DNA from: an uncultured Mediterranea sp.
GTDB taxonomy: Bacteria; Bacteroidota; Bacteroidia; Bacteroidales; Bacteroidaceae
Assembly (NCBI GenBank): GCA_946056155.1
Contig: CAMGIP010000002.1
Location: 1 to 55,770, forward strand
Length of the DNA stretch: 55,770 bases
Reading direction: 5' to 3'
Shown here: positions 1 through 55,770 of the stretch, one piece after another
Layout: each line of letters opens with the position of its first letter
Numbering within the stretch: position 1 is the stretch's first letter
The notes under the pieces: model-generated
Told to the model about the DNA's origin: nothing
Databases searched by the model: none
Seen by the model: only the letters and a program-made list of their open reading frames with translations
Position numbers and translations under genes: made by a program

Positions 1-2
1 AC

Positions 3-77
3 TACTCAGGAATCAACCCCCTGCTCCACTGCGCCTTCGAGAACAAGCCGCAGTACCCGCTGAAGGCGGCACCGTGA
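3..77 (+). CDS. C-terminal fragment of an unknown protein (...YSGINPLLHCAFENKPQYPLKAAP*), truncated by window edge
   Basis: Open frame from window edge to TGA at 75-77; no start visible. Confidence 0.35.
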   Translation, partial: YSGINPLLHCAFENKPQYPLKAAP

Positions 78-134
78 GTGGCAGTGGCTCCTACACGCTC
101 GGTCCACCACCCATCATCCAAAGGAGAAACAGTC

Positions 135-257
135 ATGAAACAGACAGCCAATCAGCAGTCGTTGCAGAGTCAGCCGCAGTCATTACAGAGTCAGCCCCGT
201 GGCCTACGAAACAACAACCCCGGCAACATCCGCAAGAGCCAGGCCCGATTTTATAAT
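135..257 (+). pseudogene. Truncated N-terminus of an NNNPGNIR-motif protein ('structural protein P5'-like, phage/mobile-element associated)
   Basis: MKQTANQQSLQSQPQSLQSQPRGLRNNNPGNIRKSQ... then AT-rich junction and stop; only ~40 codons remain. Confidence 0.55.
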
Positions 258-263
258 TAATAA

Positions 264-1724
264 TTACCACTCCATGAACAAATCGTCTGCTGTTATCTGC
301 TTGTTGACTTTCCTCGCGTACATATTGTTATAGAGCCCGAAAGGGGTTACATAAACGATGGAAAAAGACTTCTTCGTGTCCGTCACTTTTCGGAATGTAC
401 GAAGCCTATCCTCTACGTGGGTAGCATAGGCTTTTGTTATTTCGTATTCTCTGTCAGCGTACTTCATTTCACAAACGCTGATGGTCTTGTCGTTCCTGTC
501 AATCAGCAGGTCAATCTGCCCACCTCTCTTCAAATCCTCGTCTGCATTTTCATCATTTCTGATGGCTTCCGAGGGTTGGTAAGACCAAGAGCAGGGCGAG
601 TAATAGGTTCCGCTGATACCCAATGCTTTTACAATCTGTTCGATGTGATGCAGACAGACTGTCTCAAAGGCATAGCCCGACCACGCTATGTATTCTGGTT
701 TGCCTATCATTTGCATCCAATAATTCTTACTGTAGTTGCCTCCTGCCTTCATAAAGTGGAGATAGAAGAGGGAGAACTGATCCGTAAGCTGGAACAGCTT
801 GTTCTTTTTTTCTTTGCCAAAGGGCATATATGAACGGATGAACTCGCACGTCTCCAATTCTTTGAGTAACATGGTGAGATTGCCGTTATTCGGCAGCTTC
901 GTCTTGCTGATTAATTCAAGACGTGTCATTCCTTTCCTACTGCTGCTGAGTGCATTGATGACAGCGATATGGTTCTCTGCCTTTTTGAAAAGAGAGTCGT
1001 ATAGTTTATTGAATTCGTCAGTCAGTTCTCCGCCTTTGGTAAAACACAGCGTGTTGATGTTCTCTGCCACGCTTTTGTCCTGGTTAAATAGCGACAGGTA
1101 GTAAGCTACTCCACCGACTGCCATATAGCAATCGATAATCTCGGGCCTCTCATAGTTGAAGCCCTTGCTTTGAAAGTATTGCTCCGTCTCCTCAAGACAG
1201 AAAGGTGAAATCAGCATCTTGTGGGTCACTCGGTTATGAAGTCCACCTCTGGCATTGATCAGTTTCTTTAGCATCCATGAGGTGGCCGATCCACAGACTA
1301 TCAGCTTAATGTCATTCCGATAGTAGGCCCAGTTGTTCCAGAAATATTCCAGCGCTCCAAGAAAGCCAGACTTGGGTGTGTCTAGCCAAGGAAGTTCGTC
1401 TATGAAAATGATTTTTGTGCCTTCTCCCACTCTTTCGATGTTTTTGGAAAGCATTCGGAAGGCCTCTGTCCAACTCTTTGGTCGCTGGTCATCATTAAAG
1501 AAATCTTCCAGCGCAAAGGCGAAATTCAACAGTTGGTCGGTAAGATTTGCTTTCTCCTTACCCGTCACTCTGAAGGTGAACTTGCCTTCTAGCAATTCCT
1601 TCACAAGATAAGTCTTTCCTACTCGCCGTCTGCCGTAAATAGCGACAAACTCCGACTGTTCTGAAGAAATATATTTTTTCAACTCATTCTTCTCTTTTTC
1701 ACGCCCGATAATCGCTCTTTCCAT
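264..1724 (-). CDS. AAA ATPase of the archaeal-ATPase/DUF234 type
   Basis: MERAIIGREKEKNELKKYI...AIYGRRRVGKTYLV Walker A, IIFIDELPWLD Walker B, C-terminal PDDEXK-like GGQIDLLIDRNDKTISVCEMKYA; start set at internal Met. Confidence 0.85.
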   Translation of the reverse strand: MERAIIGREKEKNELKKYISSEQSEFVAIYGRRRVGKTYLVKELLEGKFTFRVTGKEKANLTDQLLNFAFALEDFFNDDQRPKSWTEAFRMLSKNIERVGEGTKIIFIDELPWLDTPKSGFLGALEYFWNNWAYYRNDIKLIVCGSATSWMLKKLINARGGLHNRVTHKMLISPFCLEETEQYFQSKGFNYERPEIIDCYMAVGGVAYYLSLFNQDKSVAENINTLCFTKGGELTDEFNKLYDSLFKKAENHIAVINALSSSRKGMTRLELISKTKLPNNGNLTMLLKELETCEFIRSYMPFGKEKKNKLFQLTDQFSLFYLHFMKAGGNYSKNYWMQMIGKPEYIAWSGYAFETVCLHHIEQIVKALGISGTYYSPCSWSYQPSEAIRNDENADEDLKRGGQIDLLIDRNDKTISVCEMKYADREYEITKAYATHVEDRLRTFRKVTDTKKSFSIVYVTPFGLYNNMYARKVNKQITADDLFMEW

Positions 1725-1743
1725 ATCCTTAATGTTTATGTGA

Positions 1744-1832
1744 TGGCGCAAAGTTAGTAGAAATGCGCGATTGCGCCAAGTAATAATCTTATAAGTTGGC
1801 GCAATCTGATAAAAATATCGCGATTGCGCCAA
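1744..1832. repeat. Four-copy TTGGCGCAA/TTGCGCCAA array upstream of the ATPase gene
   Basis: CGCGATTGCGCCAA at 1766-1779 and 1819-1832; inverted TTGGCGCAAT at 1796-1805; TGGCGCAA at 1744-1751. Confidence 0.85.
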
Positions 1833-2163
1833 TTTATAACCTATTTTGATGTTTCTGTCCTGAGTGCTGCACGTTCTTTCGCACTCGTATCGAGAAGTAC
1901 AGACTTCGTACTGTCTGGTTTCTTATCGTTAACGTGAATTCAACGAATTCAAAACAATGAAAGAGGTGTATCTTCTAGTCATCATTAGTTAAATTCATGT
2001 TAAAGTCCCTGCCAGCTCTTGACTCTGCCCCAAGGTCATACTCTACCTTTGCATCAGGTTTGAACCAGTCGGCAGACCATGGCTGCTTGTGTGACAGGAA
2101 GTGAGCTCCTTCCTCTCTTGCAGGCTTTGGCCGGAAGTAAGCCTGGCAAAACATCGTACGATA

Positions 2164-2997
2164 ATGAGTTACAGAACAAGATTAAAAATCGGAGAGTTCT
2201 CTCAGTTGATGCAGGTTACAGTGAAGACCTTGCGCCATTATGAGCAGAAAGGATTGCTTCTGCCCGATGAGGTGGACGAGTGGACCGGATACCGCTACTA
2301 CACCCTCGACCAGATGCAACGGCTGAACAGTATCCGTGACCTTCAGCGCTTAGGATTCTCATTGGATGAGATCAAAGAGCTGTACGAAGAGGATTCGCAT
2401 GACCCTACTGTCAACCAACTGACCCGCAAGATCAAGGAGACGGAACGACAGTTGCGCATACTCATCGAGAGGCGCAACCAGCTGCTCAACTGGAGAGACG
2501 CTCGCAACGAAATCAAGAACATGAAGAAGTTTTCCATCCAATCCTTGCCCGAGATTATCGTGGCAAGCCACCGGGAGGTCATCCCAAACTATCAGGCTAT
2601 CGGAACCATGTGCTGTCAGGTGATAGGGCCGGAGATGCAACGGCTCGGATGCAAGTGCCCTCCGCCCGGATATTGCTTCACTGTGGAGCATAATACGGAG
2701 TATAAACCTACGGACGTTGATATAGAGTATTGCGAACAGGTGGAGGAGATGGGGCAGGACTCTGCCATCATCCAGTTCAAACGGCTTCCCGCCGTACCCA
2801 CCGCGCTCTGTATGAAGCACTACGGACCCTACGACCGCTTCCATGAGTCTTATACCGAACTCTTCAGATACCTCGAAGGTACCTCTTATCGGATTGTCGG
2901 TCCCATTCGCTGCTGCTATGTGGATGGCATCTGGAACCAGGAAGACCCGGAAAAGTGGCTCTCCATCATTCAGGTACCGGTAGAAAACGGAGAGTAA
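2164..2997 (+). CDS. MerR family transcriptional regulator with GyrI-like effector-binding domain
   Basis: KIGEFSQLMQVTVKTLRHYEQKGLLLPDEVDEWTGYRYY HTH plus C-terminal effector domain; TACCTTTG promoter box near 2044. Confidence 0.85.
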   Translation: MSYRTRLKIGEFSQLMQVTVKTLRHYEQKGLLLPDEVDEWTGYRYYTLDQMQRLNSIRDLQRLGFSLDEIKELYEEDSHDPTVNQLTRKIKETERQLRILIERRNQLLNWRDARNEIKNMKKFSIQSLPEIIVASHREVIPNYQAIGTMCCQVIGPEMQRLGCKCPPPGYCFTVEHNTEYKPTDVDIEYCEQVEEMGQDSAIIQFKRLPAVPTALCMKHYGPYDRFHESYTELFRYLEGTSYRIVGPIRCCYVDGIWNQEDPEKWLSIIQVPVENGE

Positions 2998-3095
2998 GAC
3001 TGAGTGTAAATCAAAGCCCAATTGATGTGAGTCGGCCATGCTTCAGCTTTCCCTGAAGTGTGGCTGACCTGTAAAATGACTGTATCATAGCATAA

Positions 3096-3175
3096 TTTTA
3101 TGGAAATAGGAACGAGTAAATCATGCTATTTATGGCAATGGATTGAGGAAAATTTGCTATTTTATGGAAATAGGA
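3096..3175. promoter_or_regulatory. Direct repeats TTTTATGGAAATAGGA upstream of hydrolase promoter
   Basis: Exact 16-bp copies at 3096-3111 and 3160-3175; TATTTTTG -7 box at 3177-3184. Confidence 0.6.
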
Positions 3176-3264
3176 TTATTTTTGCAATAAAATAATATGA
3201 ATTGTGCATACTCCGAGTATTTTCTGGCACAGAGCTTGTCAATTTAATATTTATATAGCGCATT

Positions 3265-4371
3265 ATGAAGATAAAAGTTTTGATCGTATTGTCGGTCATC
3301 AGCTTCACGGCCCATGCACAGCAGGGGGTGGAGCAGGTGGTTCGCGAGTGGAAAGATTCGGTACGTATGGCCATGGAACAGGAGATGGTGCATCAGCGGT
3401 TTGTGGCTCAGAAGAGCGATACCATGTGGCTATGGTGGAACGTCTATGGTGAGGAACCGGCTGACGGACGCTCTCTCTGGATCTCCTTGCATGGAGGAGG
3501 AGGCTGTCCGCCCGAAATCAACAACCAGCAATGGAGCAACCAGACCAAGCTCTATCGGCCCAAGGAGGGGGTCTATGTAGCCCCTCGTGCTCCGTGGGAT
3601 TTGTGGAACATGTGGTGCAAAGAGGAGATTGACGGACTCTACGAACAGCTGATTCGGGGTATGGTGGCCTACTACAATGTCAATCCCGACAAGGTCTATC
3701 TGATGGGCTATTCGGCCGGAGGGGATGGCGTGTGGCGTATGGCACCCCGCATGGCTGACCATTGGGCGGCTGCCTCCATGATGGCCGGTCATCCCGGAGG
3801 AGTGAGCCTGCTGAATCTGCGTAACCTTCCCTTCATGATCTGGATGGGTGCTGAGGATGCCGCCTACGACCGCAACCTGCTGGCTGTGCAACGCGGCAAG
3901 GAGCTGGACGAACTGCAGCAGAACGATCCCGAAGGCTATATTCATGAGACTCACATCGTGGAAGGGGCTGGACACTGGATGAACCGCAAGGACACGGCCG
4001 CCGTAGCGTGGATGTCAGCCTACAAGCGCAATCCCTTCCCCAAGCGGATAGTGTGGCGGCAGGAAGAGCGAGTGCGCGAGAACTTCTACTGGTTGGAGGC
4101 TCCAAGCAGTGAGATGAAGCCGGGAATGACGGTGGAGGCCCGTGTGGAGGACAATCTGATTGACATCAGCCGTTGCGACTACTCCCGGTTGACGCTCTAT
4201 CTCTCCGATGCGCTCATCGACCTGCAGAAGCCGGTTGTCGTGAGGATTGCCGGCCGGAAGGTCTTCTCAGGTAAGGTGAAGCCCTCTGTGGAGAAGGCTC
4301 GCTATGCCCTTCATCGTCGGCAGGACCCCCGCTATGCCACTCCCGTCATCCTTCACGTCAAGAAGCGATAG
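3265..4371 (+). CDS. Secreted alpha/beta hydrolase (PHB-depolymerase/esterase-like)
   Basis: Signal peptide MKIKVLIVLSVISFTAHAQ; MGYSAGGDGVWRMAPRMADHWAA nucleophile elbow; GAGHWMN. Confidence 0.75.
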   Translation: MKIKVLIVLSVISFTAHAQQGVEQVVREWKDSVRMAMEQEMVHQRFVAQKSDTMWLWWNVYGEEPADGRSLWISLHGGGGCPPEINNQQWSNQTKLYRPKEGVYVAPRAPWDLWNMWCKEEIDGLYEQLIRGMVAYYNVNPDKVYLMGYSAGGDGVWRMAPRMADHWAAASMMAGHPGGVSLLNLRNLPFMIWMGAEDAAYDRNLLAVQRGKELDELQQNDPEGYIHETHIVEGAGHWMNRKDTAAVAWMSAYKRNPFPKRIVWRQEERVRENFYWLEAPSSEMKPGMTVEARVEDNLIDISRCDYSRLTLYLSDALIDLQKPVVVRIAGRKVFSGKVKPSVEKARYALHRRQDPRYATPVILHVKKR

Positions 4372-4401
4372 GGATGGGGTGTGCGGTTAGCTTCTCTACC
4401 A

Positions 4402-4470
4402 ACGAGAAAAACATCTGCTCAAGAAAAGAAGTTATGACTATCATACCGCTAATGCCTGGTTTGGGTTAAA
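4402..4470 (+). repeat. Dispersed repeat family C, copy 1
   Basis: GAAGTTATGACTATCATACCGCTAATGCCTGGTTTGGGTTAAA; aligns to 53379-53436 and, inverted, to 39171-39214. Confidence 0.75.
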
Positions 4471-4534
4471 GGTCAGTAGTGTGCTGAGGTGAAAAGACTC
4501 TGTAGATACAGCTGTGCTACAGGTGAAAACAAAA

Positions 4535-4577
4535 CATCCGCAGACAACCCCTCAAAAGGTGGGGCAGTCTGCGGATG
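4535..4577 (-). terminator. Intrinsic terminator for the thioredoxin-family gene
   Basis: CATCCGCAGAC/GTCTGCGGATG 11-bp stem followed on minus strand by TTTTGTTTTC. Confidence 0.75.
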
Positions 4578-4636
4578 GACATTGGTTGCTCGCTCCTGAA
4601 CCGGAACCGGCAGTAGGCTCGTGAGCCGATGCGGGA

Positions 4637-5725
4637 TTATTTGTTCATCTTTGACTCAATCGTCTCCAAGATTCTTCCCGACAGGGAGATGGTGCTGGGA
4701 GCCATCTCGGCCAGACGGGTGCGGATGAATACCGACATCTTCTTGAGCAATGCCTTGTCGTTGGTCTGGATGAGGCGTGTCATGTTCATGATGAGGATGT
4801 TGCGGTCGTTCTCCTCCAGGTTGGGGAACTCCTGTTCACAGCTGCTCAGGAAGGCCTCGTCGTTCTGGGCGATACGTGCCTCAATCAGATGGAACATGGG
4901 GGCATAGGCATAGTTCTGGTCCAGTCCCTGTTCGGCTATCTCCTTCTTCAGTGCTTCATACTCCTCCGCTTTGTAGAGGTTCTCCCGGTAGCGGTAGCCT
5001 GAGAAGTAGCCAATGACGGCTGAGCGGTAGAGGGCTGCGATACGGTCGGCCACGCTTTGACGTACCGAAGCATCGAATTCGTTCTTGTGTTGCACCATAA
5101 AGCGTCCCTTGGCATCCTCGATGTTGATGGTGTAGCGGGTGAAGAGGAAGCTGTTCTCCACTTTCAGCCGTTCGGCATCGCTCAGCGAGTTGAAGTAGTC
5201 GTCCACCACCTTCATACCCTCATCCTCCTTGCGCTGCTGCATCAGCTGCAGGGCATAGTTGTTTACAATCATTGGGGTGCGCTCGCCGGCGAGGTAGCGT
5301 TCGGCGATACGTGCGGGCGACTGTTCGGGATCCAGTGCCTGCTCTATCTTGGCAATGAACTCATCGGCCTCCATGGCCCCTTTGAAGTCGGCCTTCACCT
5401 TGCCTTCAGCGTCCAGGATGATGTAGGTGGGGTAGGCCGAAACCTTGAAACGTTGAGCCAGCTCCTTGCCCTCCTTTTCTGCGTTCAGCTTCAGGCTGAC
5501 AAACTTGGCGTTGAAATAGTCGCCCACTTTGGCTTGCGGGAATACCTCGTTGGACATCTTGCGGCAGGGGCCGCACCAGCTGGTGTAGAAGTCGATAAAT
5601 ACCAGCTTGTTCTCCTGTTTGGCAGCGGCCAATGCCTCCTCGAAGGAGATTGAGCGGAAGTTGGTCTGTGCGGCAGCCACGATGCACAGCAGGCAGACAC
5701 TCAGTAGCGAAATTACTCTTTTCAT
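4637..5725 (-). CDS. Exported thioredoxin-domain protein with long C-terminal extension
   Basis: Signal peptide; LVFIDFYTSWCGPCRKM CxxC active site. Confidence 0.9.
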   Translation of the reverse strand: MKRVISLLSVCLLCIVAAAQTNFRSISFEEALAAAKQENKLVFIDFYTSWCGPCRKMSNEVFPQAKVGDYFNAKFVSLKLNAEKEGKELAQRFKVSAYPTYIILDAEGKVKADFKGAMEADEFIAKIEQALDPEQSPARIAERYLAGERTPMIVNNYALQLMQQRKEDEGMKVVDDYFNSLSDAERLKVENSFLFTRYTINIEDAKGRFMVQHKNEFDASVRQSVADRIAALYRSAVIGYFSGYRYRENLYKAEEYEALKKEIAEQGLDQNYAYAPMFHLIEARIAQNDEAFLSSCEQEFPNLEENDRNILIMNMTRLIQTNDKALLKKMSVFIRTRLAEMAPSTISLSGRILETIESKMNK

Positions 5726-5849
5726 CTTTGATAGTGTTACGTTTTGAAATTAAATAGAATGTTGACGGCAAAATTAGGAAATCTTTTGGAAACTACTCCT
5801 CCTTTTGCCCTAAAAAAGAAAGGTGATGTATGAAATAGACGATAAGCAG

Positions 5850-5878
5850 CTGCCCCTGCCTTGGCAAGACAGGGGCAG
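5850..5878. terminator. Strong intergenic hairpin, possible terminator
   Basis: CTGCCCCTG ... CAGGGGCAG perfect 9-bp stem. Confidence 0.5.
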
Positions 5879-5915
5879 ATTCCGTTAAGCCGTAGATCTC
5901 CTTAGGAGGTGGAGT

Positions 5916-6475
5916 TTAGTAGGTACAGTTTCTATATTCTGCTTTGACAATCTTCAGGTCGCTCTTCCAGGGATAGCTGGCTGTCCGATACTCATGCTCA
6001 GTCAGCGTAATCTCGTTGGGGTCATCGGCGAGGGAGAACTTGCGCACCTCCTTGTCGATGGCTTGGAAAATCAGCCGGTAGGAGCCGGGTGCAAGGTCTA
6101 TGGGGTATTCCAAGTCCTTCTGGTCGCTGATGAGTTCATGCATTGTCGCCCGGCTTCTGCCAGCGGTCGTGCAAGGCACGGCGGTCCTGGTTGTAGCGGA
6201 TGGAGGAGTCTGTGATGTTCTCTACCTTGTTCAGGAGCGTGTTCTGCACCAGTTGGCCGCCCCAACGGTAGGCAAAGTTGATGTTGAAAGAGAAGCTCTT
6301 GTAACGCAGAACGGAGCTGATATTGCCCTGTACATCTGGAGTGGTATCACCGCATACCACCTCTTCTGATGAATTCCATTCGTAGGTGTAGCTTCCGTCC
6401 TTAGCTCCTTTATAAATGGTTGTAAACAATGGATTGTCTGCACTTTCTGCAGTTGCTTCTTGCAGGTCTGAATAA
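5916..6475 (-). pseudogene. SusC/RagA C-terminal-region remnant joined out of frame to the C-terminus of an unrelated protein
   Basis: YSDLQEATAESADNPLFTTIYKGAKDGS...RRALHDRWQKPGDNA then TGA; second frame MHELISDQKDLEYPIDLAPGSYRLIF...KIVKAEYRNCTY*. Confidence 0.65.
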
Positions 6476-6482
6476 ATAGACC

Positions 6483-6490
6483 TATTTTTG
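6483..6490 (+). promoter_or_regulatory. Bacteroidetes-type -7 box for the jet operon
   Basis: TATTTTTG matching TAnnTTTG, immediately upstream of ATG 6502/6517. Confidence 0.6.
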
Positions 6491-6501
6491 CACGAAAACT
6501 A

Positions 6502-7716
6502 ATGAAAAGATACACTATGGATGCCATAACCCATCTCCGCTCCATCGAAGAGCTGGTGAAGATGCTCGACCGGGAGAAGCTGCTCTTCAAGGATATGTTC
6601 GAGCGCAGGAAATCGCTCTCCTACCGCATGGATTATGCCTTGGAAATCGTGGACTATAAGCATGAACGCATACAGTATCTCATCGACCACGGTGTAATCC
6701 ACGAGAATGGCGACTTCTTGGAGATGGAGGAGGTCTATGTGGAGTTCTTTGAGGATGTGCTCGACATGAACGAGGAGATCAGCGTCACCAGCGTGAAGGA
6801 GTATATCGATGCAATCAAAGAGAATATCACCTACTATCTGGAAGAAAACAACGAAACGCGCAAACAGCAGTACCAAGGCAATGTGCGCAAGATTCTCCGA
6901 AAAATAGGACTACGCACCCTCAAGAACATCATCGACCTGAAACGCAATGTAGATACGGCCTACAAGCAGGAACCCAACTACAAAATCAAGAAGGCGAGAC
7001 TGAACAACCTCGACGACAAGCGCAAGAGAATCAAGACCCTCATCGTGGAGTGCGAGAAGATGATGGAGAGAGAGATGCTGTTCTTCCGCCTCTCTGCCGA
7101 CCCCGACATGCAGCGCACTTGCCAGGATGTGCGTAACGACTTTACCGAGGCCGACCATAATCTGATAGAGATTGAACGGCAGATTATCGACTATATCAAC
7201 CAGATAGAGCAACAGAGTCTGCTACTCAAGAAAATACGCAAACTCAAATACCTCAAGGACCAGCTGACCTGGCGCGAGGAGAGCAGTGTGGCCAGAATCT
7301 TGGAAGAGAGAAATCCGCTCTGGATGGAGAAGCGGCCCTACAACCGTTTCCTCCTCTCCATCAACATGCTCAGGAGCAGTGACGAGGCGCATGAACTTAT
7401 ACGCAAGATAGCGCAGAGCAACAATATCAGACAACTGTCGCGAACCAATGCCGACCCCTTGGATGAGGCGTTTCTTTCGGAGGATGTGGTCGAGGAGCAC
7501 GGGGTCAATATCACCGAGATGTGGAACGCCTTCAAGGCGCAGGGCAGCCACCTCTTTACCTTTATCCGGAATTACCCCTATCGGGAGGCACGCACCACGG
7601 GACAGCATGTCATCCTCTACTGCCAGATGGCCACGCAGCACAGCGACGAACTGCGCTTTACCGATGAATATGAAACGTTTGACAACATAGAATATGCCTT
7701 GATATATGCGAAGTAA
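6502..7716 (+). CDS. jetA: Wadjet JetA-like (MksF/kleisin-type) protein
   Basis: First gene of a four-gene overlapping operon with JetB-, JetC- and JetD-like products; long helical segments; size and position match JetA. Confidence 0.75.
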   Translation: MKRYTMDAITHLRSIEELVKMLDREKLLFKDMFERRKSLSYRMDYALEIVDYKHERIQYLIDHGVIHENGDFLEMEEVYVEFFEDVLDMNEEISVTSVKEYIDAIKENITYYLEENNETRKQQYQGNVRKILRKIGLRTLKNIIDLKRNVDTAYKQEPNYKIKKARLNNLDDKRKRIKTLIVECEKMMEREMLFFRLSADPDMQRTCQDVRNDFTEADHNLIEIERQIIDYINQIEQQSLLLKKIRKLKYLKDQLTWREESSVARILEERNPLWMEKRPYNRFLLSINMLRSSDEAHELIRKIAQSNNIRQLSRTNADPLDEAFLSEDVVEEHGVNITEMWNAFKAQGSHLFTFIRNYPYREARTTGQHVILYCQMATQHSDELRFTDEYETFDNIEYALIYAK

Positions 7717-8260
7717 TACACAGAAAATATTTGAACGGCTGAGCCGAGGGACCTTTCTCTCGGTGGATTCCACCGACATCGAGCAGAAGCATCTCTACGA
7801 TGATGTGGAGGAAAACTATGCCGACTACGAGTCCTACTTCCGGGAACTAGGGCTGCAGTTAGAGGGGGGCGATGGCTACTTCTATTTCGCCCGCCAGCGT
7901 GAGGCCAAGCTCACCATTGAGCAGAAACTCCAGACCTTTGCCGTCTGGGTGGATATTCTCGACTTCCTCAAGACCTACGACATAGCCTTCTCCGCCGGAT
8001 TCCAGTTTCGTGTCGCCCATATCCTGGAACGCATCAACATCGATGTGGAACTGCGCGACAAGGCACGCAAGCTTTTCCGTAAGCAGAAGACCAACCAGGA
8101 GGTGATGGACAAGCTCATCGCCGAACTTACCGGTATCGGCTTTGCCGAAGTTGTCAACGAACAGGATGGCACCTACAAGGTGACCGCTGCCTTCCGCTAT
8201 GCCGAGGAGCTGGTGAATCTGATAACCCTATATAATGAAGAAGAAATGCCGGAATTATGA
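7706..8260 (+). CDS. jetB: Wadjet JetB-like (MksE/DUF4194-type) protein
   Basis: 184 aa, tandem winged-helix-like composition, overlaps flanking ORFs in jet-type order. Confidence 0.75.
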   Translation: MRSNTQKIFERLSRGTFLSVDSTDIEQKHLYDDVEENYADYESYFRELGLQLEGGDGYFYFARQREAKLTIEQKLQTFAVWVDILDFLKTYDIAFSAGFQFRVAHILERINIDVELRDKARKLFRKQKTNQEVMDKLIAELTGIGFAEVVNEQDGTYKVTAAFRYAEELVNLITLYNEEEMPEL

Positions 8261-11200
8261 GATACCTGAATAAGATAGTCTTTATCAACAGTGCCAATAT
8301 ACCCTATGCGGAGGTAATGCTAGACGGCAACGTGCATTTTTCTGGAACGCAGGGAGTGGGCAAGAGTACGGTGCTTAGGGCACTGCTCTTTTTCTACAAT
8401 GCCGACAAGATGAAGTTGGGCATACAGCCAGGACAGAAGTCGTTCGAGGAGTTCTACTTACGTTATGCCAACTCCTATATAGTGTATGAGGTGAAGACCG
8501 GTCACAGTGCCTACTCCATCCTGGTGGCACGCAGCCAGGGTAGGGCGGTCTTTTGGTTTATCGATGCCCCCTACCGCAAGGAGTGGCTCGTGGATGAGGA
8601 GGGACATGTGGATAGCGATTGGATACATATCCGCGGACGCATCGACAGCGGGGTGGAGGTAAGCCCGAAGATTGACACCTATGAGCTCTATCGAAACATC
8701 ATCTTCGGCAATACCCGCGACAGCCGTCACCGCTACGACAAGTATGCCCTTGTTGAGAGTTCCCGCTATCAGAACATCCCCCGCTCTATACAGAACGTCT
8801 TCCTCAACAGCAAGCTCGATGCCGACTTTGTGAAGAATACCATCATACAGTCGATGACCGACTCGGAGGAGTGCATCAAGCTGGCTCCCTACCGCAGCAA
8901 TGTGGATGAGTTCGAGCAGAAGTACAACGACATCGACTGCTGGTACCGCAAGGATGCCAATGGAGAGGTGGTGGTGAGAACCAAGGCTCAGAAGGTGATC
9001 GATACCTACCGCCTTCTGCTGGCCACGGAGGGGACGATGACACAAACCTGGCGCAAGCTGAACTTTGCAGTGGCTTATGCGCGAGGACAGATGCCTGTCA
9101 TTGAGGACGATATCAATAGCCTGCTGGCACAGCGGACCAAAATCAGGGAGAAGTTGGAGAGTGCGCAGGCCGAGTTCCAAAAGGAGCATGATGCGCTGAT
9201 GAAGAAAATCAGCACCTGTGATGTAAGGTTGGGGGATATACGTCAGAAGAGGAAAGAGTATGACCAGATGGATATCCGGGCGATGCTGGAGTTGGATGGT
9301 CAGGAGCCCCAATGGAAGGCGGAAAGGGCGCAGAAGGAGCAGCTGCTCGATACGCTTCAACGGCAGTTCCAGAGCGTAACCGACAAGTACAAGGCACTCT
9401 ATGAGGCATTGGACAGCGAATGGAAAGCGTTCCAGCTCGGACAGACGGAGGAGTTGCAGCGGCTGCGCAACGACATCCAGGACAGAAAGGAGAGGGCTCT
9501 GCTGCAACGTGACAAGAACCGACAGAGCATAGAGCTGGGTTACACAAAGTTCGTGGAGGAGTCGGACGGACGGTGGAAGATGTTGCAGGAGGAGCTGAAC
9601 CGGACAGACAAACGGTTAGCCGAACTGACCCATTGGCATCCCATGGCGAAGGAGATGGAGGCGTGCCGCGAGGAGATAAGGGGAATGCAGGCCCAACAGG
9701 TGGAGCTGCAGAGCCAGATAGTCATCAAAGGTAAGGACCTGGAGGCTTTGCGCAACAAGGGATTGAAGGAGCGGGAAGAGATAGAGCGGAAGTTTGCTCA
9801 GGAGATGGAATCGGTGCAGACGCAACTGGCTCAGACTGAAGATTGTCTGAAGGATACGGAGGAGATGCTGGCCCGTTGGAAGGGGTCACTCTACGAATGG
9901 CTCACCGAGAACAAACCGGGCTGGGAGGAGAATATCGGCAAGGTGGTGGACGAACGCGATGTACTCTATGCCCAGGGGTTGAATCCCCGATGCTGTGGCG
10001 AGGAGACTTCGCTCTTTGGCATCTCGCTCGACCTGGAGGCGATACCTACCCATCACCGTACTCCGGATGACTACCGCCGGGAACAGAAGGAGATGCAGAA
10101 GAGGCTGGAGGAGCTCAAACGGCAGAGAGCCGAACTGCAGACACAACGTCAACAGCAGCTGGAGAGCAGCAGCCGGTCGTACAAGAGCAAGATACGCGAC
10201 CTTGAAGTGGAGAAGAGTGCCCTGCGCATGGATTTAGACCAGATGCCGCTGAGAATCAAGGATGCCGAAACCAAATTGCGCTCGCTCTCGCAACAGGAGG
10301 AGGGGATGATTGCTGCGGAGAGGGAGAAACGGCAGGCAGCCTACAACGAGGCGTTGCTCAACCTGAACAAGGAGGATGAGAGCCGACGGCAGCGGAGAGC
10401 CAAGCGCGACAAGGAGCTGAAGGCGGCGGAGAGTGAATATCGTGCTGTCATACAGGAGCTACAGCGCCAGTTTGATGAGTTCAAGCAGACACAGGAGGCC
10501 GAGGCCGGCAAACGGAAATCGGCCATGGACGAACGGCGCCAACAGTTGCAGAAGCAGGAACGGGATGAATTGGTCGGGAAGGGAGCCGACACGCAGGCTA
10601 TCGAGCACTGCCGGAAGGAAATAGATCATGCACAGAAGCTGCTCAACCGTATCGAGGAGCAGAAGAGGCATGTGTATGCCTACCGCAAGGATGAGGAGGA
10701 ACTCTTCTCGCACGAGAGTGAATATCGGGAGGAGAAGCGCCGGTTGGAGGAGATGGACAGTCAGGCCTGCCAGCGCAAAGAGGACCGCTGCAAACGGTAT
10801 GAGGGTGAGCTGGGCGAAACTTCGTCCCTGCTGAAGAGGAAACAGGAAGAGCAGGAGAAGATGAAGGAGGGGCTGACCCAATACGAGCAGCTCTGCCGGG
10901 TGGAGAACACCATTCCAGAATCTTTCCTTCAGGATGATACCCAGCAGACCACCTTGCAGGGTTGTGGAGAGCTGGTAAATGAGATGCGTGGGATCATCAA
11001 CCGGAAACGGCTGAAGCAGGAGGAACTCAAACGGGCTACCAACTCGTTCAACTCCCATTTCGGTGCCAACAACACCTTCCATTTCACCACTCCCCAGTAT
11101 GATGAGGAGTATCGTGACTTTGCACAACACCTGCTTGACTTCATTGAGGATGACCGCATCGAGGAGTATCGCAAGCGGGTGAGCGAGCATTACCACACCA

Positions 11201-11916
11201 TTCTCAACAGCATATCAAGAGAGGTGGGACAGCTGATGAACCACTCGGCGGAAATCAAGGCCGTCATCAATGAGGTGAACCGCGACTTCAAGGAGCGGAA
11301 CTTTGCCGGAGTCATACGCAGCATCGAACTGCGAGCCGAGGAGTCGTCAGACCGGCTGGTCCTCCTCCTCCGTAACATACGCGACTTTACCGAGGAGAAT
11401 ATGATGAACATCGGTGAGGTGAACCTCTTCTCGGATGCCGATCACGGCAAGGTGAACGACAAGGTGGTGGAGTATCTCAAGCATTTCATGAAGCAGCTGC
11501 AGAAGGAGCCCGGACGCACCGAACTCACCCTCTCCGACACCTTCCGCCTGCAGTTCCGCATCCAGGAGAACGACAACAATACGGGATGGGTGGAGCGTAT
11601 CAGCAATGTGGGTTCCGACGGTACCGACATCTTAGTCAAGGCGATGGTCAACATCATGCTCATCAACGTCTTCAAGACCAAGGCTTCTCGCAAGAACGGT
11701 GACTTCATCATCCATTGCATGATGGATGAGATTGGCAAGCTCCATCCGAGTAACGTGAGCGGCATCCTGCAGTTTGCCAATGTGCGCAACATCTACCTCA
11801 TCAATAGCTCACCCATGGGCTACAATGCGGACATCTACCGGTATAACTATCTGCTGACCAAGGACAGCAAGTCACAGACACACGTGAGGCGTTTGGTGAC
11901 TATCAACCGGAACTGA
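8257..11916 (+). CDS. jetC: Wadjet JetC SMC-like ATPase (MksB-type)
   Basis: HFSGTQGVGKSTVLRALLFFYNADK Walker A, long coiled coil, hinge around NPRCCGEETSLFGISLDL, C-terminal NVGSDGTDILVKAMVNIMLI signature and IIHCMMDEIGKLHP Walker B. Confidence 0.9.
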   Translation: MRYLNKIVFINSANIPYAEVMLDGNVHFSGTQGVGKSTVLRALLFFYNADKMKLGIQPGQKSFEEFYLRYANSYIVYEVKTGHSAYSILVARSQGRAVFWFIDAPYRKEWLVDEEGHVDSDWIHIRGRIDSGVEVSPKIDTYELYRNIIFGNTRDSRHRYDKYALVESSRYQNIPRSIQNVFLNSKLDADFVKNTIIQSMTDSEECIKLAPYRSNVDEFEQKYNDIDCWYRKDANGEVVVRTKAQKVIDTYRLLLATEGTMTQTWRKLNFAVAYARGQMPVIEDDINSLLAQRTKIREKLESAQAEFQKEHDALMKKISTCDVRLGDIRQKRKEYDQMDIRAMLELDGQEPQWKAERAQKEQLLDTLQRQFQSVTDKYKALYEALDSEWKAFQLGQTEELQRLRNDIQDRKERALLQRDKNRQSIELGYTKFVEESDGRWKMLQEELNRTDKRLAELTHWHPMAKEMEACREEIRGMQAQQVELQSQIVIKGKDLEALRNKGLKEREEIERKFAQEMESVQTQLAQTEDCLKDTEEMLARWKGSLYEWLTENKPGWEENIGKVVDERDVLYAQGLNPRCCGEETSLFGISLDLEAIPTHHRTPDDYRREQKEMQKRLEELKRQRAELQTQRQQQLESSSRSYKSKIRDLEVEKSALRMDLDQMPLRIKDAETKLRSLSQQEEGMIAAEREKRQAAYNEALLNLNKEDESRRQRRAKRDKELKAAESEYRAVIQELQRQFDEFKQTQEAEAGKRKSAMDERRQQLQKQERDELVGKGADTQAIEHCRKEIDHAQKLLNRIEEQKRHVYAYRKDEEELFSHESEYREEKRRLEEMDSQACQRKEDRCKRYEGELGETSSLLKRKQEEQEKMKEGLTQYEQLCRVENTIPESFLQDDTQQTTLQGCGELVNEMRGIINRKRLKQEELKRATNSFNSHFGANNTFHFTTPQYDEEYRDFAQHLLDFIEDDRIEEYRKRVSEHYHTILNSISREVGQLMNHSAEIKAVINEVNRDFKERNFAGVIRSIELRAEESSDRLVLLLRNIRDFTEENMMNIGEVNLFSDADHGKVNDKVVEYLKHFMKQLQKEPGRTELTLSDTFRLQFRIQENDNNTGWVERISNVGSDGTDILVKAMVNIMLINVFKTKASRKNGDFIIHCMMDEIGKLHPSNVSGILQFANVRNIYLINSSPMGYNADIYRYNYLLTKDSKSQTHVRRLVTINRN

Positions 11917-12974
11917 TGGCACTCTCTGCTACGCAGATAAGCCACCTCCAGCGACTCCTTATGGGCGAATCGGTGGCAGCCAGCCTGATGTTGAAGGGTG
12001 TGGCCGAAGAGTTGTGCAAGGAGGAACTGCTCACAGTGCGCACCCGGGGGTGCCGACGTAGCTATTCGGCAGTCAATGTGACGGCTTTACGCAACTATCT
12101 CTATACTCGCTACCCGGAGTTGCGTATGGCCGATGAGGCTTCCAGAGCTGCTGAGCCGGAGGGCAGGTCTCTTCCGCACAGGGTTTTAAATCCGGGAATG
12201 ACCCCAAATCCTGCAATAACCTCAGATCTGGTGATGAACTCAAATAATGGGTCCAACCAAGAGGTAGTCCCAAACGGGGAGATGGCATTTCATGAGGAGA
12301 GTGTCTCAGATTCGGGGATGACGTCTGATTGGAAGTTGAATCCGAAAGCAGAGCAGAGTCAGGATATTACCCGCGCCCGTCAGGCAGCTGCCACGGGTGA
12401 TTCCAAAATCTATGCCAAGCGTTCTTGTCCTGGTTTTCCGGTCAACAGCTATCAGCCTATCGCTTGTCGTCTGCATGGGGAGGAGCTGGTGGTTTATCCG
12501 CAGGAGGGCACCTTTCTCTTCATCGCTGATTGGTCCTCCTTCTGCATTCCAGCCGAAGTCATTGTGGTGGGCATAGAGAATATGGAGAGCTTCAGGATGG
12601 TGCGTGCGGAGCAGCGGCTCTTTGAGTCGATTCTTGGTCAGTCCCCCTTGCTTTTTGTCTCCCGTTACCCCCAATCCACCGATCTCCGTTTTTGGTTGCA
12701 GGGTATCAGCAATCGCTATGTCCATTTCGGGGACTTTGATCTGGCTGGTATCCATATATTTCTCACGGAGTTCTATCCCTACCTCGGTGAGCGAAGCTCA
12801 TTCCTCATTCCGCATGACTTGGAGCAACGTCTGCAACAGGGCTCCTTGGAGCGGTACAACGACCAATACCAACGGTTCTCGTCGCTGAGATCTGACCATC
12901 CCGAATTCCAACGGCTTATTGAACTTATCCATCGCTACCGGAGGGGTTACGACCAGGAGGGCTACATCGGCTGA
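11916..12974 (+). CDS. jetD: Wadjet JetD-like Toprim (TopoVI/Spo11-type) protein
   Basis: IVVGIENMESF and VHFGDFDLAGIHI Toprim acidic motifs; TGATG overlap with jetC. Confidence 0.85.
   Translation: MALSATQISHLQRLLMGESVAASLMLKGVAEELCKEELLTVRTRGCRRSYSAVNVTALRNYLYTRYPELRMADEASRAAEPEGRSLPHRVLNPGMTPNPAITSDLVMNSNNGSNQEVVPNGEMAFHEESVSDSGMTSDWKLNPKAEQSQDITRARQAAATGDSKIYAKRSCPGFPVNSYQPIACRLHGEELVVYPQEGTFLFIADWSSFCIPAEVIVVGIENMESFRMVRAEQRLFESILGQSPLLFVSRYPQSTDLRFWLQGISNRYVHFGDFDLAGIHIFLTEFYPYLGERSSFLIPHDLEQRLQQGSLERYNDQYQRFSSLRSDHPEFQRLIELIHRYRRGYDQEGYIG
12189..12350 (+). repeat. Degenerate 18-bp tandem repeat inside jetD linker
   Basis: AATCCGGGAATGACCCCA / AATCCTGCAATAACCTCA / GATCTGGTGATGAACTCA / ... 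in frame, peptide period 6 aa. Confidence 0.6.
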
Positions 12975-13040
12975 GCGCAAGTCAACAGAGATTTCAGTTG
13001 GCTTCCAAAGGCTCTTCAAACACTCTTCGTTGGACCTTCA

Positions 13041-13150
13041 AATTTCCTCAGTTGAGTTGCTGAATTTCTCCAGTTAGGGCGGAAAATTTCTCTAGTTAGG
13101 AAAAAAAATCTCGCTAACTAGGAAAAAATATTTTCCTAACTGGGATTTTT
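13041..13150. repeat. 22-bp tandem repeat array (family A), locus 1, 5 units
   Basis: Five 22-bp units with CAGTTGAG/CCAGTTAGG/CTAGTTAGG/CTAACTAGG/CTAACTGGG cores. Confidence 0.85.
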
Positions 13151-13220
13151 TGGCCCCTTTTTTGGGCTGTTTTGAGAGAAATAGCTATCTTCGCCACAAT
13201 CTTAATCCTATACTAATTAT

Positions 13221-14558
13221 ATGAAGTACCAACTGGCTATTATTGGTGGTGGACCTGCTGGGTACACCGCAGCTGAGACTGCCGGCAAGGCCGGCCTTAA
13301 GGTGGTGTTGTTCGAGAAGAGAAGCTTGGGTGGCGTCTGCCTCAACGAGGGATGTATTCCCACCAAGACTCTCCTTTACTCTGCCAAAACGTATGACGGT
13401 GCACGTCATGCACAGAAATATGCGGTCACGGTGCCCGAGGTGTCGTTTGACCTGCCCAAGATTATTGCCCGCAAACAGAAGGTGGTGCGTAAGCTGGTGC
13501 TTGGCATCAAGGGGAAATTGACCCAGGCAGGAGTGGAGCTGGTGCAGGGCGAGGCACAGCTTTTAGACGCTCACCACGTGCAGTGCGGCGAGACGGTCTA
13601 TGAATGCGACAACCTGCTGCTCTGTACCGGATCGGAGACCTTCATTCCACCCATTCCGGGACTGGAGAGCGTGCCCTATTGGACCCATCGCGATGCGTTG
13701 GACAGTAAGGTGCTGCCCAAGAGTTTAGTCATCGTGGGAGGTGGTGTCATCGGCATGGAGTTTGCCTCCTTCTTCAACAGCCTGGGAGTGGCGGTGACGG
13801 TTATCGAGATGCTTCCCGAGATTCTCGGTGGAGGCATGGATGTGGAGATGGCCGGTCTGCTGCGTGCCGAATATGCCAAGCGGGGCATACGCTTCATGCT
13901 CAGCACGAAGGTGACTGCGGTAGAGGCGGGCATTAAGGTGCACTACGAAGATGCCAACGGTGCAGGTTCGGTAGAGGCGGAGAAGCTGCTCATGAGTGTA
14001 GGCCGACGCCCAGTGATGAAGGGTTTTGGCCTAGAGAACCTGCCGCTGGAACGGAATGCACGCGGTGGCATCGTGGTGGATGAGCAGATGCGTACCTCAC
14101 TGCCCGGTGTCTATGTCTGTGGCGACCTCACCGGCTTCTCGCTGCTGGCCCATACGGCTGTGCGCGAAGGAGAAGTGGCCGTACATACCATCCTTGGCAA
14201 GGAGGATGCCATGAGCTATCGTGCCATTCCCGGCGTGGTCTATACCAATCCTGAGATTGCCGGCGTGGGAGAGACGGAAGAGTCGCTCCGCAAGAAGGAG
14301 ATTGCCCATCGGGTAGTCAAGCTGCCCATGGCCTACAGCGGACGCTTCGTGGCGGAGAACGAAGGGGTCAATGGGGTGTGCAAACTGCTGATTGCAGAGG
14401 ATGATACGCTACTCGGTGCACATCTCTTCGGCAACCCTGCTTCGGAAATCATTGCCCTGGCAGGTATGGCCATTGAACTGAAGCTCACCACCGAGCAGTG
14501 GAAACGGATGGTCATTCCTCACCCTACCGTGGGTGAAATCTTCCGCGAGGCACTGTGA
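13221..14558 (+). CDS. lpdA: Dihydrolipoyl dehydrogenase
   Basis: GGGPAGYTAAETAGKAGLKV, GGVCLNEGCIPTKTLL redox motif, C-terminal HPTVGEIFREAL. Confidence 0.93.
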   Translation: MKYQLAIIGGGPAGYTAAETAGKAGLKVVLFEKRSLGGVCLNEGCIPTKTLLYSAKTYDGARHAQKYAVTVPEVSFDLPKIIARKQKVVRKLVLGIKGKLTQAGVELVQGEAQLLDAHHVQCGETVYECDNLLLCTGSETFIPPIPGLESVPYWTHRDALDSKVLPKSLVIVGGGVIGMEFASFFNSLGVAVTVIEMLPEILGGGMDVEMAGLLRAEYAKRGIRFMLSTKVTAVEAGIKVHYEDANGAGSVEAEKLLMSVGRRPVMKGFGLENLPLERNARGGIVVDEQMRTSLPGVYVCGDLTGFSLLAHTAVREGEVAVHTILGKEDAMSYRAIPGVVYTNPEIAGVGETEESLRKKEIAHRVVKLPMAYSGRFVAENEGVNGVCKLLIAEDDTLLGAHLFGNPASEIIALAGMAIELKLTTEQWKRMVIPHPTVGEIFREAL

Positions 14559-14653
14559 GTAACTTAGTAAACTGCCATGTTTGATCAGGCATGTATGCCT
14601 CTATGGTTCGACATGTGCAGGTGTGTGTAATACAGATATCTGAATCAGAATAG

Positions 14654-16273
14654 ATGAAACATCTCATCCTGAATAGTTGGTTAGGGCTGGCACTCTCCCT
14701 CTCCCCGCTGGGGGGGCTGGGGCAGTTGCCTGCCTCCTTTGATGGCATTGAAACAGCTGCCGTCTCGTCACTATCGACAGATACAGTGGCTCTTGATATA
14801 CCTACGCAGTTTCCCCTCTGCTCCTCCGACAGTCTCTATGCCGCCCATTTCGATTCGTTGGTGGTGAAATGGTTGCCCAAGGGAGCCAATGTGGCCATCT
14901 ATGCTTACGACCTGACCGAGCGTAAGCCGCTTTATGCCTATCAGGCGGATAAGTTGGGGCGTCCGGCCAGCAACATGAAACTACTGACGACCATCACGGC
15001 CATGGATCGTGCAGAGGGGAATGACCCTTTCTTCACCGAAGTGTGGATGGAAGGGGAGATGAAGCAGGGTGTAGAATCCGGAGAGGTAAGGGGGGATACC
15101 TTGGTAGGCAATCTCTATGTAGTGGGAGGTATGGATCCTGAGTTTGACGATGCGGCTATGGACTCCTTGGTGGAGAGGGTAGCGCGCAGGCATTTCCGGG
15201 TGATTCGGGGTACCATCTATGGCGACCGATCGATGCGCGACTCCATTCCTTACGGCAACGGGTGGTGTTGGGACGACATCCCCTACGACTACCAGCCCCA
15301 GCTCTCTCCGCTGATGTTTGCCAAAGGGGTGGTGGAAGTAAAAGCCAATCCAGGAAAAAGGGGCAAACCGGCCCGGATAACGCTCTCACCTGTCTCTACC
15401 TATTATAATATGGAGAACCGTACGTTCAGCCATACTCCCGAGGCGGGAGATTTTGAGGTGACGCGCAACTGGCTGCAGCAGGGTAACCGCATCCTCGTAA
15501 GGGGCAATGTGGAGAGGCAGCGGAGTGGGGCGGTGACGCTCCATGCTCCCGAGAGCTACTTCATGCACACCTTTGTGGAACGGCTGATGGCTAAGGGAAT
15601 ACAACTGATTGACCCGCAGACAGGAAAGCAGCTAACAGTACCTACGTGGCAATGGGCTGAACGGACAGACAACGGCAAGCAACGTTGCATTGCCCGTTAC
15701 GAAACGGCTATGCAGCAGGTGGTGGACCGGGTGATGAAGGAGAGTGACAACCTCAATACGGAGGCCTTGCTCACTCGATTGGGTATGCAGGCAACAGGAC
15801 ATCGGCATGTACATGCTGAAGATGGACTGGAAGCGGTGAGGGAACAGATCAGGAAGGTGGGACTCAACCCGGAAGAGTATAACCTGGCCGATGGATGCGG
15901 ACTCTCCAACTATAATGCCATCTCCCCACAGCTGTTGGTGGCTTTTCTCCACTATGCCTACCACCGTTCAGACCTCTTCCGCAAGCTATACAAGGCTCTC
16001 CCCGTGGCAGGAGTGGATGGTACGTTGAAGGGGCGGATGAAAAAGGGCTCGCCTGCTTATCGGAATGTACATGCCAAGACCGGTACCATCTCCGCCATCA
16101 GCTCCCTATCAGGGTATCTGCAGGGGCGCAACGGCCACTGGATAGCCTTCTCCATCATGAACCAGAACCAGCTGTCAGGCAGTGAGGCCCGCCGGATGCA
16201 GGACAAGCTCTGTGAAGAGTTTATTCTTCGTTGTTGCGGTAGCGGGCCGGTGACATCCCCAAGTGAGCCTTGA
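14654..16273 (+). CDS. dacB: D-alanyl-D-alanine carboxypeptidase/endopeptidase (PBP4 family)
   Basis: GRPASNMKLLTT (SxxK), SDNLNTEALL (SxN), VHAKTGTISAISSLSGYL (KTG). Confidence 0.9.
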   Translation: MKHLILNSWLGLALSLSPLGGLGQLPASFDGIETAAVSSLSTDTVALDIPTQFPLCSSDSLYAAHFDSLVVKWLPKGANVAIYAYDLTERKPLYAYQADKLGRPASNMKLLTTITAMDRAEGNDPFFTEVWMEGEMKQGVESGEVRGDTLVGNLYVVGGMDPEFDDAAMDSLVERVARRHFRVIRGTIYGDRSMRDSIPYGNGWCWDDIPYDYQPQLSPLMFAKGVVEVKANPGKRGKPARITLSPVSTYYNMENRTFSHTPEAGDFEVTRNWLQQGNRILVRGNVERQRSGAVTLHAPESYFMHTFVERLMAKGIQLIDPQTGKQLTVPTWQWAERTDNGKQRCIARYETAMQQVVDRVMKESDNLNTEALLTRLGMQATGHRHVHAEDGLEAVREQIRKVGLNPEEYNLADGCGLSNYNAISPQLLVAFLHYAYHRSDLFRKLYKALPVAGVDGTLKGRMKKGSPAYRNVHAKTGTISAISSLSGYLQGRNGHWIAFSIMNQNQLSGSEARRMQDKLCEEFILRCCGSGPVTSPSEP

Positions 16274-17123
16274 CATACTTACCGAAGAAAGACTGGTTGG
16301 GAAAATCGAACATCTCAGCTATCTCTTTGATACTCTGGTTGCTGTGCTTCAGCTCATATTTGATGTGCTGCATGGTGTATTCGTTGATCCAATCCAAAGC
16401 CGTACGTCCGCTGGTCTGTTTTACGACAGCAGATACATATTTGGGCGAGTAGCAGAGCAGATTGGCGTAGTAAGCCAAGGATCGGTGCCTGCCTCCATCG
16501 GCCGAGAGTGCCTCGATGAAGCGTCCGAATACCCGACGCGAGCTGGTGCGTGTATCTTCCTCTTGCTGATGTCCGATGCAGGTGAAGATATCGGAGAGAA
16601 TTTCGTAAATCAAGGCAGAGAAGATGTATTCCAGAATCTCGTTGCGGAAACGCTGACCGTTATCCTTCAGCTTCTCTGAAATAAGTCCCCCATAATAGGA
16701 TAGGATGGTGGAATGGGATGTTCCCAAATCGTGTCGAATAGGATTTTGGAACAGATAGCTGAACGTTTTCTGCATATCGATGCTTTGCTTGACCGTGCGC
16801 CGGATGAAGTCATTGGAGAATCCAATCATCTGCACCTGAGCACCCGGGCTATGCATGCCATGACAAAGTATCATGGTAGGTAGGCAGGTCAAGGTGTTGC
16901 CTGTTTCTATCTGATAGGCTTTTCCGTTGATTTCCAGTTGGAAGCGACCCTCCTTGCAAATAACGATGAGGAAAAAGTTAATTCGCACCCTCTCGTCTGC
17001 GAAGGGTGCTAACTCAATCCGGTCCGTAATCAACAGGCCGTTGCCTACGTAATTTACAAACTCTTCTGACTGCTCGAAATCCTCGATATTCAGTACTTTG
17101 ACGTTGTTGTTCTCTGTTGCCAT
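16221..17123 (-). CDS. AraC family transcriptional regulator
   Basis: C-terminal HTH ...IKEIAEMFDFPNQSFFGKYVKAHLGMSPARYR; start at internal Met. Confidence 0.9.
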   Translation of the reverse strand: MATENNNVKVLNIEDFEQSEEFVNYVGNGLLITDRIELAPFADERVRINFFLIVICKEGRFQLEINGKAYQIETGNTLTCLPTMILCHGMHSPGAQVQMIGFSNDFIRRTVKQSIDMQKTFSYLFQNPIRHDLGTSHSTILSYYGGLISEKLKDNGQRFRNEILEYIFSALIYEILSDIFTCIGHQQEEDTRTSSRRVFGRFIEALSADGGRHRSLAYYANLLCYSPKYVSAVVKQTSGRTALDWINEYTMQHIKYELKHSNQSIKEIAEMFDFPNQSFFGKYVKAHLGMSPARYRNNEE

Positions 17124-17346
17124 TGTTCTTGATTTCCTTTTTTCGGCTGCAAATATGAGGAATAATTGCACAATTTTCGTGTCCTATTCTTCGGTAAAGG
17201 TGTCCCCAATTTCATTTTTGTTCTGTTTTCGTATGTTAAAGAGTTGATAAAGGGAAAATGGGACAATTAATATGGATATTTTGTTATCTATGGAATGTTC
17301 TATTATCCTATCTTTGCGCAGTTTTTCAAAATTAGTTAAAAGGATT

Positions 17347-18456
17347 ATGATAAGAATGAAGAAAAATTGGGTGCGACTGATGGCTATTGCCGGTTGTGCC
17401 ATTTGTTTGGCATCTTGTAAGAATGCTCCCGATGCCGCAGTTCAAATGCCTATGACCTATAAGTTGATGACGGTAGAGACTACCAACAAGGCGTTCAACA
17501 CCTCCTATTCAGCTGCGGTTCGCGGACGCTACGATGCCTCTATCTTGCCACAAGTATCAGGTACTATCTGGAAAGTGATGGTTAAGGAGGGACAGCGTGT
17601 GCATAAGGGACAGTCACTCTTCGTGATTGATCAGGTGCCCTATCGTGCTGCATTGAATACCGCAACCGCTAATGTAGAGGTGGCCAAGGCTGCACTCGCC
17701 ACAGCAGAACTCAACTACAACAGCAACAAAGAACTCTATGCACAGAAGGTGGTATCTGCCTTTACGTTGCAGACAGCAGAGAACCAATATCTTACAGCTA
17801 AGGCTCAGTTGGCTCAAGCCAATGCTTCCTTAGTGAATGCACAGAACAATCTGGCCTATACCGAGGTGAAGAGCCCGAGCGATGGGGTGGTAGGTGCTAT
17901 CCCCATGCGCGAAGGTGTATTGGTAAGCCCCTCCATGGGCAAGGCACTCACCACGGTAAGTGATAATAAAGAGGTATTTGTCTATTTCTCGATGACGGAG
18001 AACCAGTTGCTCTCTCTCATCCGTCAGCACGGTACGGCCGAGGCTGCCGCCAAGAGCATGCCTGAGGTGGAGCTGCAACTTAATGACGGTACAATCTACG
18101 ATGCCAAGGGTCGTATTGAGAGTATCAGCGGTGTGATTGACCGTCAGACCGGTACGGTTTCGGTACGCGCCCTCTTCCCCAATGAGAAAGGTATCCTGCG
18201 CAGTGGCGCTACGGCTGCTGTTATCATGCCCGATATGTATCAGAACTGCATCGTCATTCCGCAGGCTGCTACCGTACAGCTTCAGGACCAGTATCTGGTT
18301 TATAAGGTAGTAGATGGCAAGGCCGTTTCCTCTATTGTCAAGGTGGCTCCCACGGACGATGGTCGCGAATATGTGATTCTGAGCGGTTTGAACCCCGGTG
18401 ACGAAATCGTGGCTGAGGGTGCCGGTCTGATCAGAGAGGGAACACAAGTGAAATAA
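17347..18456 (+). CDS. RND efflux periplasmic adaptor (MexA/AcrA type)
   Basis: Lipobox LASC, GTIWKVMVKEGQRVHKGQSLFVIDQVPY; TATCTTTG promoter box just upstream. Confidence 0.93.
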   Translation: MIRMKKNWVRLMAIAGCAICLASCKNAPDAAVQMPMTYKLMTVETTNKAFNTSYSAAVRGRYDASILPQVSGTIWKVMVKEGQRVHKGQSLFVIDQVPYRAALNTATANVEVAKAALATAELNYNSNKELYAQKVVSAFTLQTAENQYLTAKAQLAQANASLVNAQNNLAYTEVKSPSDGVVGAIPMREGVLVSPSMGKALTTVSDNKEVFVYFSMTENQLLSLIRQHGTAEAAAKSMPEVELQLNDGTIYDAKGRIESISGVIDRQTGTVSVRALFPNEKGILRSGATAAVIMPDMYQNCIVIPQAATVQLQDQYLVYKVVDGKAVSSIVKVAPTDDGREYVILSGLNPGDEIVAEGAGLIREGTQVK

Positions 18457-18500
18457 GTCATCCCTATACGGAGACGAAACGTTTTTAAAAACAGACGATA

Positions 18501-21500
18501 ATGAAAGGTAATATATTTATCAAACGGCCTGTGATGGCCATGTCAGTATCTATCTTGATACTGATTGTCGGTATGATTTCGCTCCTGACCCTTCCGGTGG
18601 AGCAGTATCCCGACATTGCACCTCCTACGGTACAGGTAGCTGCCCAATATACAGGTGCCGATGCGGAGGCGATGATGAATGCCGTAATCATGCCGCTCGA
18701 AGAGAGTATCAACGGTGTGGAGAACATGCTATACATCACCTCTACGGCTTCCAATGCCGGACGTGCTACCATCGATGTGGTTTTCAAGCAGGGTACCGAC
18801 CCGGATATGGCGGCGGTGAATGTGCAGAACCGTGTCTCCAAGGCTCAGGGTCTGCTGCCGGCTGAGGTAACCAAGATTGGTGTGACTACCACCAAGCGTC
18901 AGACCTCTTTCCTGCAAATCGGTTCGCTGGTTTGTACCAATGGAATGTATGATGAGAACTTCCTCGGCAACTATCTGGATATCAACATCGTTCCGCGTAT
19001 CAAGCGTGTTGAGGGTGTGGGTGACGTGATGGAGTTGGGTAATACCTACAGTATGCGTATCTGGATGAACCCTGAACGCATGGCACAGTATGGTCTTGTT
19101 CCCTCCGACATCGCCGGCCTGCTGGCAGAGCAGAACCTTGAAGCTCCTACCGGTTCACTCGGTGAGCACTCCGATAACCAGTTCCAGCTGACCATGAAGT
19201 ATCGTGGCCGTCTGAAGAGTGTGGAGGAGTTCCAGAATATCGTGGTGAGCGCAGACGAGAACGGTAATGTACTCCGTCTGAAGGATGTAGCTGATGTGGA
19301 ACTGGGTGCCCTCTCGTATGCCTTCCATGCAGAGAATACCGGTCACCCCGGTGTGACCTTCATGGTGTTCCAGGTGGCCGGTGCCAATGCTACGGCCGTC
19401 AATCAGAAGATTGCCAAGGAGATTGAGGCCATGGCCAAGGAGTTGCCTGCCGGTCTGGAGTTCCGCAAGATGATGAGCTCCAATGACTTCCTCTTTGCTT
19501 CTATATATAATGTAGTAGAGACGCTGATTATCGCCATTATCCTCGTAATCCTCGTGGTCTATTTCTTCCTCCAGGATTTCAAGGCTACGCTAATTCCCTC
19601 TATCTCTATCATCGTGTCGTTGATCGGTACCTTTGCCTGCCTGATGGCTGCCGGATTTACCATCAACATCCTGACGCTGTTTGCCTTGGTGCTGGCTATC
19701 GGTACGGTGGTGGACGATGCCATTGTGGTGGTTGAGGCCGTTCAGGCCAAGTTTGATGCCGGCTACAAATCTTCTTACCTGGCCACCAAGGATGCTATGG
19801 GTGATGTGACGATGGCCGTTATCACCTGTACGCTGGTTTTCATGGCTGTGTTTGTGCCGGTAACCTTCACCGGTGGTACGAGCGGTATCTTCTATACCCA
19901 GTTCGGTGTGACGATGGCCACTTCGGTAGGTCTCTCCTGTATCTGTGCCTTGACCCTCTGTCCGGCCCTCTGTGCCATGATGATGCGTCCGAGCGATGGC
20001 ACCAAGAGTGCTAAGAGCTTCAACGGTCGTGTACGTGCCGCCTACAACGCCTCATACAATGCCATGCTGGGCAAATATAAGAAGGGTGTGATGTTCGCTA
20101 TCCATAACCGCTGGATGGTGTGGGTGTCACTGGTATGTGCCGTGGTGCTGCTCAGCTACTTCATGGCTACTACCAAGACCGGTCTGGTGCCTCAGGAGGA
20201 CCAAGGTGTGATGATGATGAACGTCAGCTGTGCACCGGGTACTTCGTTGGAGGAGACTCACAAGGTGATGGCCGAGGTAGAGCAGATTCTGAAGGCACAG
20301 CCTGAAATCGAGTCGTACGCCAAGGTAACCGGTTATGGTCTGATCTCTGGTCAGGGTTCTTCTTACGGTATGTTGATTGTCCGTCTGAAGGACTGGAGTG
20401 AACGTAAGAATCCGCCCTTCTTTAGCCTGATGTGTAAGCTGGGGTTGAAGAAAGCTACTGAAGGTCACGATATCGATGCCGTGATGGCCCGTGTCAATGG
20501 CGCAGCCTTTATGATCAAGAAGGCGCAGATTTTCGCCTTCCAGCCTGGTATGATTCCCGGTTACGGTATGGGTAACTCCATCGAGTTGAACCTTCAGGAC
20601 CGTACGGGTGGCGACAAGGAGGTCTTCTATCAGAATGCCATGAAGTTCCTCGGTGCCCTCAACCAGCGTCCTGAGGTGGCTATGGCCTATACTTCATACG
20701 CCATGAACTTCCCGCAGGTGAGCGTGGATGTGGATGCTGCCCAGTGTAAGCGTGCCGGCATCTCTCCCTCTACCGTATTAAGTGTACTGGGTGCTTATAC
20801 CGGTGGTTCGTACGTAAGTAACTACAACCAGTTCGGTAAGGTATATCGTGTGATGGCACAGGCTTCTCCTGATTTCCGTCTCCGTGAGAGTGACCTGAAC
20901 AATATGTATGTACGCAACGGCAACCAGATGGCTCCTATCGGTCAGTTCGTGAAGCTGAAGAAGATTCTCGGTCCGGAGTCGGCCAACCGCTTCAACCTCT
21001 ACTCGATGATTGCCGCCAAGGTGAATGCCGCTCCCGGCTACTCTTCCGGTGAGGCCATGAAGGCCATTGAAGAGGTGGCAGCACAGGCGCTGCCTACCGG
21101 TTACAGCTACGAATATAGTGGTATGTCCCGTGAGGAGGCCAACTTGGGTGGTGGACAGACCGTGATGATCTATGGTATCTGTATCGTGCTCATCTTCCTT
21201 ATCCTCTCCTGCTTGTATGAGAGCTTCCTCGTGCCTTGGGCCGTTATCTTGAGTGTGCCCTTCGGTTTGATGGGCTCGTTCCTCTTTGCTAAGCTGTTTG
21301 GTTTGGAGAACAACATCTATCTGCAGACAGGTGTGATCATGTTGATTGGTCTGCTGGCTAAGACGGCCATCCTGATTACCGAGTTCGCTCTGGAGCGTCG
21401 CCGCATGGGTATGGGTATTGTTGAGAGTGCCTACTCTGCCGCTCAGGCTCGTCTGCGTCCTATCTTGATGACGGTGCTCACCATGATTTTCGGTATGATT

Positions 21501-21743
21501 CCGTTGATGTTCTCGTCAGGTGCCGGTGCTAACGGTAACTCTTCGCTCGGTACGGGTGTTGTCGGTGGTATGGCTGTCGGTACGTTGGCTCTGGTCTTTG
21601 TCGTGCCTGTCTTCTATATCTTCTTTGAGTTCATGCAGGAGAAGATTCGTCCGCCCATGCACGTGGATGTGGACCAGCAGGTAGCTAAGGAGAAAGAGAA
21701 AAGCTTGGGAGAGCGCAGCGCGTTCAATAAGAAGGAAGACTAA
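18501..21743 (+). CDS. RND efflux inner-membrane transporter (HAE1, AcrB/MexB type)
   Basis: 1080 aa, FIKRPVMAMSVSILILIVGMISLLTLPVEQYPDIAPP, VVDDAIVVVEAV. Confidence 0.96.
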   Translation: MKGNIFIKRPVMAMSVSILILIVGMISLLTLPVEQYPDIAPPTVQVAAQYTGADAEAMMNAVIMPLEESINGVENMLYITSTASNAGRATIDVVFKQGTDPDMAAVNVQNRVSKAQGLLPAEVTKIGVTTTKRQTSFLQIGSLVCTNGMYDENFLGNYLDINIVPRIKRVEGVGDVMELGNTYSMRIWMNPERMAQYGLVPSDIAGLLAEQNLEAPTGSLGEHSDNQFQLTMKYRGRLKSVEEFQNIVVSADENGNVLRLKDVADVELGALSYAFHAENTGHPGVTFMVFQVAGANATAVNQKIAKEIEAMAKELPAGLEFRKMMSSNDFLFASIYNVVETLIIAIILVILVVYFFLQDFKATLIPSISIIVSLIGTFACLMAAGFTINILTLFALVLAIGTVVDDAIVVVEAVQAKFDAGYKSSYLATKDAMGDVTMAVITCTLVFMAVFVPVTFTGGTSGIFYTQFGVTMATSVGLSCICALTLCPALCAMMMRPSDGTKSAKSFNGRVRAAYNASYNAMLGKYKKGVMFAIHNRWMVWVSLVCAVVLLSYFMATTKTGLVPQEDQGVMMMNVSCAPGTSLEETHKVMAEVEQILKAQPEIESYAKVTGYGLISGQGSSYGMLIVRLKDWSERKNPPFFSLMCKLGLKKATEGHDIDAVMARVNGAAFMIKKAQIFAFQPGMIPGYGMGNSIELNLQDRTGGDKEVFYQNAMKFLGALNQRPEVAMAYTSYAMNFPQVSVDVDAAQCKRAGISPSTVLSVLGAYTGGSYVSNYNQFGKVYRVMAQASPDFRLRESDLNNMYVRNGNQMAPIGQFVKLKKILGPESANRFNLYSMIAAKVNAAPGYSSGEAMKAIEEVAAQALPTGYSYEYSGMSREEANLGGGQTVMIYGICIVLIFLILSCLYESFLVPWAVILSVPFGLMGSFLFAKLFGLENNIYLQTGVIMLIGLLAKTAILITEFALERRRMGMGIVESAYSAAQARLRPILMTVLTMIFGMIPLMFSSGAGANGNSSLGTGVVGGMAVGTLALVFVVPVFYIFFEFMQEKIRPPMHVDVDQQVAKEKEKSLGERSAFNKKED

Positions 21744-21801
21744 TCCGTCTGAAGATGGAAGTCGATAATTTATGACACTTTTCAATAACAAGATACGAAC
21801 A

Positions 21802-23199
21802 ATGAAAAAGACCATATTTACCCTGATGTCCGCTTCGCTGCTGCTCAGCAGCTGTGGCATCTACTCCAAATACAAGCCCGCCAAAGAGGTGCCCGACCAG
21901 CTCTATGGCGAGGAGATGACGGTGGAAGCTGAGCGGTGGGATGCTACCCACGCTACAGCCGACACGCTGGGGCTCATGGATTGGCGCAAGCTCTTCACCG
22001 ACCCTCAGCTTCAGGCACTCATCGAGAAGGGATTGCAGCAGAATACCGACTATCTCACGGCTCAACTCCGTGTGAAGGAGGCTAAGGCTGCACTGCTTTC
22101 GGCCAAGTTGGCCTATCTGCCCTCGTTCGCTTTGGCTCCCCAAGGTGTAGTGAGCAGCTTCGACAAGATGAAGGCTACGCAGACCTACTCGTTGCCTTTG
22201 ACTGCCAGCTGGGAGATTGACCTCTTTGGTCGTCTGCGCAACGCTAAGCGTCAGTCACAGGCTGCGCTGGCTCAGACGAAGGATTATCAGCAGGCTACGC
22301 GTGCCGCTATCATTGCAGGCATCGCCAATACGTACTACACGCTGCTGATGCTGGATGAACAGTTGGAAATCACTCAACAGACCGAGGAGGCTTGGAGCGA
22401 GACCGTCCGTTCAGCCCGTGCCTTGATGAATGCCGGTCGCTACAATGAAGCCGGAGTAGCTCAGATGGAAGCTGCTCACATGCAGGTGAAGTCTTCGGTG
22501 CTGGACCTCAAGGATAAGGTCAACCAGGTGGAGAACTCCTTGGCTCTCCTCTTGGCAGAGACTCCCCGCCACTATGAGCGTGGCAAGTTGGCCGACCAGC
22601 AGTTGCCTTCGCAGTTTACCATCGGTGTGCCGGTAAGCCTTCTGGCTGCCCGTCCCGATGTTCGTGCTGCCGAGCGTGCTTTGGAGCGTGCTTTCTACAC
22701 CACCAATGCTGCCCGCTCCTCTTTCTACCCCTCTATCACGTTGAGTGGAAGTGCAGGTTGGACCAACTCGGCTGGTTCGATGATCTTCAATCCCGCCAAG
22801 GTGGTAGCTTCTGCTGTAGGTTCACTCACTCAGCCGCTCTTTGCTCAGGGTAAGCTCAGTGCCCAGCTGAAGATTGCCAAGGCACAACAAGAGGAGGCTG
22901 CTTTGGCCTTCCAGCAGACTCTGCTGAATGCCGGTGTGGAGGTGAACGAGGCTCTTACTGCATGGCAGACCAGCCGAGAGAAGAGCCAGCTCATTGCCAA
23001 GCAGGTGGAGGCTCAGCAGCGTGCCTACAACAGCACATCGCTGCTGATGGAGCATGGCTCATCCACCTATCTTGAGGTGCTCTCTTCACGTCAGAACTAC
23101 CTCAGTGCCCGTCTCACACAGACCTCCAATACCTTCACGGAGATTCAGAGTCTCATCTCACTCTATCAAGCCTTGGGTGGAGGCGTGGAAGTAGAATAA
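21802..23199 (+). CDS. RND efflux outer-membrane factor (NodT/OprM family)
   Basis: Lipobox LLSSC, duplicated TolC-like helices, RPDVRAAERALERAFY. Confidence 0.93.
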   Translation: MKKTIFTLMSASLLLSSCGIYSKYKPAKEVPDQLYGEEMTVEAERWDATHATADTLGLMDWRKLFTDPQLQALIEKGLQQNTDYLTAQLRVKEAKAALLSAKLAYLPSFALAPQGVVSSFDKMKATQTYSLPLTASWEIDLFGRLRNAKRQSQAALAQTKDYQQATRAAIIAGIANTYYTLLMLDEQLEITQQTEEAWSETVRSARALMNAGRYNEAGVAQMEAAHMQVKSSVLDLKDKVNQVENSLALLLAETPRHYERGKLADQQLPSQFTIGVPVSLLAARPDVRAAERALERAFYTTNAARSSFYPSITLSGSAGWTNSAGSMIFNPAKVVASAVGSLTQPLFAQGKLSAQLKIAKAQQEEAALAFQQTLLNAGVEVNEALTAWQTSREKSQLIAKQVEAQQRAYNSTSLLMEHGSSTYLEVLSSRQNYLSARLTQTSNTFTEIQSLISLYQALGGGVEVE

Positions 23200-23260
23200 C
23201 TCTCTTATCATACCCTTGAATGGTATCCCTCTCCTTTCTTCATGGAGGGGGATACTAAAA

Positions 23261-23292
23261 AGCCTCGGAAATCACTTCCCGAGGCTTTTTTA
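23261..23292 (+). terminator. Intrinsic terminator of RND operon
   Basis: AGCCTCGG ... CCGAGGCT followed by TTTTTT. Confidence 0.88.
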
Positions 23293-23356
23293 TGCGTTGT
23301 CTGTTATGACTTGGTGAAGTATGCTTCGTCCCCAATCGCTGTTTGTGCCCTCCCGT

Positions 23357-24841
23357 TTACCAGATTACGTTGCGCATATCGCCTGTGGCAGCCAGTGCAG
23401 CGTGCATACCCAATGCTTTGCCGATGCAGTGGGGAGTCTGTGACTTGCCATCGGTCAGTTTCAGGTAGTCCCAAAGCAGCTGCTTGTAGTCGGGATGTGC
23501 GCAGTTCTCGATGATGGCCTGTGCACGTTCTTTGGGTCCCTTGCCGCGCAAGTCGGCAACGCCTTGTTCCGTCACTACGATGTTTACGTCGTGTTCCGTG
23601 TGGTCGTGGTGCGATACCATCGGCACGATGGCGCTGATTTTGCCCTCCTTAGCCACTGACGGACAGGTGAAGATGGAGATGTAGGCGTTGCGAGTGAAGT
23701 CACCGCTGCCTCCGATACCGTTCATCATCTTCGTGCCTCCGATGTGTGTGGAGTTCACATTGCCATAGATATCCACTTCAATGGCCGTATTGATGGAGAT
23801 GACTCCGAGACGGCGGATAATCTCCGGACTATTGGAGATCTCGCTCGGACGGAGAACCAGTTTGTCGCGGAAGAAGTCGATATCCTCATAGATGCCATTC
23901 AGGCAGTTGTTGGTGACGGTGAGTGAGCAGGTGCTACCGAACTTCACGCGGCCTTCACGGATAAGTCCGACTACTGCGTCTTGGAGTACTTCGGTGTACA
24001 TCTCAAAAGGAGGAATGGAGCTCTCGCGGCCTAACGCACCCAATACGGCATTGGCAATGTTGCCCACACCACTTTGCAGCGGTAGGAAGGTAGGTGGAAT
24101 GATGCCCCGCTTCATATCGGCCGCCAGGAAATCGGCCACATTCTGGCCAATTTTGTCGGTAATCGGGTCAGAGGCACTGAAGGAGCGTGCTTCGTCGGGC
24201 CAATTGGTCTCTACGATGCCTACGATCTTCTGAGGATCGACCTGCACGTAAGCCTGTCCGATGCGGTCGCTTGGCCTGTAGATGGGGATGTCGCGGCGGT
24301 AGGGCGGGTCCAAGGGTTCATAGACATCGTGTAGTAACATAGCCGCTTTGCTATGGGCGGCATTCAGCTCAATGATTACCTTGTCTGCCAGACGGGCAAT
24401 GGTGGGGGCAATACCTCCTGCAGCTGTCAGATAGACCTTGCCATCAGGGGTTACCTCACAGGCTTCGAGAATAGCCACATCCACTTTACCCATGAATCCG
24501 TAGCGCACCTCCTGTGCCATTTGGGAAAGGTGGATATCGTTATAGGCGATCTCGCCGTTGTTTACTGCCTTGCGGAAGTCGGGATTGGTGGTGTAGGGTG
24601 CACGATAGCGAATGGCTTTAGCTCGTGAGAGGACGCCATCGCATGAATCACCGGTAGAGGCTCCAGTGAAGATACCCACTTGGAAGGGTCTGCCTGCTGC
24701 GTGTTCAGCTTCCGCAATCTTGGCCAGTTCAGCTGTGACCGCTTTTGCCGTTCCAGCAGGTGTAAATCCACTTAATCCGATGTTGTAGCCATGTTTGATC
24801 AGGCTTGCAGCTTCTGCTGCTGAAATGTAGTTCAGTGCCAT
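23357..24841 (-). CDS. Acetyl-CoA hydrolase/transferase family protein (likely succinate CoA-transferase)
   Basis: MALNYISAAEAASLIKHGYNIGLSGFTPAGTAKAV...QSGVGNIANAVL...GSGDFTRNAYISIF. Confidence 0.9.
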   Translation of the reverse strand: MALNYISAAEAASLIKHGYNIGLSGFTPAGTAKAVTAELAKIAEAEHAAGRPFQVGIFTGASTGDSCDGVLSRAKAIRYRAPYTTNPDFRKAVNNGEIAYNDIHLSQMAQEVRYGFMGKVDVAILEACEVTPDGKVYLTAAGGIAPTIARLADKVIIELNAAHSKAAMLLHDVYEPLDPPYRRDIPIYRPSDRIGQAYVQVDPQKIVGIVETNWPDEARSFSASDPITDKIGQNVADFLAADMKRGIIPPTFLPLQSGVGNIANAVLGALGRESSIPPFEMYTEVLQDAVVGLIREGRVKFGSTCSLTVTNNCLNGIYEDIDFFRDKLVLRPSEISNSPEIIRRLGVISINTAIEVDIYGNVNSTHIGGTKMMNGIGGSGDFTRNAYISIFTCPSVAKEGKISAIVPMVSHHDHTEHDVNIVVTEQGVADLRGKGPKERAQAIIENCAHPDYKQLLWDYLKLTDGKSQTPHCIGKALGMHAALAATGDMRNVIW

Positions 24842-24883
24842 AGTTTCTCTTTTGGATTAGTATGTCTTTGGATAAATGTCTGA

Positions 24884-25450
24884 TTAGAATTTGGGCTTGA
24901 GAATCTCTCCCCAGATGATGGCCCGGCGTGCCTCCTCGATGGAGTGGATGCTCCACTCCTCCTGAGCTGTCGAATCGGGTGATGTGGTGGTGCTCTTCTC
25001 GCTTTGTCCGGTGCTTCTGTTGGTCGGATTGGCTTTCCGTACAGACTGCACCGGTTGTCTCTGATGGAAGGATTGGGCCTGCTGGTCCATCTGAATCTTG
25101 CGGAACAGTTCGGCTAAGCTGTGACCTTGCTGTGTAGCAGTGGCCTCTCCCTGTGGATCGGTTGTCTGTTTCGGCTCCTCAGTGAAGCCTTTAGATGGAC
25201 AGTCACTCTGTGATGTGTCCGTGTGATGAACCGGACCTGTGCTCTTGGGTGCGCTGGAATTCTCTTCTGCACCCTCATCCTCAGGTGCGGTCTCGATATA
25301 TTCACCGATGAACTCCTCATCGCTTATCTCGTCCTGATTTGACTGACATTGCTTAGCCTGTTCCTCTTTAGTATCCGACACTTTCTTTATGAAAGAACCG
25401 ATAAACTTGATAATCAGAAAGATCACAAAGTAAATGATTAATGTCTTCAT
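24884..25450 (-). CDS. Hypothetical membrane-anchored protein with polar low-complexity C-terminal part
   Basis: N-terminal TM MKTLIIYFVIFLIIKFIGSF followed by Q/S/T-rich region. Confidence 0.7.
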   Translation of the reverse strand: MKTLIIYFVIFLIIKFIGSFIKKVSDTKEEQAKQCQSNQDEISDEEFIGEYIETAPEDEGAEENSSAPKSTGPVHHTDTSQSDCPSKGFTEEPKQTTDPQGEATATQQGHSLAELFRKIQMDQQAQSFHQRQPVQSVRKANPTNRSTGQSEKSTTTSPDSTAQEEWSIHSIEEARRAIIWGEILKPKF

Positions 25451-25472
25451 ACAATTATGTAGATATAGTTAG

Positions 25473-25505
25473 GACAGGTGTATGACGGGGAGTCGTACAC
25501 CTGTC
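25473..25505. promoter_or_regulatory. Strong hairpin in the predicted 5' UTR of the 24884-25450 gene
   Basis: GACAGGTGTATGAC-GGGGA-GTCGTACACCTGTC, 14-bp stem with one T/G position; minus-strand TAACTTTG box at 25519-25526. Confidence 0.7.
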
Positions 25506-25612
25506 GATGATTATTGCCCAAAGTTAGACAATATTTTTCTGAATATGCAAGGAAAGCTCGTAAAAATTCTCTTCTTCTCCCAATCTTTCTTTCCCAGAGG
25601 GATTGAGAGACT

Positions 25613-27439
25613 CTATTTGACCTCAATGGCCAGCTGTGAGGCTTTTGCCTCTTCACCGCTTTTGGCCATCTGTACAGCCTTCAATACCAATACCTTGGCT
25701 TTTACCGGGGTGAAACGAAGCGTTTGGGTAATCGGATTATTCACGATGTTGGAGAACTCTCCGCTCTTGATGAGTGTGGTGGCCGTCTCAATACTTTCAC
25801 CACCATACAGCTCGTAGTGGGTGATGACCCCCTGGCCATCGCTCTGCGGTTGGTAGTGGAGTGCATTCACCTGCTGTACCTTCTCCAATTCCATAATCAG
25901 TCGGTCGCTTTCTGCCGTCAGGGTGAAAGGGGCCGAGTGCAGCTTCTCCCGCTTATCCACATAGCGGTTGTCACTCCCTTCGCCTCCGTAGTAAGCAGCA
26001 ATGTTGGAGATGCAGGGACAGGCTCTGGATTGGAGGATGCGAATCCGCAGGCTGTCGGTCTCTATGGCCGGGAATCTCAATATGCGTTTGTAGCCGATGG
26101 TGGTGGTCTCCTCCCCGGCATCGATAGCTATCCAGTTCCCCCCATGAGCATACTCCACGCAGAACTCCCGTACCCGTTGTCCCAAGGCGATGTACTCCTG
26201 CAGGAGCAGGCGATTGACCTTCTGCTTGGGGAAGGAGAAGGTAATTTCTGCTTCAGTCACCTCATCCTCGGTGGCCCAATAACTCTCAGGGTCTCCATCG
26301 TTGGTGGCGGTAGCCTTGAAGCAGCCTCCCCGTGAGTTGCTGGCCGTACATTGGGCTTTCAGGAGCAAATCGTGAGCCAGCTCTCTCTCAATGATTTGGC
26401 GGCACTCTACGACATGGGCCGAGTCAATGGGGTGGATGCGTCCACTCTTATCAATGGGGAAATTCAGAATCAGATTGGCATTGCGTCCCACGCTGCGGTA
26501 ATATAGGTCAACCAGTTGCTCCACGCTCTTCACCTTCTCATCCTCGCTTTCGTGGTAGAACCATCCCGGACGGACAGAAACATCACACTCGGCAGGAATC
26601 CAGGCGGTGCCGTCGGGATGCCCCACCGGCAAGGTTTCGGCATGGTCATATCCCGGATAGACCTCCTCTGCACGGAGGAAAGCCCAGTTGGTGGCACTGG
26701 CTATGCCCCGTTCATTGCCTACCCATCGACAACCAGGACCCCCATCGCTGAAGATGATGGCTTGCGGTTGGTTGCGCAGGATATGTGTAAAGATGGTAGG
26801 ATAACCGTAGTAAGTCCGTCGGTCGATGGATCTTGTTTCCCGTGCACCGCCGTAATAGCCATCCCCTCCATTGGCTCCGTCCAACCAGAATTCAAAGAGC
26901 TCACCGTAGCGGGTGGTCAGCTCCTCAATCTGCTGATGATAATACGTCACGTAATCCGGTGTGCCGTAGAGCGCGGTATTCCGGTCCCACGGGGAGAGGT
27001 AGAGTCCTAACTTCAGGCCATATTTGTCACAGGCGGTACGCAACTCACCCACCAAGTCCCCTTTTCCCTCCTTGTAGGGAGTATTCCGGATGCAATAATC
27101 GGTGAGCATTGTGGGCCACAAGCAGAATCCGTCGTGATGTTTGGCGGTGAGTATAATGCCTTTCATGCCCGCAGCTTTGACGGTGCGTGCCCATTGCTCG
27201 CAGTCGAGGTTAGTGGGATTGAATAGTGCTGCAGGTGAGTCTCCATATCCCCACTCCTTGTCGGTGAAGGTGTTGAGTCCAAAATGGATAAAGGCATAGC
27301 TCTCCATCTGGTGCCAAGCCAGTTGATGTGCCGAGGGTAGGGGAGCGATAGGCTGAGGAGATTCCACAGAGGCCTGTTGACATGACAGGCAGAACGTGCT
27401 GACTGACAGCAGTAAACAAACTTTTTGTAAGGGTTTCAT
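25613..27439 (-). CDS. Alpha-L-fucosidase (GH29) with C-terminal F5/8-type domain
   Basis: WHQMESYAFIHFGLNTFTDKEWGYGDSP...GIILTAKHHDGFCLWPT...EFWLDGANGG. Confidence 0.92.
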   Translation of the reverse strand: MKPLQKVCLLLSVSTFCLSCQQASVESPQPIAPLPSAHQLAWHQMESYAFIHFGLNTFTDKEWGYGDSPAALFNPTNLDCEQWARTVKAAGMKGIILTAKHHDGFCLWPTMLTDYCIRNTPYKEGKGDLVGELRTACDKYGLKLGLYLSPWDRNTALYGTPDYVTYYHQQIEELTTRYGELFEFWLDGANGGDGYYGGARETRSIDRRTYYGYPTIFTHILRNQPQAIIFSDGGPGCRWVGNERGIASATNWAFLRAEEVYPGYDHAETLPVGHPDGTAWIPAECDVSVRPGWFYHESEDEKVKSVEQLVDLYYRSVGRNANLILNFPIDKSGRIHPIDSAHVVECRQIIERELAHDLLLKAQCTASNSRGGCFKATATNDGDPESYWATEDEVTEAEITFSFPKQKVNRLLLQEYIALGQRVREFCVEYAHGGNWIAIDAGEETTTIGYKRILRFPAIETDSLRIRILQSRACPCISNIAAYYGGEGSDNRYVDKREKLHSAPFTLTAESDRLIMELEKVQQVNALHYQPQSDGQGVITHYELYGGESIETATTLIKSGEFSNIVNNPITQTLRFTPVKAKVLVLKAVQMAKSGEEAKASQLAIEVK

Positions 27440-27581
27440 GAGTGTAGTATTAGGTTTTACGATGAAATATAGTGCGAATAGCGGTGAAAAGCTTAAAACC
27501 TGTTAACGGAAGTTGAGGCATGGGCAAGAAAAAAGGGCAGTTTCACAACTCCCCTCATTTCTTTTAACCTAAACCTTAACT

Positions 27582-27689
27582 ATGAAAAAATCTAATGTTT
27601 CTTTCGCTTGCAAAGATGAGGCTTTTTCTCAATATGGCCAAATGTTTGAGAGAAAAAGTGTTATTCTGTTAACACTATTTATGGGATAA
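27582..27689 (+). other. Short ORF MKKSNVSFACKDEAFSQYGQMFERKSVILLTLFMG*, possible N-terminal remnant of a SusC-like gene
   Basis: Leader TTTAACCTAAACCTTAACT-ATG; ORF stops inside a hydrophobic, signal-like segment. Confidence 0.4.
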
Positions 27690-27842
27690 TCCCCTTTTTT
27701 ACCCTATCCAGTCCCTCCCTTTCTGTACTTTTCCCCCATTTCCTCATAAAAAAGCCCTAAAATACGAGTTGTGATGAGGAGAAGAATCGCGATTATTTCT
27801 ACCTTTGCAGCCTCAATATAAATAAGAAAGATAGAATAGATT

Positions 27843-29216
27843 ATGAAAGAGAACACAGAAGCAGACTTTAAATCTGCAACTGCCGGTGGCGACAAGAAGT
27901 TATTTATCGAAACCTACGGCTGCCAGATGAATGTGGCAGACAGTGAAGTGATAGCTTCCATCATGAAGATGGCGGGCTATAGTGTGGCTGATACGCTCGA
28001 AGAGGCGGATGCCGTCTTTATGAACACCTGCTCGATACGTGACAATGCAGAGCAGAAGATTCTCAATCGCCTGGAATTTTTCCACGCATTGCAGAACAAG
28101 CGGAAGGGCCGGTTGATCGTGGGTGTCCTGGGCTGTATGGCCGAACGGGTCAAGGAGGAACTGATTACGAATCATCATGTGGATCTGGTAGTGGGTCCCG
28201 ATGCCTATCTCTCCCTGCCGGAACTGGTGGCTTCGGTTGAGGCGGGTGAGAAGGCCATCAATGTGGAACTTTCCACTACGGAAACCTATCGGGATGTCAT
28301 CCCCTCACGCATCTGCGGCAACCATATCTCAGGGTTTGTCTCCATCATGCGCGGGTGCAACAACTTCTGCACCTACTGTATCGTACCCTATACCCGTGGC
28401 CGTGAGCGGAGCCGTGACGTAGAGAGCATCCTCAATGAGGTACGCGACTTGCGTGACAAGGGGTATAAGGAGGTGACTTTACTCGGTCAGAATGTCAACT
28501 CTTACCGCTTCACCCGTCCCGATGGCGAGGTGGTCAGCTTCCCCACGCTGCTGCGTCTTGTGGCACGTGAAGTGCCGAGTATGCGTATCCGTTTCACGAC
28601 CTCCCATCCCAAGGATATGAGCGATGAGACCCTTCATGTCATTGCCGAGGAGCCCAATGTCTGCCGCCATATCCATCTGCCTGTGCAGAGCGGAAGTAGC
28701 CGCATTCTCAAACTGATGAATCGCAAGTATGACCGTGAATGGTACATGGATCGGGTGGCAGCTATCCGCCGCATCATTCCCGATTGTGGCCTTTCCACCG
28801 ACATCTTCTCCGGTTTCCACAGCGAAACGGAGGAGGATCATCAGCTCTCGCTCTCGCTCATGGAGGAGTGTGCCTACGATTCAGCTTTCATGTTCAAGTA
28901 CTCAGAGCGTCCGGGTACCTATGCCTCCAAGCATCTGCCCGATGATATCTCCGAAGAGGTGAAGATACGTCGCCTCAATGAAATCATTGCGCTGCAAAAC
29001 CGACTCTCCGCTGAGGCCAATGCCCGTTGTGTGGGTAAGGAGTACGAGGTGCTGGTGGAAGGGGTAAGCAAAAGAAGTCGGGAACAGCTTTTCGGACGGA
29101 CCGAGCAAAATCGCGTAGTGGTGTTTGACAGAGGCAATCATCACATCGGCGATTTAGTACGGGTGCGCATTACGGGCAGCAGTTCAGCCACGTTGCAAGG
29201 CGAAGAGGTGGAGTGA
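27843..29216 (+). CDS. miaB: tRNA-2-methylthio-N6-dimethylallyladenosine synthase
   Basis: FIETYGCQMNVADSE; radical-SAM RGCNNFCTYCIVPYTRGRERSR. Confidence 0.96.
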   Translation: MKENTEADFKSATAGGDKKLFIETYGCQMNVADSEVIASIMKMAGYSVADTLEEADAVFMNTCSIRDNAEQKILNRLEFFHALQNKRKGRLIVGVLGCMAERVKEELITNHHVDLVVGPDAYLSLPELVASVEAGEKAINVELSTTETYRDVIPSRICGNHISGFVSIMRGCNNFCTYCIVPYTRGRERSRDVESILNEVRDLRDKGYKEVTLLGQNVNSYRFTRPDGEVVSFPTLLRLVAREVPSMRIRFTTSHPKDMSDETLHVIAEEPNVCRHIHLPVQSGSSRILKLMNRKYDREWYMDRVAAIRRIIPDCGLSTDIFSGFHSETEEDHQLSLSLMEECAYDSAFMFKYSERPGTYASKHLPDDISEEVKIRRLNEIIALQNRLSAEANARCVGKEYEVLVEGVSKRSREQLFGRTEQNRVVVFDRGNHHIGDLVRVRITGSSSATLQGEEVE

Positions 29217-29302
29217 CTTTTCTTAAAACAACTTAATGTACCTCGGCTGTTTCAGCGAATATTACTAATTTTGCACCAACTTTTGGTGTATTGTACCCTT
29301 AT

Positions 29303-30214
29303 ATGAACAGATTTCTCCTTACTCAATGTCCATTATGTGGAGGCCGTCAGCTGGAGCCGGCTCTTACCTGCGTAGATAGTTTCGCGTCGGGTGAGATGTT
29401 CAAATTGTGCCGTTGTGCCTCTTGCGGGATGTTGATGACGCAGGAGGCTCCTGCAGAGGAGGAGATAGGCCGTTACTATGAGGTACCCGACTACATCAGC
29501 CACACCGATACCCACAAGGGGATGATGCACAGGGCCTATCATTGGGCCCGTCGCTACATGTTGGGCCGTAAGTCCCGCTTGGTGGAGCGCGTATCGCACT
29601 GCAAGCAGGGGCGTCTGTTGGATATAGGTACGGGTACGGGATACTTTGCCGACACGATGAAGCGTCGGGGATGGCAGGTGGATGCGGTGGAGAAGAGTGC
29701 TTCGGCACGCGCCTTTGCTGCTGAACATTTTGGTCTGGAGGTCAAGAGTGAGAAGGAGCTTTCCACCCTGCCGCAGGGGGCTTACCAAGTGGTGACCCTA
29801 TGGCATGTGATGGAGCATCTCTATGATTTGGAAACCACCTGGCGCACTATCTACAACCTGTTGGAAGAGCGTGGTGTATTGGTGGTGGCGGTACCCAACA
29901 GTTCCTCTTGGGACGCCCGTCACTACGGCGCTTACTGGGCAGCCTACGACGTGCCGCGCCATCTGTGGCACTTCACTCCTGACACCATGCAGCGCATGGG
30001 TGAGAAATACGGTTTTATCCTAGCTGACCGCCTGCCCATGCCTTTGGACGCGTTTTATGTGTCGATGCTCAGTGAGAAACATCGCCGTCGCAAGGCTGCC
30101 TTCCTCAGAGGACTAATGGCTGGTCTGCCTGCGTGGATGTCCTCATTGGTGAAGAAGGAGCGGAGTAGCTCCATGATTTATCTATTTCGTAAAAGAAGAG
30201 GAGGTACAGAATGA
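29303..30214 (+). CDS. Class I SAM methyltransferase with N-terminal zinc-binding motif
   Basis: CPLCGG...CRCASCGM; LLDIGTGTGYFADTMKRRGW. Confidence 0.85.
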   Translation: MNRFLLTQCPLCGGRQLEPALTCVDSFASGEMFKLCRCASCGMLMTQEAPAEEEIGRYYEVPDYISHTDTHKGMMHRAYHWARRYMLGRKSRLVERVSHCKQGRLLDIGTGTGYFADTMKRRGWQVDAVEKSASARAFAAEHFGLEVKSEKELSTLPQGAYQVVTLWHVMEHLYDLETTWRTIYNLLEERGVLVVAVPNSSSWDARHYGAYWAAYDVPRHLWHFTPDTMQRMGEKYGFILADRLPMPLDAFYVSMLSEKHRRRKAAFLRGLMAGLPAWMSSLVKKERSSSMIYLFRKRRGGTE

Positions 30215-31089
30215 GTGGAAGACATGAACGTAGTGCTCTGAGTGCAGGTCTGCAGAACCTGACTGCAGGGGTGAGCATCTGGATGGTACTCATGGTACTG
30301 GGTCTGGTGCTCTTTTTCGGCATGACGGCTCGCAACCTTTCTATATATGTTCGGGAAAATATCGGCTTTACCGTCTTGTTGAGTGACGAACTGCGCGAAG
30401 GGGATATGCTGAAGTTGCAGCGTGACCTTGAGAAGAGGCCCTATGTGAAGCAGAGTGTCTATATCTCCAAGCAGCAGGCGCTGAAGGAGCAGACAGAAGC
30501 AATGGGTACCGATCCCGCTGAGTTTCTGGGATACAATCCTTTCAAGCCCAGCATAGAGGTGAAGTTGCACCACGCCTACGCCAATGCCGACAGCATGGCC
30601 TGCATAGTCAAGACCCTGAAGGAGAGCAAGGGGGTGCAGGAGGTAACCTACCCCAAGGACTTGATGGATGCAGTCAATCGCAACCTCGGAGGCATCACCC
30701 TTTTCCTCTTGGTACTGGCCGGGGTGCTGACCTTCATCAGCTTTGCTTTGATTCATAACATCATCCGCCTCACCGTCTATTCCAAACGTTTCCTGATTCA
30801 CACCATGAGGCTCACCGGAGCCGGATGGGGCTATATCCGCCGTCCGTTTGTCCGTCAGAGCGTCACGATGGGTGTACTATCAGCCCTGTTGGCCGACAGT
30901 CTCCTCTGGTTGGGAGCCCGCCGTCTGCTGCTTTGGGAACCGGAATTGTCGCAGGTGGTCACTGCCGAAGTGATGGGCGTGGTGTCGGTCGGTGTGCTGT
31001 TGGCTGGCATTTTGCTTACCTGGCTTTGTGCTTTCTTCTCCGTGGAGCGTTATCTGAGGATGAAGGTTGGCGAGATGTATTATATATAA
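30211..31089 (+). CDS. ftsX: Cell division protein FtsX-like permease
   Basis: Four-TM topology, ATGA overlap with upstream gene, N-terminal extracytoplasmic domain typical of FtsX. Confidence 0.88.
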   Translation: MSGRHERSALSAGLQNLTAGVSIWMVLMVLGLVLFFGMTARNLSIYVRENIGFTVLLSDELREGDMLKLQRDLEKRPYVKQSVYISKQQALKEQTEAMGTDPAEFLGYNPFKPSIEVKLHHAYANADSMACIVKTLKESKGVQEVTYPKDLMDAVNRNLGGITLFLLVLAGVLTFISFALIHNIIRLTVYSKRFLIHTMRLTGAGWGYIRRPFVRQSVTMGVLSALLADSLLWLGARRLLLWEPELSQVVTAEVMGVVSVGVLLAGILLTWLCAFFSVERYLRMKVGEMYYI

Positions 31090-31150
31090 TAAGGTATAGG
31101 AGCGTAGCTCTCATATAGTGTACTAACATAGAATAGCATCATCTTGAGAT

Positions 31151-31381
31151 ATGGATAATAAGAAATTTGCTTTTGACAAGGTCAACTTTCTGCTGTTGGC
31201 CATAGGTATGGCTGTGGTAATCATCGGTTTTCTGTTGATGACCGGTCCTTCCTCGTCAGCCACCCATTTTGAACCGGATATATTCAGCGTGCGCCGCATT
31301 CGTGTAGCTCCGCTTGTCTCTCTTTCCGGCTTTGTCTTTTTGATTTATGCCGTGCTCCGTAAGCCCAAGTCAAAGGAGTAA
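31151..31381 (+). CDS. DUF3098 family membrane protein
   Basis: Two-TM 76-aa protein with FEPDIFSVRRIRVAPLV, between ftsX and uppP. Confidence 0.8.
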   Translation: MDNKKFAFDKVNFLLLAIGMAVVIIGFLLMTGPSSSATHFEPDIFSVRRIRVAPLVSLSGFVFLIYAVLRKPKSKE

Positions 31382-31434
31382 TAGCAGCGAGGAGATATCG
31401 TTTAATGACACAATAACAAGAGAATTTGTTTGAT

Positions 31435-32226
31435 ATGGATACATTAGAAGCATTGGTCCTTGGTTTGTTGCAAGGATTCACCGAATATCTGCCGGTGAGC
31501 AGTAGTGGGCATCTGGCCATTGGAGCCACCCTTTTTGGCATTGAAGGTGAGGAGAACCTGGCCTTCACCGTGGCTGTACACGTGGCCACCGTGCTCAGTA
31601 CCTTGGTTATCCTCTGGAAAGAGGTAATCTGGATTTTCAAAGGCGCTTTCACTCTGCGTATGAACGATGAGATGCGCTACATCATCAATATCTTGGTGTC
31701 GATGATTCCCATCGGCATTGTAGGCCTCTTCTTCAAAGATCAGGTGGAGTCTGTCTTCGGCTCTGGACTGACGGTGGTAGGCTGCTGCCTCTTGGTGACT
31801 GCCTCTCTGCTGGCCTTCTCTTACTACAGCAAACCTAAGCCCAAGGATAAGATTTCCCCGCTGTCGGCCTTCATTATCGGTCTGGCTCAGGCGCTGGCCG
31901 TGTTACCGGGTCTCTCTCGCTCAGGCAGCACCATTGCCACAGGTCTGCTGTTGGGCATAGACAAGGCTCGTCTGGCACAATTCTCTTTCCTTATGGTTAT
32001 TCCCCCTATCCTGGGTGAAGCTCTGCTTGATGGTATGAAGATGATGAAAGGTGAAGCGGTGATGGGCGATATTCCTACCCTCTCTTTGGTGGTGGGTTTC
32101 CTGGCCGCTTTTGTCTCAGGCTGCATCGCCTGCCGTTGGATGATCAATCTGGTCAAGCGAGGCAAGCTCATCTGGTTTGCCGTCTATTGCGCCTTGGCCG
32201 GTGTACTCTCTCTCGTCTTGGCATAA
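31435..32226 (+). CDS. uppP: Undecaprenyl-diphosphatase
   Basis: [20 protein letters not shown] and [18 protein letters not shown] motifs. Confidence 0.95.
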
Positions 32227-32258
32227 GCCGATAACCGTAAGTAACCCGTATGTAAGGA

Positions 32259-33008
32259 ATGGCAAGTGAAGTAAATCAACCTACAGCAGACTTCAAGGAG
32301 GGGGCATTGCTCTCTTTTGACAAGCCTTTAGGATGGACCTCGTTCAAGGTGGTAGGCCATGTGCGCTACCACCTCTGTCGTTTTTTGAAAGAGAAGCGGC
32401 TGAAGGTCGGTCACGCCGGTACGCTCGACCCTTTGGCGACTGGTGTGGTAGTGGTATGTACCGGTAAGGCCACACGTCGCATTGAAGAGCTGCAGGCACA
32501 CACCAAAGAGTATGTAGCCACTCTCCGCTTGGGAGCTACCACCCCCAGTTTTGACCTCGAACATCCTATTGATGCCGAGTATCCCACCGATCATATCACC
32601 CGTCAGCTGGTAGAGGATACCCTGAAGCAGTTTGTCGGCGAGATAGACCAGGTACCTCCTATTTTCTCCGCCTGCATGGTCAATGGGGACCGTGCCTACG
32701 ACCTGGCCCGCAAGGGTAAAGAGGTAGAGCTGAAGGCCAAGCGGATAACGATAGAGAAGATTGAGCTGATGGAATATGCCATGCCCTACCTCACGCTGCG
32801 CATCGTCTGCAGCAAGGGCACCTACATTCGCTCGTTGGCCCGAGATTTGGGTGAAGCCCTTCACAGTGGAGCCTATCTCACCGCCCTAAGGCGTACCCGT
32901 GTAGGTGAGGTGAGGGTAGAGGAGTGTCTCCATCCCCTCGATATCCAGGCTTGGCTCAATGCCATACAGCCCGCTTCTGCTGCCAAGGAAGCAACAACAA
33001 CAGCATAG
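32259..33008 (+). CDS. truB: tRNA pseudouridine(55) synthase
   Basis: [30 protein letters not shown]. Confidence 0.95.
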
Positions 33009-33034
33009 TATTAACAACAAGAAACCTTCACGAT

Positions 33035-34093
33035 ATGAAACTCTCACAATTCAAATTTAAACTGCCCGAAGAGAAAATTGCCCAGTATCCTGTGCGTTAC
33101 CGCGACGAGTCACGCCTGATGGTGCTGCACCGAAAGACTGGTGAGATAGAGCACCGCATGTTCAAGGATCTGCTGGACTATTTCGATGAACACGATGTAT
33201 TTGTCTTCAATGATACCAAGGTGTTTCCTGCCCGTCTGTACGGAAACAAAGAAAAGACCGGTGCACGTATTGAGGTGTTCCTGCTGCGTGAGTTGAACGA
33301 AGAGCTCCGCCTGTGGGATGTGCTGGTGGACCCGGCGCGTAAGATACGTATAGGCAACAAACTCTATTTCGGAGAAGATGACTCGATGGTGGCTGAGGTC
33401 ATTGACAACACCACTTCGCGTGGCCGTACCCTCCGTTTCCTATATGACGGTCCTCACGATGAGTTCAAGCGTGCCCTCTATGCGCTGGGTGAGACACCCC
33501 TTCCTCATGGCATCATCAACCGTCCGGTAGAGCCGGAGGATGCTGAACGTTTCCAGTCTATCTTCGCTCGCAACGAGGGAGCCGTGACAGCACCTACCGC
33601 CAATTTGCACTTCAGCCGTGAGCTGATGAAGCGCATGGAGATCAAGGGTATTGACTTCGCTTTCGTCACTCTGCATGCCGGACTGGGCAATTTCCGTGAG
33701 ATTGATGTGGAGGACCTTACAAAGCACAAAACCGACTCTGAACAGATGTTTGTCAATCGTGAGGCGGTGAGCATTGTCAACCATGCCAAGGACATCAACA
33801 GTCAGGTGTGTGCTGTAGGTACCACCGTGATGCGTGCCATCGAGAGTACAGTAAGTACCGACGGACACCTCAAGGAGTACTCCGGATGGACCAATAAGTT
33901 CATTTTCCCGCCCTATGACTTTACCGTGGCCAATGCCATGATTTCCAATTTCCACATGCCGCTCTCCACGCTGCTGATGATTGTAGCCGCTTTCGGAGGG
34001 TATGAGCAGGTGATGCATGCATACGATGTGGCACTGAAGGAGGGGTATCGTTTCGGTACTTACGGCGATGCCATGCTTATTACGGATAAGTAG
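33035..34093 (+). CDS. queA: S-adenosylmethionine:tRNA ribosyltransferase-isomerase
   Basis: [41 protein letters not shown]. Confidence 0.95.
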
Positions 34094-34111
34094 CCTTCGG
34101 CACATTGTACT

Positions 34112-35161
34112 ATGGAGAACGACAGTTATACATATTATCTCGGTTTGGGCAGCAACCTGGGTGACCGTAAGCGCAATCTGATGGAGGCGCTCGGAAAGCT
34201 GAGTGCAAGGGTAGGAGCGGTGTACACCTTCTCTTCCCCTTATGATACGGAGCCTTGGGGCTTCGTATCAAGCCACCGTTTTCTGAATGCAGCCTGTGCG
34301 CTACATTCGCCCTTCACACCGATGGAGGTACTCAAGCGGACGCAGGAGATTGAACGGGAGATGGGACGGAAGAACAAGTCGTCCGACGGTGCTTACCAGG
34401 ACCGGCTGATTGACATTGATCTGCTGCTTTGCTTCAACGGAAAGCAGCAGCCGGTCATTGTGGATGAGCCAATCTTGCAACTGCCTCATCCGCTGATGGA
34501 GCAGCGTGACTTTGTGATGGATCCGCTTAGGGAGATATTGGAACCGGCTCATGCTGCGTACCTCTCCACTCGTGCGGGAACCCTTTCCGGTTCAGAGACT
34601 CCCTCCGCTGGAAATGCTGTTTCCGGGTGGGAGCATGAAGAGTGCACGGGGCAGCAGGGAGAGGACGAAGTGCCTTTCCAGCCTCTGGAAGGTACGGCCC
34701 CATTTTGGCCCGTGGTCATTGGAACCGGTTTGGGTAGCGGTTATTCCCCTTGGGCTCCCGGTACGGCCGGTGCCCTGCTGGCAACCCTGCTTTGGTGGCT
34801 TTGCGGCCTTTGTGTCACCCCTTTGGAGCAGTTGTGGATAACCGTTGCGGCCATCCTGCTGGCTACCGTAGCCGGGATATGGGCTACTAACCGGTTGGAG
34901 CCCTATTGGGGCGAAGACCCCAAGCGGGTAGTGGTGGATGAGATGGTAGGCGTCTGGATCTCCCTGCTGGCAGCTCCTACTGGCCATTGGGGATATATGG
35001 TGGCAGCTTTCGTTCTGTTTCGTCTCTTTGATATTTTCAAGCCTTTAGGAGTCAGAAAGATGGAAGATTTACCCCAAGGTATTGGGGTGATGATGGATGA
35101 TGTGCTTGCCGGAGTATATGGCTTTATACTATTGATTGTGGCTCGATGGGTAACCGGGTAG
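34112..35161 (+). CDS. Fusion: HPPK (FolK) N-terminal domain + phosphatidylglycerophosphatase A (PgpA) C-terminal domain
   Basis: YYLGLGSNLGDRKRNL and RLIDIDLLL (FolK); IGTGLGSGYSPWAPGTAGALLA, KRVVVDEMVGVW, FRLFDIFKPLGVRKMEDLPQGIGVMMDDVLAG (PgpA), single ORF. Confidence 0.93.
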   Translation: MENDSYTYYLGLGSNLGDRKRNLMEALGKLSARVGAVYTFSSPYDTEPWGFVSSHRFLNAACALHSPFTPMEVLKRTQEIEREMGRKNKSSDGAYQDRLIDIDLLLCFNGKQQPVIVDEPILQLPHPLMEQRDFVMDPLREILEPAHAAYLSTRAGTLSGSETPSAGNAVSGWEHEECTGQQGEDEVPFQPLEGTAPFWPVVIGTGLGSGYSPWAPGTAGALLATLLWWLCGLCVTPLEQLWITVAAILLATVAGIWATNRLEPYWGEDPKRVVVDEMVGVWISLLAAPTGHWGYMVAAFVLFRLFDIFKPLGVRKMEDLPQGIGVMMDDVLAGVYGFILLIVARWVTG

Positions 35162-35634
35162 AGAAGATACGGGCAAGAGGGTGGTACCGTTCGATGGTAC
35201 TTTTTCTCAAGGCACAGTTGTCGGCACAAGTAGCCAGTTTAGTGGATTTTGTGGTGACCGTGCTCTTGGTGAAGTTTTTTGCCATTTTCTATCTATACGC
35301 TACCTTCATCGGGTCTGTGGTAGGTGGTATGGTCAACTGTGCCATCAATTACCGCTGGGTTTTCCGTCAGCATCAATGCCGTAAAGGGTATATAGCAGCG
35401 AAGTACACCTTTGTGTGGATAGTCAGCATAGCGCTGAATACTTGGGGAACCTATTTCCTTACCGAATGGTTGACGCGCATCCGTTGGATCAACCGCCTAC
35501 TCTCGGTCTATGTCGATGACCTGTTCATCTTCTCCAAAATTGTGGTAGCCGTGTTTGTAGCCCTGCTTTGGAACTACCAGATGCAACGGCTCTTCGTCTA
35601 TCGCAATTTGTTCGGCAACCGAACCGTAAAATAG
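35146..35634 (+). CDS. GtrA-like small membrane protein
   Basis: QVASLVDFVVTVLLVKFF..GGMVNCAINYRWVF. Confidence 0.85.
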   Translation: MGNRVEKIRARGWYRSMVLFLKAQLSAQVASLVDFVVTVLLVKFFAIFYLYATFIGSVVGGMVNCAINYRWVFRQHQCRKGYIAAKYTFVWIVSIALNTWGTYFLTEWLTRIRWINRLLSVYVDDLFIFSKIVVAVFVALLWNYQMQRLFVYRNLFGNRTVK

Positions 35635-35656
35635 ATAATTTACAACACATAAGAAT

Positions 35657-36316
35657 ATGAAATACAGAGATTTTTTGCAGCAGCTGATCTATCGTATCAT
35701 CAATCCGCTGGTGCATGGGATGATTAAAGTGGGGATTACCCCCAACTTCATTACAACGACAGGACTGCTGCTCAACATTGTGGCTGCAGCGCTTTTCATC
35801 TACGCCGGTGTCAACGCCCCCGGTGACCTCTATTGGGTAGGCTGGGCAGGAGGCATTGTGCTCTTTGCCGGACTGTTCGACATGATGGATGGACGCTTGG
35901 CCCGTGTAGGCAACATGTGTTCCACCTTTGGGGCCTTTTATGACTCTGTGCTTGACCGATACAGCGAACTGGTCACCCTGTTTGGCATCAGTTATTACCT
36001 GATTCTCAGCGGTTACCTCTGGGGGTCCATTCTCACCAGCATAGCCCTTATCGGTTCGCTCATGGTCAGCTATGTGCGTGCCCGTGCCGAGGGTCTGGAT
36101 TTGGAGTGCAAGGTGGGTTTGATGCAACGTCCGGAACGGGTGGTCCTGGCTGCTTTGGGTGCCATCTTTGCCGGTCTGTTCCGCGAGATAGAAGCTTTTG
36201 ACCCGATGATGATTCTGATTGTCCCGATGGCCATTATCGCCCTGTTGGCCAACGCCACAGCCTTCTATCGCATTGCTCATTGCCGCAAATTGCTTAACCA
36301 ATCTCCCAAGAAATGA
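35657..36316 (+). CDS. CDP-alcohol phosphatidyltransferase (candidate inositol-lipid synthase)
   Basis: [27 protein letters not shown] = DGxxARx8Gx3Dx3D. Confidence 0.9.
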
Positions 36317-37281
36317 GTCAGCGCACCTCTTCATCCTCGACTTCTCCTACAGCAAAGCATCGTCTCCCTTCCCTGCGTGAGGCCCTTTCTGCGCTGTTAT
36401 TCATCGCCCTGTTCCTTCTGCTCACCTCCCTCTATATAGGTCTGCGTCAGGAGCATTTTCTCCTCTCGGGTCTGTTTCTGGTGTTATTCTTCGCTTCTCC
36501 CTCTACCCGTCGGTTGGCGGTGGCCTTGTTGCCCTTTATGCTCTTCGGCATCTCCTACGACTGGATGCGGGTCTATCCCAACTACGAAGTCAATTCCATT
36601 GATGTCCAAGGGTTGTATGAAGCAGAGAAGAGTCTGTTCGGTTTCCGGTCAGGAGGCCAGCTGCTGATACCGTGTGAGTACTTTGCCATCCACCATACCG
36701 CTATCGCAGATTTCTTTGCCGGCATCTTCTACCTCTGCTGGGTGCCCGTGCCCATCGCTTTTGGCCTTTGGCTCTACTTTACCGGCCGTCGGGAGCTCTA
36801 TCTTCGTTTCTCTATGGTCTTTCTCTGGGTCAACCTTTTAGGCTTCTGCGGCTATTATATCCATCCCGCAGCTCCACCCTGGTATGCCATGAACTACGGC
36901 TTTACGCCCGAGATTGGTACACCCGGCAATGTGGCCGGTTTGGGTCGTTTCGACGAACTGCTGGGCTGCACCATCTTTGAAGGAATTTATGGCCGCAATG
37001 CCAATGTCTTTGCAGCCGTGCCTTCACTTCATGCCGCCTACATGGTGGTGGCCCTGGCCTATGCCTTGATGGGGCGTTGTCGCAAGATGCTGATAGCCCT
37101 TTTTGCCTTCATCATGGTAGGCATCTGGTGGACAGCCGTCTATAGTGGTCACCACTATCTGATTGATGTACTGTTGGGTATCACCTGTGCCTTGGTGGGT
37201 GTAGTCAGCTTTGAGCAAGGCTGGTTGCGGTGGGCTCCCTTCCGCCGCTTCTTCTCCCGCTGCGTCAAGTATATCTCCTGA
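36313..37281 (+). CDS. PAP2/AUR1-like protein (candidate inositol phosphorylceramide synthase)
   Basis: [29 protein letters not shown] motifs; multi-TM. Confidence 0.82.
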
Positions 37282-37490
37282 CAAACTCCTTGTAAGACGA
37301 CCTTTGAAGAAGAAAGTCATTGACCTTCTTTGAGAAAGAGTGTCTGCCGAGCTTTTCAACTGGTTCCCGCTGAAGAAACGAACAGCTCCCCTGTGCGAGG
37401 GAGGCGTTGCCGAGCTTTTCTGCTGCTTTCTGCTGAGGAAGAAAACAGCTCCCCTGTGAAGAGAGGCGCTGCCGATATTTTCTGATGGGG
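37282..37490. repeat. 62-63-bp degenerate tandem repeat (2.5-3.5 units)
   Basis: TGCCGAGCTTTTC...GAGGCG units start at 37345, 37408, 37470; weak earlier unit from about 37282. Confidence 0.8.
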
Positions 37491-37578
37491 TCAGGTATTG
37501 AACTTATAGTTAACGCGTAACAATGTGCATATTGTATAAAAAACAGTGTGCACATTTTGTTTTTCCCGCCATATACAC

Positions 37579-37587
37579 TATCTTTGC
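37579..37587 (+). promoter_or_regulatory. metK promoter -7 box
   Basis: TATCTTTGC matching TAnnTTTG. Confidence 0.65.
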
Positions 37588-37592
37588 AGCGC

Positions 37593-37710
37593 GAAACTCA
37601 GAGGGTGGAAAGATTTGAGTAGCTTGCAACCACCGAAAAAAATGCTAAAACACATTTCCTCTTCTCAAAGAGCAGGTGTTTCAACTTGCATCTCTTTCCC
37701 ACCAAGTTTC
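37593..37710 (+). ncRNA. Probable SAM riboswitch (SAM-I clan-like) in metK leader
   Basis: P1 GAAACT/AGTTTC closing stem; GAGGGTGGAAAGATTTG...GCAACCACC and AATGCTAAAAC resemble S-box conserved blocks; located before metK. Confidence 0.65.
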
Positions 37711-37740
37711 ACATAACTGAAAAGTAAAACGAAATAATGA

Positions 37741-37809
37741 GTTTACTGGTCAATTGATTAACCTGCTCATGGGTTAACTCGTCAGTGGACAAGGACAACT
37801 CGTCAACCA
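37741..37809 (+). repeat. 8-bp-period repeat (family B, GTYAACTC), locus 1, in metK 5' UTR
   Basis: GTTTACTG GTCAATTG ATTAACCT GCTCATGG GTTAACTC GTCAGTGG ... GTCAACCA. Confidence 0.6.
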
Positions 37810-37834
37810 AATAATTTTCAAACTAAAACTAGTT

Positions 37835-39127
37835 ATGGGATACTTATTCACATCCGAATCGGTGTCAGAAGGACACCCCGACAAAGTGGCGGATCAGATA
37901 TCCGACGCTGTGCTTGACAAACTGTTGGCTTACGACCCCAGTTCGAAAGTAGCTTGCGAAACGTTGGTTACTACCGGTCAGGTAGTGCTAGCCGGTGAAG
38001 TGAAAACCAAAGCGTACGTTGACCTGCAGCTCATCGCACGTGAAGTGATTCAGAAGATTGGATACACCAAGGGAGAGTATATGTTCGAGAGCAACTCTTG
38101 TGGTGTGCTCAGCGCTATCCACGAGCAGAGCCCCGATATCAACCGCGGGGTGGAACGTGAAGACCCGATGAACCAGGGAGCTGGTGACCAGGGTATGATG
38201 TTCGGCTATGCCACCAACGAGACCGAGAACTATATGCCGCTCTCGCTTGACCTGGCCCACCGCATCCTGCAGGTATTGGCTGATATCCGTCGGGAAGGCA
38301 AAGAGATGACCTATCTCCGTCCCGATGCCAAGAGCCAGGTGACGATTGAGTATGATGACCATGGCAACCCTGTACGTATAGATACCATTGTCGTCTCCAC
38401 CCAGCATGATGATTTCATTGCACCTGCTGATGCTACGGCCGAGGCTCAGCTGAAGGCCGATGAGGAGATGCTGGACATCATCCGTCACGACGTCATCCAT
38501 ATCCTGATGCCTCGCGTTGTTGCCTCTATCCATGCCGAAAAGGTGTTGGCTCTCTTCAACGAGGAGATCAAGTATTATGTCAATCCGACCGGAAAGTTTG
38601 TTATCGGTGGTCCTCACGGAGATACCGGTCTGACAGGTCGCAAGATTATCGTAGATACCTATGGAGGCAAGGGAGCCCACGGAGGAGGTGCCTTCTCGGG
38701 CAAAGACCCCTCGAAGGTGGACCGTTCGGCAGCCTATGCTGCACGTCATATTGCCAAGAACTTGGTGGCTGCCGGTGTAGCCGATGAGATGCTTGTGCAG
38801 CTCAGCTACGCCATCGGTGTGGCCCGCCCCATCAGCATCTATGTCAATACCTATGGCCGCAGTCGCGTGAAGATGACCGATGGCGAGATAGCCCGCAAGA
38901 TTGACGAACTCTTCGACCTCCGTCCCAAAGCTATCGAAGACCGCTTGAAACTGCGCAATCCCATTTACCAGGAGACCGCGGCCTACGGTCACATGGGCCG
39001 CGAACCACAGGTGGTGACCAAGCACTTCAGAAGCCGTTATGAGGGAAACAAGGATGTCACCGTAGAGCTTTTCACTTGGGAAAAACTCGATTATGTCGAG
39101 CAGGTGAAACAGGCTTTCGGACTCTGA
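37835..39127 (+). CDS. metK: S-adenosylmethionine synthetase
   Basis: [55 protein letters not shown]. Confidence 0.98.
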
Positions 39128-39170
39128 TTTCCATCCTGACTTTCCACTCTCCCTAAAGGAGAGGACGTTT

Positions 39171-39214
39171 TTCAACCCAAATAGGTCATTGGCGTTGTGA
39201 TGATAATCACTTCG
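39171..39214 (-). repeat. Dispersed repeat family C, copy 3 (inverted)
   Basis: Reverse complement GAAGTGATTATCATCACAACGCCAATGACCTATTTGGGTTGAA. Confidence 0.75.
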
Positions 39215-39289
39215 CATTTTGGGCAGACGACAAATAGAAAGTCTGTTTGCACATCATCGTCTAATGAGTGATCGGAGATTATAGTGTAA

Positions 39290-39356
39290 AGAGCTTTCGA
39301 ATGCCATTTCAAGGAGATAAAAACCTTCTTGGAATAGCGTTCGAAAGCTCTTTTTT
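39290..39356 (+). terminator. Long hairpin terminator downstream of metK
   Basis: AGAGCTTTCGAA...TTCGAAAGCTCT with extended imperfect stem, then T run. Confidence 0.85.
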
Positions 39357-39450
39357 GTACAAAAGTGCGTATTTGCACCTTTTCCGTGCCTTTGTACCAA
39401 ATCTTTTTATTACTTTTGCATCGTGTACGTTAACAACAGAAGTATTACCC

Positions 39451-40293
39451 ATGAAGACAAATTATGAAATCCGCTATGCGGCTCATCCCGAAGATGCCCG
39501 CCTTTACGATACCCGTCGTTTGCGACGGGACTTTCTTATCGAACGCCTCTTTGCTGCTGATGAAGTAAATATGGTCTATTCCATGTACGACCGCATGGTG
39601 GTCGGTGGAGCCATGCCTGTTACCGAACCTTTGGACCTGGAGGCCATTGACCCGCTGAAAGCTCCCTATTTTCTCACCCGTCGGGAGATAGGTATCTTTA
39701 ATGTCGGTGGTCCGGCCCGTGTGGTCGTAGGTCAGGAGCAGTTTACGTTGGAGTATAAAGAGGCCCTCTATTTGGGCAGCGGCGACCGAGTTGTGCGCTT
39801 TGAGTCACTTATGCCCGAGCAGCCCGCCAAGCTCTATTTCAACTCCCTCCCCGCCCATTGCACCTATCCCGACCGTAAGATAACCAAGTCGGAAGCCATT
39901 GTAGCCCGCATGGGCAGTGCCGAGGAGAGCAACCAGCGCTGCATCAACAAGATGATAGTCAATCAGGTGTTACCCACCTGCCAGCTTCAGATGGGTATGA
40001 CCGAACTGGCTCCCGGTAGCGTGTGGAACACCATGCCGGCTCATGTTCACAGCCGTCGCATGGAGGCTTACTTCTACTTTGAGGTACCTCCCCAGCAGGC
40101 CGTATGCCACTTCATGGGTGAGGTCGAAGAGACCCGTCACATTTGGATGAAGGGCGATCAGGCTGTGCTCTCTCCCGAGTGGAGCATCCATTCCGCAGCA
40201 GGCACCTCCTCATACACCTTCATTTGGGGCATGGGAGGAGAGAATCTCGATTATGCAGACCAGGATTTTGCACTCATCACCGACCTGCGTTAA
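39451..40293 (+). CDS. kduI: 5-dehydro-4-deoxy-D-glucuronate isomerase
   Basis: MKTNYEIRYAAHPEDARLYDTRRLRRDFLIE...; METYFYFEVP-like block (RRMEAYFYFEVPPQQAVCHFMGE). Confidence 0.95.
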   Translation: MKTNYEIRYAAHPEDARLYDTRRLRRDFLIERLFAADEVNMVYSMYDRMVVGGAMPVTEPLDLEAIDPLKAPYFLTRREIGIFNVGGPARVVVGQEQFTLEYKEALYLGSGDRVVRFESLMPEQPAKLYFNSLPAHCTYPDRKITKSEAIVARMGSAEESNQRCINKMIVNQVLPTCQLQMGMTELAPGSVWNTMPAHVHSRRMEAYFYFEVPPQQAVCHFMGEVEETRHIWMKGDQAVLSPEWSIHSAAGTSSYTFIWGMGGENLDYADQDFALITDLR

Positions 40294-40375
40294 GTAGTGG
40301 CTCAGGTGAGTATGACCCCGAATAGTTTCTTCTTAACTATATATCTATTAATATTAATCTCTAAAAACAACAATT

Positions 40376-41179
40376 ATGGACAAGTATTTAAACTTCTCAT
40401 TGGAAGGAAAAGTAGCACTGGTCACCGGTGCAGCGTATGGTATCGGATTTGCTATGGCTGAGGCTCTGGCACAAGCTGGTGCAAAGATTGCATTCAACTG
40501 CCGTGGTGAGCACCACTTGGAGCAGGCTCTGGCCGACTATAAAGCTAAAGGTATCGAAGCCCGCGGATATATCTGTGACGTAACAAAAGAGGATGATGTA
40601 AAGGCAATGGTGGCTGACATCGAAGCCAACCTGGGTGTGATTGATATTCTGGTTAACAATGCCGGTATCATCAAGCGTATCCCCATGCACGAGATGTCAG
40701 TAGCCGAGTTCGAACAGGTGATTGACATCGACCTGGTGGCTCCTTTCATCGTTTCTAAGGCCGTTATCCCCGGCATGATCAAGAAGGGTCACGGTAAGAT
40801 CATCAACATCTGCTCCATGATGAGCGAACTGGGTCGTGAAACGGTATCGGCCTATGCAGCAGCCAAGGGTGGTCTGAAGATGCTTACCCGCAACATCTGC
40901 TCAGAATATGGTGAATACAACATCCAGTGTAACGGTATCGGCCCGGGTTATATCGCTACTCCGCAGACTGCTCCCTTGCGTGAGCCTCAGGCTGACGGTA
41001 GCCGTCATCCGTTCGACTCCTTCATCTGCGCCAAGACGCCGGCCGGCCGTTGGCTGCTGCCCGAGGAGCTGAAGGGTCCCGCTGTGTTCCTCGCTTCTGA
41101 CGCTTCGAATGCAGTAAACGGACACATCCTCTACGTAGATGGTGGTATCCTGGCTTATATCGGCAAACAACCCAAATAA
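40376..41179 (+). CDS. kduD: SDR oxidoreductase (KduD/gluconate 5-dehydrogenase type)
   Basis: LEGKVALVTGAAYGIGFAMAEAL, NNAGIIKR, YAAAKGG; adjacent to kduI. Confidence 0.88.
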   Translation: MDKYLNFSLEGKVALVTGAAYGIGFAMAEALAQAGAKIAFNCRGEHHLEQALADYKAKGIEARGYICDVTKEDDVKAMVADIEANLGVIDILVNNAGIIKRIPMHEMSVAEFEQVIDIDLVAPFIVSKAVIPGMIKKGHGKIINICSMMSELGRETVSAYAAAKGGLKMLTRNICSEYGEYNIQCNGIGPGYIATPQTAPLREPQADGSRHPFDSFICAKTPAGRWLLPEELKGPAVFLASDASNAVNGHILYVDGGILAYIGKQPK

Positions 41180-41193
41180 GCATTGGAGAAAAG

Positions 41194-42432
41194 ATGAAGA
41201 AACATGCTTTCTATCTGCTTTCGCTTCTGTTGTGCTCAGCTTGTGCATCACAGAGGCGAGAGCTTACTGTAACCGTTACCAATGACCTCTCCATCAACCG
41301 CGCAGGCGAAGTGGTGGAGGTGCCTATGGATAAGGTCAATAAGTTGCTGAACCTCAACGATAGTGACGGCGTAGTGCTGTACAATGCGGATGGTCAGGAG
41401 ATTCCCTACCAGTTGAGTTATGACGATAAGTTGCTCTTTGCTGCCGATGTACAGGCTTCTGCTGAGGCGGTTTATACCATCCAGCGCGGTGAGCCCACTG
41501 TCCAGCAGAGCGTGATTGCCTATGGCCGTGCCTATCCCGAACGGGCCGATGACATGGCTTGGGAGAACGACAAGGTGGGTTTCCGTGCCTATGGTCCTGC
41601 GTTGCAGGCCCGTGGCGAGCGTGGCTTCGGCTATGACCTCTTTGTGAAGCGTGGTACATCGGAGCCTGTGTTGGAGTCGATGTATGCGTTGGAACTTAGC
41701 CCCGAGAAGTGGGCCAAGCATCGCGAAGTGGCAGCAAAGGACAAGGAGGCTGCAAGGGAACTCCTCAAGACCTTCTCTTACCATTGGGATCATGGCTATG
41801 GCATGGACTGCTATGCAGTAGGCGCTACGTTGGGCGGCGGTGTGGCTGCCTTGGTGGAGAGTGACACCATTGTCTATCCCTGGTGCTATGATACCGAGGA
41901 GATTCTGGACAATGGCCCCTTGCGCTTTACCGTGAAGCTCACTTTCAAGCCTGGCAAAGTAGGTGTGGATGAGGCTGTGACGGAGACTCGTCTTATCACG
42001 CTGGATGCCGGTTCACACCTCAACCGTACTGCAGTCTCTTACGACGGATTGAGCAAACCCCTTCCCATTGTGGCCGGCTTTGCTCTCCACAACGAAGAGC
42101 CTGTCTATGAGGCTGATGCCAACGCAAACTATATCACCTATGTAGATTCCACTACAGGCCCCAACCAGGGAGAGATCTATCTCGGTGCCGCTTTCCCCGC
42201 ATGTCTCGCACAGGCAGGTCCTGTGAAGTTTACTCCCGAGGAGCGCAAGCGGCACAGCAATGCCTTTGGGCATCTGTTGGCTCAGGGCGAATATCAGCCC
42301 GGTGTGCCTTTTGTCTATTACTGGGGTTTCGGCTGGAACCGTTCCGATATCGCTGATGCAGCAGCCTGGAGCAGCTACATGAAGGAATTCGTCCAGAAGA
42401 TGAACCATCCGCTGAAGGTTTCCGTGAAATAA
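41194..42432 (+). CDS. DUF4861-type lipoprotein
   Basis: Lipobox LLCSAC; YGPALQARGERGFGYDLFVKRG...HWDHGYGMDCYAVGATLGGG. Confidence 0.75.
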   Translation: MKKHAFYLLSLLLCSACASQRRELTVTVTNDLSINRAGEVVEVPMDKVNKLLNLNDSDGVVLYNADGQEIPYQLSYDDKLLFAADVQASAEAVYTIQRGEPTVQQSVIAYGRAYPERADDMAWENDKVGFRAYGPALQARGERGFGYDLFVKRGTSEPVLESMYALELSPEKWAKHREVAAKDKEAARELLKTFSYHWDHGYGMDCYAVGATLGGGVAALVESDTIVYPWCYDTEEILDNGPLRFTVKLTFKPGKVGVDEAVTETRLITLDAGSHLNRTAVSYDGLSKPLPIVAGFALHNEEPVYEADANANYITYVDSTTGPNQGEIYLGAAFPACLAQAGPVKFTPEERKRHSNAFGHLLAQGEYQPGVPFVYYWGFGWNRSDIADAAAWSSYMKEFVQKMNHPLKVSVK

Positions 42433-42471
42433 TCTTTGATCATTGTCAAGAACCTAAACTGTAATCGCATC

Positions 42472-43095
42472 ATGAGACAGATAGCATTGATGATTGCCCT
42501 GCTGTTGACCTCACTGACAGCCTCTGCACAGGGAACCTATACCCGACCCACCGACAAGTCTGCCCAAAAGGCGGCCGCCAGGTGGGTGAGGAAAGGGGAG
42601 TGGCGCAACGGATTCACTGCCGCCAAGCCCGACAAGTCAGTTAACCTGGTGGAGTTCCAGAGTCAGTATGCCAAGAACAAGCAACAGTGGGATGCCATGT
42701 TCCGCTGGTTGGCTGAGACCGATTTGTTGGCTATCCCCAAAGGACGCCATAAAATTGGCGACAGCGGACTGGTTGCCAGCGTGGAAGACAGCAAAAACGA
42801 CCCCTTGGAGAAGCGGAAGAGTGAGAGCCACCGTCATCACATCGATTTTCAGTATGTGGTGAAAGGCTCTGAGCGCTTCGGTATCATCGAGCATGAGTCG
42901 AGCAAGGCCATGGGCCCCTACAAGCCTGATGTGCTCAACTACTACTACGACGCATCTCTTGCCCGTTTTTATGACTCTACACCCAAAGGTTTCTTTCTCT
43001 TCTTCCCTGACGATTGGCACATCGCCAAGGTGCAGACGGATAAGGAAGACCAGAGCATCAGGGTTATTGTAATCAAGTTGGATTATGTAGAATAA
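42472..43095 (+). CDS. Exported YhcH/YjgK/YiaL family protein
   Basis: Signal peptide MRQIALMIALLLTSLTASAQ; SHRHHIDFQYVVKGSERFG...FFLFFPDDWHIAKV. Confidence 0.85.
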   Translation: MRQIALMIALLLTSLTASAQGTYTRPTDKSAQKAAARWVRKGEWRNGFTAAKPDKSVNLVEFQSQYAKNKQQWDAMFRWLAETDLLAIPKGRHKIGDSGLVASVEDSKNDPLEKRKSESHRHHIDFQYVVKGSERFGIIEHESSKAMGPYKPDVLNYYYDASLARFYDSTPKGFFLFFPDDWHIAKVQTDKEDQSIRVIVIKLDYVE

Positions 43096-43120
43096 GAGGC
43101 TGTAAGCTTTACCTATACAA

Positions 43121-43162
43121 CAAGAGAGGCTCCCAACCAACCGTGGTGGGGAGCCTCTCTTG
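43121..43162. terminator. Bidirectional terminator hairpin
   Basis: CAAGAGAGGCTCCC / GGGAGCCTCTCTTG perfect 14-bp stem. Confidence 0.85.
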
Positions 43163-43216
43163 TATGTTGTCAACTCGTTACCTCGTTAACTCGTCAACCT
43201 GTCAGCTCATTAATTT
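43161..43216 (+). repeat. 8-bp-period repeat (family B), locus 2
   Basis: GTCAACTC GTTACCTC GTTAACTC GTCAACCT GTCAGCTC ATTAATTT, exact 8-bp phasing. Confidence 0.85.
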
Positions 43217-43227
43217 GGAAATAGTAA

Positions 43228-44769
43228 TTATTCGGCAGCGGCCCATTCGCGGGCGCCCTGTTCCTTCAGCTTGGCTGTATAGGCTTTAGCCTTTGCCATT
43301 ACCTCCTCTTCATCTGCAGGAGCAGCATAGGCGTGACGATAACCCTTCTGGATGTTCCATTCGCCACGGGTAAAGTCGGGGAAAGCTACGGGAGCGCAAC
43401 CGTGGTCCATGGAGATCTCGCCCAGTTCAGCCAGACAGCACCATTCAGCCAGGTCATAGACATCCATATCCAAAGGCAGACCGTTTTGCAGGCAGTAAAC
43501 CAGACGGCTGTCCATGATGAAGTCCATACCACCGTGGCCACCTACCTCTTTGGCCATTTCGCCATATTTCTTCAGAATGGGGTGCTGGAACTTAGCCACC
43601 AATGCTTCACGCTCTGTGTCAGGCATAAAGCCATGAGAGTTGAGGTTGTCAATCTTGGGCTGTACGCCAGAAGCCTCCATCTGCTTGGCATCCAGTGCAT
43701 AGCCCTGTTTGGGATACTTATTGGCAAAACCCTTGGTACCGGTCAGTTGGTAGAGGCGGTTGTAGGGTTGGGGCGTCATGACGTTGTGTTGGATTTCGAT
43801 GACCTTACCATTGACCGTGCGCAGCAGGGTAGTGGTGTGGTCACCGTTGCGGAAGTTATTGCAAGTAGAGTCTGTACGTTCCTCCACCAGCGCCTTACCT
43901 ACCACCGATTTGGTATCCATAGCCACGAGGGTCGTGATGCGGTCACCGCGGTGGATATCCAAAGCCTGAGCCACAGGACCGAGTCCGTGTGTAGCATAGA
44001 CATCGCCACGATGGCGCATGTTGTAATCCAGTCTCCAACCCAGCTTGTCACCCTCACCATTCTTCCAGTAGTGATTCCAGAAGGGTTCCAGGTTGTGGAT
44101 ATAGGCGCCCTGAGCGCGGATCACCTCACCGAATACACCCTGTTGGGCCATGTTCAGTGTGTTCATTTCAAACCAGTCGTAGCAGCAGTTCTCTAAGATC
44201 ATGCAGTGGAGGCGCTTCTGTTCGCTCAGGTTGATGAGCTCCCAGCACTCTTTCAGGTTCATAGCCGAGGGTACTTCGATAGCTACATGCTTACCATTCT
44301 CAAGAGCACACTTGGCAATGGTGAAGTGGTGCAGCCAATCTGCAGCGATATATACCAGGTCGATGTCGTCGCGTTTGCACAGCTCCTCATAGCCCTTTTC
44401 ACCGCTGTAGATGGCAGCCTTAGGCATGGAAGCCTTTTTCAGGATGTTCTGGCAACGTTCAGCCCGTTTCTGCTCATAGTCACACAAGGCCACGACCTGT
44501 GTTCCAGGAATGTAGGTGAAGCGTTCTACGGCACCCGGTCCACGCATACCCAGACCTACAAAGCCCACGCGTACCACCTCCATTTTGGGCAGAGCCAGAC
44601 CCAGTACGCTCTGCTGACCGGCAGGTCTTTCAGGGCATACCACTTCAATAGTTCCCTCGTTCCACTGCCATTGTGTACCGTTTTCGGTGGTCTGCAGTGC
44701 AGAGTTGTTTGTTGTGCAAGCGCCTAAGGCCAGACTTGCACCCAACAGTAAAGTTCCTAATTTGTTCAT
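43228..44769 (-). CDS. Gfo/Idh/MocA-family lipoprotein, GH109-like glycosidase
   Basis: VRVGFVGLGMRGPGAVERF Rossmann motif, GKHVAIEVPSAMNLKECW; lipobox LGAC. Confidence 0.88.
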   Translation of the reverse strand: MNKLGTLLLGASLALGACTTNNSALQTTENGTQWQWNEGTIEVVCPERPAGQQSVLGLALPKMEVVRVGFVGLGMRGPGAVERFTYIPGTQVVALCDYEQKRAERCQNILKKASMPKAAIYSGEKGYEELCKRDDIDLVYIAADWLHHFTIAKCALENGKHVAIEVPSAMNLKECWELINLSEQKRLHCMILENCCYDWFEMNTLNMAQQGVFGEVIRAQGAYIHNLEPFWNHYWKNGEGDKLGWRLDYNMRHRGDVYATHGLGPVAQALDIHRGDRITTLVAMDTKSVVGKALVEERTDSTCNNFRNGDHTTTLLRTVNGKVIEIQHNVMTPQPYNRLYQLTGTKGFANKYPKQGYALDAKQMEASGVQPKIDNLNSHGFMPDTEREALVAKFQHPILKKYGEMAKEVGGHGGMDFIMDSRLVYCLQNGLPLDMDVYDLAEWCCLAELGEISMDHGCAPVAFPDFTRGEWNIQKGYRHAYAAPADEEEVMAKAKAYTAKLKEQGAREWAAAE

Positions 44770-45259
44770 AGTTTTTTGAATAAAGAGTGTATCAATAATT
44801 AAAGTTTGGCTCTTGTTCCCAACTGATTGCATCGGCATCAGTATGCTTCTTCCTATTTTGCTGCAAAGATAGTTTTTTATTCGATAAATCAGCGACCAAA
44901 ATCGTACAAAAGAGGGGAGCAATTGGCTTTCCAGTGGAGATTAACCTCTTTTTATTCTTTTTCAGATCATCTCCATTTTCTCTCTCTTTCTCATTTTCAT
45001 TTATTTCTTGTTCTATTCCTTTATATATTGCGCGAGTATATTTAGGCTTTCAATGCACAGGATAGGTGGTTTTGTTGAGCACTTAGTTCCCTTTTAGGTC
45101 AATGAATGGGAGAAATGCGTTAAATAGAGGGGATTAGACGATATATCCCATGAAAAAAGACGAGTTCTCAGCTACGAGATTGTCTTAATCCTTAATTTTG
45201 CCGCAGAATTAGTAAACCAATGTGAAACAAAGAATCTAATTAATGTAAAATCCTTAATT

Positions 45260-45518
45260 ATGCGAAAAACAACAATTTTGATTCGTATGCTTCCGGTGCT
45301 ATCGGTGCTGTTTTGTGGTCTGCCTCAAGACACCCAGGCTGCAGGAAGTGGGGTTGGAAAAGCTGCCGTACAAACTACGTCAGCAGTGAATCAGCAGCAA
45401 TCAAAGGTGCGAGGCTACTGCCGATGACCCCTTCTGGACTGAACCGGCTGAGGATTGGACCACCAAGAAGGCTTGGCAGGGGGAAAATCTACACAAAGAT
45501 TATAAGGTGGAATATTGA
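45260..45518 (+). pseudogene. Gutted exported protein: signal peptide + ~30-codon C-terminus (possibly DUF2264-like), interior deleted
   Basis: MRKTTILIRMLPVLSVLFCGLPQDTQAAG... then frame-shifted DDPFWTEPAEDWTTKKAWQGENLHKDYKVEY*; promoter box TAATTTTG retained upstream. Confidence 0.6.
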
Positions 45519-45525
45519 TTTCTTT

Positions 45526-45565
45526 CAGCTGACCGATTGATGAGTTGACACGGGCTTGTCCACTG
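45526..45565 (-). repeat. 8-bp-period repeat (family B), locus 3
   Basis: CAGCTGAC CGATTGAT GAGTTGAC ACGGGCTT GTCCACTG. Confidence 0.6.
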
Positions 45566-45818
45566 ATTTCAGATGACGCACTTTATAGGGTAGTAATCAA
45601 TCAGGCATAGATACAATCAAGGGCCATTATACCCCTGAACGTAATACAATTTTATAAATAATATCTACAGACGGTGGGCGGTGCAGCAGTTGGCTGCATC
45701 ACCCACCGCTTAGTTTGTAGGAGCAGTTTCTTGCCCCTGCGGGTGTGAAAGTTCGTAGATTTTCTCTACCTTTGCCCGCTGAATTACGATTGATAACCGA
45801 TTAGACGATTCTTAGCAC

Positions 45819-47051
45819 ATGGTTTTGAATTATATTTGGGTGGCTTTTTTTGTTGTGGCCTTCATCGTGGCACTCTGCAAGTGCCTTTTCATGGGCAATA
45901 CCACCATCTTTACCGATTTGGTAAACAGCACTTTCGACTCGTCAAAGACCGCTTTTGAAATTTCATTGGGACTCACGGGCATCCTTTCGCTTTGGTTGGG
46001 TATTATGAAAATCGGAGAAAAGAGCGGCATGATTAATGCCCTCTCACACTGGCTATCGCCCGTATTCTGCAAGCTCTTTCCCGAGATACCCAAGGGCCAT
46101 CCGGCTATGGGGAGCATCTTCATGAACCTCTCGGCCAACATGTTGGGCTTGGACAATGCTGCCACACCGATGGGACTCAAGGCGATGAAAGAGCTGCAGG
46201 AGCTCAACCCCAAGAAGGACACTGCCACCAATCCCATGGTGATGTTCCTCGTGCTCAACACTTCGGGACTGATTCTTATTCCCGTCAGCATCATGATGTA
46301 CCGTTCGCAACTCGGTGCTGCTCAACCTACCGACATCTTCATCCCTACGCTGATTACCACGGCTATCTCTACCGTGGTGGGGGTGATAGCGGTGAGTGTG
46401 GCGCAACGCATCAATCTGCTTAATCGTCCTATTCTGCTGCTTATCGGTTGCATCAGTCTCTTTTTTGCTACACTCATCTGGCTGTTGGGTAGTATGAGTC
46501 GCGACGAATTGGGTGTCTATTCCACCCTGATAGCCAATATCCTGCTCTTCTCCATTATCCTGCTCTTTATCCTGTGGGGCGTTTGGAAGCGCATCAATGT
46601 CTATGATGCCTTTATCGAAGGGGCCAAAGAGGGTTTCACCACGGCTGTGCGCATCATCCCCTATTTGGTGGCTTTCTTGGTAGGCATAGCCGTGTTTCGC
46701 ACTTCGGGTGCCATGGATCTCTTAGTCAACGGCATCGGTTGGGTAGTGGGTCTCTTTGGGGTAGATACCAGCTTTGTGGGTGCTCTGCCTACTGCTTTGA
46801 TGAAGTCACTCAGCGGCAGTGGGGCCAACGGACTGATGATTGACACCATGAAACAGTATGGGGCCGACTCGTTTGTAGGACGGATGAGCTGTGTAGCCCG
46901 TGGGGCCTCAGACACCACCTTTTATATATTGGCCGTCTATTTCGGTAGTGTAGGCATAACAAAAACCCGCAATGCCGTAACATGCGGGTTGATTGCAGAT
47001 TTGGCTGGCATCATTGCCGCCATCGTGGTCAGTTACCTCTTCTTTTTCTAA
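45819..47051 (+). CDS. Nucleoside recognition/SpmA-SpmB-like membrane protein
   Basis: SANMLGLDNAATPMGLKAMKELQELNP; SGSGANGLMIDTM; ARGASDTTFYILAVYFGSVGI. Confidence 0.9.
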   Translation: MVLNYIWVAFFVVAFIVALCKCLFMGNTTIFTDLVNSTFDSSKTAFEISLGLTGILSLWLGIMKIGEKSGMINALSHWLSPVFCKLFPEIPKGHPAMGSIFMNLSANMLGLDNAATPMGLKAMKELQELNPKKDTATNPMVMFLVLNTSGLILIPVSIMMYRSQLGAAQPTDIFIPTLITTAISTVVGVIAVSVAQRINLLNRPILLLIGCISLFFATLIWLLGSMSRDELGVYSTLIANILLFSIILLFILWGVWKRINVYDAFIEGAKEGFTTAVRIIPYLVAFLVGIAVFRTSGAMDLLVNGIGWVVGLFGVDTSFVGALPTALMKSLSGSGANGLMIDTMKQYGADSFVGRMSCVARGASDTTFYILAVYFGSVGITKTRNAVTCGLIADLAGIIAAIVVSYLFFF

Positions 47052-47096
47052 GGGTGCTCAGGTTAGGGAGAGTCAACCCGACAACTGATCAGCAAC

Positions 47097-47516
47097 TCAG
47101 AAGCGAATCATCTCCAAAGCCTGGTTCTCTGCCGCCTCCATGATTTCCCGTTCACCCGGTCCCTTGTCGTTGATACCGCAAAGGTGGAGGATACCATGTA
47201 TGATGACGCGATGTAGTTCGCGCGGGTAGTCACCCTCAGCAAACTGATCAGCATTGGTACGCACGGTGTCCAAGCTGATGAAGAGGTCGCCACTGATGCG
47301 CTTGCCCTCGGTATAGTCAAAGGTGATGATGTCGGTATAGTAGTCATGTTGCAGATACTCACGGTTCACCTCTAAGATTTTGTCGTCGTTGCAGAAAATG
47401 TAGGCCACTTCGCCTACGCGCTTCCCGTACGAAGCAGCCACCTGTTTGATCCATTCGCTCACTTCGCGCCGTTTGATTTGGGGCATCTCTACCCCCTCTG
47501 TCTGATAGGTAATCAT
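47097..47516 (-). CDS. ybeY: Endoribonuclease / rRNA maturation factor YbeY
   Basis: LQHDYYTDIITFDY; HRVIIHGILHLCGINDKGPGE (HxxxHxxGxxD-type). Confidence 0.93.
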   Translation of the reverse strand: MITYQTEGVEMPQIKRREVSEWIKQVAASYGKRVGEVAYIFCNDDKILEVNREYLQHDYYTDIITFDYTEGKRISGDLFISLDTVRTNADQFAEGDYPRELHRVIIHGILHLCGINDKGPGEREIMEAAENQALEMIRF

Positions 47517-47541
47517 CGAATTATTCTATGGTTAGGGTTAT

Positions 47542-47641
47542 TAGTTGACGAGTTGACCAGTTGCTCTTTCAGCTGACGGGTAAACAATCACTTGTCAACT
47601 CATGAATTTATCAACTCAATAACATGTTAACTAATTAGCTC
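47542..47641. repeat. 8-bp-period repeat (family B), locus 4, inverted arrangement
   Basis: TAGTTGAC GAGTTGAC CAGTTGCT ... CAGCTGAC ... GTCAACTC ATGAATTT ATCAACTC AATAACAT GTTAACTA ATTAGCTC. Confidence 0.8.
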
Positions 47642-47675
47642 TAAGCAGGTTTATAACATGCGCCACTTAAGCCTC

Positions 47676-48641
47676 TTAATTGTTTTCGGCAACTCTTGCA
47701 GCTTCGGCCTCTTTGAGCTCTTTATTCAGTTGCTGGGCCAGCTCAAGACCGATGTAGTTGTTGACGCTCTGGCAGGCATTGGTCGCAAACCGGATGCCAC
47801 AGGCGATAATCTGGTCCCACTCCTCTTCACTCAAGGTGGCGATGTCATCGTAGCGGACGTTGTACTTCAGCAGCCCAAAGACAATGCCTGCGTTGAAGTT
47901 GTCGCCTGCACCGATGGTGCTCACCGGCTCTATCTGCGGAATGGTATAGCGTTTCTTCACCGTGGAGGTATGGAGTGTAACCTCTCCTCCTCCAGCCGTG
48001 CAGATGAAGTTGGGGCAGTAGAACTTGACCTTGTCGCGGTAAATCTTGTCGGCATCATCCGAACCGTACAAGTAGAAGAAATCTTCCCGCGACCCGCGGA
48101 CAATCTGTGCATACTCGAAATTCTCGATGATGGTTGATCCCAGTCTGATGGCCTCCTCCTTGTGCGATGCGCGGAAGTTGGGGTCGTAGTAGATGATGGC
48201 CCGTGCTTCGCGTGCCCGGTCGAGCAGCTCCGTGATCTTGTCGCGCAAGACTGGATTCAAGGCATAATAGGAGCCAATCATCACGATATCATCTGCCTCA
48301 ATCTTGGGATAGCTGATATCCAGCCGCTCCTTAGGGTAGTTCTTGTAGAAGATATACTCCGCATCGCTTTGGTCGTTGAGGAAGGCCAAGGATACGGGTG
48401 ATTTCCCATCGGGGAAGACATTGACGTGGTCGGTAGAGATACCATTGTCGCGCATGAACTGCAGGATAAGGCGTCCAACATGGTCGTTGCCTGTCTCGCT
48501 GATGAAGTGGATCGGTACTCCGGCCCGTCCCAGCGACACGATGCCATTGAATACTGAGCCTCCCGGTGTGGCTGCCGTCGGCTGGTCATTTCGGAAGATG
48601 ATATCGAGGATGGTCTCGCCTATGCCAATAACTTTTCGCAT
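47676..48641 (-). CDS. PfkB-family carbohydrate kinase
   Basis: GETILDIIF..GGSVFNGIVSLGRAGV; STIGAGDNFNAGIVFGL (GAGD). Confidence 0.9.
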   Translation of the reverse strand: MRKVIGIGETILDIIFRNDQPTAATPGGSVFNGIVSLGRAGVPIHFISETGNDHVGRLILQFMRDNGISTDHVNVFPDGKSPVSLAFLNDQSDAEYIFYKNYPKERLDISYPKIEADDIVMIGSYYALNPVLRDKITELLDRAREARAIIYYDPNFRASHKEEAIRLGSTIIENFEYAQIVRGSREDFFYLYGSDDADKIYRDKVKFYCPNFICTAGGGEVTLHTSTVKKRYTIPQIEPVSTIGAGDNFNAGIVFGLLKYNVRYDDIATLSEEEWDQIIACGIRFATNACQSVNNYIGLELAQQLNKELKEAEAARVAENN

Positions 48642-48738
48642 AATACTTTGTTTTTGTGGCTGCAAATATCTGTAATTTTTCACAAACGACAATAAGAAAT
48701 ATTGTAATTTTGCAGGCTGAATGTAAACTTATTGAACA

Positions 48739-49983
48739 ATGACCCCCAACGATCTGCTATTTCATACTTACCATAGCCATACGCTCTCCAACGGACTTCG
48801 GATCATCCATCTCCCCTCGCTCTCTCCGGTAACCTATTGCGGATTTGCCGTGGATGCCGGCACACGCGACGAGCTGGAGCAGGAGCAGGGCATGGCTCAC
48901 TTTGTAGAGCACACCCTCTTTAAAGGTACAGCCAAACGGAAGGCCTGGCATATCCTCAATCGCATGGAGAATGTGGGCGGAGACCTCAATGCCTACACCA
49001 ATAAGGAGGAGACGGTCATCTATGCAGCCTTCCTCAATGAACATCTCTCCCGTGCGGCCGAACTGCTGAGCGACATTGTCTTCCACTCCCAGTTTCCTGA
49101 GCATGAACTGCAGAAAGAGTCGGAGGTGGTGATTGACGAAATCCAGAGTTACGAGGATTCGCCAGCGGAACTGATCTTCGATGATTTCGAGAACCTGATT
49201 TTCAGCGGTCACCCGTTGGGACACAACATCCTCGGTACGCCGGAACAGTTGAAACTGTTCACCTCACAGGATGTCAAGGCTTTTGTTTCCCGCTTCTACC
49301 ACCCAGGCAACATGGTCTTCTTTGTACTCGGCAACTATTCCTTCACCCGTATCGTCAGGCTGATGGAGCGGTTGGTTGGCAGTGAGCCGATGGTGGAGGT
49401 AGAGCGTGGGCGTCAGGCTCCTCCAGCCTACGTGCCCCGCATCCAACAGATAGCCAAGGAGACACACCAGAACCACGTGATGATTGGTGCCCGTGCCTAC
49501 GATGCCCACAACGGCAAGCGCACAGCCCTCTACCTGCTCAACAACATGCTCGGGGGGCCGGGCATGAACAGCCGTCTCAACCTGGCCCTGCGCGAACGGC
49601 GTGGACTGGTCTATAACGTGGAGGCCAACCTCACCTCCTACACCGACACCGGAACCTTCTGCATCTACTTCGGTTGTGATGCCGATGACCGGGAGCTCTG
49701 TATGGATCTGGTGCACCGGGAACTGAAGCAGCTGCGGGAGCAGAAATTGTCGCCTGCCCGGTTGGCCGCTGCCAAGAAGCAGCTCATCGGACAGATTGGT
49801 GTGGCGAGCGACAACAATGAGAATATCGCCCTCGGCATGGCCAAGATGTTTCTCCACTATAACCGTTTTGAATTGCCTCAAGCTGTCTGCCGGCGTGTGG
49901 ATGCCCTTACCGCAGAGCAACTCCTAGATGTGGCTGGAGAGATGTTTGCCCCAGGCTATCTCTCGACGCTAATCTACGGATAG
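48739..49983 (+). CDS. M16-family zinc peptidase
   Basis: GMAHFVEHTLFKGTAKR (HxxEH), GGDLNAYTNKEETVIYA. Confidence 0.93.
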   Translation: MTPNDLLFHTYHSHTLSNGLRIIHLPSLSPVTYCGFAVDAGTRDELEQEQGMAHFVEHTLFKGTAKRKAWHILNRMENVGGDLNAYTNKEETVIYAAFLNEHLSRAAELLSDIVFHSQFPEHELQKESEVVIDEIQSYEDSPAELIFDDFENLIFSGHPLGHNILGTPEQLKLFTSQDVKAFVSRFYHPGNMVFFVLGNYSFTRIVRLMERLVGSEPMVEVERGRQAPPAYVPRIQQIAKETHQNHVMIGARAYDAHNGKRTALYLLNNMLGGPGMNSRLNLALRERRGLVYNVEANLTSYTDTGTFCIYFGCDADDRELCMDLVHRELKQLREQKLSPARLAAAKKQLIGQIGVASDNNENIALGMAKMFLHYNRFELPQAVCRRVDALTAEQLLDVAGEMFAPGYLSTLIYG

Positions 49984-50185
49984 TCTTTCCCTCTCCAAGG
50001 AGCGAATCAGGATGCATCCTCTGTATCGGTTCAAGCTCTTCCAAAGCAAATCTTGGGATATCGACTTTCAAACGTTGTCAGCGTGTAAAAACTCCTCTCC
50101 CGAGTAGGCTCCTTTAACCCGCTCTTTTTTTCAGAAAACATCCCGATTTATAGTTCATGTGCGGGAAAAGTGCTATTTTTGCGGC

Positions 50186-52168
50186 ATGAGACAGAACAGA
50201 TTACATATAGATGACAAACAGCTCAGGTTGCTCCGTCGGTTGGCAGGAGTGGCCTTGACCCTTATTATACTCTACTCCTGTGCCAGCGTGGGACGCATCG
50301 AGGGCGGACCGTATGACGAGACACCGCCTGTATTCCTCAAAGGCACACCAGCACCGGGGGCACTTCATGCTACCAAGAAGAAGATTGTGCTGGAGTTTGA
50401 CGAATATATTAAGTTGGATAAACCGTCGGAAAAGGTGGTCATTTCCCCGCCCCAGATACAGCAGCCCGAAATCAAGGGTAGCGGGAAGAAGGTGGTCATC
50501 ACGCTCCAGGACACCCTGAAGGCCAACAGTACCTACACCATTGATTTTGGAGATGCCATCCAGGACAACAATGAGGGCAATCCGTTGGAGAACTTCTTCT
50601 ACACCTTCTCCACCGGCAATCGCTTGGACACCATGGCTGTGGCCGGGACGGTGCTCAATGCCATGAACCTGGAACCGATGAAGGGTATGCTAGTAGGTCT
50701 GCACAGCAATCTGGCCGACTCAGCCTTTACCACCACCCCCTTCGACAGAGTGGGACGTACCGACAGCCGCGGTCACTTCTCCATCCGTGGCGTGGCTCCC
50801 GGCAGCTACCACATCTATGCCTTGCAGGATGCTGATCAGAACGTTTTCTTCTCCCAGCCTTCCGAGGTAATTGCCTTCAACGACTCGCTGATAATCCCCT
50901 CTATGGAGGAGCGTGAACGGATGGATACCACCTGGATAGATTCGCTCACGGTAGATACCATCGTGCGTCGTCGTTACACCTACTTCCTGCCAGACAACAT
51001 TTTGTTGCGCTGTTTCAAGGAGATTCCTCCCTATAATCGTCGTTTCTTCAAGGGTGAGCGTCCCACGCAGAAGAGTTTCTCGCTCTACTTCAGCGCACCC
51101 ACCGATACACTTCCTGCCTTAGAGGGACTCAACTTCGATGCGAAGGATGCCTTTCTCATTGAGACACCTACCGGGCGGAGAGACACACTGACCTACTGGA
51201 TTCGCGACTCGTTGATTTACAAGATGGATACCTTGCAGGTGCGCCTTACCTATTATTATACCGACACGCTGCAGGAGCTTTCGCTCCGTTCCGACACCTT
51301 GAAACTGCTCTTCAAACAGCGGGTCAAGAGCGAGAAGGAGCTGGCTAAGGAGCGGAAGGAGAAGGAAAAAGAGCGCGAACGGCGCAAGAAGAAAGGGGAA
51401 GCTGATGTGGAGGAGATTCAGTTCCTCCCCATGGAGGTCTATGCCCCCTCCTCATTGGACATATTTGACTACTTGACCCTCTCTTTCCAGGAACCGGTGG
51501 CGCGTATCGACACGGCGGCCATACATATCCGACAGAAGGTTGATACCCTCTGGAACGATATTCCCTTTGACCTGGAAAGGGATTCTTTGGAACTGAAGCA
51601 GTACAACCTCTATGCCGACTGGGAGGCAGGAGAAAGCTATAGTATAGAGATAGACAGTACGGCCATTCACGGACTCTATGGGCTCTTTACCAACAAGGTG
51701 AAGCGGGAGTTCAAGGCTAAGCAGGTGGAGGAGTATGGACAGATTTTCTTCAACGTCAACGGGGCCGACTCCATCGCCTTCGTGGAACTGCTTGATGCTT
51801 CGGACAAGGTGGTGCGTACCGTACCGGTAACAGAAGGACGGGCCGACTTCTACTATCTTTCGCCAGGCAAGTATGGTGCACGTCTGATCAACGACACCAA
51901 CGGCAACGGGGTGTGGGACACGGGAAAGTACAGCGAGCACCTGCAGCCCGAAAAGGTGTGTTACTATCCACAGGTGCTGGAGCTGAAGGCCAACTTTGAC
52001 CTTACACAGGACTGGAATGTCAACCTCAATGCTCCCGATAAGCAGAAACCGGATGAGATGAAAAAGCAGAAACCGGATGATGAGAAGAAGAAAAAGGAGC
52101 GTGAACAGCGCAACCGTAATCGCAACGGATCCTCATCGGGGAACAGCGGACGGGGCTATAGCTATTGA
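50186..52168 (+). CDS. Ig-like (Big_5-type) domain lipoprotein
   Basis: Lipobox LYSCASVG; IEGGPYDETPPVFLKGTPAPGALHATKKKIVLEFDEYIKL. Confidence 0.85.
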   Translation: MRQNRLHIDDKQLRLLRRLAGVALTLIILYSCASVGRIEGGPYDETPPVFLKGTPAPGALHATKKKIVLEFDEYIKLDKPSEKVVISPPQIQQPEIKGSGKKVVITLQDTLKANSTYTIDFGDAIQDNNEGNPLENFFYTFSTGNRLDTMAVAGTVLNAMNLEPMKGMLVGLHSNLADSAFTTTPFDRVGRTDSRGHFSIRGVAPGSYHIYALQDADQNVFFSQPSEVIAFNDSLIIPSMEERERMDTTWIDSLTVDTIVRRRYTYFLPDNILLRCFKEIPPYNRRFFKGERPTQKSFSLYFSAPTDTLPALEGLNFDAKDAFLIETPTGRRDTLTYWIRDSLIYKMDTLQVRLTYYYTDTLQELSLRSDTLKLLFKQRVKSEKELAKERKEKEKERERRKKKGEADVEEIQFLPMEVYAPSSLDIFDYLTLSFQEPVARIDTAAIHIRQKVDTLWNDIPFDLERDSLELKQYNLYADWEAGESYSIEIDSTAIHGLYGLFTNKVKREFKAKQVEEYGQIFFNVNGADSIAFVELLDASDKVVRTVPVTEGRADFYYLSPGKYGARLINDTNGNGVWDTGKYSEHLQPEKVCYYPQVLELKANFDLTQDWNVNLNAPDKQKPDEMKKQKPDDEKKKKEREQRNRNRNGSSSGNSGRGYSY

Positions 52169-52217
52169 CCCGGCATCGTTAGAGAAAGATGTAAAACATA
52201 ACTAACGTAGCAGAGAT

Positions 52218-53066
52218 ATGAACCATAACATAAAGCGAGGAGGTCCAGGAGCCGTTGTTATGCTCCTGTTGCTTTGCCTTGGACTAATACCCATGGGACT
52301 GAAGGCACAATGCAAGGCCCATAATGAAGCCTTTAAGAGCGGTGAACGGGTGGAATATGACCTCTACTTCAACTGGAAATTTATTTGGAAGAAAGTGGGC
52401 AAGGCTACCCTCACTACCGATGCGGTGACCTATCAGGATCAACCGGCCTATCGCTATAGCTTGACCAGCGTCAGCAGCAAACAATGTGACTTCTTCTTCA
52501 AGATGCGTGATACGCTGACCTGCTACACCACTGAGTGGCTCGAACCGCTCTACTTCATCAAGGCGGCCGAGGAGGGGAAACGCCATACCGTGGATGAGGC
52601 TTGGTTCAGCTACAGCGAGGGTAAATCCATTGTGAAGCAGCGCCGTACCTGGCGCAATCCGGTACGTGATACGCAGGAGATGGAGTACAGCGATTCGCAA
52701 TGTATCTTTGATATGCTGAGCATTCTGGCTCAGGCCCGTTCCTATCGTGCGGAAGACTATAAGGTGGGTGACAAAATTCATTTTCCCATGGCCACCGGAC
52801 GCAAGGTGGAGCAGCAGACCCTGATTTATCGCGGGAAGAAGAGAGTGGAGGCCAACAACGACACCACCTACCGCTGCTTGGTTTTCTCCTTTGTGGAGTA
52901 TGACAAGAAGAACAAGGAGAAGGAGGTCATTACCTTCTTCGTCAGCGACGATCGCAACCACTTACCCATCCGTCTGGATCTCTATCTCAACTTTGGTTGT
53001 GCCAAGGCCTATTTCAAGCGGGTCAAGGGCAATCGCTATCCACTCACCTCTGTCGTGGATGACTGA
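52218..53066 (+). CDS. DUF3108 domain protein
   Basis: FKSGERVEYDLYFNWKFIWKKVGKATL; signal peptide. Confidence 0.85.
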   Translation: MNHNIKRGGPGAVVMLLLLCLGLIPMGLKAQCKAHNEAFKSGERVEYDLYFNWKFIWKKVGKATLTTDAVTYQDQPAYRYSLTSVSSKQCDFFFKMRDTLTCYTTEWLEPLYFIKAAEEGKRHTVDEAWFSYSEGKSIVKQRRTWRNPVRDTQEMEYSDSQCIFDMLSILAQARSYRAEDYKVGDKIHFPMATGRKVEQQTLIYRGKKRVEANNDTTYRCLVFSFVEYDKKNKEKEVITFFVSDDRNHLPIRLDLYLNFGCAKAYFKRVKGNRYPLTSVVDD

Positions 53067-53131
53067 CAGGTTCGTCACTTGCCGATTTCTCCCTCCGTGG
53101 TCTCTCTGAAAATTGGCTGAAATGATTTCCA

Positions 53132-53241
53132 AATTTCCTAGTTAGGGAAATTTTTTTCCTAACTAGCGCGTAAAATCTCTCTAACTAGGAAAATGTATGT
53201 ACTCTATCTGGGGAATTTTCACAACCCAACTGAGGCGTTTC
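53132..53241. repeat. 22-bp tandem repeat array (family A), locus 2, 5 units
   Basis: AATTTCCTAGTTAGGGAAATTT / TTTTCCTAACTAGCGCGTAAAA / TCTCTCTAACTAGGAAAATGTA / TGTACTCTATCTGGGGAATTTT / CACAACCCAACTGAGGCGTTTC. Confidence 0.82.
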
Positions 53242-53378
53242 AAGAGGAAAACAGCTGGTCTGTTCACTCCGTAGTTAAACCCAAACCGATCATTGGTCTG
53301 TCATGTGCAGGCAATCTCTCTTTATCTCCTCTGTTTTCCCGTTTTTCGGTTGCCGTGGAATCCCACCAGCGCTCTCAA

Positions 53379-53436
53379 GACGAAAAAATATCTGCACAGA
53401 AATAGAAGTTATGATCATCATAACGCTAATGACCTC
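53379..53436 (+). repeat. Dispersed repeat family C, copy 2
   Basis: GACGAAAAAATATCTGCACAGAAATAGAAGTTATGATCATCATAACGCTAATGACCTC; contains perfect GTTATGAT-C-ATCATAAC palindrome. Confidence 0.8.
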
Positions 53437-53461
53437 TTTATTTTGTCCTTTTGGGCAAAAA

Positions 53462-53500
53462 GAAATTCCCCTCCCGGATGGCTCCGAGCAGGGGAATTTC
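53462..53500 (-). terminator. Terminator of sdh/frd operon
   Basis: GAAATTCCCC/GGGGAATTTC 10-bp stem followed on minus strand by TTTTTG. Confidence 0.85.
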
Positions 53501-53534
53501 ATCGTGATATTAATCAAATGTAGAAAGGATACGA

Positions 53535-54290
53535 TTAGTCCTTCAGCTTAGCCTTGATGAAGTCACGGTTCAAGCGTGCAATGTTGCTGATGGATACGTT
53601 CTTAGGACATTCGGCCTCGCAGGCGCGAGTATTGGTGCAGTTACCGAAGCCCAGTTCATCCATCTTGCTCAGCATAGCCTTGGCGCGGCGAAGAGCCTCG
53701 GGCTTACCCTGCGGCAGCAGGTTGAGCTGGCTCACCTTAGCTGAAACGAACAGCATTGCAGAACCGTTCTTACATGCAGCTACGCAGGCACCGCAACCGA
53801 TACAGCTAGCGGCATCCATAGCCTCGTCGGCAATGGGTTTGGGAATCAGGATAGCGTTTGCATCCTGCGGAGCGCCTGTGCGGACATCAACATAACCACC
53901 AGCCTGCATAATCTTGTCGTAAGCGGTACGGTCCACCATCAAGTCCTTGATGACAGGGAAACCGGCCGAACGCCAAGGCTCAACCGTGATGGTGTCACCA
54001 TCCTTGAAGCGGCGCATATAGATCTGGCAGGTTGTAGCACCCGTTGCGGGGCCGTGGGGGTGACCATTGATATAGAGAGAGCACATACCGCAGATACCTT
54101 CGCGGCAGTCGTGGTCAAATACCACGGGCTCCTTGCCTGAGCTGATGAGCTGCTCGTTCAAGATGTCCAGCATTTCCAGGAATGAGGTATCACCGGGGAT
54201 ATCCTTCATTTGGTAGGTTTCAAAAGCGCCTTTCGCCTTAGGACCGGCCTGACGCCACACTTTCAGTGTGAAAGATATATTTTTGTCCAT
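53535..54290 (-). CDS. sdhB: Succinate dehydrogenase/fumarate reductase iron-sulfur subunit
   Basis: [52 protein letters not shown]. Confidence 0.96.
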
Positions 54291-54328
54291 ACGTTTTGTA
54301 TTTCTTGATTCGTTAATAAGGTGAATGA

Positions 54329-55770
54329 TTAGCTCTTGTAGTTACGCGTCTGTACCTTGATGGCTTCGTAAACCAGAGGCTCTTTCAGCAAGACGGGAGC
54401 CTTCTCATCGCTTCCCTGGTATTCCCAGCAAGCTACGTAGAAGTAGTTCTCGTCATCACGCTTGGCTTCGCCCTCTTCGGTCTGGTACTCTTCGCGGAAG
54501 TGACCTCCGCAAGACTCGTTACGGTTGAGCGCGTCGTAGGCGATAAGCTCACCCATGGTGATGAAGTCCTGCAGACGGATGGCCTTGTCGAGCTCTACGT
54601 TCATGCCTTCCTTCGTGCCGGGGATGAAGAGGTTGGTCTCGAACTCCTTGCGGATCTCTTTCAGCTTGGCCAAGCCAGTCTTCAGACCTTCGGCGGTACG
54701 ACCCATACCCATGTATTCCCACATGATGTGACCCAGTTTCTTGTGGATAGAATCTACAGACTCCTTACCCTTGATGCTCATCAGGCGGTCAATCTTCTCC
54801 TGGATAGCCTTCTCGGCAGCGGCAAACTCAGGCAGGTCGGTAGAGAAGCGGGGAACGGTAATCTGGTCAGCCAGATAGTTCTGGATGGTGTAAGGCAGTA
54901 CGAAGTAACCGTCGGCCAGACCCTGCATCAGGGCAGAAGCACCGAGGCGGTTGGCGCCGTGGTCAGAGAAGTTACATTCACCGATAGCGAACAGACCCTT
55001 GATAGAGGTCATCAGTTCATAGTCCACCCAGATGCCACCCATCGTGTAGTGGATAGCGGGATAGATCATCATCGGATTTTCGTACGGACTAACGTCGGTA
55101 ATCTCCTCATACATGTCAAAGAGGTTGCCGTAGCGCTGGGCTACTACATCCTTGCCTAAACGGTTGATAGCTTCTGAGAAGTCGAGGAACACAGCCAGAC
55201 CGGTATTGTTCACGCCGAAGCCCTTGTCACAACGCTCTTTGGCAGCGCGGCTGGCTACGTCACGCGGAACGAGGTTACCGAAGGCGGGATAGCGGCGCTC
55301 CAGATAGTAGTCGCGGTCCTCTTCGGGGATATCCTTACCTTGGAGTGTACCCTCCTGCAGTTTCTTGGCATCTTCCAGTTTCTTGGGCACCCAGATGCGG
55401 CCGTCGTTGCGGAGCGACTCAGACATCAAGGTCAGTTTGGATTGCTTGTCACCGTGAACGGGGATACAGGTGGGGTGGATCTGTACGTAAGCGGGGTTGG
55501 CAAACCAAGCACCCTTGCGGTAGCAAGCCATGGCGGCAGAGCAGTTGCAGGCCATAGCGTTGGTAGAGAGGAAGTAGGCATTACCGTAACCACCCGTTGC
55601 GATAACCACAGCATGAGCAGCGAAGCGCTCCAGCTTGCCTGTTACCAGATTCTTGGCAATGATACCGCGAGCGCGGCCATCTACCAATACCACATCTTCC
55701 ATTTCATAGCGGGTGTAGAGCTTTACTGTGCCGGCAGCCACCTGATGGCTCAGCGCAGAGTAGGCACCCA
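54329..55770 (-). CDS. sdhA: Succinate dehydrogenase/fumarate reductase flavoprotein subunit (5' end outside window)
   Basis: [48 protein letters not shown]; frame runs to right window edge. Confidence 0.95.

What the first reader, a model, noticed from the sequence alone, without database searches (positions are those of the whole stretch)
6502..12974. Complete four-gene Wadjet/JetABCD (MksFEBG-like) operon between a decayed SusC locus and lpdA
Four overlapping ORFs (11-bp overlap, ATGA, TGATG) encode a kleisin-like protein, a small MksE-like protein, a 1219-aa SMC-like ATPase and a Toprim protein. Seen directly: Walker A GVGKST, Walker B IIHCMMDEIGK, Toprim GIEN...GDFDLAG. From established knowledge, this order matches Wadjet plasmid-restriction systems. 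JetA/JetB are assigned from context and may be a divergent Bacteroidales subtype; I cannot assign type I/II/III.
Basis: partly seen in the sequence, partly recalled or inferred. Interest (0 to 1): 0.72.

Follow-up and report, generated by a model that had tools for sequence, protein, structure and literature searches.

The report
Divergent Wadjet-like plasmid-cutting SMC operon
A gut Bacteroides-relative carries a four-gene operon for a ring-shaped DNA motor coupled to a DNA-cutting enzyme, most likely used to destroy invading circular DNA such as plasmids; it is a variant of a known defence machine (Wadjet/MksBEFG) that the standard defence catalogue I could run does not recognise, and it has spread widely by gene transfer among Bacteroidales.

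Summary
Four overlapping + strand genes at 6502-12974 encode a kleisin-like protein, an MksE, a 1219-aa SMC ATPase and a winged-helix + Toprim protein. JetB matches Pfam MksE (3e-39), JetC matches DUF3584 along its whole length (3e-58), JetD matches DUF7281 (9e-7). JetA has no family match, but its predicted fold best matches MukF and the solved E. coli JetA. JetD's best folds are the topoisomerase VI A subunit and Spo11. Catalytic residues are invariant in all relatives aligned. The four-gene order recurs in every one of 80 relatives whose contig reaches far enough. It is accessory (11 of 61 genomes) and spreads horizontally: JetC is closest (65%) to genomes whose MetK is only 61-67% identical, yet 40% to Bacteroides whose MetK is 90-91% identical. 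PADLOC's Wadjet I/II/III profiles do not cover it. Best reading: an unclassified MksBEFG/Wadjet branch that extrudes and cuts circular DNA; restriction itself is inferred, not shown. Corrections: jetA probably starts at 6517, and this JetD carries a unique ~65-aa disordered linker of unknown effect.

The parts
6483..6490 (+). Possible promoter -7 box TATTTTTG (Bacteroides consensus TAnnTTTG), with TTG 20 bp upstream (6460-6462)
   Evidence: Read directly from the sequence; consensus from general knowledge; not tested statistically
6502..7716 (+). jetA/mksF-like kleisin (404 aa; more likely start 6517, 399 aa)
   Evidence: start from alignment; AlphaFold model: N-terminal winged helix, long helical middle, disordered linker, C-terminal winged helix; best PDB folds MukF 9gm7_C and JetA 8q72_E
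7706..8260 (+). jetB/mksE (KITE subunit, 184 aa)
   Evidence: Pfam MksE PF21980, E 3.4e-39
8257..11916 (+). jetC/mksB SMC ATPase (1219 aa): heads at both ends, coiled coils, conserved hinge-like centre about residues 544-610
   Evidence: Pfam DUF3584 PF12128, E 3.2e-58 over residues 18-1186; invariant Walker A, S1120/G1122 and D1157/E1158
11916..12974 (+). jetD/mksG-like winged helix + Toprim nuclease (352 aa)
   Evidence: Pfam DUF7281 PF23947, E 8.6e-7; fold match to Topo VI A 9o8p_A and Spo11 8urq_A; E221, N222, E224, D273, D275 invariant in 47 sequences
12159..12359 (+). Unique extra ~65-aa linker inside jetD, between the winged-helix and Toprim domains
   Evidence: Alignments A2/A6; pLDDT <50 over residues 84-148
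5916..6429 (-). Remnant of a SusC-type gene and an adjoining gene at the left border (not part of the system)
   Evidence: TIGR04056 E 1.1e-7; PKD_2 E 0.003
13070..13143 (.). Species-specific dispersed repeat (CTAACTRG, 22-nt period) between jetD and lpdA (not part of the system)

Best explanation
This is a divergent MksBEFG/Wadjet-type system. JetC dimers with the JetA kleisin and JetB (KITE) form an ATP-driven SMC ring that extrudes DNA loops. On a small closed circle the motor units run out of DNA, stall and hand bent DNA to the JetD Toprim dimer, which makes a double-strand cut and destroys plasmids or circular element intermediates, while the chromosome is spared by its size. Shown here: gene order, subunit identities, intact catalytic residues, patchy distribution and horizontal spread. 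Inferred from characterised relatives: loop extrusion, size sensing, cutting and plasmid restriction. It forms a Bacteroidota-centred branch outside PADLOC's types I-III.
For: Family matches MksE, DUF3584 and DUF7281. JetA fold matches MukF and JetA of a solved JetABCD core. JetD fold matches Topo VI A and Spo11, the fold reported for MksG (PMC10123090). Catalytic residues invariant. Four-gene order conserved in 80 relatives wherever the contig allows. Patchy: 11/61 genomes, 21/295 of the order. Horizontal transfer: JetC versus MetK conflict and near-identical JetC in Bacteroides muris, Parabacteroides and a Prevotellaceae MAG. The lpdA-dacB neighbourhood is conserved in the genus, what lies upstream of lpdA varies, and none of the 11 genomes examined has the operon there. 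Relatives' JetD reach PADLOC JetD1 at E 7.5e-7.
Against: No PADLOC JetA, JetB or type-specific profile set matched. The JetA fold match is modest (E 8e-4, TM about 0.2, model pLDDT 72), and JetD's top folds were Top6A and Spo11, not a solved JetD. The unique linker might impair this JetD. Some relatives keep A, B and C but lack D. No activity was tested.
Confidence: 0.8

Rival explanations
1. A chromosome-organising MksBEF condensin, with the Toprim protein as an auxiliary or decatenating factor rather than a defence nuclease.
For: No canonical Smc over the cut-off in any of 31 Bacteroidales genomes including this one; a Hi-C paper found no known condensin in Bacteroides caecimuris (PMC10197239); some relatives lack jetD (L141, L165, L168, L169, L170).
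Against: Present in only 11 of 61 genomes and horizontally spread, so it cannot be a general condensin; jetD overlaps jetC and is nearly always kept in this branch; the D-less cases need at least 4 changes on the tree, which looks like repeated loss rather than one housekeeping clade.
Confidence: 0.1
2. An SMC-nuclease aimed mainly at phage DNA or at circular intermediates of conjugative elements rather than at small plasmids.
For: Type II/III Wadjets are mechanistically uncharacterised and may see other substrates (PMC10586767); the Bacteroidales mobilome is rich in integrative conjugative elements (general knowledge).
Against: No direct evidence; the characterised relatives act on circular plasmids.
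Confidence: 0.25
3. The copy in this genome is inactive or altered: the extra ~65-aa linker in JetD uncouples DNA handling from cutting, or reflects an assembly error in the MAG.
For: Linker unique among 47 aligned JetD, predicted disordered; decayed copies exist (G009, truncated A, C and D with no B); the genome is a fragmented MAG.
Against: The insert is in frame, all catalytic residues are intact, it lies in a naturally variable linker, and all four genes are open.
Confidence: 0.15

Closest known systems
MksBEFG of Corynebacterium glutamicum / Wadjet type I JetABCD (P. aeruginosa PA14, E. coli GF4-3)
   Same: Four genes; MukB-like SMC, MksE KITE, kleisin and Toprim nuclease with conserved acidic residues; accessory distribution
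   Different: Not recognised by PADLOC type I models except weak Walker-region (JetC1) and JetD1 matches; JetD shows no match to the Pfam JetD domains and falls in DUF7281 instead; JetC belongs to the DUF3584 family
DUF3584-MksE-DUF7281 systems of Pseudomonadota (Aromatoleum plasmid L162; Enterobacter Tn7-like cargo L163)
   Same: Same three detectable protein families; JetC profile comparison E 1.6e-29
   Different: Gene order SMC, MksE, kleisin position, Toprim instead of kleisin, MksE, SMC, Toprim; third protein not recognisably similar to our kleisin by sequence
MukBEF
   Same: Kleisin fold match to MukF, MksE/KITE, SMC
   Different: Here with an associated nuclease, and horizontally mobile rather than housekeeping
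Lamassu (LmuB)
   Same: Coiled-coil SMC-like ATPase; weak coiled-coil match to LmuB (E 0.0013)
   Different: No LmuA effector; KITE and kleisin genes present; match limited to the coiled coil

Membership tests
Wadjet / MksBEFG (broad sense) | SMC ATPase of the MukB/MksB type with intact ATPase motifs | tested here: met
   PF12128 E 3e-58 full length; Walker A/B and signature serine invariant
Wadjet / MksBEFG (broad sense) | MukE/MksE-type KITE subunit | tested here: met
   PF21980 MksE E 3.4e-39
Wadjet / MksBEFG (broad sense) | MukF-type kleisin | tested here: met
   Predicted fold; best PDB hits MukF 9gm7_C, JetA 8q72_E, MukF 7nz2/3euh/1t98. Modest scores; no sequence match
Wadjet / MksBEFG (broad sense) | Toprim nuclease (JetD/MksG) with E and DxD metal-binding residues | tested here: met
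   DUF7281 E 9e-7; Topo VI A / Spo11 fold; E221 and D273/D275 invariant
Wadjet / MksBEFG (broad sense) | Four genes in one operon, conserved together | tested here: met
   Overlapping genes; conserved in relatives
Wadjet / MksBEFG (broad sense) | Restricts circular plasmids by cleavage | not testable with these tools
   Needs experiment
Wadjet type I, II or III as defined by PADLOC 2.0.0 | Matches to type-specific JetA-D profiles | tested here: not met
   JetA and JetB none; JetC1 E 0.0036 (Walker A region only); JetD1 E 0.0027 for this protein, up to 7.5e-7 in relatives
Canonical Smc-ScpAB condensin | Full-length match to SMC_prok_B TIGR02168 | tested here: not met
   20.8 bits against a cut-off of 567, coiled coil only
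MksBEF housekeeping condensin | Near-universal presence within the lineage | tested here: not met
   11 of 61 genomes
Lamassu | LmuA effector beside LmuB | tested here: not met
   No LmuA match among the four proteins; families and folds are kleisin, MksE, Toprim

The most novel reading that the evidence does not exclude
A separate, Bacteroidales-wide class of SMC nuclease (a 'fourth' Wadjet type with a DUF7281 Toprim effector) with its own substrate rule, for example recognition of circular conjugative-element intermediates, that has been overlooked by current defence catalogues.
Probability: 0.35. Interest if true: 0.6.

Novelty: new variant of a known kind. Interest (0 to 1): 0.42.

Why it matters
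412 loci encoding a relative of this SMC turned up in one scan of representative genomes, the closest 80 almost all in gut and rumen Bacteroidales, while the PADLOC copy I could run does not call the operon tested here and a search of open papers found no report of Wadjet in Bacteroidales. If active, it would be a hidden barrier to plasmid transfer and genetic manipulation in gut Bacteroidales and would enlarge the known diversity of DNA-measuring nucleases.

Tried and rejected
Sequence search of PDB chains with single proteins and profiles gave no meaningful relatives: the hits were coiled-coil or chance matches, so only fold comparison placed JetA and JetD. The Pfam SIR2 match of JetA (E 0.009, below cut-off) was rejected as chance. 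'Plasmid' records carrying relatives (H1-H3) were not taken as proof of plasmid carriage: H3 holds chromosomal genes such as gcvT and glutamine synthetase and looks like a circularised chromosome piece. No relative was found in phage records. The idea that D-less relatives form one housekeeping condensin clade was tested on a JetC tree and not supported (at least 4 changes), though long branches make the deep part unsure. No convincing attachment-site repeats flanking the operon were found. The PADLOC scan of 99 neighbouring ORFs gave some candidate-defence matches (PDC-S01 in 8), but no control set was run, so it is not used as evidence. One call used wrong coordinates and failed.

Full report
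Observation. One search lists the four ORFs at the coordinates given, on the + strand, with the overlaps described (11 bp, ATGA, TGATG). The left border is a broken SusC-type gene (TIGR04056 E 1e-7) plus an adjoining fragment, and the right neighbour is a dihydrolipoamide dehydrogenase-type protein. The jetA start is better placed at ATG 6517, where the aligned relatives begin.

Identity of the subunits. JetB is a Pfam MksE protein (E 3.4e-39), JetC matches DUF3584 (MukB-like) over residues 18-1186 (E 3.2e-58), and JetD matches DUF7281 just over its cut-off (29.1 bits against 27). JetA matches nothing credible by sequence. Its AlphaFold model (mean pLDDT 72) has an N-terminal winged helix, a long helical middle, a disordered linker and a C-terminal winged helix; the best PDB folds are MukF (9gm7_C, E 8e-4), JetA of the E. 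coli JetABCD core (8q72_E) and further MukF entries. The scores are modest, but MukF and JetA chains recur among the top hits although sequence identity is only 8-14%. JetD's model (pLDDT 82) is a winged helix plus Toprim; its best folds are the topoisomerase VI A subunit (9o8p_A, E 5e-4) and Spo11, which is the fold reported for MksG (PMC10123090) and noted for JetD (PMC13040014).

Catalytic state. In nine JetC sequences Walker A (G33-T38), S1120/G1122 and D1157/E1158 are invariant; in 47 JetD sequences E221, N222, E224, D273 and D275 are invariant. All four genes are open. The one oddity is JetD's linker: 80 residues between positions 70 and 150, where the other 46 have 6 to 15. It is predicted to be disordered and is not a tandem repeat. 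Whether it matters is unknown.

Conservation and spread. The one scan of representative genomes found 412 loci encoding a JetC relative. Among the best 80, every locus whose contig extends far enough carries A, B, C and D in this order; three have an extra gene between B and C. The scan kept the closest loci, so this describes the near branch; deeper relatives include some with A, B and C but no D. Presence is patchy: 11 of 61 genomes and 21 of 295 genomes of the order. One congener holds a decayed copy (G009). JetC and organism relations disagree: the closest JetC (65%) lies in UBA1205 and rumen MAGs whose MetK is 61-67% identical to the window's, whereas Bacteroides faecis has 91% MetK but a 40% JetC. 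Elsewhere on the tree, JetC is nearly identical in Bacteroides muris, Parabacteroides and a Prevotellaceae MAG. The lpdA-dacB pair is conserved in the genus, what lies upstream of lpdA varies, and none of the 11 genomes examined has the operon there. Together these point to an accessory, horizontally exchanged module at a variable junction.

Classification. PADLOC 2.0.0 gives only a Walker-A-region match to JetC1 (E 0.0036), a weak JetD1 match (E 0.0027), and nothing for JetA or JetB. Across the JetD family 46 of 47 members match a JetD1 profile weakly, best E 7.5e-7; the JetA family matches no Jet profile. Pseudomonadota plasmids and a Tn7-like element carry a related set with the same three recognisable families, DUF3584, MksE and DUF7281, in a different gene order. 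So the operon belongs to the broad MksBEFG/Wadjet kind, but I do not file it under type I, II or III.

Mechanism. From characterised relatives (PMC10586767, PMC10512200, PMC13040014), the complex should extrude DNA loops with ATP, detect small closed circles and let the Toprim dimer cut bent DNA. For this operon these steps are inferred. A housekeeping condensin role is unlikely given the patchy distribution, although it is notable that no canonical Smc passes the cut-off in 31 Bacteroidales genomes and that Hi-C work found no known condensin in Bacteroides caecimuris (PMC10197239).

Literature. Searches of the held open papers found none with Wadjet together with MksG and Bacteroid- terms, none with Wadjet, Bacteroidales and plasmid, and none naming DUF7281. 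Subscription papers are mostly not covered, so novelty is provisional.

Verdict. It is a new variant of a known kind, of moderate interest.

Noticed in passing
window 13070-13143 and 53138-53188; elsewhere in G000: A dispersed palindromic repeat: CTAACTRG units at a 22-nt period, often in inverted clusters; the pair pattern gives 32 matches in this genome, 0 with the reversed-pattern control, and 1 in 30 relatives together. Looks like a species-specific REP/BIME-like element.
   Followed up: partly
L023:6439-7980, L024:6439-7980, L053:6383-8014: A ~514-544 aa gene sits between jetB and jetC in two distant branches; it reads like an AlbA_2/Schlafen-type protein (my reading; only a weak pAgo profile match for L023, E 9e-9). 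Possible accessory subunit.
   Followed up: partly
L028:4160-5398: JetD-like gene fused in frame to what reads as a NUDIX (MutT-like) domain.
   Followed up: no
L141, L165, L168, L169, L170: Relatives with A, B and C but no D gene within reach; possible nuclease-free MksBEF condensins, scattered on the JetC tree.
   Followed up: partly
G000 and 30 relatives: No canonical Smc (TIGR02168) over the cut-off in any of 31 Bacteroidales genomes; the housekeeping condensin of this group remains unclear.
   Followed up: partly
window 37599-37658 (+): SAM-II riboswitch upstream of metK (63.6 bits, gathering 44).
   Followed up: no
L163: Enterobacter hormaechei IncC plasmid: Tn7-like tns genes followed by a WYL gene and a DUF3584/MksE/DUF7281 system whose SMC gene is split by an IS256 element.
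   Followed up: no
L178 (G009): Decayed copy of the operon: short pieces of A, C and D remain, B lost.
   Followed up: no

Follow-up and report, generated by a model that had tools for sequence, protein, structure and literature searches.

The two intergenic tandem arrays W1 and W2, found in a window of 55,770 nucleotides from an uncultured Mediterranea sp., are certainly members of a dispersed, non-coding intergenic repeat family, here termed family A. The family is characterised by units of fixed polarity and near-fixed spacing, lies between genes and is absent from the closest relatives of its host genome; at the W2 locus, three relatives lack the extra DNA that surrounds the array. From these properties we infer a REP/MITE-like mechanism with a putative DNA-binding protein. 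It is tentatively proposed, with a chance somewhat below even, that W1 and W2 represent two copies of one lineage-specific, non-autonomous repeat of this kind, whose phased, fixed-polarity units are read by a putative transposase-like protein acting in trans.

Both arrays lie where an earlier note on this DNA had placed them, at 13041-13150 and 53132-53241. Units are designated GT type (AGTTAG) or AC type (CTAACT), and the arrays are organised with their neighbouring genes as follows; the E values are those of R1, a sequence-only profile built from 15 aligned arrays and run beside BLAST with W1 as query.

11916..12974, plus strand: JetD-like gene (DUF7281), left neighbour of W1
13041..13150, minus strand: array W1, consisting of five units spaced 22 bp apart; R1 E 5.1e-24 on the minus strand
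13041..13062, plus strand: W1 unit 1, degenerate GT type, CTCAGTTGAG
13063..13084, plus strand: W1 unit 2, GT type, CCAGTTAG
13085..13106, plus strand: W1 unit 3, GT type, CTAGTTAG, with the top PWM score in W1, 29.5 bits
13107..13128, minus strand: W1 unit 4, AC type, CTAACTAG
13129..13150, minus strand: W1 unit 5, AC type, CTAACTGG
13221..14558, plus strand: lpdA-like pyridine nucleotide-disulphide oxidoreductase gene, right neighbour of W1
52218..53066, plus strand: DUF3108 gene, left neighbour of W2
53110..53268, plus strand: W2 with the flanks common to its subfamily, about 26 bp on the left and about 28 bp on the right
53132..53241, plus strand: array W2, unit order GT AC AC AC AC, spacings 21/22/23/22; R1 E 1.2e-26
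53535..54290, minus strand: sdhB-like iron-sulphur protein gene, right neighbour of W2

The division into five 22-bp units that had been described for each locus is exact at W1, where every step is 22 bp and TRF reports a 22-bp period at 13063-13145, and approximate at W2, where only two of the four steps have this length. W1 reads GT GT GT AC AC on the plus strand and GT GT AC AC AC on the minus strand, which is the reference orientation of the family, and is thus oriented opposite to W2. Not every unit carries the 8-bp core CTAGTTAG or its reverse complement CTAACTAG as had been claimed: the core is exact in two of the five units of W1 and three of the five of W2, and the remaining cores are the variants CCAGTTAG, CTAACTGG, CTATCTGG, CTCAGTTGAG or CCAACTGAG. 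The exact 8-mer occurs five times in the window, each time within W1 or W2, as against a mean of 0.91 in dinucleotide shuffles of the window, none of which (0/100) reached five. Just upstream of W1, an operon at 6502-12974 encodes a SMC-like DUF3584 protein and the DUF7281 (JetD-like) protein; it resembles the Wadjet (JetABCD) defence system and gave no match to the PADLOC models.

Searches of the Mediterranea genome, a draft of 2.64 Mb in 207 contigs that is 81% complete, with BLAST and R1 recovered 15 full arrays on 14 contigs (E 5e-29 to about 1e-10), the weakest being the copy on contig C12, which R1 recovers in pieces. The suspicion that W1 and W2 belong to a dispersed repeat family was thereby borne out, as further copies exist both in this genome and in Bacteroides ndongoniae (G089) of the same genus, where about 71 arrays, mostly of three units, were counted as distinct places. 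All 15 arrays of the Mediterranea genome are intergenic. The extent of DNA common between copies varies from 160-220 bp for some to the array alone for others, and nine of the 15 form a subfamily that also has common flanking DNA, up to 220 bp in total. Isolated units are almost absent, every match of at least 12 bits in 400 kb of this genome lying within an array.

Two rules describe the arrays, which comprise three to five units per copy, with the numbers of GT and AC units (n and m) differing between copies. The unit consensus in the GT orientation, TTTTTTCCCAGTTAGGAAAAAA, holds 30 bits of information and its AGTTAG is nearly invariant. The first rule concerns spacing: in B. ndongoniae 85 of 88 steps measure 22 bp, although the linkers differ by 31% on average and 55 distinct ones are found among 85, and in the Mediterranea genome 41 of 50 steps have this length and eight measure 23 bp, mostly the step between units 3 and 4 of the subfamily. 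The combination of variable, A/T-rich linkers with near-fixed steps points to the double helix. The second rule is that AGTTAG units stand on the left and CTAACT units on the right (GTn ACm), a pattern that is the same on both strands, since reverse-complementing an array restores this order. It is obeyed by 34 of 39 arrays in B. ndongoniae (9.1 expected by chance) and 13 of 15 in the Mediterranea genome (2.5 expected), and none of 20000 shuffles reached the observed count for either genome. The two exceptions in the latter, on C159 and C38, each show by eye a weaker fifth unit of the expected orientation, with which the count would be 15 of 15. The flipping of unit orientation seen earlier is thus real in that both orientations occur, but it is not free. 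The suggestion that the arrays bind a protein is made plausible by the fixed spacing despite variable linkers, the directional unit and the lack of compensatory pairing within arrays.

Comparison with related genomes indicates that the W2 array is lineage-specific. Three relatives, G153, G154 and G155, have kept the convergent DUF3108/sdhB pair and show no match to an array unit at this locus, which in the Mediterranea genome contains two further features:

53067..53456, no strand assigned: stretch around W2 without counterpart in the relatives, about 390 bp as against 67, 71 and 196 bp in G153, G154 and G155
53462..53500, no strand assigned: conserved hairpin of terminator-like appearance, flanked by A/T and lying between DUF3108 and sdhB; it is visible in the alignment with the relatives and was not listed by the terminator scan

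Between the aligned DUF3108 and sdhB blocks 390-418 bp remain unaligned in the Mediterranea genome, and the relatives have about 195-350 bp less DNA, their flanks being too diverged for an exact empty-site boundary. The hairpin next to sdhB (AAATTCCCC...GGGGAATTT in the Mediterranea genome and AAACTCCCC...GGGGAGTTT in G154) lies apart from the array and occurs in all four genomes, and since the relatives keep it without the array, W2 is not the conserved element of the region. A gain of W2 in the Mediterranea lineage and a loss in the three relatives are both possible; gain requires fewer events if G153, G154 and G155 do not form a clade of their own. At the W1 locus the relatives have neither the array nor the JetD-like gene upstream of lpdA, and the comparison carries no information on W1. 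For two further arrays, those of contigs C1 and C14, no relative with synteny on both sides emerged from empty-site searches.

The presence of family A per genome is nearly all-or-none. Strong matches are confined to 15 genomes, the Mediterranea genome included, out of 160 in the genus. Among the ten near relatives, as judged by lpdA identity, about 18 arrays occur in G167 and none in the other nine, which include the three closest. These zero counts are meaningful because in the array-free G183 the unit matrix gives a single match of at least 12 bits in 400 kb. Related arrays were also returned by a pattern scan of named genomes from rumen and gut Prevotella and Bacteroides assemblies. The same scan returned arrays from Treponema, Kiritimatiellae, Shewanella and others, which differ in unit sequence and were left out of the family, their 22-bp step being imposed by the search pattern; those from Treponema and Kiritimatiellae at L094, L109, L112, L131 and L149, which belong to other phyla and come mostly from herbivore guts, carry CTAGCTAG or CTAATTAG cores at a step likewise imposed. 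A weak match (L068 in G007, E 1.1e-4) places the unit-like segments CCCCAATTAG and CTCCAATTGG within an ORF resembling a cation-transport ATPase and may be due to chance. In B. ndongoniae some arrays (L314, L321, L322, L330) are embedded in a larger dispersed repeat that extends over several hundred bp, and in other genomes of the genus (L065, L074, L240) family A arrays occur near other repeats with palindromic units, such as ACGAGAACCGTTCTCGCAAGGC and GGTTTACTACTAGTAAGCTATA.

The REP/MITE-like reading is favoured because copy numbers reach 15 and about 71, presence is near all-or-none, W2 is absent in relatives, and a 30-bit unit with few isolated occurrences keeps its polarity and its 22-bp steps despite variable linkers. 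The units stand 22 bp, or two helical turns, apart, and the two ends of the array face each other. It is envisaged that the phased units are occupied one next to another, starting from both ends, by a putative sequence-specific transposase-like protein whose gene lies elsewhere, and that the bound protein pairs the array ends so that copies may be spread or maintained; the arrays would then be REP/MITE-like passengers and not conserved regulatory sites. Several results count against this reading. The searches yielded neither an autonomous partner nor a candidate protein. The numbers n and m vary, the extent of common flanks is unequal, and there are neither sharp element ends, though the outermost units repeat one another in inverted orientation, nor target-site duplications, direct repeats between the flanks being no longer than in shuffles with the sole excess in A/T runs. 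Among 23 three-unit arrays of B. ndongoniae there is no near-identical pair (the best is 92% over 62 bp) and therefore no sign of recent transposition. A long transposon bounded by two arrays is rejected, as no partner array lies within 10-20 kb of the four arrays examined, among them the three that violate the polarity rule or come close to doing so; no transposase genes occur between arrays and no terminal dinucleotide was identified.

The directional 30-bit unit, its near-fixed helical spacing and the variable linkers would also suit architectural or roadblock sites, at which 66-110 bp would be coated by a protein that binds DNA cooperatively and affects transcription or chromosome structure, chiefly between convergent genes. 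The strand-symmetric polarity would let a polymerase meet the same unit first from either side, and of the 30 B. ndongoniae arrays that could be classified, 13 stand between convergent ORFs and four between divergent ORFs, as against 26 and 36 of 140 background gaps (at least 100 bp, in 400 kb). This enrichment is suggestive only, since the ORF calls are crude and mechanical and only five of the arrays fall within the background 400 kb. Such sites are nonetheless somewhat unlikely to be the explanation: the arrays are missing from the closest relatives and from the W2 locus in relatives, copies have common flanking DNA that binding sites alone would not be expected to have, and chromosomal positions look random. 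On three B. ndongoniae contigs the gap statistics match uniform placement. Ori/ter or domain spacing was rejected on this ground, and together with the lack of the family in the closest relatives the result gives no support to the partition-like role that had been suggested or to an ori/ter role.

It is rather unlikely that the arrays act at the RNA level, with hairpins in 3' untranslated regions serving to stabilise mRNA or terminate transcription, a role proposed for enterobacterial REPs. They are often near stop codons and convergent, and as single strands they fold far more strongly than shuffles (z -3.8 for W1, -4.0 for W2 and -6.4 to -7.9 for five B. ndongoniae arrays), but strong folding follows from units in opposed orientation, and a hairpin would not need fixed 22-bp steps. 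Partner units within an array are no more complementary than units from different or swapped arrays, which speaks against RNA pairing as the conserved feature, with one of eight tests in the Mediterranea genome weakly positive (p 0.046); the comparison lowers this reading, at low power where units are nearly invariant. An intrinsic terminator was rejected, as there is no T-run after a stem and no terminator-like site at W1 or inside the W2 array; the one site listed near W2, at 53296-53312, is outside it, and the region is served in all four genomes by the separate conserved hairpin. Nor was there any match to a known structured RNA in Rfam 15 at the gathering score. That the arrays are passive minisatellites, their 22/23-bp units made and copied by slippage of the replication machinery at short palindromes without a dedicated factor, is highly doubtful. 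The same genomes do hold several other 22/23-bp tandem families of unrelated sequence, and in three genomes of the genus no intergenic tandem period of at least 15 bp is commoner than 22 bp, yet slippage predicts neither the left-right polarity, nor dispersal to 15-71 loci, nor the near-absence of indels in A/T-rich linkers.

Judged by its description, the nearest known element of a similar kind is the BrickBuilt minisatellite/MITE of Porphyromonas gingivalis, with intergenic tandem units in about 19 dispersed copies per genome (PMC4596501). Like family A it belongs to the Bacteroidales and combines intergenic 22/23-nt tandem units with longer common flanks on some copies, but its units are 23-nt direct repeats, it has a leader and a tail with IS5-type terminal inverted repeats, and no polarity rule is described (PMC4596501). 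Its terminal repeat GAGACCTTTGCA has no match with fewer than two mismatches in the window and a single match with two mismatches, at 7931, against 5.9 expected by chance; none is near the arrays. REP and BIME elements, including GTAG/CGTC-tagged REPs (PMC3733652), are similarly short, extragenic, palindrome-like and present in many copies, often beside gene 3' ends with units in opposed orientation. Family A differs in that its units are locked at 22 bp in arrays of three to five and in that its consensus has no GTAG or CGTC tag at the unit end. A REP system driven by a RAYT (Y1 transposase, PF01797) was rejected on account of the absence of PF01797 matches from the 81%-complete Mediterranea genome (G000) and from the array-rich G111, G023, G016 and G029; some matches occur in G089 (B. 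ndongoniae) and G139. The ends of the transposon Tn7 are built from several 22-bp sites for its transposase TnsB. They resemble family A in their directional sites of about 22 bp placed side by side and in the inversion of the two ends, whereas in family A no transposase genes lie between arrays and no terminal dinucleotide or target-site duplication was identified. A CRISPR array was rejected on account of the imperfect repeats, the A/T-rich linkers of 12-14 bp and the neighbouring genes, DUF7281/lpdA and DUF3108/sdhB. No paper describing the unit sequence was found, a search with that sequence giving only papers outside bacteriology.

Short dispersed repeats are well known from enterobacteria and Pseudomonas, in which RAYTs account for them, and little is described in Bacteroidales beyond P. 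gingivalis. Family A offers two strict, testable rules, 22-bp steps and converging units, and its abundance in the cultured B. ndongoniae means that a putative reader protein can be sought. Samples of 400-480 kb from three genomes of the genus contained 6, 16 and 6 intergenic tandem arrays of 22-bp units and four each of 23-bp units, compared with one or none at 22 bp in smaller samples of two genomes from other families. Many have unrelated units, often a short palindrome such as TAAACTGATAGTTTACCCGTAT or TTCAGTCGGCGACTGAAACCAT, and their occurrence in the same genomes raises the question of a shared cause. BrickBuilt (23 nt) and the 22- and 23-nt repeats of P. gingivalis strain W83, cited in PMC4596501, would fit this pattern. 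Bacteroides-type genomes might carry a class of intergenic arrays with a common 22/23-bp step and unrelated units, produced and maintained by one shared machinery that fixes the step whatever the unit sequence, family A with its inward polarity being the clearest member, but this is distinctly unlikely. A second dispersed family of 23-bp arrays with the palindromic core TAAGATTATTAATCTTA occurs in the Mediterranea genome (L368:8812-8870, L370:903-978, L373:7458-7521); it is unrelated in sequence to family A and absent from the window. In one intergenic region of B. ndongoniae (L388:13855-14133) three different 22-bp arrays adjoin, the first of which belongs to family A.
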